Shown piece after piece: positions 1-64,000 of a stretch of 64,000 nt of DNA. Both the position numbers and the translations under genes were made by a program. Each line of letters starts with the position of its first letter. Within the stretch, counting starts at the first letter, position 1. Origin of the DNA: Natrinema sp. DC36 (GTDB taxonomy: Archaea > Halobacteriota > Halobacteria > Halobacteriales > Natrialbaceae); contig NZ_CP084472.1 of the NCBI RefSeq assembly GCF_020405225.1, positions 2,294,001-2,358,000 of the forward strand. The letters are read 5' to 3'. The notes under the pieces are model-generated. The model saw only the letters and a list, made by a program, of their open reading frames with translations, ran no database searches and had not been told where the DNA came from.

Positions 1-37
1 GGTTCACAACCTCCACCGGTTCTTTCTGCGACATCAT
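1..37 (-). CDS. possible 5' end of a leftward gene, cut by the window edge
   Basis: Reading leftwards from an ATG-ATG pair at 32-37, the frame stays open to the window edge and gives MMSQKEPVEVVN. Its composition suits a haloarchaeal N-terminus, but only 12 codons are visible. No ribosome binding site stands out and the nearest AT-rich stretch (331-361) is about 300 bp away. It could be chance; the sequence left of the window would decide. Confidence 0.25.
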   Translation of the reverse strand, partial: MMSQKEPVEVVN

Positions 38-415
38 CACGGCCGGTGAGAGTGACGGCTCGAAGTAGCTCGCCGCTTTGGTGAACACCGTGAGGTGCGA
101 AGCGAACTCCAGTGGATTTGAACGAGAAGCGAGTTACTGTGATCGACGCACGGTATCCTCGAGCGGCTGTTCTCCGCCGAATTACCGGTTCGTGCGGGCC
201 GGATCGCTCGAGGACGCTGGACGCCAGATCGAAGCGACCCGGCCGAAGGGAGACATCAGTGAGCGAGTCGAGCACAGCGGTTGACGCCGCGATTCGCCAA
301 CCAACGAGTGTCCAGTCACCGGCGAGTACTTATTATAAATTGTATATCGCGATATCAAATTGAGTGGTTCCGTGCGGAAGCGACTATCGGCGGGGAAAGT
401 ACTGCGAGAAGACGA
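38..415. other. intergenic, no gene seen
   Basis: This gap lies between the window edge and the end of the thioredoxin reductase gene. The open frames in it have Arg/Ser-rich, noncoding-like composition. An AT-rich run at 331-361 (TTATTATAAATTGTATAT) is the only promoter-like sequence. It could drive a leftward gene with a long leader or act as a terminator-proximal spacer for the reductase gene. Confidence 0.5.
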
Positions 416-1456
416 TTACGGCGAGACCTCGGTTGGCTCCGCCGCGCGTTCGAGCGTCTCGAGGTGTGCGTCGGCGTCGAGAGCTGCCATGCTACCGGTT
501 CCGGCAGCGGTGATCGCCTGCTGGTAGTGGGGGTCTGCGACGTCTCCAGCGGCGAACACGCCCGCGACCGTCGTTGCGGTCGTCACACGACCGACGCCGT
601 CCGATCGGGTGACGAGATACCCAGCCTCGTCGCGTTCGACGTCGGTTCCCGCGAGGAATTCGGTGTTCGGCGTGTGACCGATCGCGTAGAAGACGCCGCC
701 GACGTCGACCGTCTTCCGTTCGACCTCTACGCCGCTTTCTGCCTTCGCCGTGGGATGGCCGTCCGAATGAGAGACGAGCGTCGCGCCGGTTATCCCCTCG
801 TCACGAGAGCCGTAAAGCGCCTCGAGTTCCGTGTTCCAGCGGAACTCGATGGCGTCGTGGTCGCGGGCCCGGTCGGCCATGATCTCCGACGCGCGCAGTT
901 CCTCGCGGCGGTGGACGACCGTCACGCTGTCGGCGAACTTCGCGAGGAAGAGCGCCTCTTCCATCGCGCTGTCGCCGCCGCCGACCACGAGGACGTCGTC
1001 GCCGCGGTGGAACGCGCCGTCGCAGGTCGCACACGTCGAGAGCCCGTAGCCCATGAGTTCGGTCTCGTTTTCGGCGCCGACCCAGCGCGCGCTCGCACCG
1101 CTCGCGACGATCAGTGCACGCGTTCGCAGGGTGTCACCGGTCGAGAGCTCGAGTTCGTAGGGACGCTCCGCGAGCAACGCACGTTCGACAGTACCGTGCG
1201 TGAACTCCGCGCCGAAGCGCGTCGCCTGCTCTTTTCCGTTCTGGATCAGTTCCATCCCACCGATTCCCTCGGGGAAGCCGAGGTAGTTCTCGACGTCGGT
1301 CGTCAACGTGAGTTGACCGCCCGGTTCGGGCCCCTCGAGCACCAGTGGCTCGAGGTCCGCTCGCGCGGCGTAAACCGCTGCCGAGAGTCCAGCGACGCCG
1401 GTACCGACGATGACCACGTCGTGGACCGGGTCGGAGTCAGTGCTGTTCTCGTTCAT
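416..1456 (-). CDS. trxB: thioredoxin-disulfide reductase family flavoprotein
   Basis: This is a 346-residue FAD/NAD(P)-dependent disulfide oxidoreductase that would pass electrons to the thioredoxin encoded immediately upstream in the same operon. Visible signs are an N-terminal FAD-binding GTGVAGLSAA near residue 18, the redox-active pair in STCATCDGAF near 140, a second Rossmann motif VGGGDSAMEEA near 156, and the C-terminal FAD motif VAGVFAAGDVAD. The length suits the low-molecular-weight TrxB type. Its ATG overlaps the thioredoxin stop codon by ATGA (1453-1456), implying translational coupling. The electron donor (NADPH, NADH or another) cannot be read from sequence, and some archaeal members prefer unusual donors or ferredoxin-type partners. 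Confidence 0.92.
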   Translation of the reverse strand: MNENSTDSDPVHDVVIVGTGVAGLSAAVYAARADLEPLVLEGPEPGGQLTLTTDVENYLGFPEGIGGMELIQNGKEQATRFGAEFTHGTVERALLAERPYELELSTGDTLRTRALIVASGASARWVGAENETELMGYGLSTCATCDGAFHRGDDVLVVGGGDSAMEEALFLAKFADSVTVVHRREELRASEIMADRARDHDAIEFRWNTELEALYGSRDEGITGATLVSHSDGHPTAKAESGVEVERKTVDVGGVFYAIGHTPNTEFLAGTDVERDEAGYLVTRSDGVGRVTTATTVAGVFAAGDVADPHYQQAITAAGTGSMAALDADAHLETLERAAEPTEVSP

Positions 1457-1815
1457 TCGTTCGTGTATCCCTCGATCAGATCACGGAGTCGGTCCGCCGG
1501 CAGCGCACCGGTGTGCTGTTCGACCTGTTCGCCGTCCGCGAAGAGCGCGAGCGTCGGTACGCCTCGGACGCCGTAGGCTCCCGCGAGCTGCTGGTGTTCG
1601 TCGACATCCACCTTCGCGATCACGGCCGCGGTCTCGCCAGCCAACCCCACGAGGACGGGCTCGAGCATCTGACAGGGGCCACACCAGTCGGCGTAGAAGT
1701 CGACGAGCACGACCTCGTGCTCGTTCACGACATTGTTGAGGTGTCCCTGACTCTCGATGGGGACCGGTTCGTTGATCGATTGTCCGGAAGATCCGCGGTG
1801 TCCATCAGTTGTCAT
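1453..1815 (-). CDS. trx: thioredoxin
   Basis: This 120-residue thioredoxin has the canonical active site ADWCGPCQM near residue 47 and the cis-proline segment GVRGVPTLALF near residue 80. A non-conserved acidic tail of about 20 residues precedes the fold. It is a cytosolic disulfide reductant and is the first gene of a two-gene operon with the reductase, overlapping it by 4 bp. I chose the ATG at 1815; a GTG immediately upstream at 1818 would add one residue. A 12-bp AT-rich palindrome 42 bp upstream probably marks the promoter. Confidence 0.93.
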   Translation of the reverse strand: MTTDGHRGSSGQSINEPVPIESQGHLNNVVNEHEVVLVDFYADWCGPCQMLEPVLVGLAGETAAVIAKVDVDEHQQLAGAYGVRGVPTLALFADGEQVEQHTGALPADRLRDLIEGYTNE

Positions 1816-1857
1816 CACGTCTCCGTACGGTCCGACGACGGTTAAAGGTGTTGTGAG

Positions 1858-1869
1858 TATTGTACAATA
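1858..1869 (-). promoter_or_regulatory. palindromic promoter/operator of the thioredoxin operon
   Basis: TATTGTACAATA is a perfect 12-bp palindrome and the only AT-rich block upstream of the thioredoxin start. Its distance (about 43 bp from ATG) suits an archaeal TATA element with a short leader, while its symmetry also suits a dimeric regulator site. Both roles are inference. Confidence 0.45.
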
Positions 1870-2346
1870 TTGGAGTGTGAATGAGACGTTCGCTCACTCG
1901 GATTAGCGAAACCGAATCGAGTCTCGGTCGGCGTCTCGACGGATTGTGTCGAGTATGCGGCCGGGCCGACGACGTCAAACAAGGGATCGAAACTGAGCGA
2001 AATAGCCGACTACGTTCCGATGCAATCTCCGAACTGGAGACCGCCGCCGGCCAGCGCATCGCTGGGACGTTTCGATCGTGGCCATATGCGAGTCCGAGAG
2101 CGATTCTCCGACGACGCCGACATCGACGTCGACATCAATGCCGTTGATGCGCTCGTCAGTGTGTATACTGCACACGACTATATCGCCGTCCCATTCGAAG
2201 CGATTGTTCGCCAGCACACCCGAGTCCGGGTGTACTCTGTCGGAGCGTACCGAGACGGTTCGCCGCAGTTTCGATCACGACCGAACGACGGCACCGCTCT
2301 CGCGTTTTCGGTTCGGGGGAGCGAAGATATCTCCTTCTCGTTGAAC

Positions 2347-2400
2347 TTCCGCGCCGCGTCCGCCTTCCGCGCTGCATCCGCCTTTCGCACCGCATCCGCC
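2347..2400. repeat. three tandem 18-bp units
   Basis: Three adjacent 18-bp units (2347-2364, 2365-2382, 2383-2400) follow the pattern TTCCGCGCCGCGTCCGCC with 2-4 changes each. Read leftwards they would encode ADAARK-like hexapeptides inside an open frame starting near 2402. The period is a multiple of three, but nothing else supports coding. Confidence 0.7.
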
Positions 2401-2435
2401 ATCGCTCTCGAATGGCCCGTTCGATACGGATCGCA

Positions 2436-3140
2436 CTAGTACAAGGCGGAAACGGCGAGCGCGACAGCGAGCGTAAGAACGGGGTAGTCGATACGCGAAA
2501 GGGCGAGCGACGGGAGCGTTGGGTTCCACGCGAAACACCGCGCCTGCAGTGCAAGCGAAAGTCGGTCCGCTCGGTCGAACGCCCGCGTCAGACCGAGTAT
2601 CCCGATCGTGCTGGCTCGGTCGACCGCGCTCCGTTCGGTCCCGAGTCGGGCGGCCATCGCCTCGCGGATCGTCCGAAGATCGCCCTGCAAGACGGGCAGA
2701 AACCGAAAGACGAGCGCGACGCCGATTCCGAGGAGCTGCCCCGGTTTCCCGGGGATCGTCCGCTGGATCGCCGCTCGAGAGTCCCGCACTGGCGTCGACC
2801 GGACGTAGGCCGCACTGACGAGCAGGATGAGCAGGACGCGGTAGCTCGCCAGCCCCGACGCGGTGGCGTCCGCGGTGTCGAACCAGGGTGCTCCCAGCGT
2901 GACGCCCGCGATCAGCGGGGCGAGCGCGAGGATGAGTAGCGCGAATCGGTAGTCGACGAGCGTCCGTCGAATCGAGACGCGCGCGCCAAACAGAACGAGT
3001 GCCGTCACGACGGAGAGGACGACCAGCGCTCGCGGCGTCGTGTGCGCCAGTGCCGTGGCCGCGAACCCGATCTGGACCGCCAACTTGGTCCGGGGATCGA
3101 GTCGGTGTGCGAGCGTCGCGTCGGGTTCGTAGGTCAACAT
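2436..3140 (-). CDS. energy-coupling factor transporter membrane subunit (EcfT/BioN type)
   Basis: This 234-residue membrane protein is the T component that couples ATP hydrolysis to the vitamin-binding S component. It shows the EcfT/CbiQ pattern: N-terminal HRLDPRTKLAVQIGF, several hydrophobic helices, and a cytoplasmic region with the Arg-containing coupling motifs (EAMAARLG and ALQARCF-type segments in the C-terminal half). It is the third gene of bioY-ATPase-EcfT. The start at 3140 is chosen because GGAGG lies 8 bp before it and upstream in-frame sequence is Arg/Ser-rich and noncoding-like. There is a 58-bp gap from the ATPase stop. The biotin assignment comes from BioY context. Confidence 0.85.
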   Translation of the reverse strand: MLTYEPDATLAHRLDPRTKLAVQIGFAATALAHTTPRALVVLSVVTALVLFGARVSIRRTLVDYRFALLILALAPLIAGVTLGAPWFDTADATASGLASYRVLLILLVSAAYVRSTPVRDSRAAIQRTIPGKPGQLLGIGVALVFRFLPVLQGDLRTIREAMAARLGTERSAVDRASTIGILGLTRAFDRADRLSLALQARCFAWNPTLPSLALSRIDYPVLTLAVALAVSALY

Positions 3141-3198
3141 CGCTTTCCTCCGGCGTCCATTGGGGGGAGTGACGGGGCTCTCGAATCGGCCATCGCGA

Positions 3199-3903
3199 TC
3201 ACCGACCTGGGACCCGGACCTCGAGGCCCTCGAGTTCCGCCAGCGCCTTCGCGGGCGGTCCGTCGACGGCGACGCGGCCGTCTCGCATGGCGATGACGCG
3301 ATCCGCGAGTCCACAGACATCCCGGAGGTCGTGGGTCGCGAGCAAGATTCCGGTGCCGTCAGCCGACAGCGATTCGAGGCGCTCGAGCACGGATCGGCGG
3401 GCGGGCTCGTCGAGCCCGGTGAAGGGTTCGTCGAGGACGAGGTGGGTTGGTTCCATCGCGAGCGCGCCCGCGATCGCCACGCGGGACTGTTCGCCGCCCG
3501 AGAGTGCGTCGATTCGGTCGTCCTCCCGACCGGCCATGTTCACCGCCTCGAGCGCGGCCGTCACGCGACGGTCGATCTCCCGCCGCTCGAGCCCGAGGTT
3601 TTCCGGGCCGAACGCGACGTCCGCGCCGACGGTCGCGGCGACGAACTGATCGCGAGGGTGCTGGAAGACCATGCCCACGCTCGAGCGCGCGGCGATCAGA
3701 TCCTCCGCGACGGGTGTTCCGTCGACGAGAACGTCGCCGGAATCGGGCTCGAGGAGACCGTTGCAGTGACGCAACAGCGTCGTCTTCCCGCTGCCGTTGC
3801 CCCCCGCCAGGAGGACGAATTCGCCGTCGTCGATCGAGAGCGTGACCGCCTCGAGAACGGGAACGTCCTCGAACGCGTAAGAGACCGACTCGAACTCGAT
3901 CAT
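3199..3903 (-). CDS. energy-coupling factor ATPase (EcfA/BioM type)
   Basis: This 234-residue ABC ATPase energises the biotin ECF transporter. Walker A is GGNGSGKTT near residue 35, the Q-loop region is GMVFQHPRDQ near 78, the signature is LSGGEQ near 134, Walker B is HLVLDEPFTGLDE near 153, and the switch His is in ATHDLRD. The FQHPRDQ motif is typical of ECF (CbiO-like) ATPases. It begins 10 bp after the bioY stop, so it is in the same operon. Only one EcfA is present, so it probably works as a homodimer, as in BioMNY systems. Confidence 0.9.
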   Translation of the reverse strand: MIEFESVSYAFEDVPVLEAVTLSIDDGEFVLLAGGNGSGKTTLLRHCNGLLEPDSGDVLVDGTPVAEDLIAARSSVGMVFQHPRDQFVAATVGADVAFGPENLGLERREIDRRVTAALEAVNMAGREDDRIDALSGGEQSRVAIAGALAMEPTHLVLDEPFTGLDEPARRSVLERLESLSADGTGILLATHDLRDVCGLADRVIAMRDGRVAVDGPPAKALAELEGLEVRVPGR

Positions 3904-3913
3904 CGTTGCCTCG

Positions 3914-4501
3914 TCACGATCGAACCGGCGTTATCCGGCCGGATCTGACGATGGCGACCGCGGCGGCTATTTTGAGGATTTCGCCGGGAATGAACGGGAG
4001 CACACCGGCTGAGATAGCTTCCCAGGCCGTGTACTCGAGCAGCCAGGCCATGTACGCCGTCCCGAGCCCGTAGATGACGATCGTCGCCATGACGAGTGCG
4101 CCGACCACCAGCGAGAGTGGGACGGTACGGAGGTCGCGTAGCGCCGTTCCGCGGTGGACGACGATCCCGATCAGGGCCGCGGCGATCGGATACGACCACA
4201 GATAGCCGCCCGTGTGTCCGATCAAGACGCCGAGACCCCCCTTCATGCCAGCGAATACCGGGAGGCCGACGGCGCCCGCCGTGAGGTAGAGCAGGAGCGA
4301 AAACGCTCCCCAGACCGGACCTAGGACGAGTCCAGCGAGGTAGACGAACAGTACCTGCAGCGTGATCGGTGCCGGCGAGAGAGGTATCGGAATTGATACC
4401 AGTACCGACGCCCCGATCAGCGCCGCGAGCACCGCCGCTCGAGCGAACTGCCGGACGACGGTGTCGTCCACGAGATCGACCGAATTACGTTCCGTTGCCA
4501 T
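3914..4501 (-). CDS. bioY: biotin ECF transporter substrate-binding protein BioY
   Basis: This 195-residue integral membrane S component binds biotin and should dock onto the EcfT/EcfA proteins encoded just downstream. Family hallmarks visible are ALIGASVLVSIPIPLSPAPITLQVLFVYLAG in the first third, the LYLTAGAVGLPVF segment, GGLGVLIGHTGGYLWSYP in the middle, and the C-terminal FIPGEILKIAAAVAI. About six hydrophobic helices are predicted by eye. It is first in the operon. A possible operator lies 55-67 bp upstream, and a BirA with a DNA-binding domain is encoded about 15 kb away. Confidence 0.93.
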   Translation of the reverse strand: MATERNSVDLVDDTVVRQFARAAVLAALIGASVLVSIPIPLSPAPITLQVLFVYLAGLVLGPVWGAFSLLLYLTAGAVGLPVFAGMKGGLGVLIGHTGGYLWSYPIAAALIGIVVHRGTALRDLRTVPLSLVVGALVMATIVIYGLGTAYMAWLLEYTAWEAISAGVLPFIPGEILKIAAAVAIVRSGRITPVRS

Positions 4502-5027
4502 ACCGCCGCTCTCTCGTAAACCCGGATCAAAACTTCGGTTTCCGAGGGGAGACGGTGTCTAATTGACATTTGTCTCGAGTCGCTATCGCGCTGGTCTCGG
4601 CTCGAGCGTGGGTCGAGGGTGGGTCGAAATAGCGCGCTTCCTCTCAATTCTGGTGACGGTAGTAGTCCCTGCGTGCTCGTCGGTGGTCGCGGTGTTCGGG
4701 CGTCGTTCCGTCGTTTCTCCTCGAGAGAACCGAGTAATAGCCGATTGTCTCGTCGCGCTAACCGAAACGACCGGCGGTCTTATGCCGTAATTTGGCCCGT
4801 GGTCGGGAAATGCGAATTGGTTGTGCTGCGGCTGGCAATCGAGGGTACCACGCGGCGAATCCCCACGCGGCCGATCCGGGGATTCAATGGAAAGCAGATG
4901 GGAACGAATGGAAGCGGGGTGAGGACGGGGGCGAGTCGGAGTGGTCGCGTATCGAATCTGGATGGTCGGAGGCGGAATCGAAACCGGCAGACAGAACCGG
5001 CCGTCCCGCTCGCGGAGTGATCGCGCG
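4502..5027. other. 526-bp divergent intergenic region
   Basis: This region separates the leftward bioY operon from the rightward repeat-protein gene, so it must hold both promoters. Apart from the bioY-side symmetries I see no gene. Frames crossing it on either strand are Arg/Ser/Pro-rich. A short direct repeat of GGGTCGA-type sequence occurs near 4610-4626. No clear TATA element is visible just upstream of 5028. Confidence 0.5.
4556..4568 (-). promoter_or_regulatory. candidate operator upstream of bioY
   Basis: The inverted repeat TGTC-TAATT-GACA sits in the only AT-rich patch upstream of bioY, about 55 bp before the start codon. A smaller AAAC-TTCG-GTTT symmetry lies closer, at 4530-4541. 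Control by BirA is inferred from the wHTH domain on BirA, not shown. Confidence 0.35.
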
Positions 5028-8000
5028 ATGAGGCGTGATCGAACGACCGTTGTCGTCGCGCTGGTCGCGGCCGCGATGATCGGAAGCGTCGTGGCGCTGC
5101 CCGTATTGAGCGGTGGCTCGGACCCGCTCGACGCGGCCGGCGGTATGACCACCGAGACGGCAGCCGATCCGGCAGCCGCGGGTGAGTCACGGGCCGCGCT
5201 CGAGGCGGGCGGCGCGCAGACGCAGAACGCCAGTTCGGAACTGGTCACGTTCGAGGCCTTCGAGGAAGCCGACGCGACGGATAACAGTGGCGGGACGAAC
5301 GCGCAGGCGGCGATCCAGGGAGATGCCGAAACCGCTGTCGAGAGCGGTGTCGAGGAAGGGATCGAACTCGTCCAATCGCAGGGCATCGAGGTGACACAGG
5401 AACAGCGAGCGGCGGCGCTCGAGGGGGCGCGGTCGTCGGTCGCACAGCACCAATCCGTCGAGACCGAGCAGGTACAGGCGGCGACGGCGGGGGCGGTTCA
5501 CGGCTCCCTGATCCAGTCCCAGTCGGTGAACGCCACTCAGATTCAGTACGCGGTGAGCGGGGCGACCGACGGCGGGCTCTCTCAGTCACAGTCGGCCAAC
5601 GCGACCCAGCTACAGAGTGCGACCTGGGGCGCGACCCACGGCGCTCTCGCACAGAGTCAGCACGTCAGCGTCGAACAGATTCAGGTCGCGACCAGGGGCG
5701 CGGCTGCGGGTGCCACGAAGGAAGCGGGCACGAGTAACGTCGGGAAGGCGCCGCACATCCAGGAGGCCGCCCAGGGCTCGGCGTACGGCGTCCTGACGCA
5801 GTATCAGTCGATCACGGCCGAACAGCGCCAGCGGGTGACGCTCGAGCACGTCCAGCACGCCGCCGCCGGCGGTGCGGCCGGATCGCTCGCGGGGAGTTCG
5901 CCCGCAGCGCTCGAGGGAGAGCAACGAGTCGACGCGCGGCAGGAACAGCGCGTCGACGTCGAACAGCGCCAGCGGGTGACGATCAAGCAGATTCAGAAGG
6001 CCGCGGCCGGCGCGTCGAAGGGCGCACTCGTCCAGACGCAGTCGGTGTCGGTCGAGCAGACCCAGGCGGCCGCCCGCGGAGCCAGCCGGGGCTCGTTGAA
6101 ACAGGTTCAGTCGGTCCGCCTCGAGCAGCGCCAGCGGCTTTCGATGACGCAGATCCAGGAGGCCACCTTCGGCGCGGCGAAAGGCGCTATTTCCCAGAGC
6201 CAGTCGGCGACCGTCGAACAGATCCAGGCCGCCGCCGACGGGAGCGCGGGCGGCGTGCTCGTTCAGCGTCAGTCGATCTCGATCACGCAGATCCAGTACG
6301 CCGCGGTCGGTGCCGCTCAAGGTGCGGTCACGTCCGCGGTCCAGCGCCAGGACGTCTCGATCGAGCAGATTCAGGCGGCCGCGTTCGGTGCCGGCGAGGG
6401 AGCGGTGACGCAGACGCAACTCGTCGAGGTCACGCAGGTCCAGCAACTCGCACACGGGGGTGCGAGCGGGGCCCTCGTCCAGGCGCAGTCGGCCACGGTC
6501 ACGCAGATCCAGATCGCGGCGCGATCCGCCTGTCAGGAGACGGCTCACATCGTCCAGTCCCAGCGGATTAGCATCACGCAACTGCAGCGCCTGACCCAGG
6601 AAGCCGCGTCCGAGGCGACCGCCTACGCGGTGCGAGAAGAGACCGACAACGTGACCGAAATTACGCAGCACATCGAGATCACGGTCACGCAGCGAATCGA
6701 GACGATCGACCGGCTCGAGGGGACGGCGTCGATCGACGTCCCGGATCAGGAGTCTAACGGGGAGCAGGTCACCATCGAAGACGTGTCGCTCTCCGAGGGC
6801 GGCTTCGTCGCGATCTACGAGGGACTCGCCGTCGACGCCGATCCGGACGCCATCATCGGCGTCTCGGACTACCTCGAGGCCGGCGACCACGAGAACGTCA
6901 CGATCGAACTCGACGACCCGATCTCCTCGAGCGGCTCGATCGTGGCGGTTCCGCATCACGACACGAACGACGACGGAACGTTCCAGTACGCCGAGTCCGA
7001 CGGCGAGGAAGATGTCCCGTACGTCACCGGTGCTGGCGCACCGGTGATCGACGGCGCGTTCGTGACGGTCGCGGACGAACCGGACGAACCGGATGAGGCG
7101 ACCGCGACGCTGTCGGTCGCCGATCAGCAGGGTGACGGCGAAACGCTCACCGTCGATGAAGCGAACGCCTCCGTTCCCTACGCCGTCACCGCGTCGTACG
7201 GCAACGGAACGGTCCAGAGCGACACGTTCGCGGCCGGCGAAGGGGTGACGAACCTCTCGCTCGGACTCGAGCCGCCACTCGAGGCGAACGCGACGGTCGA
7301 CGTCTCGGTCGTCGGCGAGGACGGCACGGTGCTCGCGAACGACTCCCTCGAGTACACGGTGGCGAACGACACCGGTGAGAACGGCACCAACGAACCCGAG
7401 GCGTCCCTCTCGGTCGACAACCAGACGGGCGACGGTGAGACCCTCACGGTCGACGCGGCGAGCGCGTCCGTGCCGTACGTCCTCACGGCCGAGTACGACG
7501 GCCAGCGAGTCGAGAGCGACGAAATCGAGGCGAATGCCACGGTCTCGGACGAGGTCCTCGACCTCGAGCCGCCGCTCGAGGCGAACGCAACGGTCGACGT
7601 CTCCGTTCGAGCCGCGGCCGACGACACGGTGCTGGCGAACGATTCCATCGAGTACGCGGTCGAAGAACCGGATCCGGACGAGCCGACGGCGAACCTCTCG
7701 GTGGCCGACCAGACCGGTGACGGCGAGACGCTCACCGTCACGCAGGCGAACGCAACGGTCGAGTACGCGATCACCGTCACCGACGGGAACGGGACCCGGC
7801 TCGCGACGAGCGAGACGTTCGGCGCGAACGAGACGATCGGCCCCGAGGAGTTCGACCTCGAGCCGCCGCTCGCGGAGAACTCGACGCTCGAGGTGGCGGT
7901 CGTCGCGGCCGAGGACGGAACGCCCGTCGAGACGGCGGACGTCGAGTACACGGTCGACGGCGCGCTTGCAGGGTTCGACGTCGAGTTCGTGAACTGCCAG

Positions 8001-9317
8001 CGCGCGGAAGTCACCGCGTCGCTCGAGGAGGGCGATCGGGTCGCCGCGAGCACGTGGTTCTACACGTCCGGCGGCGTCGGGGACACGATCGCGGAGGACC
8101 TCGTCACCGCCGGCGACGAGATCCCCGCGCCGTACAACGGCACGATCGTCTTCGAGATCGGTACCGAGCGCAATGTCACGACGGACGGCGAGCAGGTGAT
8201 CGTCGAGGTGCCGGATTACGGCACCTTCGGCACGTACATCTCGGGAATTAGTTCGCCCGAAGCGGCACCCGTGGGCGGTATCGACTATCCGAACCCGTCC
8301 GAGGCGTGTAACGAGGAAGTGCGGCCCGAACGACCGTCGATCGCGGTTGAGGAGACGACCCCCACCGAAGACGGCATCGACGTGACGTTCAGTTACGAGA
8401 ACCCAAACGACGCCCCGATGGGCGCGAACAGCCGGTTCGTCGAGGGCAATACGACCGACCAGCCGCCGTCCGGATTCGAACCGGGCCAGCAGACGTTCAC
8501 CGTCGAGTGGACGCCCGAGAGCGACGACGAACGGCTCGTCTGGGAGGCCGACTTCTCGAACTTCGGCTACGAGGAGCCGATCACCGCCGAGACGCCGACC
8601 GCCGGTGATATCGTGCCGTCCGACCCCGCAGCGTTCGGCGTCTCGATCGCGGGCACGAACAGCCCGGTCGAACGGGGAGAGCCGCTCGAGATCGAGGCCA
8701 ACCTCGAGAACGTCGGCGGCGAGAACGGGACGCAGACCGTCTCGCTCGCGATCGGCGACACCACCGTCGACGCTGAATCGGTCTCGCTCGAGCCCGGCGA
8801 GACGGAGACTGCTTCGTTCACGGCCGAAACGGACGGTCTCGAGCCCGGTGAGTATCCGGTCACGGTGTCGACCGCGAACGAGACCGCGGAGACGACGGTG
8901 ACCGTCGAATCTGTCCCGGAGGCCAGCGCGCAAGCGGACGGGGACGGTGAGACGGGGCCAGACGGTGAACCCGAGCCAGAACCACCGACCGAACCCGAAC
9001 AGCCGGTACCGCCCGAGGAGCCGGATCCACCCGATGAGCCGGAGCCTGAACAGCCGGAAGAGCCGGAATCACCGGAACCCGAACAGCCGGCTGAACCCGA
9101 TCCAGACGGCGACTCCGAACCGGCCACTGCGGGGAACGAACCCGCAGGCGAATCACCACTGGAGCCGGAAACGAACGCGGGGCCCGCCGAGACGACCGAT
9201 GGCGGTGCAACTGAGACGACCGACGGAGGAACGGCCGAAACGACCGACGACGGAGCGGCTGGTGCCATCGAGGACGGAACTGCTGATACCGAAAACGAAA
9301 CTGACGGAACCGAATAG
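5028..9317 (+). CDS. large secreted repeat protein (Q-rich 23-residue repeats, DUF7282-like and CARDB-like domains)
   Basis: This 1429-residue exported protein has no known enzyme function. The start at 5028 is chosen because it gives an Arg-rich n-region and a hydrophobic core (VVVALVAAAMIGSVVALPV), a Sec-type signal; upstream in-frame codons look noncoding. Residues about 120-540 hold roughly sixteen units of a 23-residue pattern, V-x3-QIQ-x-AA-x-GA-x2-GAL-x-Q-x-QS. Residues about 575-680 resemble the haloarchaeal surface domain DUF7282 (SEGGFVAIYEG, IIGVSDYL). Three ~97-residue repeats begin LSVADQxGDGETLTV near 692, 792 and 888. A CARDB-like domain lies near 1201-1295. The tail is P/E-rich, then TTDGG-rich. 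No C-terminal membrane anchor or PGF-CTERM-like signal is visible, so retention at the surface is unexplained. An adhesive or S-layer-associated role is inference only. Confidence 0.8.
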   Translation: MRRDRTTVVVALVAAAMIGSVVALPVLSGGSDPLDAAGGMTTETAADPAAAGESRAALEAGGAQTQNASSELVTFEAFEEADATDNSGGTNAQAAIQGDAETAVESGVEEGIELVQSQGIEVTQEQRAAALEGARSSVAQHQSVETEQVQAATAGAVHGSLIQSQSVNATQIQYAVSGATDGGLSQSQSANATQLQSATWGATHGALAQSQHVSVEQIQVATRGAAAGATKEAGTSNVGKAPHIQEAAQGSAYGVLTQYQSITAEQRQRVTLEHVQHAAAGGAAGSLAGSSPAALEGEQRVDARQEQRVDVEQRQRVTIKQIQKAAAGASKGALVQTQSVSVEQTQAAARGASRGSLKQVQSVRLEQRQRLSMTQIQEATFGAAKGAISQSQSATVEQIQAAADGSAGGVLVQRQSISITQIQYAAVGAAQGAVTSAVQRQDVSIEQIQAAAFGAGEGAVTQTQLVEVTQVQQLAHGGASGALVQAQSATVTQIQIAARSACQETAHIVQSQRISITQLQRLTQEAASEATAYAVREETDNVTEITQHIEITVTQRIETIDRLEGTASIDVPDQESNGEQVTIEDVSLSEGGFVAIYEGLAVDADPDAIIGVSDYLEAGDHENVTIELDDPISSSGSIVAVPHHDTNDDGTFQYAESDGEEDVPYVTGAGAPVIDGAFVTVADEPDEPDEATATLSVADQQGDGETLTVDEANASVPYAVTASYGNGTVQSDTFAAGEGVTNLSLGLEPPLEANATVDVSVVGEDGTVLANDSLEYTVANDTGENGTNEPEASLSVDNQTGDGETLTVDAASASVPYVLTAEYDGQRVESDEIEANATVSDEVLDLEPPLEANATVDVSVRAAADDTVLANDSIEYAVEEPDPDEPTANLSVADQTGDGETLTVTQANATVEYAITVTDGNGTRLATSETFGANETIGPEEFDLEPPLAENSTLEVAVVAAEDGTPVETADVEYTVDGALAGFDVEFVNCQRAEVTASLEEGDRVAASTWFYTSGGVGDTIAEDLVTAGDEIPAPYNGTIVFEIGTERNVTTDGEQVIVEVPDYGTFGTYISGISSPEAAPVGGIDYPNPSEACNEEVRPERPSIAVEETTPTEDGIDVTFSYENPNDAPMGANSRFVEGNTTDQPPSGFEPGQQTFTVEWTPESDDERLVWEADFSNFGYEEPITAETPTAGDIVPSDPAAFGVSIAGTNSPVERGEPLEIEANLENVGGENGTQTVSLAIGDTTVDAESVSLEPGETETASFTAETDGLEPGEYPVTVSTANETAETTVTVESVPEASAQADGDGETGPDGEPEPEPPTEPEQPVPPEEPDPPDEPEPEQPEEPESPEPEQPAEPDPDGDSEPATAGNEPAGESPLEPETNAGPAETTDGGATETTDGGTAETTDDGAAGAIEDGTADTENETDGTE

Positions 9318-9407
9318 CCATTGTTCGACGCCCGATCGGTCGCCAGTCGATTTCACTCGAGGGACGAGCTGCGGAGAAACCGCGGCTGTGATTCGGCTCT
9401 CGGACGC

Positions 9408-9698
9408 TCAGTGCTGATGGCCGGTCGCTTCGCCGAACGTGACGCCGAAGCGTTCCTCGAACAGGTCCATGACTTCCGCTTCCTGTGCCTCGAGTTCCTC
9501 GTCGGCGTCCTCGCCGTGGTGGACGATGTGGTGGGCGCGGCTGGCGAAAGACAGCAGCATGACGTCGCCGATCGTCTCGGCGTCGGTCTGGTCGCCCTCG
9601 GCGACCAGGTCGACGAGGCCGGACGGAATCGTGATTTCGTCGGTCGCGCCGTCTTCGGAACTGATCGAGAAGGTCGTCGTCTGGACTTCGTCGCTCAT
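9408..9698 (-). CDS. conserved haloarchaeal small acidic protein
   Basis: This is a 96-residue very acidic protein with no motif I can tie to a function. The ATG at 9698 begins MSDEVQTTTFSI, followed by an acidic beta-rich N-terminal half, the GLVDLVAEGDQTDAETIGD segment, and a helical LSFASRAHHIVHHGEDA region. It ends in a His-rich tail (ATGHQH) that might bind metal. Codon use and acidity are those of a real gene. It is monocistronic, converging with the large surface-protein gene. It looks like one of the many haloarchaeal DUFs. Confidence 0.75.
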   Translation of the reverse strand: MSDEVQTTTFSISSEDGATDEITIPSGLVDLVAEGDQTDAETIGDVMLLSFASRAHHIVHHGEDADEELEAQEAEVMDLFEERFGVTFGEATGHQH

Positions 9699-10020
9699 AC
9701 ACTGACGGTCGGGAAGCGTGCCTAAAGGTGCTGTGACTCACGCCGGACCAGTGCGCGACGTCGACCCGTCGAGACCGCCGCTTGCGTTTTTGTCGCTCGA
9801 CGACGGGGTTTCAGGTCTGCCAGCCGTCGAATTCGACGAGTCCGACGGCAAATTCGTCCCGAACTATCAGTCTCTACGGAGCGAGCGAGTACACGCTGTT
9901 TCACGCCGGGGACGGACCAGTGGTGCTCGGTGATCGGCGATGATCGGCGACCTGCGGTGACCTGACACCGGCGGTGGTCTGTAACGTCGACGGTGACAGT
10001 CGAAAATCGACGGCTCGCCG
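9699..10020. other. intergenic, no gene seen
   Basis: This 322-bp gap lies upstream of the small acidic gene and downstream of the Gly-rich protein gene (both leftward). It contains a local near-repetition GGTGATCGGCGATGATCGGCGA near 9939-9960 but no coding-like frame. It presumably holds the promoter of the small acidic gene. Confidence 0.45.
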
Positions 10021-10488
10021 CTACTGGCCGTCCGCGGCAGCGTGACGAGCCGTCTCCCATTTCCCCTTCGACTCGAGGTGTGACTGGAGTTCGTCGGCGT
10101 ACTCCTGTGTGAGCTGTTCCGCTGCCTTCCGCTGTTCTTTCTCCGAGGATCCACCGCCGCCTCCCATCCCGAGTGCGCCCATGATCGAGTCGAACACCCC
10201 GCCGCTCGAGGAGTTCTGACCGGCGTTCCCGGCTCCCGCACCCCCCATCGCGCCCATCCCGGCCTGCACGTTGTCGAGTTCGGGGATGACCCCGTCGAGC
10301 TTGTCCGTATTGGCGACGATCCGCGCTCGGTCGGGGTCGCCGGGATGTTCGATCTCGAACTCCGTGGCGGTCATGATCAGGCTCCACTGCTGGTTGGAAA
10401 AGCGTGACTGCTGGATCCGCTCGGAGAACTCCTGATCGACGGCCATACGCTCGCCGACGATCCGATCCGTCCACGGGTTGTCGCTCAT
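10021..10488 (-). CDS. conserved haloarchaeal protein, DUF5799-like
   Basis: This 155-residue cytoplasmic protein has a conserved-looking N-terminal half (DNPWTDRIVGERMAVD, then SRFSNQQWSLIMTATEFEIE near residue 30). A Gly-rich low-complexity linker (GMGAMGGAGAGNAG and GMGGGGG) spans about residues 77-115, and a charged helical C-terminus follows. I place it with the haloarchaeal DUF5799 type from memory of that N-terminal pattern; function is unknown. It is monocistronic, with a divergent universal stress protein gene upstream. Confidence 0.75.
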   Translation of the reverse strand: MSDNPWTDRIVGERMAVDQEFSERIQQSRFSNQQWSLIMTATEFEIEHPGDPDRARIVANTDKLDGVIPELDNVQAGMGAMGGAGAGNAGQNSSSGGVFDSIMGALGMGGGGGSSEKEQRKAAEQLTQEYADELQSHLESKGKWETARHAAADGQ

Positions 10489-10658
10489 GCCCCCCGATTT
10501 GAGCGGCGACTGTATCAGCGTTTCCCCTCCCCGATTTCCGATCCGTCGCCATCACGGAGCGATCCGCAACTCGCTCGAAAAACGTCACCCACCCTGACCA
10601 TCTCACGTGTCAGGATAATGTTAATGTAGATTCCCGTTGTATGCTATCATATACCACT

Positions 10659-11135
10659 ATGTACGACTCCATTCTCGTCCCGACCGACGGCTCTCGAGAG
10701 GTCGAACGCGCACTCGAGTACGCGTTCGAAATCGCTCGCGCGCACGACGCAGCGGTCCGCACACTGTACGTCGTCAACGCGGCCGGTTATGGCGGGTTTC
10801 CGATGGAAACTGCCCTCGACGGCGTCAACGAGGCGCTCCGCGGCGAGGGGCAGGCGGCGGTCGAGCGGGCCGAAGCACTCGCACCGGACGACGTCACCGT
10901 CGAGACCGAGGTTCGCGAGGGGGCACCGAGTCAGGTCATCGTCGACGAGGCGGATCCCGCGGAGTGCGATCTGGTGGTGATGGGAACCCACGGCCGCGGC
11001 GGAATCGACCGGCTGTTGCTCGGCAGCGTCACCGAACGGGTCGTCCGGCGCGCCTCGGTACCGGTGCTGACGGTCAAAGTCGATCCCGACGAGATCGACG
11101 ACCGGTCGGAGGAACCGCGGCTCGCCGTCGAGTGA
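10659..11135 (+). CDS. universal stress protein (UspA family)
   Basis: This 158-residue single Usp domain begins MYDSILVPTDGS and ends with the ATP-binding signature GTHGRGGIDRLLLGSVTERVV near residue 110 (G-x2-G-x9-GS), so it is probably an ATP-binding Usp. The start at 10659 is preferred to the ATG at 10641 because MYDSILVPTDGS is the family N-terminus. AT-rich sequence AGGATAATGTTAATG at 10612-10626 is a plausible promoter, giving a short or no leader. Role in stress survival is from the family only. Confidence 0.88.
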   Translation: MYDSILVPTDGSREVERALEYAFEIARAHDAAVRTLYVVNAAGYGGFPMETALDGVNEALRGEGQAAVERAEALAPDDVTVETEVREGAPSQVIVDEADPAECDLVVMGTHGRGGIDRLLLGSVTERVVRRASVPVLTVKVDPDEIDDRSEEPRLAVE

Positions 11136-11315
11136 GGGATCCGTCCGGTCGACGAACGAACGGTATCCAAAGACGGTTGCAGAGATCGGGCAGTCGATAT
11201 TCTGCGCGATCAATGTCGGAAGCCACCGCAGTGAGGATTGACGGATCGGGATACGGAGATGGGATCGCTCGTAGTTCGGGGCCCGATCGCAGTACGGAAA
11301 CCAGATCGCTATCGC

Positions 11316-11807
11316 CTACTCGTCCTGCAACGGGCTGGGAAGGAACGGTTCCACGTCGTCGTGGACGAACTCGACGTACTCATCGTTCAGCCGTCTGCAG
11401 AACAGCCGGAGTTCGCCGTCCGACCGAATGGCCTCGAATTTTGCCTGCCCGGACCCGGCGTCGTAGTAGGCGGGGGCGAGCACGGCCGTCTTGCTGTCCA
11501 GGTCCTTCTCGACTATGAGCAGGTAGATCATACTGTCGCCCGGCGCGCGGAACACGTCCACGTCCGCGAACGTGCAGTCCTCGATCAGCGACTCGAGGTC
11601 CTCGTACTCGGGTCCCGGGAGGACCACGTCGATCCCCGTGCGTATTTCGGAGTCCACGAGCACGCAGTCTCCGGGGTGGAGTTCGAGGGCCGTCCAGCCG
11701 CGGTCGCGGTACTCGTCGGCGGTTACCGCCATGTCGTCGATGACTGCTTGCCAGCCGGACTGGGCCTGCACGTTGCTAGGGGCGTCGCCTGCCGGGTCCT
11801 CGTCCAT
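11316..11807 (-). CDS. conserved haloarchaeal hypothetical protein
   Basis: This 163-residue acidic protein starts with MDEDPAGD. Recognisable segments are [20 protein letters not shown] near residue 19, then [13 protein letters not shown], a [18 protein letters not shown] strand pair near 90, and a terminal [12 protein letters not shown]. It resembles a family common in haloarchaea, but I cannot assign a function. It is transcribed away from the ABC transporter operon and shares that intergenic region. Confidence 0.72.
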
Positions 11808-11888
11808 GTCCCCACCGCGTGCACCGTCGGAGATAAACGTTGCCCAAGTCCCATAAGCTATTTCTTCGCTGACTCGAGAACTGGTGCC

Positions 11889-14882
11889 ATGACTGATCTT
11901 TTATCCCTTTCCGGACTTCGCACGCAGTTCGATACCAAACGCGGTGCGGTGAAAGCGGTCGATGGTATCGATCTCACTATCGAGGAGGGCGAGACCGTCG
12001 GCCTCGTCGGCGAGTCCGGATCCGGCAAGAGCGTGACCGCACTCTCAGCAATGGACCTCGTGGACGATCCGGGAGACGTTGTGGACGGACGAGTGTCCTT
12101 GCGGCGCGCAGAACTCGCCGCGGATCTCGCAGCCGAGTTCGACGGTGCAGTCGTCCCGTACCCCTTCGAACTCGTGGACGCGATCCGGGAGATCGTTGCG
12201 GATCTTCGCGGCGGCGACGGAGGTGACTCGGCCGAATCGGAGCTGCGCGGCATGGCCGCCGACCTCGCCGGCCACGACGACCCAGCGGGGCTCGCGCCAG
12301 CCCTCCGAGACGTTGCTGATCGACTCGATAACGGCGTGACCGAGTCCGTGGTCGCGGACGCGCTAGAGAACGCCGTCGAAGACGCCGACGACGGGTTCGT
12401 CTACCTCGATACAGCGGCGCGCGAACGATTCGAGAGTGGAATGGACGCAGAATCAATCGCGGTCGAGGACGGCGTCGTCGACCTGATGGACGCGCCCGAG
12501 GAGGCGATGCGGAAGGTCCGCGGCAGCGAGATGGGGATGATCTTCCAGGACCCGATGACGTCCCTGAACCCCGCGGTGACCGTCGGCGAGCAGGTCGCGG
12601 AGTCCCTGCGGCTTCACCAGTACGGAGAACGGAAACGGGACACGTGGCTGAACGCCGTTCGGGAAATACTCCCGAAAATCGGCGGGCGCGAGCACGACGA
12701 GGAGGTCATGGCGGACGTTGTCGAGATCCTCACGGAGGTCGGCATCCCGGAGGCGACCACGCGCCTCGAGGAGTACCCACACGAGTTCTCCGGCGGCATG
12801 CGCCAGCGCGTCCTCATCGCGATCGCGCTCGCGTGCCGGCCGAGTCTCCTCATCGCCGACGAGCCGACGACGGCCCTCGACGTGACTATTCAGGCCCAGA
12901 TCCTGGACCTCATCGACGACCTTCAGGACGAGTTCGGGATGTCGGTGCTGATGATCACCCACGACCTCGGCGTGGTCGCGGAGACCTGCGACCGCGTCGC
13001 GGTAATGTACGCCGGCGAAATAGTCGAGGAGGGTCCCGTCGAGGAAATTTTCCACAACCCGAGCCATCCGTACACGTACACGCTCCTCGAGTCTCTCCCA
13101 ACGGAGGAGAAAGACCGCTTGACGCCCATCGAGGGCAACGTTCCGGACCTGATCGACATGCCCGACGGCTGCCACTTTGCGGATCGTTGTCCGTGGGCCC
13201 AACCCGAGTGTCGCACCGGTGAGGTACCGTTCCTCCAGCACGGACCGGAGGACGTCGACCATCGGTCGAAGTGCATCCTCGAGAGCTTCGACGAAAGCGA
13301 GTACGGGTCAACGGGCGTCCAGTCCGCGGCCGAGCATGACATCGGAGAACCGATCGTCGAACTCCGCGAGATGCGGAAGTACTACGGGCAGAAGGAGGGG
13401 CTACTCGATCGATTCGTCGGCGAGCAACAGAGCGTGAAGGCCGTCGACGGCGTGAGTTTCGACGTGTACGAAGGCGAGACGCTCGGACTGGTCGGCGAGT
13501 CCGGCTGTGGAAAGTCGACCGCGGGTCGGGCCATCCTTCATCTCTCCCCGCCGACCGACGGCACGGTCGTGTACGCGGGTGAAGACCTCGGAGATCTCTC
13601 GAAGTCGGAGCTTCGGGAGAAGCGCAAGGACATGCAGATGGTGTTCCAGGATCCGATGTCGAGTCTCGATCCGCGGATGACCGTCGGACAGACGATCATG
13701 GAGCCGCTGAAGATTCACGGGCTTCCGGAGTCCGATCCCGACGTTGTGCCCCGCGCAGACATCTCGACGACCGGAATCCCCGCGGACGCGGTGTCCGTCG
13801 ACGTCGCGGACGACGTGGACGCGTTAGTCGGGAGTAACGACGGGGAGACCGTCGTCCCCGTGGATGTCACCGTGGCGGACGGCGACGTCACCGTAGACAC
13901 CAATGGCGTGCTCGACGTAACGACGGATGTCGTACGAGAAGACGGCGGCCGCATCACGAGTATTCACGTGGACGTCTCCACGAGCGACTCGAAGCGCGTG
14001 CGCCGCCGCCGCCGCGTCCGCACCCTCCTCGAGGAGGTCGGACTCGACGAGAGCCAGTACGACCGCTACCCCCACGAGCTCTCCGGCGGGCAACGCCAGC
14101 GCGTCGGTATCGCTCGAGCCCTCGCGGTGGACCCGGACTTCATCGTCGCCGACGAGCCGGTGTCGGCACTGGACGTGTCCGTGCAGGCACAGATAATCAA
14201 TCTCCTGGAGGATTTACAGGAGGAGTTCGGATTGACGTACCTGTTTATCGCTCACGACCTCTCGGTCGTCCGCCACATCTCGGATCGCATCGCAGTGATG
14301 TATCTCGGCGAGATCGTCGAAATCGCGGCGACCGACGATCTGTTCGCAGACCCGAAACACCCGTACACGAACGCATTGCTGTCGGCGATCCCCGAACCCG
14401 ATCCTCGGGCAGACACCGCCGACCGAACCATCCTGAAAGGGGACGTGCCGTCCCCCATCGATCCACCGTCGGGCTGCCACTTCCGGACGCGGTGTCCGTC
14501 GGTCATCCCGCCCGAGGACCTCGACATCAACCAGGAACGGTACCGCGAGGTCATGTTCTATCGACAGCGCGTGGAGTCTCGGGATATCGACCTCGAGGCG
14601 GCCCGGGATGCGACAGTCAGTGAGGCCCCAGCAGCCCGTGCGGTCGCGGACGGCGGCAGCGACTTCGCCGCCGCGCTCAATGCACAGTTCTTCAGCGGGC
14701 CGCTGTCGGGACGCGCTCGCGAGGCAGTCGAAGCGTCCTACCGCCACCTCGACGATGGCGATTGGGCATCCGCGGAGGCCGTCCTCGCGGACGCGTTCGA
14801 GAGCGTCTGTGAGCGCAAAAGCCCCGCCCTCGACGACAGCGAACACCCGGCTGCCTGCCATCTCTTCGCCGACGACGAGTAA
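11889..14882 (+). CDS. dipeptide/oligopeptide ABC transporter, fused double ATPase (DppD-DppF type)
   Basis: A single 997-residue protein carries both nucleotide-binding domains of a peptide importer. Half 1 has Walker A GESGSGKS (41-48), Q-loop [12 protein letters not shown] (217-228), FSGGMRQ and [12 protein letters not shown]. Half 2 has [28 protein letters not shown] and [12 protein letters not shown]. Each half ends with the oligopeptide-transporter Cys segment ([18 protein letters not shown]). Unusually, about 130 acidic residues (72-200) are inserted between Walker A and the Q-loop of half 1, and about 95 residues follow the Q-loop of half 2. The C-terminus extends some 120 residues past the Cys motif. 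The start at 11889 gives the family N-terminus. It is the first gene of the transporter cluster; substrate is inferred from family. Confidence 0.92.
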
Positions 14883-15025
14883 CTGATGGAGCACCTGTTA
14901 CTGTCCGAACGGTCGTTCGCCGTTGATTCGATGGGACGCGTTGGCGGCGCGAATCAGAGGCCGACATCGATCAGACTGCGATGTTCTCCGCTTTATCTAT
15001 TAAATTAACAATAGGAGAATATGGA

Positions 15026-15081
15026 ACTATATTAGGTATAGTCTGTCAACAATCTCAGCCGGAAGTATTATCCTTGTTGAC
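15026..15081 (+). promoter_or_regulatory. promoter and operator-like inverted repeat before the binding-protein gene
   Basis: A TATA-like block (AACTATATTAGGTATAG, 15025-15041) is followed by the inverted repeat GTCAACAA (15045-15052) and TTGTTGAC (15074-15081), 29 bp apart and just upstream of the ATG at 15097. The placement between TATA and start codon suggests repressor binding. The intergenic gap from the ATPase gene is 214 bp, so the binding protein and permeases can be transcribed separately. Confidence 0.5.
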
Positions 15082-15096
15082 GCAAGGGATAGTCTT

Positions 15097-16737
15097 ATGT
15101 CAGGTAATGGCAGTCAGGTATCCAGGCGTAGTTTCTTGAAGTCTGCCGGCAGTGCGACGGTCGTTGCAACTGCGGCGAGCTCCATTTCCGGTTGTCTCGG
15201 CGGTAGTGGTGATAGCAGCGGCACGCTCCGGTACGGCCGCAGCTCGCACTCGGGCACCCTCGACCCGCAGGCCACAACCAGCGGCGAGGTTTCGAAAGTC
15301 ACCAATCAGATTTACGATGGTCTCATCGATTTCGAACCCGGCGAAGCGGCCATCACGGAAAGCCTCGCAACCGACTGGTCGATGGACGGCGAGGAGGTCA
15401 CGCTCGAACTGCGTGAGGACGCGCAGTTCGACGACGGCACCGACTTCACCGCAGACGACTTCATCGCGACCTACCGACGGTTCGTCGACGAGGACTACGA
15501 GCACCACTCCGATGAAGCGTCCGCGTACGGGCCGTTCACGCTCGGGAGCTGGATCGACTCAGTCGAGGCCGACGGCGACTACACGCTGAACATCACGCTC
15601 ACCCAGTCGTACGCGCCGTTCCTGCGCAACCTCGCGATGTTCGCTGCCGTCGTTCTCCCGAAGGACGGCATCGAGGACGGCTTTGACTTCAACGCGGATG
15701 CCAACGGTACCGGCCCGTTCCAGCTCGAGGAACTCGACAACTCGAACGGCCGCATCCTGCTCACACCCAACGACAACTACTGGGGAGACGGTCCGAACGT
15801 GGACGAACTCCTGTTCATCGAGAAAGGACAGAATTCCACGCGCACGCAGGCCCTCGTCGAAGGGGAACTGGAGATCATCGACAACCTCGGGCCCGACAAC
15901 ATCGGAAGCGTCGAGGACGCCGACGGCGTCGAAGTCCAGTCCGGGCAGGGCATCAATATCGGGTACATGTCGTTCAACCAGTCCCGCGTGGAGGAGTTCC
16001 GTGATCCCCGGGTCCGGCAGGCGATCAGTTACGCTATCGACACCGAATCCATCGTCAACGAAGTCTATTCGGGCATCGCCGAACAAGCCGACCAGCCGTG
16101 CCCGCCGGCCCTCTTCGGACACAACGACGACCTCAGTCCGTACGCCTACGACACTGACGAAGCACAATCCCTGCTAGATGAGGCCGGCTACGGTGACGGG
16201 TTCGCTTTCGAGCTGACGACCTTCCAGAACGCCCGCGGCTACAATCCGGCGCCGGGTTCGACGGCGGAGACCATCCGGACGAATCTCGGCGAGATCGGCA
16301 TCGACGTTACGATCGACGAGCGGCAGTTCGCAAACTACCTCACGTACACTGCCGAAGGGAAGCACGACGCGTCTCTGGCCGGTTGGTATACGGACAACGC
16401 CGACCCGGACAACTTCTACTACGTCCTCCTTCACCCGCAGGTCGACTCTCCCGACGGGCAGGACTGGGTTGACTGGGGGACGGAGGGCTACAACACGTCC
16501 AACCGGAGCGCGTGGGCGAATCAAGAGTTCATGGACCTCGTCGAGGAAGCCCAGCGGACGGAAGACCAGGAGGGACGTACCGAACTCTACCACGAGGCGG
16601 CCCAGATCGCTCACGACGAGGCACCGTGGGTCTACATCGACTACGCCGACGAGATCCGCGGCGTCCGGGAGAATGTAAGCAATTACGAGATATCGGCAAT
16701 CGGTGGCCCGCACCTCCATCTGGTTGAACTCGAGTAA
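15097..16737 (+). CDS. peptide ABC transporter substrate-binding lipoprotein (SBP family 5)
   Basis: This 546-residue extracytoplasmic binding protein carries a Tat signal with lipobox. SRRSFLKSAG gives the twin arginine near residue 10, and SISGCLGGSG near residue 32 supplies the lipid-attachment Cys. The mature part follows the family 5 layout: YDGLIDFEPG near 70, FTADDFIATYRRFVD near 120, VKYxF-type segment replaced by NGTGPFQLEEL near 200, and YAIDTESIVNEVYSG near 315. It would deliver peptides (or another solute) to the two permeases encoded next. A short gap of 50 bp with a TATA-like TTTTTAAG separates it from the first permease. Confidence 0.93.
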   Translation: MSGNGSQVSRRSFLKSAGSATVVATAASSISGCLGGSGDSSGTLRYGRSSHSGTLDPQATTSGEVSKVTNQIYDGLIDFEPGEAAITESLATDWSMDGEEVTLELREDAQFDDGTDFTADDFIATYRRFVDEDYEHHSDEASAYGPFTLGSWIDSVEADGDYTLNITLTQSYAPFLRNLAMFAAVVLPKDGIEDGFDFNADANGTGPFQLEELDNSNGRILLTPNDNYWGDGPNVDELLFIEKGQNSTRTQALVEGELEIIDNLGPDNIGSVEDADGVEVQSGQGINIGYMSFNQSRVEEFRDPRVRQAISYAIDTESIVNEVYSGIAEQADQPCPPALFGHNDDLSPYAYDTDEAQSLLDEAGYGDGFAFELTTFQNARGYNPAPGSTAETIRTNLGEIGIDVTIDERQFANYLTYTAEGKHDASLAGWYTDNADPDNFYYVLLHPQVDSPDGQDWVDWGTEGYNTSNRSAWANQEFMDLVEEAQRTEDQEGRTELYHEAAQIAHDEAPWVYIDYADEIRGVRENVSNYEISAIGGPHLHLVELE

Positions 16738-16787
16738 GGCGTCCGGCTGACGGGAGATTTTTAAGGTATCAAACTTACCTCCGAATA

Positions 16788-17801
16788 ATGGTATCAAAGC
16801 GGTTCATTGCCAAACGACTGCTGTTGCTCGGTCCGGTGCTGTTCGGAGTGGCGACAGTAGTCTTCGCCATCCTCCATCTCTCACCGGGTGATCCTGCGGT
16901 AGCCATCGCGGGCAAAAACCCGAGCCAGGAGTTCGTCGAGCAGATCCGGACGGATCTCGGACTCAACGATCCGCTATGGCAGCAGTACGTCCGATTCCTG
17001 CAGGACACTGCGACGCTCGACTTCGGACAGTCCTACCAGATCCGGCGCGGCACCGACGTCAGTGAAATCCTCGCCGATCGGCTTCCCATCACCATCGAGC
17101 TCGCTATTCTCGGACAGATCGCAGGCTTACTGTTCGGGCTCCCGCTCGGGATTCTGAGCGCCGTCAAGAAGGACACGCTGACCGATCACTTCTCCCGAAT
17201 CGGTGCGCTCGCGGGCATCAGTATCCCCATCTACTGGAGCGGACCGCTCCTGATCCTGCTGTTCGCACAGATTCTGGGCATCCTCCCGACGAGCGGTCGC
17301 ATCGGGTCGACGCACTTCATCGACTCGAGGACCGGGTTCATCCTCGTCGATACCCTTCTGGCGGGAGACATGGCGGCGTTTCAGTCCGCAGCTCGCCACC
17401 TGGTCATGCCCGTCCTCGTACTCGGCATCTACTCGATGGCGTTCATCTCCCGGATGATGCGGTCGTCGATGCTCGAGGTCGTCAGACAGGACTACATGCG
17501 GACGGCCCGCGCGAAAGGTCAGGGCGCGAAGACGACGATCATGAAACACGGGCTCCGGAACGCCTTTATTCCCGTTATTACCATCATCGGTATCCAGTTC
17601 GGCTCGATGCTCGGCGGCTCCGTGCTGACCGAGACCGTCTTCGAGATCAACGGTATCGGGACGCTGCTCGTGGATGCGATCAACAGGAGCGATTACCCGG
17701 TGGTTCAAGCGACCGTCCTCGTCTTCGCGTTCATGTACACGATAGTGAACCTCTTCGTCGACATTACGTACTCCATCCTCGATCCACGGATTGACCAATG
17801 A
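16788..17801 (+). CDS. peptide ABC transporter permease (DppB type)
   Basis: This 337-residue inner permease begins with the DppB N-terminus FIAKRLLLLGPVLFGVATVVF and has six hydrophobic helices by eye. The cytoplasmic EAA-like loop is YMRTARAKGQGAKTTIMKHGLRNA near residue 235, the coupling site for the ATPase. The LNDPLWQQYVRFL and TLDFGQSY segments in the first periplasmic part are family markers. Its stop overlaps the next permease start by ATGA (17798-17801), implying coupled translation. Confidence 0.93.
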   Translation: MVSKRFIAKRLLLLGPVLFGVATVVFAILHLSPGDPAVAIAGKNPSQEFVEQIRTDLGLNDPLWQQYVRFLQDTATLDFGQSYQIRRGTDVSEILADRLPITIELAILGQIAGLLFGLPLGILSAVKKDTLTDHFSRIGALAGISIPIYWSGPLLILLFAQILGILPTSGRIGSTHFIDSRTGFILVDTLLAGDMAAFQSAARHLVMPVLVLGIYSMAFISRMMRSSMLEVVRQDYMRTARAKGQGAKTTIMKHGLRNAFIPVITIIGIQFGSMLGGSVLTETVFEINGIGTLLVDAINRSDYPVVQATVLVFAFMYTIVNLFVDITYSILDPRIDQ

Positions 17802-18715
17802 GCACGGAAACCAAATCAGCGGACGTCGAACGCAGCACCGTCGAGCGACTCCGCACGAATCCGTTCCTCACGGAACTGCTATCGAATCGCATCGCCCTTA
17901 TCGGCCTCGGCCTCATCGTCGGGATGTTCGTCGTCGCTATCTACGCTCGATTCGCCTACGACCACGACGCCATCGTCGCCACGACCTTCGAAACGAACCC
18001 GACGAAGACGGGACCGAGCACCGAGTTCTGGTTCGGGACCGACGGGCAGGCCCGCGACATCTTCCCGCGCGTGCTGTACGGCGCGTGGTACGCGCTGAAG
18101 TTCGGGACCGCGACCGTCCTCGCGTCTACGGTCCTCGGCATCACCGCCGGCATCGTCGCGGCGTACTACGGCGACCTCACCGACAACGTCATCATGCGGA
18201 CGATGGACGTGCTCCTCTCGTTCCCGTCGCTGCTGCTGGCGCTCGCGCTCGTCACCATCTTCCCCGAGTCGATGGGGCTGTGGCGCGCGGTCATCGCGCT
18301 CACGCTCGTGTACACGCCGCGGTTCGCCCGCGTCGTGCGCGGGGCGGCGCTGAAAGTCCTCGAGGACGAGTACATCGAGGCGACGCGCGCGCTCGGTGCG
18401 ACCGACCCGCGGCTGTTGATTCGCCACGTCCTGCCGAACTGCCTGGCGCCGATCACCGTCCAGTCCACGCTGAACTACGGTCTGGCCATCATCGACATCG
18501 CGGCGCTGTCGTTCCTCGGATTCGGCGCGAGCCGCGGCGACCCGTCGTGGGGGATGATGCTTTCTGAGGGGGTCGAGCACGGCCTGTTCTCGGGCGCGTG
18601 GTGGTGGTCGTTCTTCCCCGGCCTGTTCCTCGCGCTCACCGTGCTCGGGTTCAACCTCCTCGGCGACGGGATGCGAGACGCCCTCGACCCCCGCATGCGA
18701 GATGCCGTCGACTGA
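17798..18715 (+). CDS. peptide ABC transporter permease (DppC type)
   Basis: This 305-residue permease pairs with the DppB-type subunit. It has an N-terminal helix (IALIGLGLIVGMFVVAIYARF), the family segment WFGTDGQARDIFPRVLYGAWYALKFG near 80 (equivalent to the LGTDxxGRDxxSR motif), and the EAA loop EATRALGATDPRLLIRHVLPN near 195. The C-terminus ends in LGDGMRDALDPRM. It begins within the stop of the upstream permease and its own last 14 bp overlap the next small membrane-protein gene. Confidence 0.93.
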   Translation: MSTETKSADVERSTVERLRTNPFLTELLSNRIALIGLGLIVGMFVVAIYARFAYDHDAIVATTFETNPTKTGPSTEFWFGTDGQARDIFPRVLYGAWYALKFGTATVLASTVLGITAGIVAAYYGDLTDNVIMRTMDVLLSFPSLLLALALVTIFPESMGLWRAVIALTLVYTPRFARVVRGAALKVLEDEYIEATRALGATDPRLLIRHVLPNCLAPITVQSTLNYGLAIIDIAALSFLGFGASRGDPSWGMMLSEGVEHGLFSGAWWWSFFPGLFLALTVLGFNLLGDGMRDALDPRMRDAVD

Positions 18716-19082
18716 TTCCGGCGTCCCCGTCTCGCCGGCTCGCCTCGAGCGGGCCCGCCGACTCGTGGTCGCCGCCGCTCGCTGGGTGGCCGTCGGTGCC
18801 GTGCTCGGGACAGTCGTCTCGCTAGGGTTGCTGACGGTCTGGTCGTCGCGAACCGCGACCGACACGGCGTTCGCGCTCGGCGCGCTCGTCCTCGGGTTCG
18901 GCGTCACCGCCTGGTCGACGGCGGTCGGTCTCGGACGAACCATCGAGGGGATGCAAGACCACCTCGACGTGAGTTCCGGGTGGACGGAAGCCAGCGCTCG
19001 AGAGGCGTTTTTCGTGCTGTCGTGGACGGGCGCAGGGTGGGTCGTCGCCGCGGCCGCGAGCTCGATCCTGCTGACAGTCTGA
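18702..19082 (+). CDS. small membrane protein at the end of the peptide transporter operon
   Basis: This 126-residue protein of unrecognised family has three hydrophobic helices: about residues 23-45 (RWVAVGAVLGTVVSLGLLTV), 53-72 (TAFALGALVLGFGVTAWST) and 104-125 (FFVLSWTGAGWVVAAAASSI). A polar linker (RTIEGMQDHLDVSSGWTEAS) separates the last two. Its start lies 14 bp inside the DppC-type gene in another frame, so the two are probably translated together. It could be an accessory subunit or an unrelated haloarchaeal membrane DUF caught in the operon. Confidence 0.75.
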   Translation: MPSTDSGVPVSPARLERARRLVVAAARWVAVGAVLGTVVSLGLLTVWSSRTATDTAFALGALVLGFGVTAWSTAVGLGRTIEGMQDHLDVSSGWTEASAREAFFVLSWTGAGWVVAAAASSILLTV

Positions 19083-19204
19083 GACCGCAGCGCCGTCGAA
19101 CCTCCGGAAAACAACGTTTTATCCGATCCTCGAGTGACTGTCGTTGCCGCGAGTTACCCGCGAGTTTCGTGATCAGTCCTCGAGTCCGTCGTACTCGCCA
19201 TCAC

Positions 19205-20143
19205 TCAGACGGGGCGTAGGTGTTCACAGTCTCCCGCAGCGACCGTCACTCGGTCGTCGTCGGTCTCGACCACGAGCGACCCCGATTCCGTTACGTCGAC
19301 TGCGTCGCCGACGATCTCGCCCGCTGGTCGATCGACTCGCACGCGCTGGCCGAGCGTCAGCGCGAGGTCCCGCCACGCCGGAACGACGGCTTCGAGGTCG
19401 GTCCGATACCGCTCGAACTCCTCGAGCAGGCGCTGGACGAATCGTCGGCGATCGACATCGTCGGCCTCGTCGCGGACGGTGGTCGCCCCCTCGGGCAGCG
19501 CGTCAGCGTCGAGGTTCGCGTTGATCCCGATCCCGACGACGAGCCAGTCGACCCGATCCGTCTGGCCCTCCATCTCCGTGAGAATCCCCGCGAGCTTCCG
19601 ATAGTCGCCGTCGTCGCCGACCGGGACGACCACGTCGTTGGGCCACTTGATCCGCGCGTCGACGCCCGCCTCTCGAGCCGCCGTCGCCGTGGCGACCGAC
19701 GCCGCGAGCGTGTACAACGGGGCCTGTGCGGGCGTGATATCGGGGCGCGTCACGACGCTCACCCAGACGCCGCCCGACGGCGCGGCCCACTCGCGCTCGA
19801 GGCGACCGCGGCCGCCGGTCTGTTCGTCCGCGAGGACGGCCACGTCCGCCGCGCCGTCGGCCGCCAGTTCGCGCGCCCGATCGTTCGTACTCCCCACGGA
19901 ATCGTGGTAGTCGATCGAGAACGGTGCCTCGAGTTCGAACTCGACCGCCGGGGCGTTGTACGCCTCGATGGCCGCGAGTTCGTAGCCGTTCGGCCCGCTC
20001 TCGATCGCGAACTCCGCCTCGCGCAACGCCTCGATGTGCTTCCAGACGGCCGCCCGCGAAATGTCGAGCGATTCCGCCAGGTCCGGTCCCGATGCCGGCC
20101 CGTCCGCGAGCGCCTCGAGAACCGCTCGTCTCGTCTCGTTCAT
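19205..20143 (-). CDS. birA: biotin-protein ligase/biotin operon repressor BirA
   Basis: This 312-residue bifunctional BirA activates biotin with ATP and biotinylates carrier proteins. Residues 1-60 are a winged-helix domain (ETRRAVLEALADGP, then DISRAAVWKHIEALREAEF), so it can probably repress biotin genes. The catalytic domain carries GGRGRLEREW (BPL glycine-rich loop) near 108, KWPNDVVV near 160 and LVVGIGINAN near 195, with a C-terminal SH3-like part. The start at 20143 is chosen because MNETRRAVLEAL is the wHTH N-terminus; ten further codons upstream look noncoding. The ECF biotin transporter at 2.4-4.5 kb is the obvious regulatory target. Confidence 0.93.
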   Translation of the reverse strand: MNETRRAVLEALADGPASGPDLAESLDISRAAVWKHIEALREAEFAIESGPNGYELAAIEAYNAPAVEFELEAPFSIDYHDSVGSTNDRARELAADGAADVAVLADEQTGGRGRLEREWAAPSGGVWVSVVTRPDITPAQAPLYTLAASVATATAAREAGVDARIKWPNDVVVPVGDDGDYRKLAGILTEMEGQTDRVDWLVVGIGINANLDADALPEGATTVRDEADDVDRRRFVQRLLEEFERYRTDLEAVVPAWRDLALTLGQRVRVDRPAGEIVGDAVDVTESGSLVVETDDDRVTVAAGDCEHLRPV

Positions 20144-20246
20144 AGCCTCGCAAGGGGGCCGCCGGCACTTCAATCGGCTGGATCGTCTCCCGGCGGCAAG
20201 AGGCGGTAGAATAGCGTGCGGCTTTCGACCGAGAAACGCGTCGGTC

Positions 20247-21227
20247 TCAGGAGCGCAGTTCGCGCAGTTTCTCGCGGCCGGGTGCGATCAGTTCGTCGAG
20301 GGAGGCCGCGAGCGTCCCCTTCGCGTCGGCGGGGTGGAGTTCGCCCGACTCGAGGTCTGCCGCGAGTTCCTCGTACGCCTCGTAGGTGAGATCGCCGCCG
20401 TACTTCTCGGGTCGCTCGACGACGACTTCGTCGAAGCGCGGGAAGACGTGGTACTCGAACAGTTCGAGGACGGGGTTCTCGAGGTCGCCTTCGGGGTCCC
20501 GGGTCGGCGGGCAGAACGCCGAGTTAACCTTCTCCTCGAGGTCCTCGGTCGAGTCCTCCATCGAGATGGTGATCCCCTCGCTCGAGGACATCTTCCCCTC
20601 GCCGCTCGTGAGGTCGGCGACGATGGGGGTATGGATCGCGGGCCGAACGTCGTACTCGAGTTCGGGCAGCTTCTCGCGGGCGAGCATGTGAACCTTGCGC
20701 TGGTCGAGCCCGCCGACCGCGAGATCGAGATCGAGGTATTCGATGTCCAGGGTCTGCATCAGCGGGTAGACCAGATGGCTCACCTTCGCCGTCTCGTCGC
20801 CCTGAATCTCGGCCATCGCGCGCTGGGCGCGGTTCATCGTCGTCTCGCGCTCGAGGTGGTGCAGGTCGAGGGTGTACTCCTCCTCGAGCTGGAACGCGGA
20901 GCCGTAGACGAACTCCGTCTGCTCTTCGTCGAGGCCGTAGGCGAGGAACTGGGCTTTCATCTGCTCGGCGGTGGCCCGGATCTCCTCGAAGCTCCCCTTC
21001 TCGTTGAGGTAGGCGTGGACGTCCGCCAGCAGAACGACGACCTCCATCCCCGCATCCTGGAGGTCGATGAGCTTGTTCGCGGTCAGGAGATGGCCGAGGT
21101 GGAGCACACCGGAGGGCTCGTAGCCGACGTAGGCCCGCTTGCCCTCGGGATCCTTCGCGAGGTCGCGGACCTCCTCGTCGGTGACGACCTCCTCGGCGTT
21201 TCGCGTCAGCAATTCGTAGGCGTCCAT
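20247..21227 (-). CDS. tyrS: tyrosine-tRNA ligase
   Basis: This 326-residue class I synthetase is of archaeal/eukaryotic type. The HIGH motif appears as GVLHLGHLLTANKL near residue 40, and the KMSKS-type motif as GEGKMSSSEGITIS near 213. YVGYEPSGVLHLGH and the FVYGSAFQLEEEYTLD segment are typical. It attaches tyrosine to tRNA-Tyr in the cytosol. Start ATG at 21227 has no competing upstream codon. It is flanked by unrelated genes on the same strand and has its own promoter region, an AT-rich patch near 21240-21260. Confidence 0.93.
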   Translation of the reverse strand: MDAYELLTRNAEEVVTDEEVRDLAKDPEGKRAYVGYEPSGVLHLGHLLTANKLIDLQDAGMEVVVLLADVHAYLNEKGSFEEIRATAEQMKAQFLAYGLDEEQTEFVYGSAFQLEEEYTLDLHHLERETTMNRAQRAMAEIQGDETAKVSHLVYPLMQTLDIEYLDLDLAVGGLDQRKVHMLAREKLPELEYDVRPAIHTPIVADLTSGEGKMSSSEGITISMEDSTEDLEEKVNSAFCPPTRDPEGDLENPVLELFEYHVFPRFDEVVVERPEKYGGDLTYEAYEELAADLESGELHPADAKGTLAASLDELIAPGREKLRELRS

Positions 21228-21353
21228 GTGTGGATGGAAACCGGAGGAGGAATTTATACCTCCTGAATCCCGACTCGAGCGGCCATCGAGGGCGAGCGGA
21301 GCAGAACGGCTTCGGAGCCGACTCGACGCAGTCGCGTGCGGTCCCGAGACGCG

Positions 21354-21641
21354 TCAGGCTGACAGTTCGCGGACCGTCGTCGTCCCGTCCTGGTGGACGC
21401 GGATACGGTAGCCCTCGTACGAAAACGTGACGTGCGCGTTCGCCTCGAGGGGTGACGGTGACGAGAAGAGACCAGTGATGAGGCCATCGATACGGTAATA
21501 TATCGGAGCGAGCTCCATCGGTTCGACATCATCGATATCAGCGATGACTTCGACGAGGCGAGCCGCCGGATCCTCCTGGTCGGTGTCGAGCTGTCGTCGA
21601 ATCGCGCCGCCGTCAGCAGTAGCGCCGGTCAGTTCAGTCAT
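21354..21641 (-). CDS. HalOD1 (halobacterial output domain 1) protein
   Basis: This 95-residue protein consists of one HalOD1 domain, a module of unknown mechanism proposed as an output domain in haloarchaeal signalling. The pattern seen is LVEVIADIDDVEPMELAPIYYRID near residue 28, GLITGLF, then the beta strands VTFSYEGYRIRVHQDGTTTVREL. A second stand-alone copy is at 45743-46057. No sensor or regulator is directly adjacent here. Confidence 0.85.
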   Translation of the reverse strand: MTELTGATADGGAIRRQLDTDQEDPAARLVEVIADIDDVEPMELAPIYYRIDGLITGLFSSPSPLEANAHVTFSYEGYRIRVHQDGTTTVRELSA

Positions 21642-21850
21642 CGATATCGTGACTGTCAGTGCTCCCGACGGGTAACTATTGTACCGGCTACTGCCTGCCC
21701 TGCTACCCGGCCTGCGTGACTTGCGGCAGGGCTCGATAGGCGACGGGATCGCCCCACGAAACGCCGGTGGGATACGGTTCCGAACGGTCGTCGTAGCTCC
21801 GCCGATTTACGAGAATCAAAGATTCTGGAACGACGTGACCTCGAGGTGGT

Positions 21851-22630
21851 TCACAGATCACCCGACCGGATCCGTTCCTCGGCCTCCTCGAGCGCCCGAT
21901 CCCGGTCGAAGCCCTCGATAACCGCCCGGAGTTCGTCCTCGTCGGCCGCCGCCAGTTCCCGCGCGTGCTCGGTGATGTTCGGCACCGCGCGGATGATGTT
22001 GTCGACGATCGGCACGTCGGCCACCCGCGGCGAGCGCGACAGCGGGTTGAGGTCGATCACGATCTCGGTCTTGCCCATCTCGTCTAACGCCTCGGCGCGG
22101 TCGCCGTCCTCGAGGGGCACGAGCACGACGTCGGCCTCGTAGATGCCGTCGGCATCGACCTTCGAGCGCTCGTGGTCGAGGTTCGGAATGTGCGCGTCGG
22201 CCTCGAGCCCCTTGACCTCGTCCGCGCCGTGCTCGCGCAGGTGGTCGGCGATGGCTTCGATTCGCTCGGGCGTTCGGTTGAACAGGTTGACCTCGAGGTC
22301 GGCGTCGACGACGTCGGCCAGTTCGGCCATCTCACCGGGGACCAGCGCGGCGACGTTGCCGTTGATCGAGAGCACGGGACGCTCGGCGAGCAGGAGGTGT
22401 GCCGCGGCGGCCCGTTCGGCGTCGTCGGCGCTCGGAATCGTCTCCTCGCCCAGCAGGTAGTCGAACGCGCTGCCCCGCCCTTCGGCGTGCATCCCCTGGA
22501 GGTGGGTGATCCCTTTCTCGACGCCCCGCTCGATTCGGTGGCGAGTGAGCAGGTCCTGATATCTGGGGTGGTCCTCCGGGATCTCCTCCTCGTGCTCGAC
22601 GTCGGCGGAGACGCTGTCGTAATCGGTCAC
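21851..22630 (-). CDS. 4-phosphopantoate-beta-alanine ligase (archaeal phosphopantothenate synthetase)
   Basis: This 259-residue cytosolic enzyme joins 4-phosphopantoate and beta-alanine using ATP, the archaeal route to 4-phosphopantothenate for CoA. It matches the DUF137/PPS family layout: HPRYQDLLTRHRIERGVEKGI near residue 20, the nucleotide-binding LSINGNVAALVPGEM near 90, FNRTPERIEAIADHL near 115, and the C-terminal VIDLNPLSRSPRVADVPIVDNIIRAVPN. Translation begins with GTG at 22630. The preceding pathway enzyme, pantoate kinase, is encoded about 5 kb away at 27655-28482 on the same strand. Confidence 0.92.
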   Translation of the reverse strand: MTDYDSVSADVEHEEEIPEDHPRYQDLLTRHRIERGVEKGITHLQGMHAEGRGSAFDYLLGEETIPSADDAERAAAAHLLLAERPVLSINGNVAALVPGEMAELADVVDADLEVNLFNRTPERIEAIADHLREHGADEVKGLEADAHIPNLDHERSKVDADGIYEADVVLVPLEDGDRAEALDEMGKTEIVIDLNPLSRSPRVADVPIVDNIIRAVPNITEHARELAAADEDELRAVIEGFDRDRALEEAEERIRSGDL

Positions 22631-22851
22631 GATCGATCACTTGGTTCGGTCGATAAAAAACAGACCGATCCGACGAGTACTCGCGGTCAGGTCGAACGGC
22701 GCAGCCTGCTCGGTCCCGGGCGGACGCCATTCCGACCGGTTTCGGATCACTCCTCGCCTCATGGCTCGACTCGCCTCCTTCGCGGTCGATCGTATAAAGA
22801 CGCGATACATTTCGTGCGAATCTACTCACACGAGTGGAGCCACCTCCACGT

Positions 22852-23547
22852 ATGGCCACAGACCGACGAGATGACGACTCGGCACTCAGCGCCTCGAGGA
22901 CGGACGATGACTACGGTTCCCACCTCGAGCGGAGTCGGACGGTCTGGGACCGGTGGAGTAACTGGTACGAGATGAGCGAGCGCGATCTCGAACCGATGCG
23001 CGAGGCGACGATCGATCGGCTCGACCTCCACCCGGGTGACCGCGTGCTGGAAATCGGCTGCGGACCGGGCGTCAACTTCGAACGGATTCGATGCGATATC
23101 GGTCCGGCGGGCGAACTCGTCGCGATCGACTACAGCCCGGAAATGGTCGAAAAAGCACGCGAGCGGGTCGAGACACGCGGCTGGGAGAACGTCGAGGTTC
23201 GCTGCGCCGACGCCACGACGGCCGAGTTCGACGACCCGTTCGACGGGGCCCTGGCGACGCTCTCCCTGAGCGTTATGCCCGACATCCGCCGCGCGACCGA
23301 GACCGTGTATCGAACGTTGCGCCCTGACACCACGTTTGCGGTATTCGATATTGGGACGATCTCCGACGGTCCCGCTCGAGTCCTGAACCCGCTCATCCGG
23401 CGTTTCTTGCGCTGGTACGCGAACTGGAATCCCGACGGCGACGTTGTGGCGTCGCTCGAGGCCGTCTTTGATGAATGCGACATCGTCGATACCTATATGG
23501 CCGGCACCATGTACACCGTCGTTTGCGAGAAACGCGACCGGGTCTGA
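22852..23547 (+). CDS. class I SAM-dependent methyltransferase (UbiE-like)
   Basis: This 231-residue methyltransferase has motif I VLEIGCGPGVNFERI near residue 58, the acidic SAM-binding residue in VAIDYSPEMVEKA, motif II FDGALATLSLSVMPD near 130 and a C-terminal hydrophobic YMAGTMYTVVCEK. The substrate is unknown. The start at 22852 is chosen by composition; a 6-bp stem (GTGGAG, 22834-22839, with CTCCAC, 22844-22849) ends two bases before the ATG and could occlude initiation. It converges with the Bat-type regulator gene, and a repeat element lies between them. Confidence 0.85.
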   Translation: MATDRRDDDSALSASRTDDDYGSHLERSRTVWDRWSNWYEMSERDLEPMREATIDRLDLHPGDRVLEIGCGPGVNFERIRCDIGPAGELVAIDYSPEMVEKARERVETRGWENVEVRCADATTAEFDDPFDGALATLSLSVMPDIRRATETVYRTLRPDTTFAVFDIGTISDGPARVLNPLIRRFLRWYANWNPDGDVVASLEAVFDECDIVDTYMAGTMYTVVCEKRDRV

Positions 23548-23553
23548 GACGGG

Positions 23554-23636
23554 TATAGTAGCCACTGAAACGATCCACACACCGATCGTAAGCTGCCGTG
23601 CGATCAGGTGTACATTGACTTTCAGTGGCTACCATA
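23554..23636. repeat. 83-bp element with 17-bp terminal inverted repeats, copy A
   Basis: The ends are TATAGTAGCCACTGAAA and, inverted, TATGGTAGCCACTGAAA (16 of 17 matching). The interior (ACGATCCACACACCGATCGT and onward) aligns with copy B at 38503-38583 when that copy is reversed, so the element has an orientation. It sits between two convergent genes. It encodes nothing and resembles a miniature inverted-repeat element. It might also act as a bidirectional hairpin terminator. Confidence 0.8.
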
Positions 23637-23651
23637 GCTGATCGACCCGTA

Positions 23652-24299
23652 CTACGGTCCGCTCTCGAGGACGCGTTCGACCGCGTTCGCCTCGCCGCGG
23701 CGGAGGAGTTCCGAGGCCGTCGAGACGGCACACTCGAGTTCGGCGGCCACCGCCGCGATACCGGCCTCTCGCGGGATCTCGTAGAATCCGACATCCCGGG
23801 CCGCCCGAAGCGCGGCTATCTGGCGGTCGGAAACGGGCGCGCCGCTGACCGTTACGGCGTCGCTCACCCAGCGGACGGTCAATTGCAGTCCGTCGGGAAC
23901 GTCCTCCATCATGGCGGCGAGGGCGGACGAATGCCCGACGACGGTCAGTCGAATCGTCCGATCGGATCTGACCTCGATCGGCGGCACGATCACGGCCGTT
24001 CGCTGTGCGAGCGCGTTCAGCAACGACAGCCCCTCCGGACCGAGGTCTCGACGGAGATAGCAAAAGAAGCCGTCGTCGGACGGCGTGATATCGTACTCGC
24101 GGACACCCTCGAGGTCGCACAACAGCGACTCGTAGGCTGTGGGGTCGCCGTAGACGAACGACGTGATCGTCTCGACGCCGTCGGCCGACTGACCGCCCAC
24201 GATGACTTCTCGGTCGATGTCGGGCGACTCGCAGATTCCCTCGTGAATCGGTGGAATCGCCTCCGGAGCGTACTCGAGTCGGATTCCCATCGATTTCAT
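23652..24299 (-). CDS. HTH_10 (Bat-type) transcriptional regulator
   Basis: This 215-residue regulator has an N-terminal sensor-like domain without PAS/GAF motifs that I can recognise. A C-terminal HTH_10 follows: SDRQIAALRAARDVGFYEIPREAGIAAVAAELE with CAVSTASELLRRGEANAVERVL. That C-terminal pattern is the bacterio-opsin-activator (Bat) DNA-binding module. Start chosen at 24299 (MKSMGIRLEY); an ATG at 24290 is possible, and upstream codons look noncoding. One of four such regulators in this window. Target genes are unknown. Confidence 0.88.
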   Translation of the reverse strand: MKSMGIRLEYAPEAIPPIHEGICESPDIDREVIVGGQSADGVETITSFVYGDPTAYESLLCDLEGVREYDITPSDDGFFCYLRRDLGPEGLSLLNALAQRTAVIVPPIEVRSDRTIRLTVVGHSSALAAMMEDVPDGLQLTVRWVSDAVTVSGAPVSDRQIAALRAARDVGFYEIPREAGIAAVAAELECAVSTASELLRRGEANAVERVLESGP

Positions 24300-24470
24300 G
24301 GCTCGATCATGTCCCTCGAGACACATAACTGCTCGATAGCGACGGGACAGACTTGACGCTGCTCGTACACGCAGTCGGCCCATCCCGTTCTGGTCGGGCT
24401 ATGACGTCTCTCGAATTGAAACGATGAAAAAGAGAGAACGGTACGCGACCGGTTCGAATCGGTGCGGGAG

Positions 24471-27377
24471 TTACTCGGTGAAGGTGATCCAGCCGTCGGG
24501 TGCCTGCGCCTTCACGTCGTTCATCGCCTCGCGGGCGTCCGTGCGGTTCGCGTAGGTCTGCGTGCTCTTCGCCATCGTCGTCCCGTACTCGTCGATCAGC
24601 TGCCAGACCCAGCCGTCGTCGGCGGTGTGCAGCTCGAAGGAAACGCTGTCGATCTCGAGGATGCTCGCCGACTCGATCAGTTCGCGGACGTTCTCGAGGG
24701 CCTCGCGCGCGGCGTCGACCGTTTCGTGCGTTTCGGAGCCGGACGCGACGGTGCGGCCGTCCTCGTCGATGAGCCGCCAGCGCCAGCGTTCGTCGTCGTC
24801 GGCGACGAGTTCGAACGAGGCGACGTCGAAGTCGACGCGGCCGGCCATCGGCGCGAGCCGACGGACCGCTTCGATCGCGTCCAGCAGTTCGTCCTTGCTC
24901 GCAGCGGAGTCGACCGCCTCGGCGAGCACCTCGCGATCGCGGTCGACGAGTTCCCACGACCAGCTGTCGTCGCCGTCGAGGCGAATGACGGCGTCCTCGA
25001 TCGCGAAGATCGGCGCCTCGGGCGCGTGGGCCGTGAGGGCGTCGACACCGTCGGTCGCCGCCTCGCGATCGGAGTAGGAGACGGTCGAGTCGGCGATCTC
25101 CGCTCGGTCGCGGTCGAGCAGCCGGAAGTGCCACTCGCCGTTGCCGTACAGCTGCACGGACACGTCGCCGATCGTGGAGCGACGAGCCGTTGCGGCGGCG
25201 TCGCGCACGTCGTCGAGACCGTCGACCAGTTCGTCGCGGGTCGGATGGTCCTCGCCGTCGACGGCGACGGTGTCACCGGACGGCATGACGAACCGCCAGT
25301 GCCAGTCTTCCGTCGCGTACGTCTGGAAGATCGCCCGGTCCATCGTCCGCACGTCGGAGTCGAGATACTCGAGCAGCCGATTCATCGCCTGGCGCGCGGC
25401 TCCGCGGGTGGGATGGGTCGCCGGATCCTCCGCGACGAGCTTGCCGGCCTCGTCGATGAGCCGCCAGCCCCACTCGTCGTCCTCGTTGACGAACAGCTCG
25501 AAGGCCGCGGTCTCGATCTCGAGGAGTTCCGCGTTGGGTGCCTGCTCTTTCAGCGTCATCATCGCTTCCGCAGCATCGCCGCGGGAGGTGTGTTCCTCGC
25601 CGCTGTCCGCGAGCACGTTTCCGTCCTCGTCGATGAGTCGCCAGCGCCACTCGCCGGAATCGGCTTCGTAGACCTGGAAGGCAGCGTTCTCGAACTCGAT
25701 GAGCTCCGCCTCGCTGGCCTGCTGGCGAACCCGCTCGATCGCCGTCGTCGCCGTCTCGGCGTCGGCGTGTGGCTCCGTACTCGCAGCGACGACGTCCCGG
25801 TCGTCGGTGACGAGCCGCCAGTGCCACGGACCGGTCTCGTCCGCGTCGGGCGCATCGACGGTCGTTCCGCCGTCGGCCGCGGGTTCGGGCTCTTCGACCG
25901 TCGCGGGGAGGTCGTCGTCCGGCGTGGATGCGGCACTGCCACCGGCGCTGGGCCCCGCCGCCGGATACACTTCGTACTCGGCGTCCTCGATCTCGACGAC
26001 GTCCGCTTCGCGGGCGTTCTCACCGAACTGGTCGGCCCACTCCGCCGAGCCGTCGTGTTCGGGGGTTCCCTCGGGTCCGCGCGCGACGACGTGCTCGGTC
26101 TCGTCGACCAGCCGGTAGCGCCACTCCTCGCCGGACTCGTAGAGCTCGTAGGTCGGTTCGCCGGCGACGGTGACCGACGCCGACTCGAGCGCCGGGAGCA
26201 ACGCTTCGGCGGCCTTCTCGGCGTCGCGCCGGGAGTCGAACTCGTCCGTGCTGTTGGCGACGACCTCGTCGTCGGCGTCGACGAACCGCCAGGTCCAGCC
26301 GTCGGCTCGCTCGCAGAGTTCCACGCCGACGTGCTCGACGTCGAGAACCCGCGCCTGATCGAACCGTTCGGCGAACGTCTGGGCGGCGTCTTCGGCCCGT
26401 TCCTGCGTCGAGTGTCCCGTCTCGCTCGAGGCCAGCGGCGCGCGTTCGTCGTCGACCAGCTGCCAGTACCACTGATCGCGTCGCTCCTCGTAGGTGAAGG
26501 CAGCACCCTCGATCTCGATCACGTCGGCGTCGGGGCCCCGATCCTTCAGGAAGCTCACCGACTCCTCGGCGCCGTCGCGCCGATCGAATTCGCCGGCACA
26601 GGAGCCGACGATGGAGCCGTCGTCCCGCGCGAGCGTCCACTGCCACGTGCCGTCGCGGTCCTCGTAGAGTCGGAACGCCGAAGTCGTCAGCTCCATTAGC
26701 CCCGCGGAGCTGATCTGGGACTTGACGCGCTCGATACCCTCCGTGGCGTCCGGCCGCGTCACGGCGCTCTCGTTGCTCTGGGCCAGCGCCTCGAGGTGGA
26801 GGACGTGCCACTTCCAGTCGCCGTTCTCGTCGCGGAAGACGGCGAACTGTGCGCTTTCCATCGCGTCTCCGGTGAGAATCGGCGGATCTTCGGTCTTCCC
26901 TTCCTCCGCGACGAACATCCCCTTCTGTCCCGTGAGCACGGGAACGAGCGCGGTCACGCCCGCGATGATCCCGATACCGAGCGTGTAGACCGAAATGACC
27001 TCCACGCTATAGTCGGTCCCGAGTTGCCGCCAGTTGTACGGATACGCCCACCCGAAAAAGCCGACGCCCGCCAGCGAGATCAACAGACCGACGAAACTGG
27101 CCTGGATTCCCCGTCGACGAACCGGCAACATCAGGACGATTCCGAGCAGGCAGAACGCGAGCCCCGTCGCCGCCGTCACTCCGGAGATGCGGATGAGCGT
27201 GTAGGGGTTCCCCTCACCCGCGTAGCCGATCACGAACGTCGCGACGCCAGCGGCACCGATGATGTAGCCGACGATGAACAGCCAGTAGCCGTAGACGTCC
27301 TTGCTCGAGTCGGGTTCACCGACGTAGTGTTCATACAGCTGAAATAAGCTTTGGTGAAAGTCAGTTCGTGAAGCCAT
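24471..27377 (-). CDS. membrane-anchored protein with 13 tandem HVO_2922/DUF1508-like units
   Basis: This 968-residue protein opens with about five transmembrane helices (residues about 30-165, for example WLFIVGYIIGAAGVATFVIGY), the layout of haloarchaeal DUF7139 N-termini. About 13 units of ~58 residues follow, from residue ~170 to the end. The unit pattern is F-x-V/L-Y ... G-x-W-x-W-R-L-x-D ... V-A-x-S ... A ... A-x-x-L/I-x-E-I, as in GEWRWRLIDEDGNVLADSG. This matches the small HVO_2922/YegP (DUF1508) fold. Unit 6 contains a ~40-residue acidic insertion. The last unit ends at the C-terminus. Start ATG at 27377 is preferred over TTG at 27383. Function unknown; the soluble array probably faces the cytosol, since it has no export signal. 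Confidence 0.88.
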   Translation of the reverse strand: MASRTDFHQSLFQLYEHYVGEPDSSKDVYGYWLFIVGYIIGAAGVATFVIGYAGEGNPYTLIRISGVTAATGLAFCLLGIVLMLPVRRRGIQASFVGLLISLAGVGFFGWAYPYNWRQLGTDYSVEVISVYTLGIGIIAGVTALVPVLTGQKGMFVAEEGKTEDPPILTGDAMESAQFAVFRDENGDWKWHVLHLEALAQSNESAVTRPDATEGIERVKSQISSAGLMELTTSAFRLYEDRDGTWQWTLARDDGSIVGSCAGEFDRRDGAEESVSFLKDRGPDADVIEIEGAAFTYEERRDQWYWQLVDDERAPLASSETGHSTQERAEDAAQTFAERFDQARVLDVEHVGVELCERADGWTWRFVDADDEVVANSTDEFDSRRDAEKAAEALLPALESASVTVAGEPTYELYESGEEWRYRLVDETEHVVARGPEGTPEHDGSAEWADQFGENAREADVVEIEDAEYEVYPAAGPSAGGSAASTPDDDLPATVEEPEPAADGGTTVDAPDADETGPWHWRLVTDDRDVVAASTEPHADAETATTAIERVRQQASEAELIEFENAAFQVYEADSGEWRWRLIDEDGNVLADSGEEHTSRGDAAEAMMTLKEQAPNAELLEIETAAFELFVNEDDEWGWRLIDEAGKLVAEDPATHPTRGAARQAMNRLLEYLDSDVRTMDRAIFQTYATEDWHWRFVMPSGDTVAVDGEDHPTRDELVDGLDDVRDAAATARRSTIGDVSVQLYGNGEWHFRLLDRDRAEIADSTVSYSDREAATDGVDALTAHAPEAPIFAIEDAVIRLDGDDSWSWELVDRDREVLAEAVDSAASKDELLDAIEAVRRLAPMAGRVDFDVASFELVADDDERWRWRLIDEDGRTVASGSETHETVDAAREALENVRELIESASILEIDSVSFELHTADDGWVWQLIDEYGTTMAKSTQTYANRTDAREAMNDVKAQAPDGWITFTE

Positions 27378-27626
27378 TGTCAAACTTGACCGGATAACTT
27401 GAACGAATCATAATAAAGTTCTGGCTACCAGTACGAAACCTGTCATAAAAAGTGCGGTCCCTCGAGCCGCACCGGTAAGCGATCTGTGCCGATTCGTATC
27501 GGTCACGTTCGATCACGAAACCGGGATCGAAAACGGTCACCGGATGACGAGGGGAGCGCCGAACGGCAGTGCACACTCGATCGTATTGCTGGCTGTTTGA
27601 TGATAGAATACGGGCTGCGACGACTC

Positions 27627-27641
27627 TATAGTAGCCACTGA
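27627..27641 (+). repeat. half-site of the TAGCCACTGA element
   Basis: TATAGTAGCCACTGA repeats the left terminus of the 83-bp element exactly (15 of 15), but no matching interior or right end follows. It ends 13 bp before the pantoate kinase stop. It may be a decayed copy. Confidence 0.6.
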
Positions 27642-27654
27642 GCGGAGCTGGTCC

Positions 27655-28482
27655 CTACTTGAGCATCGCACCGGCCGGATGTGTGGCGCAGACCGAGGGC
27701 TCGTAGCCTGCATCGGATAGCCCCGTCCCGAGCGCGAAGACGGTTTCGCCGAGCATGGCCATCGACGCCTGTCCGTCGACCGCCGAGACGTCGGTGATCG
27801 CCTCCGAGACCCGTGCCGTCAGTAGCCCCGCATCGTGCGCGAACAGCCTCGAGGCGTACAGGAAGGAGAGCAACGTCGGTTCCTCGACGACCCGCGCGAG
27901 CGCTTCCTGGCCGGCGGCGGTCAGCGCTTCCGTATCGCCCGAGAGCACGTCGGCCGTCGAGCGTTCGCCGAACGAGACGTATTCCACTCGTGCGCGGGCG
28001 GGGATCGCATCGAGTTCGTTGTGATGGGGGCCGCCGGGCTCGAGGCGGATCGGGACGCCGCCGTGGGCCTGGGCAACCACGTCTCCGAGCCCCGTCCCGG
28101 CCTGAACCTCGGCACCGTGAGCGATCGTGACGAGTTCGTTCATCGAGAGTTTGCGATCGAAGACGCGATTGGTCGCGAGCGCCGTCCCGAGTGCCATCGC
28201 TCCCGACACGCCGAACCCCGCTCCGAGCGGGAGTTCGGAGTTCGCCTCGACTCGAGCGGTCGCGTTGAGCGTCTCGAGGACGGTCGCTACCGGGTCGACA
28301 TCGATTTCCGTCCCGTCGAGAACGACGGTCGTCTCCGTCGCTGGCTCGACCGTTACGTCGACACCGTCCGTCAGCGTCAGTCCCGCGCCTCGTGAGCCGG
28401 CTTTCGTCGGATCGTCGTCCGGATGGGTGCTGAAAAAGCCCGTGACGTGACCGGGGACGAACGCCGTCACCTCCTCGCGCAT
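27655..28482 (-). CDS. pantoate kinase (GHMP family)
   Basis: This 275-residue archaeal pantoate kinase phosphorylates pantoate with ATP in CoA synthesis. It starts REEVTAFVPGHVTGFFS, where the PGHVTG segment is typical of the family. It shows the GHMP ATP-binding loop LPLGAGFGVSGAMALG near residue 85 and the TGLGDVVAQAHGGVPIR segment near 130. The start at 28482 removes an upstream stretch with noncoding composition. The product feeds the phosphopantoate-beta-alanine ligase encoded at 21851-22630. Confidence 0.92.
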   Translation of the reverse strand: MREEVTAFVPGHVTGFFSTHPDDDPTKAGSRGAGLTLTDGVDVTVEPATETTVVLDGTEIDVDPVATVLETLNATARVEANSELPLGAGFGVSGAMALGTALATNRVFDRKLSMNELVTIAHGAEVQAGTGLGDVVAQAHGGVPIRLEPGGPHHNELDAIPARARVEYVSFGERSTADVLSGDTEALTAAGQEALARVVEEPTLLSFLYASRLFAHDAGLLTARVSEAITDVSAVDGQASMAMLGETVFALGTGLSDAGYEPSVCATHPAGAMLK

Positions 28483-28816
28483 TACGCCTCCGCTTTCGGC
28501 CGGAGCGATATAACGTTGAAGATTCCGCGATCGCGATAGACTTGCGGCGCGAACCGGTTCGATATCCAACTCCCTATCGGGCCGATCGAGAACTGGTTAC
28601 GCGTACCGCGCGATTGGGAAGCAAACGCGCACACCGGAAACGCGACTCGGTCCGCCGAGACCGTTCGAGGTTGGGTCGTTCCGAGACGCGTTCGCCTGAA
28701 CGGCAGCACTACTGCCGTACCACAACTGCCATAGATAACTCCCACCACTGTATTAAATACGCTCTATATAGAAGAGAAAGTTGGATTGTCTATCATGTGA
28801 TACCACTGCACGTCGC
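28483..28816. other. 334-bp divergent intergenic region
   Basis: This region lies between the leftward pantoate kinase and the first rightward lipase-like gene. AT-rich sequence at 28751-28771 (TATTAAATAC then TCTATATAG) is a likely promoter for the hydrolase gene, about 50 bp before its start codon. No gene or repeat is seen. Confidence 0.55.
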
Positions 28817-29701
28817 ATGACAGACAACGACAAACTTGGCGAACAGCCGGCGACCGACGAATCGACGACCGACCGACGAACACTCCTAAAGGCGACCGGA
28901 ACGACCATCGTCGGCGGCGCGGGACTGGCCGCCGCGTCCGGGTCGGCCTCCGCACAGTTCCTTGGCGGCCCCACTGTGATCGAAGTCGATGACGGTTGGC
29001 TCGGCTGGAGCGCCGACGGCAGCATCCCCGTCGCGGACGAAGTGCTCATCTTCATCCACGGCTGGTTCGGCGATAGCACCGTCGAGAGCCAGACCACCGA
29101 CGTGCAAGACTCCCTCGAGGCGGGCGGCTATACGCCCGACGAGACCGTTGCAATCGAGTGGCCCGGTACCACGCTCAACTTCGTCGGTGCCGAGGCCGAC
29201 ACCGAGGACGTCGGCGAGGTCGTCGCCGGTCTCGTCGAGGAATTCTACGATGCCGGTGGCGGAAATATCCGCCTCGTCGGTCACTCCCTCGGTGGGCGCT
29301 GCGTTTACTGGACCGCGACCAAGCTCAGCAGCGGCTACGAGATCGAGACCGTCGCGGGACTCGGCGCGGCCGCCGACGGCTCCGAAATCTGTGGCGACCC
29401 GTGGAATCCCGGCCTCAGCAACGCCTGCGAGGTCCGTAACTATCACTCCAACAACGACTCGACCGTCGGCGGTGCCTACGGCGGCTGGGGCGACACCGCT
29501 CTCGGAACCGAGGGTGCGGGCTGCAACCCCGGATCGAACTACACCGACGTCGACGTGACCTACAGCGTCGGCAGCCACCTCGCGTATCTGGGCGACGATG
29601 CCGTCGGTGCAGACCTCGCCGGTGCGATCAACAGCGGCTCCTGTACCAGCGGCGGCGGTGGCGACGACGGCGACGACGACGGCAGCTGGTGGAGTTGGTA
29701 A
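28817..29701 (+). CDS. Tat-exported alpha/beta hydrolase, lipase-like (copy 1)
   Basis: This 294-residue secreted hydrolase has the Tat signal TDRRTLLKATGTTIVGGAGLAAASGSASA. The oxyanion-region motif is VLIFIHGWFGD near residue 75, and the nucleophile elbow is VGHSLGGR near 152 (Ser as nucleophile). A candidate catalytic His lies in VGSHLAYLG near the end. The C-terminus is a G/D-rich tail ending WWSW. The start at 28817 is the first ATG that gives a proper Tat n-region. A paralogue with the same plan follows 470 bp downstream. Substrate unknown; esterase or lipase is inferred from fold. Confidence 0.85.
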   Translation: MTDNDKLGEQPATDESTTDRRTLLKATGTTIVGGAGLAAASGSASAQFLGGPTVIEVDDGWLGWSADGSIPVADEVLIFIHGWFGDSTVESQTTDVQDSLEAGGYTPDETVAIEWPGTTLNFVGAEADTEDVGEVVAGLVEEFYDAGGGNIRLVGHSLGGRCVYWTATKLSSGYEIETVAGLGAAADGSEICGDPWNPGLSNACEVRNYHSNNDSTVGGAYGGWGDTALGTEGAGCNPGSNYTDVDVTYSVGSHLAYLGDDAVGADLAGAINSGSCTSGGGGDDGDDDGSWWSW

Positions 29702-29733
29702 TCGACGACGGCAGCTGGTGGGGCTAGTAATCG
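29676..29733. repeat. 29-bp tandem duplication spanning the stop codon
   Basis: The last 29 bp of the hydrolase gene including its TAA (29676-29704) recur immediately downstream (29705-29733) with three changes. The second copy also keeps an in-frame-looking tail and stop. It is a recent local slippage or a decayed longer C-terminus. Confidence 0.85.
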
Positions 29734-30169
29734 CGGCCGATCCCATCCACCCGCCCCAGTAGCGATCCGAAATCAGTGAGAGTCGTCCAAATCGTTTTTC
29801 TTCGCCAACGCATTCCTTCGGAACGACGGTACGGGATCCACTCTCGTGTCCGAAACCGTACCGGTACCCGTCTCGAGTATCCGGGCGACGGGTCGGCCGG
29901 TTCTCGCGCCCGGTATCCGGTTGCCACCGACTGCGTTCCGGTTCCGACGCTCGTCGTCCGGGAGTGAATTTGCTCGAGCGTCTCTCGGCGAGCGCCCAGT
30001 GGTCCTCGAACGGCGGGGCCTAGCAGCGCTGGACCTCGACCGGCAACTAGTCGCTGGAAGTGTTGATCGAGAACAACTACTCCGTAATATTTGATCAGAT
30101 GGGGTTTGAATGCACTCAGAATAGCGGAGTAAAAACCAACCGGCTCGTACCGGAATAAGGATGTGTTGT
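29702..30169. other. 468-bp spacer between the two hydrolase genes
   Basis: This spacer holds the duplicated gene end (29705-29733), a T-run after ATCG near 29790-29800 that could terminate copy 1, and AT-rich sequence GTAATATTTGATCAGATGGG near 30083-30102 that may be the promoter of copy 2. Its length and content argue that the two genes are transcribed separately. No gene recognised. Confidence 0.5.
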
Positions 30170-31291
30170 ATGTCAGACAAGCACACCTCCGGCAAATCGT
30201 ATTCGATCGATCGACGAACGCTCCTTAAGACCACCGCAACGGCCGCCGTCGCGGCCGCGGGCGTCGGCGCGACGACCGGATCGGCGCTCGCGGACACGGA
30301 CGAGATCATGGAGGTAGACCTGCGGGGCGGAATCCCGCCGGTGTCGGCGGCACCGCAGGGCGAGGACGAGGTTATCTTCAACGTCCACGGCTACAGCGGG
30401 TCGTCCGCCAGCGTCAGTCAGTCACAGACACTTCAGGACACGCTCCGCCAGCTCGGCAACACCGAGACGGTAACCGCGGTCACCTGGGACGACAGCGGCT
30501 TGCCAGGGTCGGCCGAGTCCAGCGCTCGCCAGCAGGGCGCGGACTTCGCCGACTGGATGGAGGGATACATCCAGGAGAATCCCGGCACGACGATTCGGGT
30601 CCTCGGCCACTCGATGGGCGGGATCGTCGCTTTCGAGTTCATGGCTGCCGCGGCTGGCCGATTCCAGGTCGCGAACGTCGACTCCATCGGGTCCTACGAG
30701 GTCAGCGACGTTCCCTGCGAGGGGACGGAGTTCCACGACGCCATCGACCAGGTCGCGTCGTTCGCCGGCAACTACTACTCGACGAACGACTCCATCGCGC
30801 GGCTCGGGAGCGGGCCAGCGGACTGTGGCTTCGGCGGCGGCTCGCTGCCCTCGAACTACGCTGACGTCGACGTCAGCGACTCCGTCGGCAGCCACACCAC
30901 CTACAAGTCGAGTACCGGCTTCGGGCAGGCGTACATCAGCAACTTCCAGCCCGGCGTCGACCGGAACGGCGACGGCGGTGACAACGGTGATGGCGGCGAG
31001 GACGCCGCGCCGACCATCGACTCGCTGTCGGTGGACCAACAGAGCTTCTGGGGCAACGACATCACCGTCGAGTGGTCCGTCTCGGACGCCAACGGTGACC
31101 TCTCGTCCGTCCAGTCCGTCGTCTTCGGCTCGAGTAGCAACCGGCTGGACAGTACGCGTACGAGCGTTTCCGGCTCGAGCGCCTCGGGGACTCACGAACT
31201 CGACCCGCCGTACTACAACGACGGCACCTACGTCAGGGTCCGGGTCACCGACGCCGCCGGCAACGATTCGACCCGTCGCGTCCAGCTATAA
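30170..31291 (+). CDS. Tat-exported alpha/beta hydrolase, lipase-like (copy 2), with C-terminal Ig-like domain
   Basis: This 373-residue secreted paralogue of the preceding gene has Tat signal IDRRTLLKTTATAAVAAAGVGATTGSALA. VIFNVHGYSG lies near residue 70, the nucleophile elbow is LGHSMGGIVAFEF near 145, and a shared VDVSDSVGSHTTY stretch is near 230. It differs by a G/D-rich linker (DRNGDGGDNGDGGED) and a ~90-residue C-terminal beta-sandwich (TIDSLSVDQQSF to RVRVTDAAGNDSTRRV) of PKD/Ig type, perhaps for substrate or surface binding. Start at 30170; another ATG lies nine bases upstream. A hairpin plus T-run terminator follows. Confidence 0.85.
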   Translation: MSDKHTSGKSYSIDRRTLLKTTATAAVAAAGVGATTGSALADTDEIMEVDLRGGIPPVSAAPQGEDEVIFNVHGYSGSSASVSQSQTLQDTLRQLGNTETVTAVTWDDSGLPGSAESSARQQGADFADWMEGYIQENPGTTIRVLGHSMGGIVAFEFMAAAAGRFQVANVDSIGSYEVSDVPCEGTEFHDAIDQVASFAGNYYSTNDSIARLGSGPADCGFGGGSLPSNYADVDVSDSVGSHTTYKSSTGFGQAYISNFQPGVDRNGDGGDNGDGGEDAAPTIDSLSVDQQSFWGNDITVEWSVSDANGDLSSVQSVVFGSSSNRLDSTRTSVSGSSASGTHELDPPYYNDGTYVRVRVTDAAGNDSTRRVQL

Positions 31292-31298
31292 GCGACGA

Positions 31299-31329
31299 CC
31301 GACCGGGCCTGGTCGGCCCTTCGATTTTT
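31299..31329 (+). terminator. hairpin followed by T-run
   Basis: CCGACC (31299-31304) pairs with GGTCGG (31311-31316), and a TTTTT run follows at 31325-31329. It sits just after the hydrolase stop and before the convergent AspRS end, where a terminator is expected. Confidence 0.6.
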
Positions 31330-31345
31330 CTTCGAGGAATTCGCA

Positions 31346-32650
31346 CTACGGACTCAGACGCTGACGATCACGCGGGAAGAGAACAGCTTCCCGAATGTTG
31401 TCCAGCCCGAGGATCGTCATGATCAGGCGCTCGCCGCCGAGCCCGAAGCCGGCGTGGGGCGGCATGCCGTACTTGAACATCTTGGTATAGTACTCGAACT
31501 GGTCGGGATCGAGCCCCTGCTGTTCGAAGCCCTCGATGAGCTTCTCGTGGCGGTGCTCGCGCTGGCCGCCCGAGACCAGTTCCATCCGCGGGTGCATGAG
31601 GTCGAAGCCGGTCGAGAGCTGGGGATCGTCGTCGTGATCCTTGATGTAAAACGGCTTGATCTCGCTGGGCCAGTCGGTGATGAAGTAATGGCCGCCGACG
31701 TCCTGCCCGAGGGCCTCCTCGGCCGGCGTCGGAAGGTCGTCGCCCCAGACGAGCTGTTCGTCGAGTTCGCCCGTGGCGTTGATGCGCTCGAGGGCCTCCT
31801 CGTAGCTGATTCGCGGGAAATCGCCGTCGGGGACCGCGAAGTCCTCGGCGAGGTCGAGCTCCTCGAGCTGGTCGCCGAAGTTCTCCTGAACGGACTCGTA
31901 GGCGGCTTTGACGATGCCCTCGGCGACGTCCATGGCGTCGGTGTGGTCACAGAACGCGCCCTCGAAGTCGATCGAGGTGGCCTCGTTCAAGTGCCGCGGC
32001 GTGTTGTGTTCCTCCGCGCGGAAGATCGGGCCGATCTCGAAGACCCGCTCGACGTTCGAGCCGGCGACCAGCTGTTTGAACAGCTGTGGCGACTGGTTCA
32101 TGAAGGCCTCCTCGCCGAAGTAGGTGATCGGGAACAGTTCCGTCCCGCCCTCGGTCCCCGTCGCGACGATCTTTGGCGTGTTGATCTCCGTACAGTCGTA
32201 GTCCCGGAACTGGTCACGGACCGAACGCAACACGTCCGAACGGATCTCGAAGACCGTCTGGACCTCCTCCTTGCGGAGGTCGAGGGTGCGGTTGTCCAGT
32301 CGCGTCGAGAGGTCGGCGTCGACCTTCTCCGAGGGGTCGAGCGGCAGTTCGGGGTCGGCGGGGGCGACGACCTCGACGGACTCGGGCGTGACCTCGACGC
32401 CCGTCGGCGCGCGCGGTTCCTCTTCGACCGCACCGGAGACTTCGATGACGCTCTCGCGGGAGACCCCCAGTCCCGTCTCGACCAACTCTTCGTCCATCTC
32501 GTCTTTCTCGAACTTGATCTGGATCTTGCCCGTCGTATCTCGAAGGATCAGGAATGCGATGCCCCCGAGATCGCGGATCTCGTGGACCCAGCCGGCGACC
32601 GTCGCGTCGTCGCCCGGCTCGGCGTCGGCAGTGTAGGTTCTGTCCTGCAT
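31346..32650 (-). CDS. aspS: aspartate-tRNA ligase, archaeal type
   Basis: This 434-residue class IIb synthetase has an N-terminal OB-fold anticodon domain ([24 protein letters not shown]). Motif 2 is [19 protein letters not shown] near residue 220, and motif 3 is [28 protein letters not shown] at the C-terminus. The length and absence of a GAD insertion fit the archaeal type, which in some archaea also charges tRNA-Asn for later amidation; sequence by eye does not settle that. The start at 32650 gives MQDRTYT; the 22 upstream in-frame codons are Arg-rich and probably untranslated. Confidence 0.93.
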
Positions 32651-32803
32651 ACCATCCGATTCACGCAGGCGGAACTTAAGCGCAGTCGTTCGCACCGAGA
32701 GTCGCGGGTTCGTCAAAACCCGCAGTCGATGCCGAGTTCGGCACCGACAGCGGTAGGTGCAGCGCGGGGACGGTTCGATCGGCGGGTCTCAGACTCGCCC
32801 GGC

Positions 32804-33484
32804 TCACTGGGAAACCGTGCCGGCCAGAACGTAATACTCGTGGTGTGGCTCCCGCCCCCACAATACCGGATCGACGAGCGGTTCGTACTCGATGTCTCGT
32901 AGACCGCGCCGCTTGAGGACCGCACGCAGTTCTTCGGGCGGTCGTCCGTCGTACATCGGCAGGTCGTCGTGGATCTGTTCGTACTCGTCCCACGGTTCGG
33001 CGTGGTTCCAGTAGCCCTCGATCACGAGAATTCGACCGCCCGGTTCGACGACCCGCTGCCACTCCCCGATCGCCGTCTCGGGGTTCGGGAGCGTCCAGAC
33101 GAGGTGGCGAGCCGTGACCAGTTCGACGGTGTTGTCGGGAACCGCGAGGGCCTCCGCGTCTCCGCGGTAGAAATCGGCCGACCGGCCCGCCTGTTCGGCT
33201 TTCTTCCGGGCGCGCTCGAGCATCTCCGGCGCGAAGTCGACGCCCGTAACGTCGTGGCCCAGTTCCGCCAGCAGCAGCGAAATAACCCCCGTCCCACACC
33301 CGATATCGAGCACCTGCAGCGGCTCGTCGCCGGTCCACTCGCGGAGAACCGCCAGCCACTGGTCGTGCTGTTCCTCGCTGTGGATGCCGTGTTGGCTCGC
33401 GTCATCGAACGTCGTCGCGCGCCCGTTCCAGTGCTGTCGGACGAGTTCCTTGACGGCATCCCCGTTCCGATCCGGTCGTGTCAT
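32804..33484 (-). CDS. class I SAM-dependent methyltransferase
   Basis: This 226-residue methyltransferase has motif I VLDIGCGTGVISLLLAELG near residue 58, the acidic SAM residue in VTGVDFAPEMLERA and post-I region FYRGDAEALAVPDNTVELV near 105, followed by the WTLPNPETAIGEW segment. The C-terminal part (PMYDGRPPEELRAVLKRRG) resembles methyltransferases acting on small molecules. The substrate is unknown. It lies between AspRS and a sirtuin with no evident operon partner. Confidence 0.85.
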   Translation of the reverse strand: MTRPDRNGDAVKELVRQHWNGRATTFDDASQHGIHSEEQHDQWLAVLREWTGDEPLQVLDIGCGTGVISLLLAELGHDVTGVDFAPEMLERARKKAEQAGRSADFYRGDAEALAVPDNTVELVTARHLVWTLPNPETAIGEWQRVVEPGGRILVIEGYWNHAEPWDEYEQIHDDLPMYDGRPPEELRAVLKRRGLRDIEYEPLVDPVLWGREPHHEYYVLAGTVSQ

Positions 33485-33652
33485 GCAGGATTTTGCCCCA
33501 TCTGTACCGACCTTCCTCTAGATCCGATAAAAGCATGGGGGTCGTTACGTTCGTCTCCGTAGCACGCAGCTATTCGATACAAATACTCGTCTGAGACCGG
33601 CATCCAACGGTTCCAGACGAACCGTTTTGCCGGGCCAACGCGATTACCCGGT

Positions 33653-34426
33653 ATGGACGACCTCGAGCGACTCGCAGCCGATCTCGGAAGCGCGGACACG
33701 GTCGTCGCCTTCACTGGCGCGGGGATCTCGGCCCCCTCCGGCGTGCCGACGTTCCGGGGTGACGACGGCGTCTGGGACCGGTTCGACGAGGGACAGTTCA
33801 CCTACGGCCGGTTTCAGCGCGATCCCGAGGGGTTCTGGCGGGACCGCGTCGAACTCCAGCGAGTGATGTTCGACGAGGCGTACGAGCCGAACGCGGCCCA
33901 CGAGGCGCTGGCCGAGATGGGGCGGGACGGCGACCTCGAGGCGATCCTCACCCAGAACACGGACGGGCTCCACGCCGAAGCGGCCGCGGCGATCGACGAC
34001 GGCGGGGAAAACGACGAACCGACCGTCCTCGAGTTACACGGCAACTCACAGCGGGTCCGCTGTACGGACTGCGGGAAACGCAGGGACGGCGATCCGATCT
34101 TCGAGCGCGCCGCGAACGGCGAACTCCCGCCGACCTGTGACTGCGGCGGCGTGTTCAAACCCGACGTCGTCCTCTTCGGCGAGCAGCTCCCGGGTGCGGT
34201 CATCCAGCGAGCGCGGTCGCTCGCCCGCGAGAGCGACGTCTTCCTCGCGATCGGCTCCTCGCTGGTCGTCGAACCCGCCGCCTCGCTCCCGCGACTCGCC
34301 GCGTCGACCGGTGCAACGGTTGGGATCGTCAACCTCGAGGCGACGCCCTGTGACGACATCGCGGACGTCGTCCATCGCGAGGACGTGACGGACGCGATTC
34401 CCCGGCTCCGAGAACTCGTCGACTGA
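33653..34426 (+). CDS. NAD-dependent protein deacylase (sirtuin)
   Basis: This 257-residue Sir2-family enzyme removes acyl groups from lysine using NAD+. Motifs visible: VAFTGAGISAPSGVPTFRG near residue 19, LTQNTDGLH near 100, catalytic His in LELHGN near 124, zinc-binding CTDCG and CDCGG, FKPDVVLFGEQLP near 171, and LAIGSSLVVEPAA near 198. Compared with bacterial CobB it has a shorter, acidic insert in the helical module. Possible targets such as chromatin proteins or metabolic enzymes are not indicated by neighbours. Confidence 0.93.
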   Translation: MDDLERLAADLGSADTVVAFTGAGISAPSGVPTFRGDDGVWDRFDEGQFTYGRFQRDPEGFWRDRVELQRVMFDEAYEPNAAHEALAEMGRDGDLEAILTQNTDGLHAEAAAAIDDGGENDEPTVLELHGNSQRVRCTDCGKRRDGDPIFERAANGELPPTCDCGGVFKPDVVLFGEQLPGAVIQRARSLARESDVFLAIGSSLVVEPAASLPRLAASTGATVGIVNLEATPCDDIADVVHREDVTDAIPRLRELVD

Positions 34427-34447
34427 GATTCTCCGGGATCCAGCGGC

Positions 34448-35101
34448 TCACTCGACGACCCGGTCCGCGACCAACTGCGCCTGGCCGCGCCGCAGCCGTT
34501 CGCTAACGGCCTGATTCGAGATGCCGAGCTGGGCGGCGATCTCGGACAGCCCCGTCTCGCGGGGAACCTCGAAGAACCCGTACTCGTAGGCCAGCGCGAG
34601 CGCCTCCCGCTGGGCGTCGGTCAGCGTGGATCCGCGGTCGCGGCCCCGGTGCTGTCGGTCGTCGTCGGCGAGCCGCTGTAACTCGAGGGAGACGCCCTCG
34701 TTCGCGAGGAACTCGTGATAGCGACCGAACGAGTCGCGGTCGGGAAAGCGCATCTCGATCTCCCAGCGCCCGTCCGCTCCCTGACAGTCGAGTAATTCGC
34801 CGCCGGCGTCGACCCACTCCCGGTAGGCCCCCACGACGTCAGTCTCGCTTCCGTGGAGCCGGTACAGTTCTCGCCCGTCGACCCCGCCGATTCGATCGAA
34901 CGACGCGATCGTGGCGTCGTCCGCGAGCGCGCGCTCCAGTCGCTCACGTTCGCGGTAGCGGACCCAGCAGAACGAGATCGGCCGTTCGGGGTCGAGGGCG
35001 TACTGGCGCTCGAGTTCGACGTCGATCGACGGGAGGGCCTCGAGCGTCGGCCCGAGGAGAAGCGCCGGCGACGACGCCTCGAACGCGGCGAGGAGGCTCA
35101 T
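34448..35101 (-). CDS. HTH_10 (Bat-type) transcriptional regulator
   Basis: This 217-residue protein has an N-terminal GAF/HTH-associated-like sensor half (for example FCWVRYRERERLERAL and EIEMRFPDRDSFGRYHEFL). A C-terminal HTH_10 follows: TDAQREALALAYEYGFFEVPRETGLSEIAAQLG and ISNQAVSERLRRGQAQLV. The start at 35101 (MSLLAAFEAS) is preferred, as the nine codons before it look noncoding. It converges with the sirtuin gene. Ligand and targets are unknown. Confidence 0.88.
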   Translation of the reverse strand: MSLLAAFEASSPALLLGPTLEALPSIDVELERQYALDPERPISFCWVRYRERERLERALADDATIASFDRIGGVDGRELYRLHGSETDVVGAYREWVDAGGELLDCQGADGRWEIEMRFPDRDSFGRYHEFLANEGVSLELQRLADDDRQHRGRDRGSTLTDAQREALALAYEYGFFEVPRETGLSEIAAQLGISNQAVSERLRRGQAQLVADRVVE

Positions 35102-35166
35102 GCAGGGTCGTGTGACACGGAGAGACAAAACAGTTTAGGCCACGTTAACGGGACCAACGGTCGCAG

Positions 35167-35868
35167 CTACGCGTCGTTCGCCGCTGCGACGGTTTCCCGA
35201 ACCGCCTCGATACCCTCGTCGTGTGCGAGGTCGCCGACGACGATCACGTCGGCGTACTGGGCCATCGAGTACGCGGAGTCGTAGTCGTGAATGCCGCCGC
35301 CGTAGAACAGCGTCGACTCGTCGATGGCTTCGGCGGCGGCCTCGACGACGCCTTCGTCGCCGAGCATACCGGAGTACTCGACGTAGACGATCTCCTGGCC
35401 GAACATGTGTTCCGCGACCGTCGCGTAGGCGGCGACGTCGTCGGCGCCGAGATCGCAGTCGGCCTCCGTCAGCTCCGCGACGTCGGCTTCGGGGTTCATC
35501 ACGACGTAGGCCTCCGTCGTCGTCCGGTCCCAGTCGAGGTCCCCCTCGAGTCGGACCCACTCCTTGTGAGCTTCGGTGATCCAGAACGGCGAGCCGGCGT
35601 TGAAGACGGTCGGAATGAGGTAGCCGTCCAGCGCGTCATCCTCGAGGACGACCTCGGGGTTCGATGGCTCCTGATAGAGCGCGACGTCGTGTTCGGCACA
35701 GGCCTCGATGACCGCGCTCATGTTCTCCTCGGTGATGCCCATGGTGCCGCCGACTTCGATCGCGTCGGTCCCGGTCGCACAGAGATCACCGTAGGTCACG
35801 CCCGCCGGTAACTCCTTGTCCGGATCGAGCTTGAGAATATGGTTCCAGTCGTCCCAGGGGGTAGTCAT
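35167..35868 (-). CDS. geranylgeranylglyceryl phosphate synthase
   Basis: This 233-residue TIM-barrel prenyltransferase makes the first ether bond of archaeal lipids from sn-glycerol-1-phosphate and geranylgeranyl diphosphate. It matches the haloarchaeal GGGPS/PcrB form: [16 protein letters not shown] at the N-terminus, [14 protein letters not shown] near 33, [15 protein letters not shown] near 84, [10 protein letters not shown] near 167 and the phosphate-binding [14 protein letters not shown] with [10 protein letters not shown]. The start at 35868 begins MTTPWDDW. It is monocistronic as far as can be seen. Confidence 0.92.
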
Positions 35869-36116
35869 ACTGCGTCGTTTCCCGACAACCAGCAAAAGCG
35901 CTACGAAACGACCCCCGTCTCGAGAACCTCACAGTCGAACTCGAGAAGGGGTCGAGATCGGATTCGACCTGTCGGCCGCTCGCGCGCCACACGACGAGGC
36001 CGGTCGCGTTCGATCTCGGTCTCCGATCGCGGCCGACCGAACCGTGACGCGGCGGTGAGTCGGCGATCTCGAGGCGGCTGCAAGTGCTCGGTGCACTCGG
36101 CTCGATTACGCCGTCA

Positions 36117-36290
36117 TCACAGTTGCTCGGCGCTGACGGCTCGCATCGAGCTGTCGTTCTCGACTTCCCAGATCCGCAGTACGAGGTGTGCCTTACAGTA
36201 GTATTCGGCGGTCTCGAGACCGGTCTCTCCATTCTCGAGGACGAGCTGGCACATGTCCCCGTTCGAACACTCTGGTGAATGTTCACACAT
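36117..36290 (-). CDS. 57-residue Cys-rich acidic microprotein
   Basis: An ATG at 36290 opens a 57-codon frame with strongly coding composition (acidic, with no Arg/Ser bias). It begins MCEHSPECSNGDMCQLVLEN and continues with TAEYYCKAHLVLRIWEVEN. Four cysteines and two histidines fall as C-x5-C-x5-C ... C-x2-H, a possible zinc site. The competing plus-strand frame through the same DNA lacks these features. No known family is recognised. It stands alone, 248 bp from GGGPS and 244 bp from the PLP enzyme, and could be one of the haloarchaeal small zinc proteins. Confidence 0.6.
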   Translation of the reverse strand: MCEHSPECSNGDMCQLVLENGETGLETAEYYCKAHLVLRIWEVENDSSMRAVSAEQL

Positions 36291-36534
36291 TGGTACTCGG
36301 TTCGTCTACTCCCCTCGCAGGCAAGACGTTGTCGGTGAAACCGTTCGGCTTTTTTCGTCGGCCCGGTCCCCTGCTACCGGTTCGATCGGCTCTACTCGGC
36401 GGTATCACCGGGTACTGCACGGGTCACGCACCGATCACTACAACCGGGAACTCGGCGGCGTGCGCCGTGCCTGATCGGTGACCGACCGCAGTAACTGACT
36501 GGAGATCCGATCGCGATGCAAACCCGGATCGACG

Positions 36535-37725
36535 CTAGACGCCCTGACTCATCAAGTGGCTGCGCAACACGTCGGCCTCCTTGTTTCCGGATCCCGTGTT
36601 GACGATGACGACCGTCTCGTCGCCGTCGAACGCGCCGCGTTCCGCGAGCTCCCACGCGCCGCTCGCCGCCGCCGCCGCGCTCGGAATGAGTTCGAGTCCC
36701 GTCGTCTGGGCCACCCGGACGGCGGCCTCGAGGATGTCCGGGTCTTCGGTCGCGACTGCACCGCCGTCGGTCTCGCGGAGCGCCTCGAGGATTCGCGGAC
36801 TCGCCGCGGGATCGGAAATCTCGAGTTCGCCACAGATCGTGTCGGGGTGCTCGACCGGGTTGTGCTCGTCGCGGTCGTCGTCGAACGCCTCGACGATCGG
36901 CGCACAGCCCGACGCCTGGGCGGCGTAGAGGGCGGGCAGGTCGTCGATCAGACCCAGTTCCCGAAACTCGCGTGCGGCTTTGGCGAGTCCGACGAGCCCG
37001 GTACCGGCTCCCGTGGGGTAACAGATCGCGTCGGGAACGTCCCACTCGAGCTGTTCTGCAATCTCGTAGAACAGCGTCTTCGCGCCCTCGTGGCGGTAGG
37101 GCGTGTCGAACGATCGGAGGGAGTACCAGTCGTCGTGTTCGGCCACCCCCTCCTCGAACGCGCCGGCGGCGTCGCCGAACCGGCCGCCGACGACGTTCAT
37201 GTCGCCGCCGTGGACGTTGACCATCGCCTTGTTCGTAAAGCCGGATCGGGAGGGGAGATACGCGTGCGAGTCGAGCCCCGCTCGGCCCGCGTAGGCCGCG
37301 ACGGCCTGTCCGCCGTTGCCCGTCGAGGGGAGCGCAACGTCGCTCGCGCCGTGATGGACGGCCGCGGTGACGGCCACCGACGCGCCGCGATCCGTGCTCG
37401 AGCCGGTCGGATTCCGGCCGTCATCTTTGATCAGCACGCGCCCGACGCCGAGTTCGGCAGCCAGATCGGGACAGTCGACCAGCGGCGTCGCTCCCTCCTG
37501 GGTCGTCACCGCCGACTCGCGAGCGAACGGAAGCAGTTCCGCGTAGCGCCACTGGGAGTCGAACGGCCGGTCGGCGAGCGTCTCGCGATCGAGGTCGATC
37601 GCGTCGTAGTCGTAGGTCGGATCGAGCGCGCCGCCGCAGTCCGGGCAGCGGTGGGACTCGGAAGCGTCGACGGTGGCCCCGCAGTCGACGCACTCGAGGC
37701 CGGCGAAGGCGGCTGTCGTCTTCAT
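36535..37725 (-). CDS. threonine synthase-like PLP-fold protein lacking the Schiff-base lysine
   Basis: This 396-residue protein has the full architecture of archaeal threonine synthase. A four-Cys zinc ribbon (C12, C15, C27, C30) is followed by a fold-type II PLP domain with the conserved start GATPLVDCPDLAAELG near 78 and the C-terminal NTGSGNKEADVL. However, the active-site segment reads NPTGSSTDRG (105-114) where threonine synthases have NPTGSFKDRG, so residue 111 is Thr instead of the lysine that binds PLP. The phosphate loop is STGNGGQ rather than the usual GNTS type. No frameshift is visible and the rest looks well maintained. It may bind ligands without PLP catalysis or use an altered chemistry. 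The start at 37725 begins the zinc ribbon. Confidence 0.85.
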   Translation of the reverse strand: MKTTAAFAGLECVDCGATVDASESHRCPDCGGALDPTYDYDAIDLDRETLADRPFDSQWRYAELLPFARESAVTTQEGATPLVDCPDLAAELGVGRVLIKDDGRNPTGSSTDRGASVAVTAAVHHGASDVALPSTGNGGQAVAAYAGRAGLDSHAYLPSRSGFTNKAMVNVHGGDMNVVGGRFGDAAGAFEEGVAEHDDWYSLRSFDTPYRHEGAKTLFYEIAEQLEWDVPDAICYPTGAGTGLVGLAKAAREFRELGLIDDLPALYAAQASGCAPIVEAFDDDRDEHNPVEHPDTICGELEISDPAASPRILEALRETDGGAVATEDPDILEAAVRVAQTTGLELIPSAAAAASGAWELAERGAFDGDETVVIVNTGSGNKEADVLRSHLMSQGV

Positions 37726-37909
37726 AGACGATCCTTCGCGGCGTCGAACTAAGGGCTGTTCATCGGCGGCGCGGGCCGAGCGGTACGGGAGCGTTGTGAC
37801 CGATGGTCGAGACCGAGACTCCTGGAATCGAGACTGTCGGACCCGAACCTGTCGAGCGCTCAGTTGGACGCAACGCGAACGGCGAAAAACGAGGGGGAGA
37901 AGTGAGAGA

Positions 37910-38086
37910 TCAGTTGTCGCCGGATTTCGACTGCCACTCGTATCCGCGGCGTTTGGCGGATTTGCCGAAGCCACACGACGAACACTCTTTCTTCTTGGTA
38001 TGATACGATTTCTCTCCGCAGCGACGACACTTCGTGTGGGTCGTCTTGTTCTTCTTTCCTTGGCTCGGGGTTCCTGCACCAGTCAT
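37910..38086 (-). CDS. rpl37e: 50S ribosomal protein L37e
   Basis: This 58-residue zinc-ribbon ribosomal protein contains [20 protein letters not shown] (residues 20-39; two CxxC pairs), the basic [14 protein letters not shown] core and N-terminal [15 protein letters not shown], exactly the L37e plan. It is basic, unlike its neighbours. Its ATG overlaps the lsm stop codon by ATGA (38083-38086), the usual archaeal lsm-rpl37e pair. Confidence 0.95.
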
Positions 38087-38310
38087 GGAGTGATCGAAAC
38101 GACGTTATCGCCGCGTATAATGGTTGTGTCTTCGACCGGCGGCTCCTCTTCGACCTCGCCGCCGATGGGGATCGTCACGTCCTCGAGCACCAGATTCATG
38201 TGCTGATCGTAGCCCGCGAGCTCGCCGAGATACTCGTCACCACTCTTGAGCCGTACCGTCACGCGTTCGCCGAGCGACGCCTCGAGGACGTCCAGCGGTC
38301 GTCCACTCAT
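38083..38310 (-). CDS. lsm: Sm-like archaeal protein (LSm)
   Basis: This 75-residue RNA-binding LSm protein probably assembles into a ring and acts in RNA metabolism. Sm1 is visible as [39 protein letters not shown], with the uridine-binding [11 protein letters not shown], and Sm2 as [11 protein letters not shown] at the C-terminus. It is the first gene of the two-gene operon with rpl37e. The start at 38310 (MSGRPLDV) is fixed by the Sm1 N-terminus; longer in-frame extensions look noncoding. Confidence 0.95.
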
Positions 38311-38502
38311 ACGCAACACCGCAGGTGATGGACACTTAATCGTACCGGTCCGGAGCCCGATTCCGGCTGAATGATCGACACGACCATCTGCCGCGAGAAC
38401 TGGCGACACAGCACGCCTATTCAGTCCGGTGATTTCGAGGCCGCAGCGGGCGAGCGTGGGGGAGACGAATACCACGACCAGATCTCACACACCGAAACAG
38501 CG

Positions 38503-38583
38503 TATAGCAGCCACTGAACGTCGCCGTACACTCGATCGACGATCGTTGCTATTGGTGAGGGTATCGTTTCAGCGGCATCTAGA
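38503..38583. repeat. terminal-inverted-repeat element, copy B (opposite orientation)
   Basis: Ends are TATAGCAGCCACTGAA and, inverted, TCTAGATGCCGCTGAAA. Reversed, the interior aligns with copy A: CTGAAACGAT near one end, GATCAGGTGTACA-like (here GATCGAGTGTACG) and TTCAGTGGCT at the other. It is more degenerate than copy A. It occupies most of the 318-bp intergenic region between the lsm promoter side and the next rightward gene; the rest of that region shows no gene. Confidence 0.75.
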
Positions 38584-38628
38584 GACCTCACCGCCACTGC
38601 TAAGTGCGCCCTCGTTGAGCGTCCGCGT

Positions 38629-38934
38629 ATGGGAGACAAGAAATTCACCCTCGTAGAGTTGCACTTCGACGGCGAAGCACAGTTCGGACTCGGATCGATC
38701 GGCGAGGCGTTGCCGATCGGAAGCACCGAATCGGCATCGGAGACAGACTTCGAGACCGAAAGCGAGACGGAGGCCGCCGACGACGAATCCGGCGGCAAGG
38801 GCAAAAGCGCCGCCGGCGCGCTGGTCGCGCTCGTCGTCCTGGTCGGCATCGCCGTCGCCGCGAAAAAGTTCCGCGGCGGCGACGAGGAATCGGACCTCGA
38901 GCCCGAAGCGGAACCCGACGTCATCGTCAACTGA
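38629..38934 (+). CDS. small single-pass membrane protein, conserved haloarchaeal
   Basis: This 101-residue acidic protein starts MGDKKFTLVELHFDGEAQFG, followed by an E/S/T-rich region (ETDFETESETEAADDE). One transmembrane helix lies near residues 63-82 (AAGALVALVVLVGIAVAAKK), and the tail is acidic. It has no signal peptide and a KK after the helix, suggesting the C-terminal tail is cytosolic. I recognise no function. Confidence 0.75.
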   Translation: MGDKKFTLVELHFDGEAQFGLGSIGEALPIGSTESASETDFETESETEAADDESGGKGKSAAGALVALVVLVGIAVAAKKFRGGDEESDLEPEAEPDVIVN

Positions 38935-39085
38935 CCGTCGGCGTCCGAAGCGGGCCATCGGCTGATCGGTGATCGGTCGGCAGTCGAAATCGTCGGCCTG
39001 GCCGTTTCTGACCGACGGCGTCGGGTCTTCGCACCGACGCGAGCCGAGCCGAACGCTTTTGCGCGTCCTCGTCATAGCCGGAGTC

Positions 39086-40042
39086 GTGAATCTCTATCGT
39101 AGCGCCCGGGCCGTCGCCGGGGCGTCCGGTGACGACGCGATCGACTGGCGGTCGGCCGCCGACGCCGCCAAGGCGGCGACCGATCCCGGCTCGCTCGAGC
39201 TCGAACCCGGCGAGCGCGAGGCGTACGCTCGCGACGTCCGGGACGCGCGGGCCGCCGTGCGGTCGGTTTCCGGCGTCGAGTTCGACGTGCCCGAGACCGT
39301 CGAGATCCAGAACCGCCACCACTGGATCGACGCGAACGTCGCCACCTTCGAGCGGGTCATGCAGACGCTCGAGACCCACACCGGCGCGTTCCCCGGCGTC
39401 GCCCGGACGATCAACACGGGGACGATGACCGTCCTGCTCTCCTTCCTCGGACGGAACGTCCTCGGGCAGTACGACCCCCTCCTGCTCGCCGATGCCCCCA
39501 CGGACGACCACGCGCTGTACTTCGTCCGGCCGAACATCCTCAACGCCGCCGCGAAACTCGAGGTCGACGCCGACCGGTTCCGCCGCTGGATCGCCTTCCA
39601 CGAGGTGACCCACGCCGCGGAGTTCGGGGCCGCACCGTGGCTCTCCGACCACCTCGAGGCCCGCATGGAAGACGGGATCGCGACGCTCTCGGAGGGATCG
39701 TTCGACCGGGACGCGTTCCGTGATCTCGACGCCGCGATGACCGTCGTCGAGGGCTACGCCGAACTCCTGATGGATCACGCGTTCGACGAGGAGTACGAGG
39801 ACCTGCGGCGCAAGCTGGACGAGCGGCGACAGGGGCGGGGGCCGCTGCAGAAGCTCTTCCGTCGTCTGCTCGGCCTCGGCCTCAAGGAGCGCCAGTACGA
39901 GCGCGGCAAGAACTTCTTCGAGCACGTCCTCGCCGTTCGCGACCTCGAGACGGCGAGTCTCGTCTGGGAGGGTCCAGAGAACCTCCCGAGCCACGACGAG
40001 CTCGACGCGCCGGGGACGTGGATCCAGCGCGTCGATCGCTAG
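39086..40042 (+). CDS. zinc-dependent metalloprotease-like protein (DUF2342/F420-biosynthesis-associated type)
   Basis: This 318-residue protein carries the zinc-binding HEVTHAAEF (HExxH) near residue 171, with a downstream Glu in VVEGYAELLMDHAFDEEY near 226 as possible third ligand. It resembles the family annotated as zinc-dependent metalloprotease or coenzyme F420 biosynthesis-associated protein in actinobacteria and haloarchaea. The function is not established from sequence. It probably starts with GTG at 39086 (VNLYRSARAVAG), since the 39 in-frame codons before it look noncoding. No signal peptide. Confidence 0.78.
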   Translation: MNLYRSARAVAGASGDDAIDWRSAADAAKAATDPGSLELEPGEREAYARDVRDARAAVRSVSGVEFDVPETVEIQNRHHWIDANVATFERVMQTLETHTGAFPGVARTINTGTMTVLLSFLGRNVLGQYDPLLLADAPTDDHALYFVRPNILNAAAKLEVDADRFRRWIAFHEVTHAAEFGAAPWLSDHLEARMEDGIATLSEGSFDRDAFRDLDAAMTVVEGYAELLMDHAFDEEYEDLRRKLDERRQGRGPLQKLFRRLLGLGLKERQYERGKNFFEHVLAVRDLETASLVWEGPENLPSHDELDAPGTWIQRVDR

Positions 40043-40131
40043 GTTCGATCGGTTCTCGAGGTGTTGTGTCTCAGCTCGAGGGAGAAATCGCTACTCTGCT
40101 GGTGATACGAGATCGTAGCATTGCCGGAGTC

Positions 40132-40274
40132 AAGCGTCCTGCTATCGTGGCAACAGGGAATCGCCACGCCCTCCCCAACCGATTCGTTCGTTCCCGTTGG
40201 TCACTCACTCATCCCTCGCACGGCTTCAGATCACGGTTCCCTCCACGGTCACCGTGATCCGGCGCGCGCCACCG
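40132..40274 (+). repeat. 143-bp structured noncoding repeat, copy 1
   Basis: This shares with 61411-61551 a 54-bp identical block (40132-40185), a 16-bp block TCATCCCTCGCACGGC, and GCGCGCGCCACCG at the end. The 54-bp block contains CGTGGC/GCCACG arms around an 11-nt loop (40146-40168). Near the 3' end, GATCACGGT (40229-40237) pairs perfectly with ACCGTGATC (40251-40259). The second copy has a different but equally perfect stem at the same place. It lies downstream of the metalloprotease gene and before a convergent gene end. Short open frames through it are not coding-like. Confidence 0.85.
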
Positions 40275-40296
40275 CCTGCGGATTCGGCATCGTGGT

Positions 40297-40515
40297 TCAG
40301 TCAGTTGTAATCCAAATCAAGTACCAGAGCAACGCACCGCCGGCGACGATACCGCCGAGTATCGCCGCGCCGATCACCGGTAACGGGGCGTTGCTCTGGA
40401 GGGCGACCAGCCCGCCGGAGAGCCCGACCAATAGGACGAAGACGGCTTTGAGCTGATCGCCCCCGTTCGTCAGGTCGCTCGAGCGCGACGAGCCCCGCCC
40501 AGGACCGCGGCTCAC
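40297..40515 (-). CDS. small two-helix membrane protein
   Basis: This 72-residue protein has an S/R-rich N-terminus (SRGPGRGSSRSSDLTNGG). Two hydrophobic helices follow (LKAVFVLLVGLSGGLVALQ and VIGAAILGGIVAGGALLWYLIWI) with a terminal TTD. Initiation at GTG 40515 is inferred because it overlaps the upstream stop as GTGA (40512-40515), which is how coupled haloarchaeal genes are arranged. A longer in-frame extension upstream is Arg-rich and overlaps the neighbour, so it is rejected. Function unknown. Confidence 0.7.
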   Translation of the reverse strand: MSRGPGRGSSRSSDLTNGGDQLKAVFVLLVGLSGGLVALQSNAPLPVIGAAILGGIVAGGALLWYLIWITTD

Positions 40516-40916
40516 AGCTCGCGGGGTGCGCTGACGTGCATCGAGACGAACCGCCAGTCGATCGCGCTCGAGTCGTCCGAATCCCGTTCGATCAGCGTCG
40601 CGCTCCAGCGGCTGTCGAACCGGAACCGTTCGCCGGTCATCGTCTTCGTCCACGCCATCGTCACCTCATCGGCGACCGTCGCGAATCCGTCCCGTTCAGT
40701 GACGACGAGATTGTGGCTCTCGACCGTCCACTCGTCGGTCGTCTCGGTCTGTTCCTCGAGGGCCGCAGCGATCTCGCTCCCGCCGAACAGGGACTCGCCG
40801 ATCCCGAACTTGACGGTCCGCTCGTCGTCGACGAAATACGGGGCGAGAGGGTCGCCGCCGCGGAGTGCGTCGTAGTACTCGCGAACGACGGCCTCTGCGC
40901 TTACGCTCGGTGACAT
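40512..40916 (-). CDS. NTF2/SnoaL-like fold protein
   Basis: This 134-residue protein follows the SnoaL/NTF2-like cone fold: an N-terminal helix AEAVVREYYDALRGGDPLAPYF, then VKFGIGESLFGGSEIAAAL and the beta strands WTVESHNLVVTERDGFATVADEVTMAWTK ... WSATLIERD ... IDWRFVSMHVS. Members include isomerases and ligand-binding proteins, so no reaction can be named. The start at 40916 (MSPSVSAEAVV) matches the family N-terminus. Coupled by GTGA to the small membrane protein downstream. Confidence 0.8.
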   Translation of the reverse strand: MSPSVSAEAVVREYYDALRGGDPLAPYFVDDERTVKFGIGESLFGGSEIAAALEEQTETTDEWTVESHNLVVTERDGFATVADEVTMAWTKTMTGERFRFDSRWSATLIERDSDDSSAIDWRFVSMHVSAPREL

Positions 40917-41006
40917 GGCACTACCGTCGAAGCCCGATCCCAAAGAGTCACCGGACGCAGACGCAGGCGGCGACCATGACGGCCGCGGATGTCGGATTCC
41001 GCCCGC

Positions 41007-41558
41007 TCACATGAAGCCCCGATCGACCTCGTCGGTCTCGATCAGGTCCTCGAGTTCGCTGTTCAGCAACTCGTCGGCCTCGTCGAACCGGTCCGCGAGG
41101 TCCTCGAGTTCGTCGGGTCGGTCGTACTGGTCGTACGCCATCGGCCCGAACGCGGGGCTCTCCATGGCCCCCATCACGTCGTCGAAGAGGTCCTGCGGCC
41201 GGGTCGGCGCGTCCGCGTGCGTCTCGAGGACGGTCTCGAGGCGCTTCCCGACGGTTTCGGCCTGCTCCTCGTCTTCTGGCGGGGATTGCACTGCGAAGCG
41301 GCCGCCCGAATCCCGCTCGGGGAGGAACGATCCGATCTCGTCGTCGAGGTTTCGGGCGACCCGCGTCCCGACGCCGCGAACCTCGAAGGGATTCTTCGCG
41401 TACGTCTTCAGGAAGAAGACGCCGGCCCGTGGATGCGCGAGGTACATGTCTTCGCCGACGCCGCCGGCGCGGTCACCGGCGACGGCGCGCCAGTCCTCCG
41501 GATCGACGTTCCGTTCGGTGACGTCCTCGAGTACGTCCTGCCACTCGCGAATCCGCAT
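41007..41558 (-). CDS. conserved haloarchaeal hypothetical protein
   Basis: This 183-residue acidic soluble protein begins MRIREWQDVLEDVTERNVDPEDWRAV. Distinctive segments are MYLAHPRAGVFFLKTYAKNPFEVRGVGTRVARNLDDEIGSFLP near residue 40 and a helical acidic C-terminus (DELEDLADRFDEADELLNSELEDLIETDE). I do not recognise a family function. The start at 41558 avoids a 40-codon Ser-rich extension upstream. Confidence 0.72.
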   Translation of the reverse strand: MRIREWQDVLEDVTERNVDPEDWRAVAGDRAGGVGEDMYLAHPRAGVFFLKTYAKNPFEVRGVGTRVARNLDDEIGSFLPERDSGGRFAVQSPPEDEEQAETVGKRLETVLETHADAPTRPQDLFDDVMGAMESPAFGPMAYDQYDRPDELEDLADRFDEADELLNSELEDLIETDEVDRGFM

Positions 41559-41704
41559 ACTCGACGAGAGAATCGCCGGCAGAATGAACGTATCGGTTCC
41601 ACCGAAAGATGCCGCAGAGGGACTATCAGGGCCGCTAACGGCCGATCCGAACCAAAAAGAATACGAGTGGTCCCTCAAAGAGAGTGGTAACCGACGCTTT
41701 CCCT

Positions 41705-41965
41705 ATGTCCGGCCGCCACTCACTCTCGTTCGTCGAACTGTTTCGCGCGACGCCAGCGAAGAGCGCGTTGTTGACGCTCGCACCGCTGGCGCTGGCGCTG
41801 GGCCAGTTATGGAATAGTTACGTCAACGGCGTCTCGCCGGTCATTTCGATCACCTTCGCCGTCGTCATGGTCAGCTTCTCCGTCGTCGCGATGGGCCACC
41901 ACGCCGCCGAACACCGTATCCGCCGACTCGAGGCCGAGTACGGCCCGGATCGGGCGAAACTCTAG
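41705..41965 (+). CDS. small two-helix membrane protein
   Basis: This 86-residue protein has helices near residues 18-38 (AKSALLTLAPLALALGQLW) and 46-66 (VISITFAVVMVSFSVVAMG), ending in a charged tail (HHAAEHRIRRLEAEYGPDRAKL). Start chosen at ATG 41705. Its stop overlaps that of the convergent gene: the palindrome CTAG (41962-41965) supplies TAG to both strands. Function unknown. Confidence 0.72.
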   Translation: MSGRHSLSFVELFRATPAKSALLTLAPLALALGQLWNSYVNGVSPVISITFAVVMVSFSVVAMGHHAAEHRIRRLEAEYGPDRAKL

Positions 41966-42540
41966 GTCCCAGCCCCGGACTCGGTCGTGACCGACCGCGC
42001 CTCGCGAGCCTCGTATACGTTGTACCCCGCCAGTCCGGCGATCAGCAGTCCGGCGGCGAGGGTACTCCAGAACAGGCCGCCGGTCATCCCGAACAGCGCG
42101 GCCGAGACGATCAGCCAGATCCCGAGAACCGCGATCAGTGACGCGATGGCGGTGCTGAGCGGAATGTCGTTCGTCAGTCGGTAGTAATTGTACCCCGCAG
42201 CAATGGAGATCACGAGTCCGACCAGCACGTCGTTCCACAGCGGTGCCGCCGCGGTCTCGAAGACGAGCACCGACAGCGCGACCCACGCGCCGAGGACGGC
42301 GACGAGCAGGCTGAGTACCGACGTCTTTCGCCGCCGTTCCTCGGTCGCGACCTGCGTCGACTCGTCGTACGGGGCTCGTCCGGCGGAGCGCTCACCGTCT
42401 CCGACACCGGTACCGGAGTCGATGTCGGCTGACGCCTCTTCCGCACGGTTGGTCGGCCCGTCGCCGGTTCCGGCCCCCGCGTCGGTCTCGGTGTCGGACC
42501 CGCCGCCCGTCCGACGGTCGTCGCCGTTGGGGTCAGTCAT
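41962..42540 (-). CDS. four-helix membrane protein, SPW-repeat-like
   Basis: This 192-residue protein has a ~70-residue disordered acidic N-terminus (D/G/T-rich, no signal). Four hydrophobic helices then form two similar halves: SVLSLLVAVLGAWVALSVLVF ... WNDVLVGLVISIAAGYNYYRL and TAIASLIAVLGIWLIVSAALF ... FWSTLAAGLLIAGLAGYNVYE. The internal duplication and the GYN ends resemble SPW-repeat proteins of haloarchaea. Role unknown. Shares a CTAG stop palindrome with the convergent gene. Confidence 0.75.
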   Translation of the reverse strand: MTDPNGDDRRTGGGSDTETDAGAGTGDGPTNRAEEASADIDSGTGVGDGERSAGRAPYDESTQVATEERRRKTSVLSLLVAVLGAWVALSVLVFETAAAPLWNDVLVGLVISIAAGYNYYRLTNDIPLSTAIASLIAVLGIWLIVSAALFGMTGGLFWSTLAAGLLIAGLAGYNVYEAREARSVTTESGAGT

Positions 42541-42768
42541 GGCAACGAGCCTTCGCGTCCCGCGCTCAAAAGCGGCCCGTCCGTTCCGCTCGTTCCCTTC
42601 CCGTCACTATCCGATTGATATCGAAGACGGACTCGAGTCCCAGTGGGAACGGTGGTAACATCGAATTACCGCCGCGTGAGATCGACGGTTCGTCGGATCG
42701 GGAGCGGGTGGTCGAGCGCGGTCCGACGACCGATAGCGTTTTTGATCGCTCGACCCTGATGGAACAGT

Positions 42769-45516
42769 GTGCACGTACGCGGAACCGTCGCGGGCGAGGT
42801 CGACGTGCGGTCGGTGTCCACGAGCTACGGCGAGAGCGAACTCGCGGAGGTGCCGCTCCGGCCGGCCGAGGACGCGTCGACCAGCGACGCGATCGACGAC
42901 GAGACGCCACCCCCTCGAGGCGACGGCGGGACGGTGACCGTCGCGGACGGTCGCGAAACCACGACGGTGACCCTCTGGAACAAGTGGACCGAATCGGCCG
43001 AACTGCTCGAGCCGGGGATGGAACTCGTCGTCACGAACGCGAAAGAAGAGGAGTATCAGGGCGAGACGCAGTACGCGACGACCGGCGACTCCTACGTCGT
43101 CGTCGAGCCGTCCTTCCTCGTCAGCGTGACGTCGATCCGCAACTGGGTCCAGTGTCCCCGGCTGTATTATCTGAACAAGCTCTCCGGAGTGCCGCTGAAC
43201 TACCCCGTCGTGAAGGGGACGCTCGTCCACGAGGTCTTCGGCGATCTGCTCCGCGGGCGCGACCTCGAGGAGTCGATCGACGCCCGCGTCGAGGAACGGG
43301 GTCTCCAGCTGGGGCTGCTCGGTGAAACGCCCGAGGCCGTCACCGAGGAGATTCGAGAGAACGCGAAAGCGATCGAGGGCTGGCTCGAGCAGGGCCGGCT
43401 GACCGACGACGACAGCTGGCGGTCGGAACAGTTGCTCATCAGCGAGACGTTCGGCATCCGTGGCCGAGCCGACGCCGTCCGCCGCGGTGCCCCGGTCGAA
43501 CTCAAGACGGGGAAGAACCTCAAGAAGGAGCCGCGGTTCAAGGACAAGGTGCAGGCGGCCTGCTACGCGCTCCTGCTCGAGGAACACGGCGGCGACGTCG
43601 ACATCGGAACGCTGCTCTACACGAAGAACTCGGCGCTGGATCGCAACGAGGAGACCGGCGATCTCACGCCCGCGAAGGAGTTCACGATGGGCGACGGTCT
43701 CCTGAAGTACGTCGTGCGCCTCCGCAACGAGATCGCGGCGAAGGAAGTGTCCGGCGATATTCCGACCGGCTACGAGGCCGACGCGAAGTGCGAGTACTGT
43801 TTCGAACAGGACACCTGCATGGTCGTCTCGGGTCGGCTCGATCAGGAATCCAAGGCCGGCCAGATCGGCCAGTCGCTGCCGGAGGAAGAACTCGAGTACT
43901 TCGACCGGTTCTACCACGCGATCGAGGAGGAGCGCCGGGAGGTCCACCGCGAGTACGCAAAGCTCTGGGAGCAGACGGCCGAGGAGCGAGCCGACGACGA
44001 CCGCGCGCTGATCAATCTCGAGTTCGTCGAGAAGCGGCCGCTCGAGGAAGGCCGCTGGGAACTGCGCGCCGAACGGACCGGCGGCGCGACCTCGAAGCTC
44101 CGCGAGGGCGATCTGGTGCTCGCGAGCGACGGCCACCCGGTTCGCGGCGATTCGGAGCTAGCGTGGATCAAGCGGTTAGACGACGAAATCGTGCTCACGG
44201 CCGACGAGCCGGTCGAGGTGACGAGACTCGACGTCTACCCCTCCGAACTGACGACCGACCGGCTGCTCGTCGCGATGCACGACGCGCTCCTCAAAGGCAA
44301 CGAACGGCGCAAGGACATTCTGTTCGGACGTACTGATCCCGAATTCGAAACCATCGATGAAACGTTCATCGACAACAACGAACGCCAGAACGAGGCCGTG
44401 GCGAAGGCGGTCGGCGCGGATGACTGCGCGCTGATCCACGGGCCGCCGGGCACCGGGAAGACCTACACCATCGCCCGCGCCATCCGCGCGATGGTCGAGC
44501 GCGGCGAGCGCGTCCTGCTGTCGGCCTTCACGAATCGGGCGGTGGACAACGCGCTCGAGGCCCTGCTCGAACAGTTGGACGACGTGATCGAGGAGGATCG
44601 CGTGGTTCGGGTCGGATCGGAGAGCGGGATCCGCGACGACATGGAGCCCTACCGCCTCGAGCGTTCGGGGAATCCCGAGGATCGCGTCGCGAAACTGCAG
44701 AACGCGCAGGTGGTGGCGGCGACGACGTCGACCTGCGGCTCGCGGATCATGAAAGAGCAGGCCTTCGACGTGGCGCTGGTCGACGAGGCCGCACAGCTCA
44801 CCGAACCCGGAACCTGCGCGGCGATCAACCTGGCCGAACGGTTCGTGCTGGTCGGCGACCACGAGCAGCTCCCGCCCGTCGTTCGGGCCGAAAACGACCT
44901 CACCGAGTCGCTGTTCGAGCGGCTGGTCGACCTCCACCCCGAGGCCGGCGTCATGTTAACCCACCAGTACCGGATGAACCAGCGCATTCAGGTCTTCGCC
45001 TCGAACGAGTTCTACGACGGCCAGCTTCGACCCGCCACGCCCGAGGTCGCGGGACGGAATCTGGACGACCTCGAGGGCGTCTCCCGCGACGGGCTACCCG
45101 AGAGTCTGCGGGATCCGGTCTCGTTCGTCGACGTCGAAGGCGATCGGAGTCAGTACACCGACAGCGAGGAGGCCGAGCGGATCGCGGCCCTGATCGAGAC
45201 CTACGAAGCGGCCGGCCTCGAGCGGACCGACATCGGCGTCATAGCCCCCTTCAGGGCGCAGGTCTCGGAGATCTCCAAGCACGTCCCCGACGACGTGGCC
45301 GTCGACACCGTCGACCGCTTCCAGGGCTCGAGCCAGGAGGTCATCATCGTCTCCTTTACCGCGACCGGCTCGCTCGAGGGGCCGATCTTCGAGGATTATC
45401 GGCGGATCAACGTCGCCCTGACCCGGCCGAAGCGCGCGCTGGTACTGGTCGGCGACTCGAGCGCGCTGGCGTCCGACCCGGTCTACGAGCGGATGCTCGA
45501 GTGGGCACGGCGCTGA
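42769..45516 (+). CDS. Dna2-like nuclease-helicase (Cas4/RecB nuclease plus SF1 helicase)
   Basis: This 915-residue protein joins, in order, an N-terminal OB-like region (about 1-115), a PD-(D/E)xK nuclease of Cas4/RecB type, and an SF1B helicase. The nuclease shows the likely Fe-S cysteines VQCPRLYYL near 128 and CEYCFEQDTC near 341-350, GTLVHEVFGDLL near 149, and GRADAVRRGAPVELKTGK near 232-248. The helicase has Walker A GPPGTGKT near 558, DEAAQ near 672, QYRMN, VDTVDRFQGSSQE and ALTRPKRAL. Such enzymes process flaps and resect DNA ends in replication and repair. Initiation is at GTG 42769; no better upstream start is in frame. It stands alone with its own promoter region. Confidence 0.92.
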   Translation: MHVRGTVAGEVDVRSVSTSYGESELAEVPLRPAEDASTSDAIDDETPPPRGDGGTVTVADGRETTTVTLWNKWTESAELLEPGMELVVTNAKEEEYQGETQYATTGDSYVVVEPSFLVSVTSIRNWVQCPRLYYLNKLSGVPLNYPVVKGTLVHEVFGDLLRGRDLEESIDARVEERGLQLGLLGETPEAVTEEIRENAKAIEGWLEQGRLTDDDSWRSEQLLISETFGIRGRADAVRRGAPVELKTGKNLKKEPRFKDKVQAACYALLLEEHGGDVDIGTLLYTKNSALDRNEETGDLTPAKEFTMGDGLLKYVVRLRNEIAAKEVSGDIPTGYEADAKCEYCFEQDTCMVVSGRLDQESKAGQIGQSLPEEELEYFDRFYHAIEEERREVHREYAKLWEQTAEERADDDRALINLEFVEKRPLEEGRWELRAERTGGATSKLREGDLVLASDGHPVRGDSELAWIKRLDDEIVLTADEPVEVTRLDVYPSELTTDRLLVAMHDALLKGNERRKDILFGRTDPEFETIDETFIDNNERQNEAVAKAVGADDCALIHGPPGTGKTYTIARAIRAMVERGERVLLSAFTNRAVDNALEALLEQLDDVIEEDRVVRVGSESGIRDDMEPYRLERSGNPEDRVAKLQNAQVVAATTSTCGSRIMKEQAFDVALVDEAAQLTEPGTCAAINLAERFVLVGDHEQLPPVVRAENDLTESLFERLVDLHPEAGVMLTHQYRMNQRIQVFASNEFYDGQLRPATPEVAGRNLDDLEGVSRDGLPESLRDPVSFVDVEGDRSQYTDSEEAERIAALIETYEAAGLERTDIGVIAPFRAQVSEISKHVPDDVAVDTVDRFQGSSQEVIIVSFTATGSLEGPIFEDYRRINVALTRPKRALVLVGDSSALASDPVYERMLEWARR

Positions 45517-45557
45517 GTCGGACTCGCGCCCGGAATCGCCGGCGTTCGGCCGATACG

Positions 45558-45603
45558 ACTGCCGTCACTCGACCACCATCACTGCCGTTATTCGACCATC
45601 ACC
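45558..45603. repeat. two imperfect 23-bp direct repeats
   Basis: ACTGCCGTCACTCGACCACC (45558 on) recurs as ACTGCCGTTATTCGACCATC (45581 on) with a few changes. The repeats lie in the spacer after the Dna2-like gene. No coding or structural role is evident. Confidence 0.6.
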
Positions 45604-45742
45604 ACAATCACCTCGTCGAGCGAGATCGTCACCCGACCGCGTGGTCGCCGCTCCGTCGATCGAAACGCAGACCTCGAGTTGTAGGGATGCAACCTAAACC
45701 GGTCGCGTGTCTCGAGGGAAACACGTCGCGTTGGTGAACTCT

Positions 45743-46057
45743 ATGACAGGGAAGGACATAACTTCGGCTGCGGACTCGCCGGTGGAAGATCCCGAACGGG
45801 GATCGTTTACCGCGCGATACGACTGGACTGCCAACGACGACCCGTCGATATCGATCGTTCGGACGGTCGCGGCAGTGACGGGGACGGAACCGACGGAGAT
45901 GCGACCGCTGTACGAGGTCGTCGATCCGGAGGCCATGAATCGGCTCCTCACCCGAGCGGGAGCCCGAACGCGACCGATACGACTCTCGTTTCGCTTCGAA
46001 AACTGTGCCGTCACCGTCCACGCGGACGGCCGCGTCATCGTGGCTCCGTGCGAGTGA
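45743..46057 (+). CDS. HalOD1 (halobacterial output domain 1) protein
   Basis: This 104-residue protein has a HalOD1 domain: ISIVRTVAAVTGTEPTEMRPLYEVVDPEAMNRLL near residue 40, then beta strands IRLSFRFENCAVTVHADGRVIVAP. The start at 45743 (MTGKDITSA) is chosen over an earlier in-frame codon on composition. Its neighbour on the opposite strand, 87 bp away and convergent, is an HTH_10 regulator, which may hint at a signalling connection. That link is inference. Confidence 0.83.
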   Translation: MTGKDITSAADSPVEDPERGSFTARYDWTANDDPSISIVRTVAAVTGTEPTEMRPLYEVVDPEAMNRLLTRAGARTRPIRLSFRFENCAVTVHADGRVIVAPCE

Positions 46058-46144
46058 AACGGAACCGGCACGACCATCGAGCGGACCGGAACGAGCATCG
46101 AGATCACCCGACGGGGCTCGATCTCGCTCCGTCTCGGTTCCGGG

Positions 46145-46840
46145 TTACGAACCCTCGAACACCATCGTCAGGAGTTTGCGCTCGGCGGCGTGAATGTGTT
46201 CGGAGAACGTCGGCGACGAGATGCCGAGTTCGGTCGCGACCGCTTCGCCCGAGCACTCGCGGGGCCAATCGTAGTATCCGGCCTCGAATGCGGCCTCGAG
46301 CACTTCGCGCTGTCGCTCCGTGAGCCTCGAGCGCAGTTCCCCACGGAACCCCGTTCGACTGAACGGGGTCCTGAGTTCCGTCGTTTCGCGCTTCGCGGCG
46401 AATTCCGCCTCCGGCACCCGCTCGAGGAACGCGTCGGTGATCGACACCGCATCGTATCGCCGCGGGACTTCGGCGACGATGCGGCCGGTTCCGCCGTCGC
46501 CTTGGACCTCCTGCGGGAGCGCCCCGAGTTCGGCGAGGATCACCGCGGGACACCCCTCAGAGGCGAGAAATTCGAGGAGTGCGTCGTTTTCACCGCCGCT
46601 GAGAAGCCGACTCTCAACGCTTTCGTGAGTCCGAGCGAGTTTGACGACCGCCGATGGATCACCGTCCGTGACCGTGAAAAACTCGGCGTACTCTCCGTCG
46701 CCGCGCGGAAGCATCTCCGCGAGTTCGATCCGACAGCCGACCTGTTCCGAAGCAGACACGAACGGATACGACGACTCGTCGATCGTGAACTCGAGCTCCC
46801 GCACCGAAGCCGAACGCTCGCCTCGTTGAATCTCTGTCAT
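46145..46840 (-). CDS. HTH_10 (Bat-type) transcriptional regulator
   Basis: This 231-residue regulator has an N-terminal sensor region (ELEFTIDESSYPFVSASEQVGCRIELAEMLPR and EYAEFFTVTDGDPSAVVKLA). Its C-terminal HTH_10 is TERQREVLEAAFEAGYYDWPRECSGEAVATELG and ISSPTFSEHIHAAERKLLTMVF. The HIHAAERKL recognition end is the MarR/DmsR-like variant of this family. It is followed by an AT-rich promoter region (46841-46960). Targets unknown; the PAP2 phosphatase gene is divergent from it. Confidence 0.88.
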   Translation of the reverse strand: MTEIQRGERSASVRELEFTIDESSYPFVSASEQVGCRIELAEMLPRGDGEYAEFFTVTDGDPSAVVKLARTHESVESRLLSGGENDALLEFLASEGCPAVILAELGALPQEVQGDGGTGRIVAEVPRRYDAVSITDAFLERVPEAEFAAKRETTELRTPFSRTGFRGELRSRLTERQREVLEAAFEAGYYDWPRECSGEAVATELGISSPTFSEHIHAAERKLLTMVFEGS

Positions 46841-47025
46841 GGGGGATTAGAACCGCAGTGTCTCTCATGATGGCTCTATTTGGCAAACATCTTCTGGAAA
46901 AGACCGTCGCTATCTGCCCTCAATAAAGTCCTATTATGGTGAGCGAACGATCCGCTTGACGCATCGATGAGAGCGGGGCGTCAAAACGAACGTTTACATT
47001 TCGGACGGGTCACGTGAGAACCGAG

Positions 47026-47868
47026 ATGCGACTCAGGGAGCAAAGCACCGTCGTCCGTGACGCCGTACCGACCGAATACGCGGAGGTCGTCGTGTTTATC
47101 ACGGAACTCGGCGGGACGACGCTTCTCATGTTCCTACTCGCCGTGCTGTTTTGGTGCGCGGATCGCCGCCGGAGCGCGCTCGTGATCAGTTACGCGGTCG
47201 CCGGCCTGGCGCTATTGCTCTCGCTCAAGGCCGTCTTCGCGCTCCCGCGGCCGCCTGCGGACGCCATGTTGCTCCCGCTCGAGGGAGAGCGCGAGGGGTA
47301 CGGCTTTCCGAGCGGGCACGCCTTCGCGGCGGCCGTCGTCTACGGCGGCCTCGTCTCGGCGTACGACCGACTGGGAGACTGGCAGGCGGTCACCGGTGCC
47401 GGCGTGCTGATCGTCGCCGTCTCACTATCACGGGTCGCTCTCGGCGTCCACTACCTCGGCGACGTGATCGTCGGTGCAGTCCTCGGAATCGCCTTCGTGG
47501 CGGTCATGAATCGCATCACGCGCGACGATCCGACGATCGGGTTCGCCATCGCGCTCGTCCTCGCCGTTCCCGCCGCTGCGGTCGCGGGAACGACGGACGC
47601 GCTGCTCGGACTCGGGGGCTCGATCGGCGGGCTGCTCGCCACGCGGCGACTCGAGGTCCTGCCGGCGCTGCGATCTCGACTCGAGGGCGTCGTCCTCACC
47701 GGTCTCGGCGGCGGATTCGTGGCCCTCATCACGAGTGTCGAACCCGTCGTTGCGACGGTCGAACCCCTGCTCGTCGTCCTCTACGCGATTCTCTTCGCCG
47801 GTATTGTTCTCGCCCCGGCCGCCGTCGGCCGACTCGAGGTCGGCGCGCTCGAGTCGCGGCGGGCGTAG
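47026..47868 (+). CDS. PAP2-family membrane phosphatase
   Basis: This 280-residue multi-pass phosphatase carries all three PAP2 motifs: KAVFALPRPP near residue 73 (KxxxxxxRP), YGFPSGHAF near 95 (PSGH) and SLSRVALGVHYLGDVIVG near 135 (SRxxxxxHxxxD). The N-terminus contains VVFITELGGTTLLMFLLAVLF, and about eight hydrophobic helices follow. It could dephosphorylate undecaprenyl- or dolichyl-type diphosphates or phosphatidic acid-like lipids. ATG 47026 is preferred; a GTG at 47014 is in frame. Confidence 0.9.
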   Translation: MRLREQSTVVRDAVPTEYAEVVVFITELGGTTLLMFLLAVLFWCADRRRSALVISYAVAGLALLLSLKAVFALPRPPADAMLLPLEGEREGYGFPSGHAFAAAVVYGGLVSAYDRLGDWQAVTGAGVLIVAVSLSRVALGVHYLGDVIVGAVLGIAFVAVMNRITRDDPTIGFAIALVLAVPAAAVAGTTDALLGLGGSIGGLLATRRLEVLPALRSRLEGVVLTGLGGGFVALITSVEPVVATVEPLLVVLYAILFAGIVLAPAAVGRLEVGALESRRA

Positions 47869-47978
47869 GAGCGCTACTGGGACCGGTCGTTCGACCGCCG
47901 ACCGGACACAGCGACGGTTGCAGACGCAGGGCCCACGTTTAGTGCCGCCTTGCATGTGGATTACGACCGGATTTGATA

Positions 47979-48047
47979 ATGAGTGGGAGTAACAAGCGCG
48001 CGCCGACCGAGTCGAATCGACTCGAGGAACGGAGGGCGAACCGATGA
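47979..48047 (+). CDS. 22-codon leader ORF coupled to the alcohol dehydrogenase gene
   Basis: ATG at 47979 opens [20 protein letters not shown], ending at a TGA that overlaps the dehydrogenase ATG as ATGA (48044-48047). GGAGG at 48031-48035 sits 8 bp before the dehydrogenase start, inside this ORF. The arrangement is that of translational coupling, but the peptide is short and basic and could be incidental. Confidence 0.3.
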
Positions 48048-49213
48048 GGGCGCTCACCTGGCACGGCGAACAGGACGTCCGTATCGACGACGTTCCCGAG
48101 CCGGAGATCGTCAATCCGGGGGACGCGATAATCGAGGTCACGGCGACCGCCATCTGCGGCTCCGACCTCCACCTCTACAACGGGTACATGCCCGGGATGC
48201 GAGAGGGCGACGTGCTCGGCCACGAGCCGATGGGCGAGGTGGTCGAGGTCGGCAGCGAGGTCGAGACCCTCGAGGCGGGCGACCGAGTCGTCGTTCCCTT
48301 CACGATCAGCTGCGGCTCGTGTTGGTTCTGCGACCACGACCTCTACTCCCTCTGTGACAACTCGAACCCGAACGCCGAGGTGGCGAGCGAGGTGATGGGC
48401 CACTCGCCGGCCGGCCTGCTCGGCTTCTCGCACATGCTGGGGGGCTACGCCGGCGGACAGGCGGAGTACCTGCGGGTCCCCTACGCCGACGTCGGCCCGA
48501 TCAAAATCGACTCCGACCTGCCAGACGAACAGGTGCTCTTCCTCTCCGACATCTTCCCGACGGGATTCATGGCGGCCGAAAACGCCGAGATAGAGGAGAA
48601 CGACACGGTCGCAGTCTGGGGCTGCGGGCCCGTCGGCCAGTTCGCCATCCAGAGCGCGTGGATGCTCGGTGCCGACCGCGTGATCGCCATCGACCGAATC
48701 CCGGAACGACTCGAGATGGCGCGGTCCCACGGCGACGCGGAGATCATCCACTTCGAGGAGGACGACGTCTACGATCGACTGATGTCGATGACCGGCAATC
48801 GCGGCCCGGACCGGTGCATCGACGCGGTCGGCACCGAGGCCCACGGCACGGGGGTCACGGGCCTCGCCGATCAGGTCAAACAGGAGGCGCACCTCGAGGA
48901 CGACCGCCCGCACGTCCTCCGGCAGGCGATCAAGTGCTGCCGGAAGGGCGGCACGCTCTCGGTTCCCGGCGTCTACCTCGGCCGGTCGGACAACCTCCCC
49001 TTCGGCTCGGTGATGAACAAGGCGTTGACGATCAAGACCGGCCAGACCCACGTTCAGCGCTATCTGAATCCGCTACTCGAGAAGATCGAGGACGGCGAGA
49101 TCGATCCTTCGTTCGTCATCAGTCATCAGGTCGGCCTCGAGAAGGGGCCGGAGATGTACGAGACGTTCAACAACAAGGACGACGACTGCATCAAGGTGGT
49201 GATGACGCCCTGA
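48044..49213 (+). CDS. zinc-dependent alcohol dehydrogenase (formaldehyde/threonine dehydrogenase-like MDR)
   Basis: This 389-residue medium-chain dehydrogenase has catalytic zinc ligands in TAICGSDLH (near residue 37) and LGHEPMGEV (near 60). The structural zinc loop is [16 protein letters not shown] near 90, and the Rossmann motif is [15 protein letters not shown] near 188 with the acidic [10 protein letters not shown] (NAD preference). The ~388-residue length and the insertion around [23 protein letters not shown] match the glutathione-independent formaldehyde dehydrogenase-like subgroup. The substrate is therefore uncertain between short aldehydes/alcohols and others. A ribosome binding site GGAGG precedes the start. 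Confidence 0.9.
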
Positions 49214-49292
49214 AACGGGATCGCGAGTGCGACCTCGTCGCGTCGCGACGCCGGCCGTCGGATCCGGCCGGTCGGCGGACACCCACAGCCGT

Positions 49293-49490
49293 CTACGCCG
49301 GCGAGTAGTCCACTCTCCCCTCGTCCTCGCTCATCCGGATCCAGTACAGGCGAGTGTAGGGCACGTGGATGAAGCTCTCGTCCTCGAGTCGGACCCGAAC
49401 GCCCTGGACCTTTCCCGAGTCGGTAATGTGATCGGCGTCTACCTCCTCCGAGGCCGTTCCGTCGGGGGCCTCGTATGTGATCTTCGCCAT
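49293..49490 (-). CDS. conserved haloarchaeal small beta protein
   Basis: This 65-residue acidic protein consists mainly of beta strands (AKITYEAPDGTASEEVDADHIT, VQGVRVRLEDESFIHVPYTRLYWIRM). The start at 49490 is chosen because the 13 codons before it look noncoding. No motif indicates a function; it is likely one of the small DUFs widespread in haloarchaea. It converges with the dehydrogenase gene. Confidence 0.7.
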   Translation of the reverse strand: MAKITYEAPDGTASEEVDADHITDSGKVQGVRVRLEDESFIHVPYTRLYWIRMSEDEGRVDYSPA

Positions 49491-49614
49491 GACTCTCGGA
49501 AGAAATCCCCGCCAATAAGTCCGTGCCAAGAATTCTCACAGTCCGGAATTCGCGCGCCCCGTCGGGCGGCGGACCCGACCGGGGGTTTACCGCCGCCGTC
49601 GGTGTGGAACCGCT

Positions 49615-50781
49615 ATGTTCGAGGCGCTTCACCCGCGTCGACCCGGCGGTCGCGTCGCTGTCTGGATCGTCACCGCAATCGCGCTCACGTCGATCGCGAC
49701 CGGCGTCGGCTCGATTCTCACTCGGCCGGCCCTCGAGACCGGCGGCACGCTCGGCGATCTCCAGGCCGTCGCGGAGTTCAGCGGGACCATCGTCGGCTTC
49801 GCCCTGCTCGTCACCGCCTGGGGAATGCGTCGGGGCTACCGGCTGGCGTACGTCACCGCCGTCCTCCTCGTCGCCCTGTCCGGGGCCCACGGTATCGTCC
49901 AGTTCAGAGCGGTGTCCGTCCCGCTCGTCGTCCTCTCGGTCGGCGGACTCGCCGTCCTCGTCGCCACGAGCGGGCGGTTCACGCGCTCGAGTAGCCTCGA
50001 CGCGACGCAGATCGGTGCCCTCCTGTCTATCGTCGGCGTGCTCTGTTACGGAACCGCCGGGGCGTACGCGCTCAGAAGCGGGTTCGACGGGGTCACGACC
50101 GTCGTCGACGCGGTCTACTTCACCGCCGTGACCGCGAGCACGGTCGGCTACGGCGACGTCCACGCGAGCACCGAAGCGGCGCGTCTGTTCGCTATCTCGT
50201 TGGTCGTCCTCGGGCCGGCGACCCTGGCCGCCACGGTCGGCAGCCTGTTCGGCCCCGCGCTCGATACCCACCTCGCCCGAACCGGTCGCGAGGCAACGGC
50301 GCATCTCGGTTCCGACGCTGCCGTGGCCGGAGGCAAAGCGAAGCGTAGCGCGGAAATCGTCGTTCTCGGGTCCGACGAGACGATCGCACCGATCGTCGAC
50401 ACACTCGCGTCCCGCGCGTCGGTCGCGGTCGTGACGGGCGAGGAGCGCTCACGGCATTCGGACGGCGTCGACGTACTCATCGGTGACCCGACGGTCGACC
50501 GCACGCTCGAGCGGGCCGGCATCGAAACGTGCGATGCGGTACTCGTCTGTACCGCCGGGCTGCGAGACGCGGACGCGGTGATCGACTCTGCTCGGTCGCA
50601 CACGGACGCCAGAATCGTGGCCTTCACGGGCGGTGGGGAACCCGTGTCCACCGAACGAATCGAGGCAGACGTCGTGGTCGACCCCGAAACCGTGCTGATC
50701 GAAGCGACCGTCGACGCGCTGCTCGGGACCGACGGGGTCGCGGGTCAGTCGTCCGCGTCGGCGGCCTCCCACAGCGGATAG
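49615..50781 (+). CDS. potassium channel with TrkA-N regulatory domain
   Basis: This 388-residue protein has about four N-terminal hydrophobic helices (residues about 15-120), then a pore unit: helix near 132-155, selectivity filter TASTVGYGD near 176-184, and helix near 195-215. The cytosolic part is a TrkA-N/RCK-like Rossmann domain (EIVVLGSDETIAPIVDTLASR near 245, ending TVDALLGT). The nucleotide loop GSDETI departs from the usual GxGxxG, so ligand preference is unclear. It moves K+, important in salt-in haloarchaea. Its last 37 bp overlap the convergent AIR-synthase-like gene. Confidence 0.9.
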   Translation: MFEALHPRRPGGRVAVWIVTAIALTSIATGVGSILTRPALETGGTLGDLQAVAEFSGTIVGFALLVTAWGMRRGYRLAYVTAVLLVALSGAHGIVQFRAVSVPLVVLSVGGLAVLVATSGRFTRSSSLDATQIGALLSIVGVLCYGTAGAYALRSGFDGVTTVVDAVYFTAVTASTVGYGDVHASTEAARLFAISLVVLGPATLAATVGSLFGPALDTHLARTGREATAHLGSDAAVAGGKAKRSAEIVVLGSDETIAPIVDTLASRASVAVVTGEERSRHSDGVDVLIGDPTVDRTLERAGIETCDAVLVCTAGLRDADAVIDSARSHTDARIVAFTGGGEPVSTERIEADVVVDPETVLIEATVDALLGTDGVAGQSSASAASHSG

Positions 50782-51746
50782 AGATCGTCCTCGATCGGTT
50801 CGGTGATCGACTCATCGTCGAGGCGGAGTTCCGGCTCGCCGCCCTCGAGGTCCGTGACGGTCCCGATCTCGGCGGCCTCGACTCCTGCATCCGCGAGATC
50901 CTCGAGACAGTCGTCCAGTGCGTCCGCGGGGACGGTCGCGAGCAGCGCGCCGGAGCCGAAGATCCGCAGCGGGTCGACACCGGCTGCCTTGCACAGCGCC
51001 GCCGTCTCCTCGCGGATCGGGACCGCATCGCGATCGACCTCGAGTCGGACGCCCGAGGCGCGGGCCACCTCGAGCAGGCCGGCCGCGACCCCGCCCTCGG
51101 TGGGGTCGTGCATCGCCGTCGCGTACTCGCGGACGATCCGGGCCTCGGGAACCACGCTGACCTCTCCGAGAAACCCCTCGGCGCGCTCGCGGGTTTCGGA
51201 ATCCACGCCGAGTTCGTCGCCGAAGTCGGCCGCGAGGATTGCCGTTCCCTCGATCCCCGCCGCTTTGGTGAGGAGAACGGCATCGCCGGGCTCCGCGCCG
51301 CCGGTCGGGACGAACCGATCGGTCGTTCCCATCGCCGTCAGGGAGAGCAGCGGCCGCTCGAGCTGGTCGACGTACTCGGAGTGGCCGCCGACGATCGACG
51401 CGCCGACCGCCCGTGCGGCGGCGTCGAGGTCGTGCGATATTTGCTCGAGGAGCGAGCCGTTAGCCCCGGCGGGAAGTAACACCACGGCCGTCAGCCAGCG
51501 CGGGTCGGCTCCCGAGACGGCGACGTCGTTGGTGGCGACGGAGACGCCGAGGGTGCCCACCTCGGCGGCGGCCAGGGAGATCGGATCGGAGCTGACGACG
51601 AGCGTCCCCTCGCCGTCGGGCCAGTCGATCGCGGCGGCGTCCTCGCCGTTCGCGGGGCCCTGTACTATCGTCTCGTCCGTCTCGGCCGCCCCCGTCCGCT
51701 CGAAGACGTGCGCGAGCAGGTCGTCCGGGCTCACCTTGCCGGGCAT
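50745..51746 (-). CDS. AIR synthase/HypE-like protein
   Basis: This 333-residue member of the AIR synthase-related superfamily (PurM, HypE, ThiL, SelD) has a conserved N-terminal acidic loop GPANGEDAAAIDW near residue 30. SDPISLAAAEVGTLGVSVATNDVAVSGADPRWL lies near 53, VGGHSEYVD near 117 and HDPTEGGVAAGLLEVARAS near 210. That HDPTEGG pattern is typical of HypE-like stand-alone archaeal proteins with no hydrogenase partners. The reaction is unknown; ATP-dependent phosphorylation or dehydration is the family theme. Convergent overlap of 37 bp with the K+ channel gene. Confidence 0.85.
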   Translation of the reverse strand: MPGKVSPDDLLAHVFERTGAAETDETIVQGPANGEDAAAIDWPDGEGTLVVSSDPISLAAAEVGTLGVSVATNDVAVSGADPRWLTAVVLLPAGANGSLLEQISHDLDAAARAVGASIVGGHSEYVDQLERPLLSLTAMGTTDRFVPTGGAEPGDAVLLTKAAGIEGTAILAADFGDELGVDSETRERAEGFLGEVSVVPEARIVREYATAMHDPTEGGVAAGLLEVARASGVRLEVDRDAVPIREETAALCKAAGVDPLRIFGSGALLATVPADALDDCLEDLADAGVEAAEIGTVTDLEGGEPELRLDDESITEPIEDDLYPLWEAADADD

Positions 51747-51837
51747 ACCACGAACTGGGACGATGCACCGTTTGTAGCTGTCGAAGGATTCGTTTCTCGA
51801 GGGCGGGAATACTCGAGTCAGTCAGTCAGTCAGTCCG

Positions 51838-52524
51838 TTAGTCGGGAAGGGGTGGCCACGTCGTCGCGACCGTTTCCTCGATGAGCTGTCTGTGAGCGCG
51901 ACGAAGTCGCTCCGATACCGAAGACGCAGAGATGTCTAACTCCGCCGCGATTTCTGCCAGGGACGTCCGTCGTGGAATGTCGAAATAGCCGCTCTCGTAG
52001 GCCGTTCTGAGCGCCTCTCGTTGGGGGTCGGAGAGTCCGTCACCGGGCGATTCGGACGCGCCATCGCGAGTGAGGCGATGCAACCGAAATCCGGCGTTCC
52101 GTCGCCAGAACGACGAAAATTCGTCGAACGCTGCTCGATCAGCGAACCAGCCCGACTGCCGCCATCCGTCCGGGTTCACTTCGATCCGTTCGATGGCGGC
52201 TTCGACGGCGGCGAGCGCCTCGAGTCCGGCGAGATCCTCGAGATGGTCACCGAGCTGTTCCGCTAAACTGAGTGCCGGTACCGCCTGATATCGCCGCGTC
52301 GAGCCGGCCTCTCCGATCAACGTCCACGCTTGGACATCGACGGCGTCCGTCAGGGCCTCCTCGATCGCCGGCCGAGAACCGCCCGTCACAGTGGCTAGAA
52401 ACAGCGGTCGGTCACCGTGGTTGAACTGTAGCTTGATGAGAATCGTCGCCTCGGGTACCGCTCTCGCGACCTCGACGAGTGGCAGGGCCTCACACCGGAT
52501 ATCGAACTCCGCGACGAGTCCCAT
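51838..52524 (-). CDS. HTH_10 (Bat-type) transcriptional regulator
   Basis: This 228-residue regulator carries an N-terminal domain (MGLVAEFDIRCEALPLVEVARAVPEATI) with a shape seen in haloarchaeal bacterio-opsin-activator-like proteins. The C-terminal HTH_10 is SDPQREALRTAYESGYFDIPRRTSLAEIAAELD plus ISASSVSERLRRAHRQLIEE. The start at 52524 is the first ATG giving the family N-terminus; 48 codons upstream look noncoding. Downstream, near 51819-51835, lies a CAGT tetranucleotide run. The divergent alpha/beta hydrolase gene is a candidate target. Confidence 0.88.
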   Translation of the reverse strand: MGLVAEFDIRCEALPLVEVARAVPEATILIKLQFNHGDRPLFLATVTGGSRPAIEEALTDAVDVQAWTLIGEAGSTRRYQAVPALSLAEQLGDHLEDLAGLEALAAVEAAIERIEVNPDGWRQSGWFADRAAFDEFSSFWRRNAGFRLHRLTRDGASESPGDGLSDPQREALRTAYESGYFDIPRRTSLAEIAAELDISASSVSERLRRAHRQLIEETVATTWPPLPD

Positions 52525-52728
52525 ACTGTCTCGTTTTTCACATGTGCTAATGGGCGTGTCGAAAACGCTCGCTGAACCGCGCCCGTCCCGTCCGGAGCGA
52601 GGATCGCCGCCACCTGCCTTCAGCGTCGGCCCGGCGCGAATCGGGTCGATTCGCGTCCCCGCACTCATTTAAACGCCCCCATCACTGAGGGAACGGCTTA
52701 GCCCGATTCCTCCCGGACGTGGTGGTGC

Positions 52729-53538
52729 ATGAAGACCACCCAGTCCGAAGCCGGCATCGAGGTCACGTCCGAACGCCGCGGTGATGGTCCGCCGCTGATC
52801 CTCCTTCACGGCGGAATGGCTCCCGCGGAATACTGGAGTCCAGTCGTACCACATCTGGACGGATATACCGCGGTCGTCCCGCAACGACCGGGATTCGGAA
52901 CCTGCCTCGACGAGCCGACCGAGACCAGCGCCGACGACGTGCTGAATCGCGAAGTCGAGTACGTGCGAACGCTCGTCGACGGCGTCGACGGCGACCCGAT
53001 TCTGTTCGGTCACTCCTTCGGCGCACTGACTGCGGTTGAAGCTGCAACGGAAGTAACAGTAGGGGCAGTCGTCGCGTACGAACCGGCAATCCTTCCCGAC
53101 GACTACCGAGCGAAAGCCGATCTGGCAGACCGAATGCAGACGCTCATCGAGGCAGGTGAGCGGCGCGAGGCGGTGAAGCGATACATCGAGCACGTCCTCC
53201 ACCCGGACGGGACTGATGACCTCGATGCGTGGTTAGCGGAGTGGCCGATCTGGCCGGAGTGTGTGGACCTCGCCGAAGCGGTCGTCCGGATGAACCGCGC
53301 TGTCGAGCAGTACCGACTTCCGAACTCTCTCGATGTTCCCGCCCCCGTACTCGTGTTGACCGGTACCGACGGACCCGATTTTCTTCGCGAAAGCGCCCGC
53401 GCCACCCACGAAGCGGTTCCGCACAGCCGCCTCGTCGAATTCGACGGTGTCAGCCACGGCGGCCCAACCGAAGCACCGGAACTGATCTCGGAAGAAGTCG
53501 ACGCCTTCCTTCGTTCGAAGTCGATAGCGTTCCCGTAA
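52729..53538 (+). CDS. alpha/beta hydrolase
   Basis: This 269-residue cytosolic hydrolase shows ILLHGGMAPAEYW near residue 25 (oxyanion-hole HGG), the nucleophile elbow FGHSFGALTAVEA near 92, acid-residue segment VLVLTGTDGPDF near 205 and catalytic His in GVSHGGPTEAPE near 243. It probably hydrolyses a small ester or acts as a haloperoxidase-like enzyme; the substrate is unknown. It lies divergent to a Bat-type regulator and converges with the flavin oxidoreductase gene (34-bp gap). Confidence 0.87.
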   Translation: MKTTQSEAGIEVTSERRGDGPPLILLHGGMAPAEYWSPVVPHLDGYTAVVPQRPGFGTCLDEPTETSADDVLNREVEYVRTLVDGVDGDPILFGHSFGALTAVEAATEVTVGAVVAYEPAILPDDYRAKADLADRMQTLIEAGERREAVKRYIEHVLHPDGTDDLDAWLAEWPIWPECVDLAEAVVRMNRAVEQYRLPNSLDVPAPVLVLTGTDGPDFLRESARATHEAVPHSRLVEFDGVSHGGPTEAPELISEEVDAFLRSKSIAFP

Positions 53539-53572
53539 CCAACGTAGTTACGGGAGTGATTTCGGAATCCGC

Positions 53573-54577
53573 TCAGTTGTCGGGCGCGACCGCTTCCATC
53601 GTCTGTCGAACCTGCTCCTCGCTCGCGCCGCGCGGGAAGCTGACCGCGATAGCGTCGATGCCGTCCACGTCCTCGTAGCGCTCGAGTTGCTCGCGAACGG
53701 TCTCCGGATCGCCGGCCGCGCAGAGGTCGTCGAGGATGTGCTCGTCGACGAGCTCGAGAGCGCGCTCGCGGTCGCCGTCCTGCCACGAATCGTAAATCTC
53801 GGTCGCCTCGTCGTACCCCTGGCGCTCGAGAGCGTCGCGGTAGAACGTACCCATCCCGCCGACGTAGAAGCCGATGTGTTGGCGGACGAGCGCGCGGGCC
53901 TCGTCGGGGTCGTCCAGTGCACAGCAGGTGACGCCGGCGGTGACCTGCACGTCGTCTGGGTCCCGGTCGCCGAGTTCGGCACCGCGCTCGATGTCATCGA
54001 TGCGGTCCGCCATCCCTTCGGGGGTGAGCATGATCCCGTGCCAACCGTCGGAGAACCGACCCGCCAGTTCGACTGCCTTGGGCCCCATTCCAGTGACCTC
54101 GACCGGCGGTTGCGTTTCCGGTGGATCACATCGAAGGCGGAACCCCGAGAGTTGGAAGTCGTCGCCGTCGTAGTTCACCGTCTCCCCCGACAGCACTTCT
54201 CGAACGATTTCGACGGTTTCGCGCGTCCGTTTGAGGGGGTTCCCGAACTCCACTCCGTGCCAGTTCTCGATCACGACGGGGCCGCTCGGGCCGAGCCCCA
54301 GGCGGAACCGGCCGTCGGAGAGCTCCTGTAGCGTCGCCGCCGTCTGTCCCAGCAGTGCCGGCGAGCGCGAGTAGGTGTTGAGGATGCTCGAGCCGATATC
54401 GATCGAGTCGGTGCGCTCGGCCATCGCCGTCAGGACGGTGACGCCGTCGCGACCCCACGTCTCCGGGAGCCAGGCGCAGTCGTACCCGCCGTCCTCGGCG
54501 GTCTGTGCGTAGTCGGCGATCGAGTCGATCGTCGGCTGTGCGGCCACCGGCAGGTGGACATCTCTGTCTGTCATCAT
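53573..54577 (-). CDS. LLM-class F420-dependent oxidoreductase
   Basis: This 334-residue luciferase-like monooxygenase-fold protein is probably an F420-dependent oxidoreductase, of the haloarchaeal subgroup I recall as TIGR04024. Segments seen are DGGYDCAWLPETWGRDGVTVLTAMAERT near 28, IGSSILNTYSRSPALLGQTAATLQELSDGRFRLGLGPSGP near 60 and LSGETVNYDGDDFQLSGFRL near 130. GGMGTFYRDALERQGY lies near 235. F420 rather than FMN is inferred from the LLM type and the haloarchaeal background. Start ATG at 54577 (or 54574) after a possible TTG. Confidence 0.87.
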   Translation of the reverse strand: MMTDRDVHLPVAAQPTIDSIADYAQTAEDGGYDCAWLPETWGRDGVTVLTAMAERTDSIDIGSSILNTYSRSPALLGQTAATLQELSDGRFRLGLGPSGPVVIENWHGVEFGNPLKRTRETVEIVREVLSGETVNYDGDDFQLSGFRLRCDPPETQPPVEVTGMGPKAVELAGRFSDGWHGIMLTPEGMADRIDDIERGAELGDRDPDDVQVTAGVTCCALDDPDEARALVRQHIGFYVGGMGTFYRDALERQGYDEATEIYDSWQDGDRERALELVDEHILDDLCAAGDPETVREQLERYEDVDGIDAIAVSFPRGASEEQVRQTMEAVAPDN

Positions 54578-54764
54578 CAACCACAGACGGAACGGTGCCT
54601 TTTGGGTGTATGGGAACCGGGGGCCCGAAGACTATCGTTTACGGCTCGGACTCGAACGCAGCCTGAGACTCGTATTGCGCGCACGTCGGGCCGATCCGGA
54701 GCGGCCGTCGAACCGCCACGGGCTCGTCCGGTTTCGGAACGTTTGAGAGCCGTTGTCGGAACTA

Positions 54765-55928
54765 GTGACTGTGACCCGCACGCGACTCTTCGCCTCTCTC
54801 TGTGGCCTCGTCTTTTTGCTCAACCTCGCCAGAGTCATCTTCGCACCGCTGCTGGACGTGTTTATCACCGAATTCGCGATCGGCGAGGCGACCGCCGGAC
54901 TCATCGTGACGCTCGCGTGGGTCGGGAGCGCCTCGCTTCGTCTGCCGACCGGGTGGCTCCTCACGAAGGTCCCGAGACACCACATCGTCGTCGGGTCCGG
55001 GATGATTCTCGCCGCGTCCTCGGCGATCGCGGCGACAGCGGCGACGGTCCCACAGCTTATGGGCGGGGCCTTCCTCATGGGCATAGCCTCCGGGGTCTAC
55101 TTCGTCTCGGCGAATCCGCTGTTGAGCGAACTGTTTCCCTCGCGCGTCGGTCATGTCATGGGAATCCACGGGGCCGCCAGCCAGATCGCCGCGGTGATCG
55201 CCGCCCCGTTCGTCGCGCTCACGCTCATCATCAACTGGCGGCTCTCGCTGTGGGCGATCGCCGTCGGCGCAGCAGTGGTGACGGCCGCCACGTGGCTCAT
55301 CGCGAGGAACACCGAGATGCCGAGTGCGGGAGGGGCCGATCGCGACTTCGTCGCCGGTGCCCTCTCGGAGTGGCGGCTCATCGTCACGGCGCTGGCGATC
55401 GTCGGCGCACCCGTCTTCGTCTGGCAGGGCCTGTTCAACTTCTACGAACTGTACATGCAGACGAAGGGACTCTCCGATCAAATGGCCGGGATGATGCTCA
55501 CGATCGTCTTCGCCGCCGGCGTTCCCGCGTTTTTCTTCGGCGGCGACCTGGCAGATCGGTTTCCGCAGGTTCCGTACCTGCTCGGAATCGTCGGCGCGTT
55601 CGCCGCGAGCCTCCTCGTACTGACGGCGGTCGAGAGCCTGTTCGCGCTGATCGCGGTCACCGCGGTCGTCGGCTTCGTCATTCACACGCTGTTCCCGGCG
55701 ACGGATACGTACCTCCTCGATACGCTGCCGGATTCGACGCGGGCGAGCGCCTACGCCGTGTTCAGTTCGATCTGGATGCTAACGCAGGCGCTCGGTTCAT
55801 CCGCCGTGGGCCTCTTCCTCGAGCGCGGCTACACCTACGACGCGGTGTTCAGCGGTGCCGCCCTCCTCCTCGGCGGCTCGATCGTCGTTCTCGTTCTCCT
55901 CGAGCGACGAGACAAACTTCCGAGTTGA
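54765..55928 (+). CDS. MFS transporter
   Basis: This 387-residue major facilitator has about twelve hydrophobic helices. The MFS loop 2-3 pattern is ASLRLPTGWLLTKVPRHHIVVGSG near residue 50, and the loop 8-9 equivalent is FFFGGDLADRFPQ near 265. The amphipathic FASLCGLVFLLNLARVIFAPLLDVF opens the protein. The substrate is unknown; the NarK-like GxxS motif is absent. Starts with GTG (54765, or 54771 giving VTRTRLF), as no ATG is available. It is divergent from the F420-type oxidoreductase gene. Confidence 0.87.
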   Translation: MTVTRTRLFASLCGLVFLLNLARVIFAPLLDVFITEFAIGEATAGLIVTLAWVGSASLRLPTGWLLTKVPRHHIVVGSGMILAASSAIAATAATVPQLMGGAFLMGIASGVYFVSANPLLSELFPSRVGHVMGIHGAASQIAAVIAAPFVALTLIINWRLSLWAIAVGAAVVTAATWLIARNTEMPSAGGADRDFVAGALSEWRLIVTALAIVGAPVFVWQGLFNFYELYMQTKGLSDQMAGMMLTIVFAAGVPAFFFGGDLADRFPQVPYLLGIVGAFAASLLVLTAVESLFALIAVTAVVGFVIHTLFPATDTYLLDTLPDSTRASAYAVFSSIWMLTQALGSSAVGLFLERGYTYDAVFSGAALLLGGSIVVLVLLERRDKLPS

Positions 55929-56171
55929 ACCGTCAACTGCGGCGACGTAGCCGCCGTTGACGGAAGCCGATATCGGGGTCCGCACGGATTCCCGCGATCA
56001 CTACCACTCCAGTAGTTATCCAGACTGCCGATAAATATACGAGCCGTGCTATCAAATGACTGTGTGATAGTTTCATCTCCCCTCGAGGAGAAAGAGAGTG
56101 TGGGTTTCCGGTCGTCACCGGTGCGGTCAGTACTGTTCCGGACGACGAACGCGAAATCCGGAGAGGGGACA

Positions 56172-56576
56172 ATGGTATCAACCGAAACACAGGCGGAGAT
56201 AACGGAGTACCTCGGACAAGTTCCGAGCTGGATCGAGGCGCTGCCGGAGCCGGCCGCGGACCACAGCTGGGGGATCGTTCGAGACCTCGAGCTCGGAGAG
56301 ACGGAGCTCGAGCAGCGAGAAAAGGCGCTCGTCGCCCTCGGCGCAGCGGCGGCGATTCAGTGTCCGTACTGCATCCGGTTCCACAGAGCGGAAGCGGAAC
56401 TCGAGGGGGTGACGGACGCGGAGATGTCCGAAGCGATCGCCGTCACGAGCGGCGTGCGCTACTTCTCGACGGTGCTCCACGGGGCGGAGGTCGATCGCGA
56501 CGAGTTTGCGACCGAGACCGCTGAAATCGCCGAGCACGTCGAGGAGCAGCAATCTGCGGCAGCGGGTGACGACTGA
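56172..56576 (+). CDS. AhpD-like/carboxymuconolactone decarboxylase family protein
   Basis: This 134-residue small helical protein has the AhpD active-site pattern EQREKALVALGAAAAIQCPYCIRFH near residue 40 (E-x13-CxxC-x3-H). That suggests peroxidase or disulfide reductase activity rather than gamma-carboxymuconolactone decarboxylation. Acidic C-terminal tail. The start at 56172 follows GAGAGGGG, a usable ribosome binding site. A strong double hairpin follows its stop codon. Confidence 0.87.
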   Translation: MVSTETQAEITEYLGQVPSWIEALPEPAADHSWGIVRDLELGETELEQREKALVALGAAAAIQCPYCIRFHRAEAELEGVTDAEMSEAIAVTSGVRYFSTVLHGAEVDRDEFATETAEIAEHVEEQQSAAAGDD

Positions 56577-56598
56577 GACGGTCCGGTGTACCGATGTA

Positions 56599-56685
56599 CC
56601 GGAGCAACCGCAGGTCGGTTCGCGGTTGCTCCGGAACTGACTGACAACAGTCCGTATGAGACGGACGACTGTCAGTCAGTTCCGG
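56599..56685. other. two stacked long hairpins downstream of the AhpD-like gene
   Basis: Hairpin 1 has perfect 13-bp arms (56599-56611 with 56622-56634) and a 10-nt loop. Hairpin 2 has perfect 16-bp arms (56631-56646 with 56670-56685) enclosing a further 6-bp stem GTCCGT/ACGGAC (56650-56655 with 56661-56666). They share CCGG at 56631-56634, so both cannot form fully at once. There is no T-run, so this is not an ordinary terminator. Function unknown. Confidence 0.85.
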
Positions 56686-56775
56686 CGCGCCCGCACGGCG
56701 AGTCGCAGATGTGCTGGGACACAGTGACAGCAGACCGTCTGAACGGCCGGACAGCCGGTCACGATATGTTAATTA

Positions 56776-56845
56776 CCGAACGACGGTTTCTTTCCCCGAA
56801 CGACTATTTCCGTCACCGAACGACTATTTCCGTCACCGAACGGCG
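56776..56845. repeat. 20-bp tandem repeats, two perfect and two partial
   Basis: CCGAACGACTATTTCCGTCA occurs exactly at 56796-56815 and 56816-56835. It is preceded by a degenerate unit in phase (56776-56795, CCGAACGACGGTTTCTTTCC) and followed by a partial one (56836-56845). The period is two helical turns. It lies in the 337-bp gap between two convergent genes, which otherwise holds the hairpins and no gene. Confidence 0.85.
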
Positions 56846-56913
56846 AGCGGATGACGCTCGAAGAGCGGTGCGGCCGCGTCGTGAACCGAGTCACTCGAGC
56901 GAAACGGGGAAGT

Positions 56914-57690
56914 TCAGACCTCGCGGTCTTCGCTGATCTGCGGGACGCCCTGGGCGGTGATCGTCTCGCCGACGATGTACGACGAGGCGGGGCTGGCGAG
57001 AAACTGGGTGAGGTCGGCGATCTCCTCGACGGTGCCGATTCGGCGCGCGACCTCCTCGCGGTCGATGTTGTCCGCGGAGACGCCCATCTGGCTCTCGACG
57101 CCCGGCGTGGCGACGAAGCCCGGCGCGATACAGTTGACGCGGACGTCGTCGTCGGCCCACTCGTAGGAGAGCGTCGTCGTCAGATTGATCACGGCGGCCT
57201 TGGCCGCGCCGTAGGGGCTCATCAGCGGCGAGCCGCGCTGGCCGGCGACGCTCGCGAGGTTGATCACCGAGCCGCCGCCGTCCTTGAGGTGCTCCGCGGC
57301 GGCGTGCGTGCAGTGATAGGTCCCGTTGATGTTGATGTCGACGATCGTCTTCCAGCCGTTCGGCGAAATCTCGTCGAACTGGGCCATAAAGGACGCGCCG
57401 GCGTTGTTGACCAGCACGTCCAGCCCGCCGAACTCCTCGACGGTGGCCTCGACGAGCGCATCGACGGCCTCGCGGTCGGTCACGTCGCACTCGACCGGCA
57501 GCGCCCGGCCGGGGCTGTCGCTCTCGTTGATTCCCTCGGCCACCGGATCGACGTTCTCCTGCTCGCGCGAGCAGACGACGACATCGACGCCGTCCGCGGC
57601 GAAGCGCTCCGCGATCGACTTCCCGATTCCGCTCGAGGAGCCCGTGATGATGGCGGTCTCGCCGTCGACGCTGAACTGGTCCGTACTCAC
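56914..57690 (-). CDS. short-chain dehydrogenase/reductase (SDR), FabG-like
   Basis: This 258-residue classical SDR has NAD(P)-binding TGSSSGIGKSIA near residue 16, CSREQ after beta 2, NNAGASF near 93, and the catalytic set S (SVAGQRGSP), Y-x3-K (SPYGAAKAAV near 157). The PGFVATPG segment and C-terminal LASPASSYIVGETITAQG complete the fold. It probably oxidises or reduces an alcohol/ketone; FabG-like acyl substrates are possible given the acyl-CoA genes nearby. Initiation is at GTG 57690. Divergent from the 2-hydroxy-acid oxidase gene. Confidence 0.88.
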   Translation of the reverse strand: MSTDQFSVDGETAIITGSSSGIGKSIAERFAADGVDVVVCSREQENVDPVAEGINESDSPGRALPVECDVTDREAVDALVEATVEEFGGLDVLVNNAGASFMAQFDEISPNGWKTIVDININGTYHCTHAAAEHLKDGGGSVINLASVAGQRGSPLMSPYGAAKAAVINLTTTLSYEWADDDVRVNCIAPGFVATPGVESQMGVSADNIDREEVARRIGTVEEIADLTQFLASPASSYIVGETITAQGVPQISEDREV

Positions 57691-57869
57691 GTGCGGTCAC
57701 CTGCGACTGCGACTCGAATTCGATTCGTTACCATTGTTAGGTCCACTCGCCCATTCGCATCAACTGTTAATAAAGATGGGCATGGATACCGTACCGTTAA
57801 GTGAGTGGCAGGCACTGACATAGACGTTCACGCGACGGCGGCGGGACGGTCGCCGTCACGGACACGACC

Positions 57870-59072
57870 ATGACATCAGACACCCCCGATTACGGACCGG
57901 ATCGCCAGGCCGAGGTCTATCTCAGCGGAATGCTCGAGGACGAACGCCCCGAGTTTCCCGTCTCCTACGAGGACCTCGAGGAACGCGCCCGCGAGGAACT
58001 CAGCGAGGAGGCGTTCGCCTACGTCGCGGGCGGCGCGGGCTCGGAGTCGACGGTCGCCGCGAACGACCGCGCCTTCGACGCGTGGCAGATCGTCCCCCGA
58101 ATCATGCGGGACATCTCCGAACGCGACCTCTCGGTCGAGCTCTTCGGCCGCGAGTACCCCGCGCCCGTCATGCTCGCGCCCATCGGCGTCCAGTCGATCC
58201 TCCACGAGGAGGCCGAACTGGCCGTCGCCCGCGCGGCGAGCGAGTTCGGAGTGCCGATGATCTGTAGCTCCGTTTCCTCGTACTCGATGGAGGAGGTCAG
58301 CGACGAACTCGGCGAGAGCCCGGGCTGGTTTCAGCTCTACTGGAGTTCCGATCGGGACGTGGCGGCCAGTTTCCTCGAGCGCGCCGAGGACGCGGGCTAC
58401 GAGGCCGTCGTCGTCACGCTCGACACGCCCAAAATGGGGTGGCGGGAGCGCGACATCGAACTCGGCTACCTGCCCTTCCTCGAGGCGCAGGGCCTGAAAA
58501 ACTACTTCGAGGATCCGGCCTTCCGCGAGCGACTCGAGGTGGATCCGCGGGACGACGAGGAGGCCGCGATCGCGTCCTGGCAGGCCTGCTTCGGCGACGC
58601 CTCGCTGACCTGGGACGACCTCGAGTGGCTTCAGGCCCAGACCGATTTGCCGATCGTCGTCAAGGGTGTCCTGCATCCCGACGACGCTCGCGAGGCGGTC
58701 GAACGCGGCGTCGACGGGATGGTCGTCTCGAACCACGGCGGCCGGCAGGTCGACGGCGCGATTCCGGCGCTGGACGCGCTACCGGACGTCGTCGACGCGG
58801 TCGCGGACGCGACCGCCGCCGACCGCGAGGTTCCCGTCCTCTTCGACAGCGGCATCCGGCGCGGGAGCGACGTGATCCGGGCGATCGCGCTCGGTGCCGA
58901 CGCGGTCCTGCTGGGTCGACCCTACGCGCTCGGGCTCGGAATCGGCGGCGAGGACGGCGTCAGCGCCGTCCTCGAGAACCTGCTCGCCGATCTCGATCTG
59001 ACGGTCGGGCTCTCGGGGTGTGCGAGTATCGACGAAATCGACCGGTCGACGATCCGGAGGGCCGAGCGATGA
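57870..59072 (+). CDS. FMN-dependent alpha-hydroxy-acid oxidase/dehydrogenase
   Basis: This 400-residue TIM-barrel flavoprotein is of the lactate/glycolate oxidase family. Family marks are FAYVAGGAGSESTVAANDRAFD near residue 48, PVMLAPIGVQSILHEEAELAVARAA near 94, and the active-site SNHGGRQVDGA near 288 (His as base). PVLFDSGIRRGSDVIRAIALGADAVLLGRPY lies near 322. It oxidises a 2-hydroxy acid to a 2-oxo acid; lactate or glycolate are the likely substrates, but residues deciding this cannot be settled by eye. Its stop overlaps the next ATG (59069-59072), tying it to a HAD hydrolase. Confidence 0.9.
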   Translation: MTSDTPDYGPDRQAEVYLSGMLEDERPEFPVSYEDLEERAREELSEEAFAYVAGGAGSESTVAANDRAFDAWQIVPRIMRDISERDLSVELFGREYPAPVMLAPIGVQSILHEEAELAVARAASEFGVPMICSSVSSYSMEEVSDELGESPGWFQLYWSSDRDVAASFLERAEDAGYEAVVVTLDTPKMGWRERDIELGYLPFLEAQGLKNYFEDPAFRERLEVDPRDDEEAAIASWQACFGDASLTWDDLEWLQAQTDLPIVVKGVLHPDDAREAVERGVDGMVVSNHGGRQVDGAIPALDALPDVVDAVADATAADREVPVLFDSGIRRGSDVIRAIALGADAVLLGRPYALGLGIGGEDGVSAVLENLLADLDLTVGLSGCASIDEIDRSTIRRAER

Positions 59073-59848
59073 GCGAGGACGCGACGGAGGACGGCGACGC
59101 AACTGCATCCGCAGACGGCGAATGGGAGGCCGTCTTCTGGGACATCGGCGGCGTCATCCTCGCGCTCGATTCCGTCCAGGCCGCCCACGCCGAGTTCATC
59201 GCGGACGTGCTCGAGCGCCACGAGGTGGACGGGACGATCGAGGAGGCCATCGACACCTGGCGGTCGACCGTCGGGGACTACTTCCGCGAGCGCGACGGTA
59301 CCGAGTTCCGGTCGGCTCGCGACGGCTACCACCGCGGCGTCGAGGCCATCGTCGGGGAGGAGATCCCGCGAGCGGACTGGCAGCCCCGATTCGACGAGGT
59401 CGTCCGCACGTCGATCGAGCCGATTCCAGGGGCCGTCGAAACGATCGAACGCCTCGCCGAGCGGGACCTCCACGTCGGCGTCATCAGCGACGTCGACGAC
59501 GCGGAGGGTCGAGAGATGCTCGAGCGCTTCGGCGTCCGCGAGCAGTTCGATTCGATCACCACCTCCGAGGAAGTGGGGCGCACCAAACCCGATCCGGCTA
59601 TGTTCGAGACCGCACTCAAAAAGGCCGGCGTCGACCCGGAACGGTCGCTGATGATCGGCGACCGATACGATCACGACGTGAAAGGGGCCGCCGACGCAGG
59701 GATGCACGGCGTCGCGTTCGGTGCCGACGACGGTCCGGCCGTCTCCTACCGGATCGAGACGCCGACGGACGTGCTCGAGATAGTCGATGGTGGCGCACAC
59801 CCATCGGAAACTCGGGCGCAGTCCGGCGAGGACACGCGAGACGAGTGA
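59069..59848 (+). CDS. HAD-superfamily hydrolase
   Basis: This 259-residue HAD hydrolase begins with a disordered acidic stretch of about 22 residues. Motif I is VFWDIGGVIL, motif II Ser/Thr lies in VGVISDVDD, motif III Lys in GRTKPDPAMFETALKKAGV, and motif IV is MIGDRYDHDVKGAADAGM. Motif I keeps the nucleophile Asp, but the second position is Gly (DIG) instead of the Asp typical of phosphatases. It could still be a phosphatase of the DxGG type or a dehalogenase. It is translationally coupled (ATGA) to the hydroxy-acid oxidase, so it may supply or remove that enzyme's substrate. Confidence 0.87.
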   Translation: MSEDATEDGDATASADGEWEAVFWDIGGVILALDSVQAAHAEFIADVLERHEVDGTIEEAIDTWRSTVGDYFRERDGTEFRSARDGYHRGVEAIVGEEIPRADWQPRFDEVVRTSIEPIPGAVETIERLAERDLHVGVISDVDDAEGREMLERFGVREQFDSITTSEEVGRTKPDPAMFETALKKAGVDPERSLMIGDRYDHDVKGAADAGMHGVAFGADDGPAVSYRIETPTDVLEIVDGGAHPSETRAQSGEDTRDE

Positions 59849-60029
59849 AAAAAGCTCGGGTCGATCGCGTTCCCGACGAACGTCCGCGACGGTTCCGCTC
59901 GAGCGGCTACTTCCCGTCGGTTCCCAGTCACTATCCGCGCCCATAGGTAACTTCCACCACACAAACATTGTAAAATATGGTTCACGGCGTAACTATTTTC
60001 GTTAAGGGGAGACGTATTGGCATACGACA

Positions 60030-60110
60030 ATGCCCACAGCGAATCACGAATCGACGGACGACATCGTATCGGCCGCCCGCGCCGACAGCACAGCCGAGTC
60101 GCTCCCATGA
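60030..60110 (+). CDS. 26-codon acidic leader ORF coupled to the phosphotransferase-family gene
   Basis: ATG at 60030 opens MPTANHESTDDIVSAARADS and ends in a TGA overlapping the next ATG as ATGA (60107-60110). Composition is acidic and coding-like, whereas the other frame through the same DNA is Arg/His-rich. AT-rich promoter-like sequence (TTGTAAAATATGG, 59968-59980; AACTATTTTCGTTAAGG, 59991-60007) lies just upstream and would place this ORF at the transcript 5' end. It could be a micropeptide or simply couple translation. Confidence 0.4.
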   Translation: MPTANHESTDDIVSAARADSTAESLP

Positions 60111-61168
60111 GCGAGAACTACTACGAGCGCCTCGTCGATGAGGACGCGCTGGTCGCGTATCTGGGAGAGCACCTCGGCGAGGTCGACGACTACGACATCG
60201 AGCGCCACCAGGAGGGGCACTCGAACGAGACACTGTTCGTCACCTGGGGCGACCGCGAGCTCGTTATCCGGCGGCCGCCGCCGGGCGAAACCGCCGACAC
60301 GGCACACGACGTCCTTCGCGAGTACCGCGTGACGAACGCGGTCGCCGACACCGACGTTCCCGTGCCGACTCCGGTACTCGCCTGCGAAGACCACGACGTC
60401 ATCGGCAGCGACTTCTACGTAATGGAGCAACTCGAGGGGGACGTCCTCCGCGAGGACGAGCCCGAACGGTTCGCCGAGCCGGACCAGCGCGCGCGGATCG
60501 GCGAAGAGCTCGTCGATACGCTGGCGACGATCCACGACCTGGACTACGAGGAAATCGGTCTCGGCGAGTTCGGCCGGCCAGCCGGCTACACCCAGCGACA
60601 GGTCGACCGCTGGGGTAAACAGCTCTCGTGGGCGTTCGAGGTCACCGAGGACGAGCGGAAAGTGCCCGACCTCCACGAGGTCGGCGACTGGCTCCGCGAC
60701 AACGTTCCCGAAGAACACCCCCACACCCTCGTCCACGGCGACTACAAGCTCGACAACGTCATGTTCGGACCCGGGACGCCGCCGGAACTGATCGGCGTCT
60801 TCGACTGGGAGATGGCCACGCTCGGCGATCCGCGCGCCGATCTGGGCTGGATGCTCTCGTACTGGCGCGACGCGAAAGACCCCGAGCCGTCGATTCCCGA
60901 ACTGACGACTCGCTTCATGGAGCGGGAGGGGTACTCGAGCCGAGCCGAACTGGTCGAGCGCTGGGAGGAGCTGACCGGCTACGAGTTCGAGCACGAGCGG
61001 TTCTACCGGACGCTGGCCGTCTACAAGCTGGCCGGCCTCGGCGAGATGTTCTTCCGGCGCTACCTCGAGGGGAACAGCGACGATCCGATGTACCCGCTGA
61101 TGGAAGAGCGCGTGCCGGCGCTGGCCGCGCGCGCAAAGCGGATCATCGAGGGCGACGAACCGCTGTAG
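60107..61168 (+). CDS. phosphotransferase family protein (APH/ACAD10-like)
   Basis: This 353-residue kinase-fold protein is of the aminoglycoside-phosphotransferase superfamily, of the type that accompanies acyl-CoA dehydrogenases (ACAD10/11 N-domain). Seen: GHSNETLFVTWGDRELVIRRPP near residue 36, YVMEQLEGDVL near 105, the Brenner motif VHGDYKLDNVMF near 206, and metal-binding FDWEMATLGDPRADLGWML near 227. It probably phosphorylates a small molecule or hydroxyacyl-CoA in fatty-acid breakdown. The fused 3-hydroxyacyl-CoA dehydrogenase is the next gene, which supports that setting. Resistance to antibiotics is not implied. Confidence 0.88.
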   Translation: MSENYYERLVDEDALVAYLGEHLGEVDDYDIERHQEGHSNETLFVTWGDRELVIRRPPPGETADTAHDVLREYRVTNAVADTDVPVPTPVLACEDHDVIGSDFYVMEQLEGDVLREDEPERFAEPDQRARIGEELVDTLATIHDLDYEEIGLGEFGRPAGYTQRQVDRWGKQLSWAFEVTEDERKVPDLHEVGDWLRDNVPEEHPHTLVHGDYKLDNVMFGPGTPPELIGVFDWEMATLGDPRADLGWMLSYWRDAKDPEPSIPELTTRFMEREGYSSRAELVERWEELTGYEFEHERFYRTLAVYKLAGLGEMFFRRYLEGNSDDPMYPLMEERVPALAARAKRIIEGDEPL

Positions 61169-61410
61169 CGGAATCGATCCGCGATTTTCCGCCCGCAAGC
61201 GTGTGCCGGTCGAGTGGCGAACGAAATGACCGATGAATCGAACAGAACGGGTGTCGTACTCTTTGCTGCTGGCGTATCGAGAGTGAGCAGCGGCGCAGAA
61301 CAGCTCTGAAGCGGCTGATTCACCCGATGGTCGTCGAACGAACTGTTCAGTAGTGGGTAAGTGGAACAGTGGAATGGAACAGTGGGTTACTGATGGGAGT
61401 GTGGGCGACG

Positions 61411-61551
61411 AAGCGTCCTGCTATCGTGGCAACAGGGAATCGCCACGCCCTCCCCAACCGATTCACTCGGTCATTCTTCCCTCGTTCATCCCTCGCACGG
61501 CGTTGCGTCGTGGTTCGCCATTGGCTCACCACGACACAGCGCGCGCCACCG
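61411..61551 (+). repeat. 141-bp structured noncoding repeat, copy 2
   Basis: The first 54 bp (61411-61464) are identical to 40132-40185. The middle diverges, then TCATCCCTCGCACGGC and terminal GCGCGCGCCACCG are conserved. At the position of copy 1's GATCACGGT/ACCGTGATC stem, this copy has GTCGTGGT (61507-61514) with ACCACGAC (61528-61535). It has the same 13-nt loop length, and the loop starts and ends with TC in both copies. Same orientation as copy 1. Confidence 0.85.
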
Positions 61552-61634
61552 TATGGCGACTGATCAGACTGCAGTGATTGATCGTTCCCCTGTACGTCCC
61601 ATTCAGAGACTGACGAGGAACATTCGAGTCGGAC

Positions 61635-61746
61635 GACTCGAGTCGATAGCGAAATCGAACTCGTCCCATCCCCGTCGCCCGCTAGTCGGCCGTCCGGTCG
61701 GAATAAACTCGAGTCTGGATTACCGACGTTTACTTCAAACTCGAGT
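61635..61746 (+). promoter_or_regulatory. cluster of ACTCGAGT palindromes upstream of the acyl-CoA gene
   Basis: GACTCGAGTC (61635-61644) is followed by two exact copies of AAACTCGAGTC (61705-61715 and 61737-61747), 32 bp apart, about three helical turns. They end about 90 bp before the start codon. They may be operators for a fatty-acid regulator, but CTCGAG is common in this genome, so chance is possible. Confidence 0.35.
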
Positions 61747-61837
61747 CAGCGTTTGCGCGGTACAACGGCCGACAACGGGCTTAACATTGCTAAGTCGGTT
61801 CGGTGGTATTAAGACGATCCCGAGCAATCACACGACC

Positions 61838-63790
61838 ATGTCACTGGACAGCATCGACCGCGTTGCAGTGCTAGGCGCGGGGAACATGGGGCACGGAATC
61901 ACCGAAGTAACGGCCATGGCCGGCTACGATGTCACGATGCGGGACATCAAAGACGAGTTCGTCGAGGACGGCTACGAGTCGGTCAAGTGGAGCCTCGAGA
62001 AACTCGAGGAGAAGGAACTCATCGACGAGTCGGCCGACGAGGTCCTCTCGCGGATCGACATCACGACGGACCTCGAGGAGGCCGTCAGCGACGCCGACCT
62101 CGTGATCGAGGCCGCACCCGAGGACCTCGACCTGAAACACGACATCTTCACCGACTTAGAGGAGTACACCAGCGAGGACACGCTGCTGGCGACGAACACC
62201 TCGAGCCTGCCGATCTCGGACATCGCGGAGGCCGTCGACACGCCCGAGCGCGTGCTCGGCCTGCACTTCTTCAACCCGCCGGTGAAGATGGACCTCGTCG
62301 AGGTCATCTACGGCGAGGACACCAGCGACGAGGCCGCCGAAGCGGGCTACGAGTGGGTCGAGTCCATCGGCAAGACGCCGATCTACGTCCGCAAGGACGT
62401 CCGCGGCTTTGTCGTCAACACGATCGTCGGGCCGTTCGGCGACGAGTCCTCCTGGATGGTCTCGGAGGGCGAGGCCACGATCCGCGAGGTCGACGCGACG
62501 ATGGTCCACGAACGGGGATACCCGATGGGGCCGTTCGAACTGGCCGACCTGAGCGGGATCGACATCGGCTACCACGTCCGCAAGGAAGCCGGTCAGCCGG
62601 TCCCGCCGATCATCGAGGAGAAAGTCGAAAACGACGAACTCGGCCAGAAGACCGGGAAGGGGTTCTACGATTACGAGGACGGCGACGGCGCGGACTACGA
62701 ACCCGAAGATGCGGGCGACTTCGACTGGCTGCGCGTCGAAGCGCGCATGATCAACGCCGCCGCCTCCCTGGTCGGCGACGGCGTCGCCAAACCCGAGGAG
62801 GTCGACACCGGCGTCCAGCTCGGGCTGGGCTTCCCCGAGGGCATCTGCCGCCGCGCCGACAAGCTCGGCCTCGATACGGTCCTCGAGAAACTCGAGACCC
62901 TCCACGAAGAGACGGGCTCCGACCGCTTCGAGCCCCATCCCTACCTCGAGCAACTCGTCGAAGACGGCAAGACCGGCGAGGAAGCCGGTGCCGGCTTCTA
63001 CGACTACGGCGACGACGAACTCGGACCCTTCCACGACCTGAACTACGAACTCGAGGACGGCGTTCTCTCCGTCGAACTCGACCGCCCGTCACGGATGAAC
63101 GCGCTCTCGACGGACCTGCTCAACGAGATCGACGAGCTGTTCTCCTCGGTCGACACCGACGAGGTCCGATGTGCGACGATCGAGGGCGCGGGCGATCAGG
63201 CGTTCTGTGCCGGCGCGGACATCTCCGGCTTCAGCGACGCGAACCCGACCGACCTGATGGACGTGACGCCCGCCTTCGAGACGGTCAACGACTTCGAACG
63301 ACCCGTCCTCGCGAAGATCGACGGCTTCTGTCTCGGCGGCGGCCTCGAGCTCGCGCTGGCCTGTGACCTGCGCGTCGCGACCGACCGCTCTTCCTTCGGT
63401 GCACCGGAGATCAACCTCGGCCTGATCCCCGGCGGCGGCGGCACGCAGCGGCTCACCCGCATTCTCGGCGAGACCCGCGCGAAAGAACTGGTCTTCCAAG
63501 GCAACCACATCGACGCCGACCGCGCCGAAGAATGGGGGCTCATCAACCGTTCAGTCGAGCGCGACGAGTTCGACGACACCGTCGAGGAGTTCGTCTCCGA
63601 CCTCGCCGGCGGTCCGCCGATCGCCCTCAAGATCGCCAAGAAGGTCATGAACGAGGGCGAGGACGCGAGCATGGAAGCCGCCATCGCCATGGAGAGCCAG
63701 GGCTTCGGCCTGCTTTCCAGCACCGAGGACGTCCTCGAGGGCACCGCGGCGTTCGCCGAGGACCGCGAGCCCGAGTTCGAGGGCAAGTGA
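61838..63790 (+). CDS. bifunctional 3-hydroxyacyl-CoA dehydrogenase/enoyl-CoA hydratase
   Basis: This 650-residue beta-oxidation enzyme carries out two successive steps: hydration of enoyl-CoA and NAD-dependent oxidation of 3-hydroxyacyl-CoA. The N-terminal dehydrogenase has VAVLGAGNMGHGI near residue 9, catalytic His-Glu region LGLHFFNPPVKMDLVEVIYG near 141 and two C-terminal helical modules (GKGFYDYEDG and GAGFYDYGDD near 275 and 385). The hydratase has CAGADISGF near 460, GGGLELALACDLRVAT near 502 and APEINLGLIPGGGGTQRLTR near 522. Both catalytic Glu positions are kept. This order is the archaeal one, opposite to bacterial FadB. The start at 61838 opens the Rossmann fold. Confidence 0.94.
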   Translation: MSLDSIDRVAVLGAGNMGHGITEVTAMAGYDVTMRDIKDEFVEDGYESVKWSLEKLEEKELIDESADEVLSRIDITTDLEEAVSDADLVIEAAPEDLDLKHDIFTDLEEYTSEDTLLATNTSSLPISDIAEAVDTPERVLGLHFFNPPVKMDLVEVIYGEDTSDEAAEAGYEWVESIGKTPIYVRKDVRGFVVNTIVGPFGDESSWMVSEGEATIREVDATMVHERGYPMGPFELADLSGIDIGYHVRKEAGQPVPPIIEEKVENDELGQKTGKGFYDYEDGDGADYEPEDAGDFDWLRVEARMINAAASLVGDGVAKPEEVDTGVQLGLGFPEGICRRADKLGLDTVLEKLETLHEETGSDRFEPHPYLEQLVEDGKTGEEAGAGFYDYGDDELGPFHDLNYELEDGVLSVELDRPSRMNALSTDLLNEIDELFSSVDTDEVRCATIEGAGDQAFCAGADISGFSDANPTDLMDVTPAFETVNDFERPVLAKIDGFCLGGGLELALACDLRVATDRSSFGAPEINLGLIPGGGGTQRLTRILGETRAKELVFQGNHIDADRAEEWGLINRSVERDEFDDTVEEFVSDLAGGPPIALKIAKKVMNEGEDASMEAAIAMESQGFGLLSSTEDVLEGTAAFAEDREPEFEGK

Positions 63791-63791
63791 G

Positions 63792-64000
63792 ATGACCGAC
63801 GGGCCGTCGGACGCGTCGGGCTGGCCGGAGTGGGCGACGTTCGTCCAGCGACACGGCTACCTGTCGTGGCTCGACATCGAGGTCGAGTCCCTCGCGGACG
63901 GACGGGCGGTCCTCGCCATCGAACGGAACGAAGACTTCGAGAACCCCATCGGCGCCGACGGCCACGATCCGGTCCACGGCGGTATCGTCGCGACGTTGAT
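63792..64000 (+). CDS. PaaI-family hotdog thioesterase, truncated by the window
   Basis: The visible 69 codons encode an N-terminal hotdog fold ending in HDPVHGGIVATL, the active-site helix motif (HGG) of PaaI-type acyl-CoA thioesterases. The ATG begins 2 bp after the upstream stop, so it is in the same operon. It probably releases CoA from stalled acyl intermediates of the beta-oxidation enzyme encoded just before it. The remaining half lies beyond the window. Confidence 0.8.
   Translation, partial: MTDGPSDASGWPEWATFVQRHGYLSWLDIEVESLADGRAVLAIERNEDFENPIGADGHDPVHGGIVATL

Follow-up and report, generated by a model that had tools for sequence, protein, structure and literature searches.

The window analysed here, a 64,000-nucleotide stretch of the Natrinema sp. 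DC36 genome, carries on its minus strand (as is the case for all window features given below) a gene for a threonine-synthase-like protein of 396 amino acids that has no PLP lysine (36535..37725). The gene is supported by its open reading frame, by matches to PALP and NF006050, and by an AlphaFold model; its frame is intact from ATG to stop. Upstream lies a gene for an LSm protein (38083..38475; Pfam LSM), a syntenic marker in Natrialbaceae, and downstream one for a PcrB-family, GGGP synthase-like protein (35167..35895; Pfam PcrB), which likewise serves as a syntenic marker.

A first-pass annotation of this stretch had reported a zinc ribbon and a complete fold-type II domain, and both were found: Cys12, 15, 27 and 30 make up the ribbon C12-x2-C15 ... 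C27-x2-C30 (37636..37692), and the PALP domain is full (Pfam, 217 bits vs a cut-off of 35). The ribbon cysteines are conserved in at least 83% of lysine-less and at least 95% of lysine-bearing relatives. Reading the gene from ATG to stop also confirmed the reported active-site motif NPTGSSTDRG (residues 105-114; 37384..37413), with clear AGC-ACG codons and no frameshift. Here, T111 (codon ACG, 37393-37395) replaces the Schiff-base lysine, and S110 (AGC) stands where phenylalanine is usual. Sequencing error or recent mutation was ruled out, as the SST of this motif is common to two congeners from other assemblies (95% and 93% identity); more distant congeners carry SVT, SVA, SRT, SVR or TSK. 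By comparison, residues 134-140, STGNGGQ (37306..37326), are equivalent to the STGN loop of ThrC, with the A135 of lysine-bearing proteins changed to T, and residues 239-243 (36997..37011) are equivalent to the PLP phosphate-binding loop, which reads GAGTG in the window protein, GGGVG in lysine-bearing relatives and GNAGN in ThrC.

The AlphaFold model (pLDDT 93) has threonine synthases as its closest solved structures (PDB 1v7c, 2zsj, 2d1f, 2c2b; Z 40-46 over 326-389 residues), and the protein is 31-34% identical to prokaryotic threonine synthases. It shares the zinc ribbon with haloarchaeal ThrC, and the NPTG-DRG motif frame with ThrC. Unlike ThrC, it has an altered phosphate loop and lacks the Schiff-base lysine, and it scores 153.2 bits against the ThrC equivalog TIGR00260, below the cut-off of 167.1; of the marks of a functional ThrC, it thus has the fold-type II PALP domain but neither the lysine nor the TIGR00260 score. 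ThrC, in turn, is without a second residue set that is specific to the window family. Against the 'threonine synthase' equivalog NF006050/PRK08197, the window protein scores 341.3 bits, above the curated cut-off of 303. Lysine-bearing haloarchaeal orthologues in this equivalog share its locus (at most 79% identity to the TFK members) and, unlike the window protein, keep F110-K111, A135, K215, G240 and G307; all six of these residues are changed in the window protein. Two hallmarks of a pseudoenzyme are present, namely an otherwise intact homologue that misses an essential catalytic residue, and a gene that is maintained by selection (dN/dS 0.19, equal to the lysine-bearing value).

Distribution and number of lysine losses

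In a comparison set of 194 family members from Halobacteria (five further Natrinema TSK proteins were considered besides), 94 have the normal F-K and 100 are without the lysine, which is replaced by 14 kinds of residue (T, A, R, L, V, D, N, H, Y, F, E, I, Q, G) although the flanking NPTG and DRG are nearly invariant. The absence of lysine is far beyond chance. Sampling across the phylum recovered the family from almost every haloarchaeal genome. A pattern search across the class detected non-lysine forms whose codon begins with a base other than A in 138 of 391 genomes (one of these hits is likely due to chance); forms with ACN or ATN codons, including the T111 of the window, fall outside this count and are added to it. 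A lysine-less copy is carried by at least one third of the sampled Halobacteria genomes.

In Natrialbaceae, lysine-bearing copies (Natrialba, Natronococcus, Halopiger) and lysine-less copies (Natrinema, Natronorubrum, Salinadaptatus, Natrarchaeobius) both lie in the order LSm - gene - PcrB or beside the same markers. In other families, both forms are found near a DtxR-like regulator, a GDT1-type antiporter, a LysE transporter and an HD protein. Because of these common loci, the two forms are regarded as positional orthologues, and the prospect, raised in the first-pass annotation, that all homologues at this locus might carry lysine is dismissed. Outside Natrialbaceae (e.g., L086, L095, L201, L211), the run is family gene - DtxR/Fe-dependent repressor - GDT1-type antiporter - LysE - HD, a possible metal-related context; the neighbours examined (LSm, PcrB, DtxR, GDT1, LysE) indicated no clear function. 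A few family copies are frameshifted, either C-terminally (L057, Natrinema hispanicum DSM 18328) or internally (L184, L187, L176), and these are either assembly errors or early pseudogenes.

Since the outgroups have lysine, lysine is taken as the ancestral state. On a tree built without the motif columns, the lysine label requires at least seven changes, five to six of which are forced by strongly supported branches, and a single lysine-less clade is rejected by the AU test both with all columns (p 8.9e-6) and with 34 discriminating columns removed (p 1.7e-53). The PLP lysine has thus been lost at least five times. Clear separate cases are SVA (L154-L156), SLT/SRT (L171-L173), TFR (L166) and TCN (L086), and the lysine-less Natrialbaceae are compatible with one loss (p 0.53). 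The proposal that the S-T motif marks a separate haloarchaeal clade was not borne out, as the lysine-less proteins do not form one clade. One ancient lysine-less clade, as suggested by FastTree, was ruled out by the mixture-model tree and the AU tests, and the FastTree grouping is best seen as a pull from parallel active-site changes.

Active-site remodelling under purifying selection

The lysine was not lost alone. Ten active-site positions are near-invariant in lysine-bearing proteins (F110, K111, A135, T205, K215, M218, G240, M247, G300, G307), with F110-K111, A135, K215, G240 and G307 found in 96-100% of members, and most of the ten are changed in lysine-less proteins inside and outside Natrialbaceae. 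The changes form a graded series: among the ten positions, TCN is altered at F110-K111 alone; the TFR lineage is part way (K111, A135, T205, M218, G240 and G307 altered); SLT/SRT are remodelled further than TFR; and the remaining lysine-less lineages are mostly fully remodelled. Sign tests of parallel change comprised five independent pairs, too few for significance, and the direction was almost never reversed in the output seen. The alignment does not support a migration of the PLP lysine, as no column gains a lysine in the lysine-less proteins; the nearby PLP-binding lysine for which the first-pass annotation had allowed finds no support in the sequences.

The TSK proteins of Natrinema (L015, L043, L031, L034, L049) and the TVK proteins of G185 and G188 (L299, L300) have the lysine while most other active-site residues are changed, so that the lysine alone is not diagnostic of activity. 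They are either intermediates or proteins that regained the lysine, and the TSK codons (ACG AGC AAG vs TCG AGC ACG) are consistent with both. Divergent lysine-bearing copies with NPTNTFKDRG were also observed in two genomes that hold another family copy (L237/L312 in G023, contig C3; L231/L303 in G048), and their second residue set, described below, is also partly different.

Lysine-less proteins are as constrained as lysine-bearing ones. Among close pairs, median dN/dS is 0.19 in Natrinema, 0.15 in Natronorubrum and 0.20 in other lysine-less proteins, vs 0.19 in Natrialbaceae and 0.22 in other lysine-bearing ones (overall range 0.15-0.21 vs 0.19-0.22). Pooled values (0.49 vs 0.28) were discarded, as they mix in saturated distant pairs; close pairs are equal. 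The 'retained but changed role' that had been suggested for this gene is supported by purifying selection equal to that on lysine-bearing relatives, a conserved locus, a canonical ThrC elsewhere in the genome and the lack of a substitute lysine.

The family also conserves a second layer of residues (N170, R182, P294, D295, G299, E302, M392, G395), mostly absent from ThrC. In the window protein it comprises a small-domain part from N170 to R182 (37180..37218; 100% and 99% in lysine-less proteins, changed in 18 relocated lysine-bearing copies), the stretch P294-D295-T-I-C-G299-x-x-E302 (36820..36846; P294, D295, G299 and E302 at 100% in lysine-less proteins, changed in relocated lysine-bearing copies), and a C-terminal tail R388-S-H-L-M392-x-x-G395 (36541..36564). 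The layer is kept in 95 of the 100 lysine-less proteins, none of which has more than two of the eight residues changed, and in the 76 lysine-bearing proteins outside the relocated clade a mean of 0.013 of the eight is changed; single-copy lysine-bearing proteins have it intact. In one clade of 18 lysine-bearing proteins, 6-8 of the eight residues are changed in all 18, and the members whose neighbours were examined sit away from the ancestral locus. All nine searched genomes of this clade hold a second copy in which 7-10 of the ten active-site positions are changed and the second layer is intact, while other genomes of the clade show lysine-less motif matches. Both residue sets were picked after grouping, so the missing 'both lost' class arises partly by construction; the choice of residues does not account for the finding that a copy retaining the second layer accompanies precisely the clade in which this layer is gone. 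The relocated clade is one lineage, and the reciprocal loss may hence be a single event.

A probable retained second function and its alternatives

The window gene probably encodes a pseudoenzyme from the threonine-synthase family of fold-type II PLP proteins, in which the enzyme half of two ancestral functions would have been discarded and the other kept. The ancestral haloarchaeal protein may have combined two separable functions: that of a PLP enzyme, itself unproven for the lysine-bearing form, and a non-catalytic one that would use the family-specific residues N170, R182, P294-E302 and R388-G395. Many lineages, including the Natrinema-like host of the window, would have dropped the former and kept the latter, which makes the window protein a candidate stripped form that presumably neither forms an internal aldimine nor carries out PLP chemistry. 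Where a separate, relocated lysine-bearing copy stands beside a lysine-less one, the activity would come from the relocated copy, in which the second set is gone. What the second set most likely does is bind, either to another protein as partner or to a ligand other than PLP, and the protein may act as a regulatory subunit. More tentatively, and with somewhat less confidence than doubt, the family as a whole may be a near-universal haloarchaeal moonlighting PLP enzyme, whose optional catalysis was discarded at least five times independently with similar remodelling, whose second-site function was retained, and whose functions were split in two-copy genomes.

Some of the same observations could be read differently. 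For the second layer, the chief rival reading is an altered subunit interface that avoids mixed oligomers: its changes in the relocated lysine-bearing copies would keep these from forming heterodimers with the lysine-less paralogue, rather than reflect a loss of function. Charge-altering changes (N170E, R182E, E302A), seen in genomes where the presence of both copies was confirmed, speak for such an interface, but it leaves unexplained both why lysine-less proteins are retained and why the second layer is near 100% in single-copy ones, and it is considered unlikely. Somewhat less probable still is that the lysine-less proteins bind PLP or a PLP-amino-acid adduct non-covalently, and so sense or carry PLP or amino acids or serve as a regulatory subunit for them. 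The window protein does retain S134-x-G-N137, G239, G241, G243 and T377, in the lysine-less Natrialbaceae N137 and T377 each stand at 91% and the glycine loop is partly kept, and the K87T structure of tryptophan synthase beta (2tys) has ligands in its active sites; in the wider lysine-less set, however, G240 is almost never kept, and in the main group outside Natrialbaceae N137 falls to 64% and T377 to 44%. As the lysine is one of about ten active-site residues lost together, a role in binding a partner or another ligand is more probable than plain PLP sensing.

Slow decay under relaxed constraint, with no function left once the enzyme activity became unnecessary, would account for active-site positions that drift freely (14 residues at position 111), for the greater divergence of the lysine-less set (mean column entropy 1.37 vs 0.75 bits in lysine-bearing proteins) and for frameshifted copies such as L184, L187 and L057. 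Yet a dN/dS of about 0.19, the same as in lysine-bearing proteins, dozens of positions at 95-100% (some above their conservation in lysine-bearing proteins) and the persistence of the gene at its locus in long-diverged genera make decay quite improbable. The same free variation between related species is unlike a specific new catalytic site, and it argues against lysine-less proteins being active enzymes with a different, lysine-independent chemistry; even with the fold intact and the cleft residues R211 and D112-R113 at 93-100%, this is the reading given least credence. A pseudoenzyme that keeps a non-catalytic second function is the preferred reading.

Pseudoenzymes in general are already known, and searches of the open-access literature found no paper on this family as one. 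The nearest precedent in terms of function, by analogy, is TSB-like of core eudicots, a eudicot-specific, non-catalytic paralogue of tryptophan synthase beta with two key residues changed that activates the alpha subunit (PMC12727527), i.e., a relative of a PLP enzyme that has no activity of its own and acts as an allosteric partner. Unlike in TSB-like, the PLP lysine itself is replaced in the window family, and repeatedly so, at an orthologous archaeal locus. Two further precedents, the trypanosomatid DHS paralogue (PMC3663545) and the AdoMetDC prozyme (PMC5201418), are paralogues without catalysis of their own through which a partner is activated. An inactive paralogue is kept beside an active one there as well, but these proteins have other folds, and in many haloarchaeal genomes the inactive form is the sole family member.

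Consequences for annotation and for Haloferax

With its repeated loss of the Schiff-base lysine at one orthologous locus, its graded series and its reciprocal two-copy genomes, the family offers a natural experiment in which catalysis and a second function come apart, and the tractable archaeon Haloferax makes it possible to test that function. Among haloarchaeal proteins annotated as 'threonine synthase', many, some of them above the NF006050 cut-off, are probably unable to make threonine, which affects metabolic models. NF006050/PRK08197 accepts lysine-less proteins (the window protein at 341 bits and L108 at 325 bits, cut-off 303), and their public annotation is for this reason probably wrong.

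The 5.1 Mb host genome has 11 PALP-family matches, and the further canonical ThrC for which a check had been proposed is present among them, with NPTGSFKDRG and 284 bits against TIGR00260. In Haloferax, the canonical ThrC adjoins a serA-like gene, and synteny suggests that thrC3 is this copy. The sole published phenotype found concerns thrC3 (HVO_2969): with a transposon in this gene, Haloferax volcanii requires Gly/Ser/Thr (PMC4300041); the remaining paralogues in H. volcanii thus do not replace thrC3. If thrC3 is indeed the canonical copy, the lysine-less paralogue in Haloferax does not substitute for it. A further ThrC-like paralogue, with NPTGCFKDRA, was observed on a secondary contig of the host genome (L004, C2:256781-257917).
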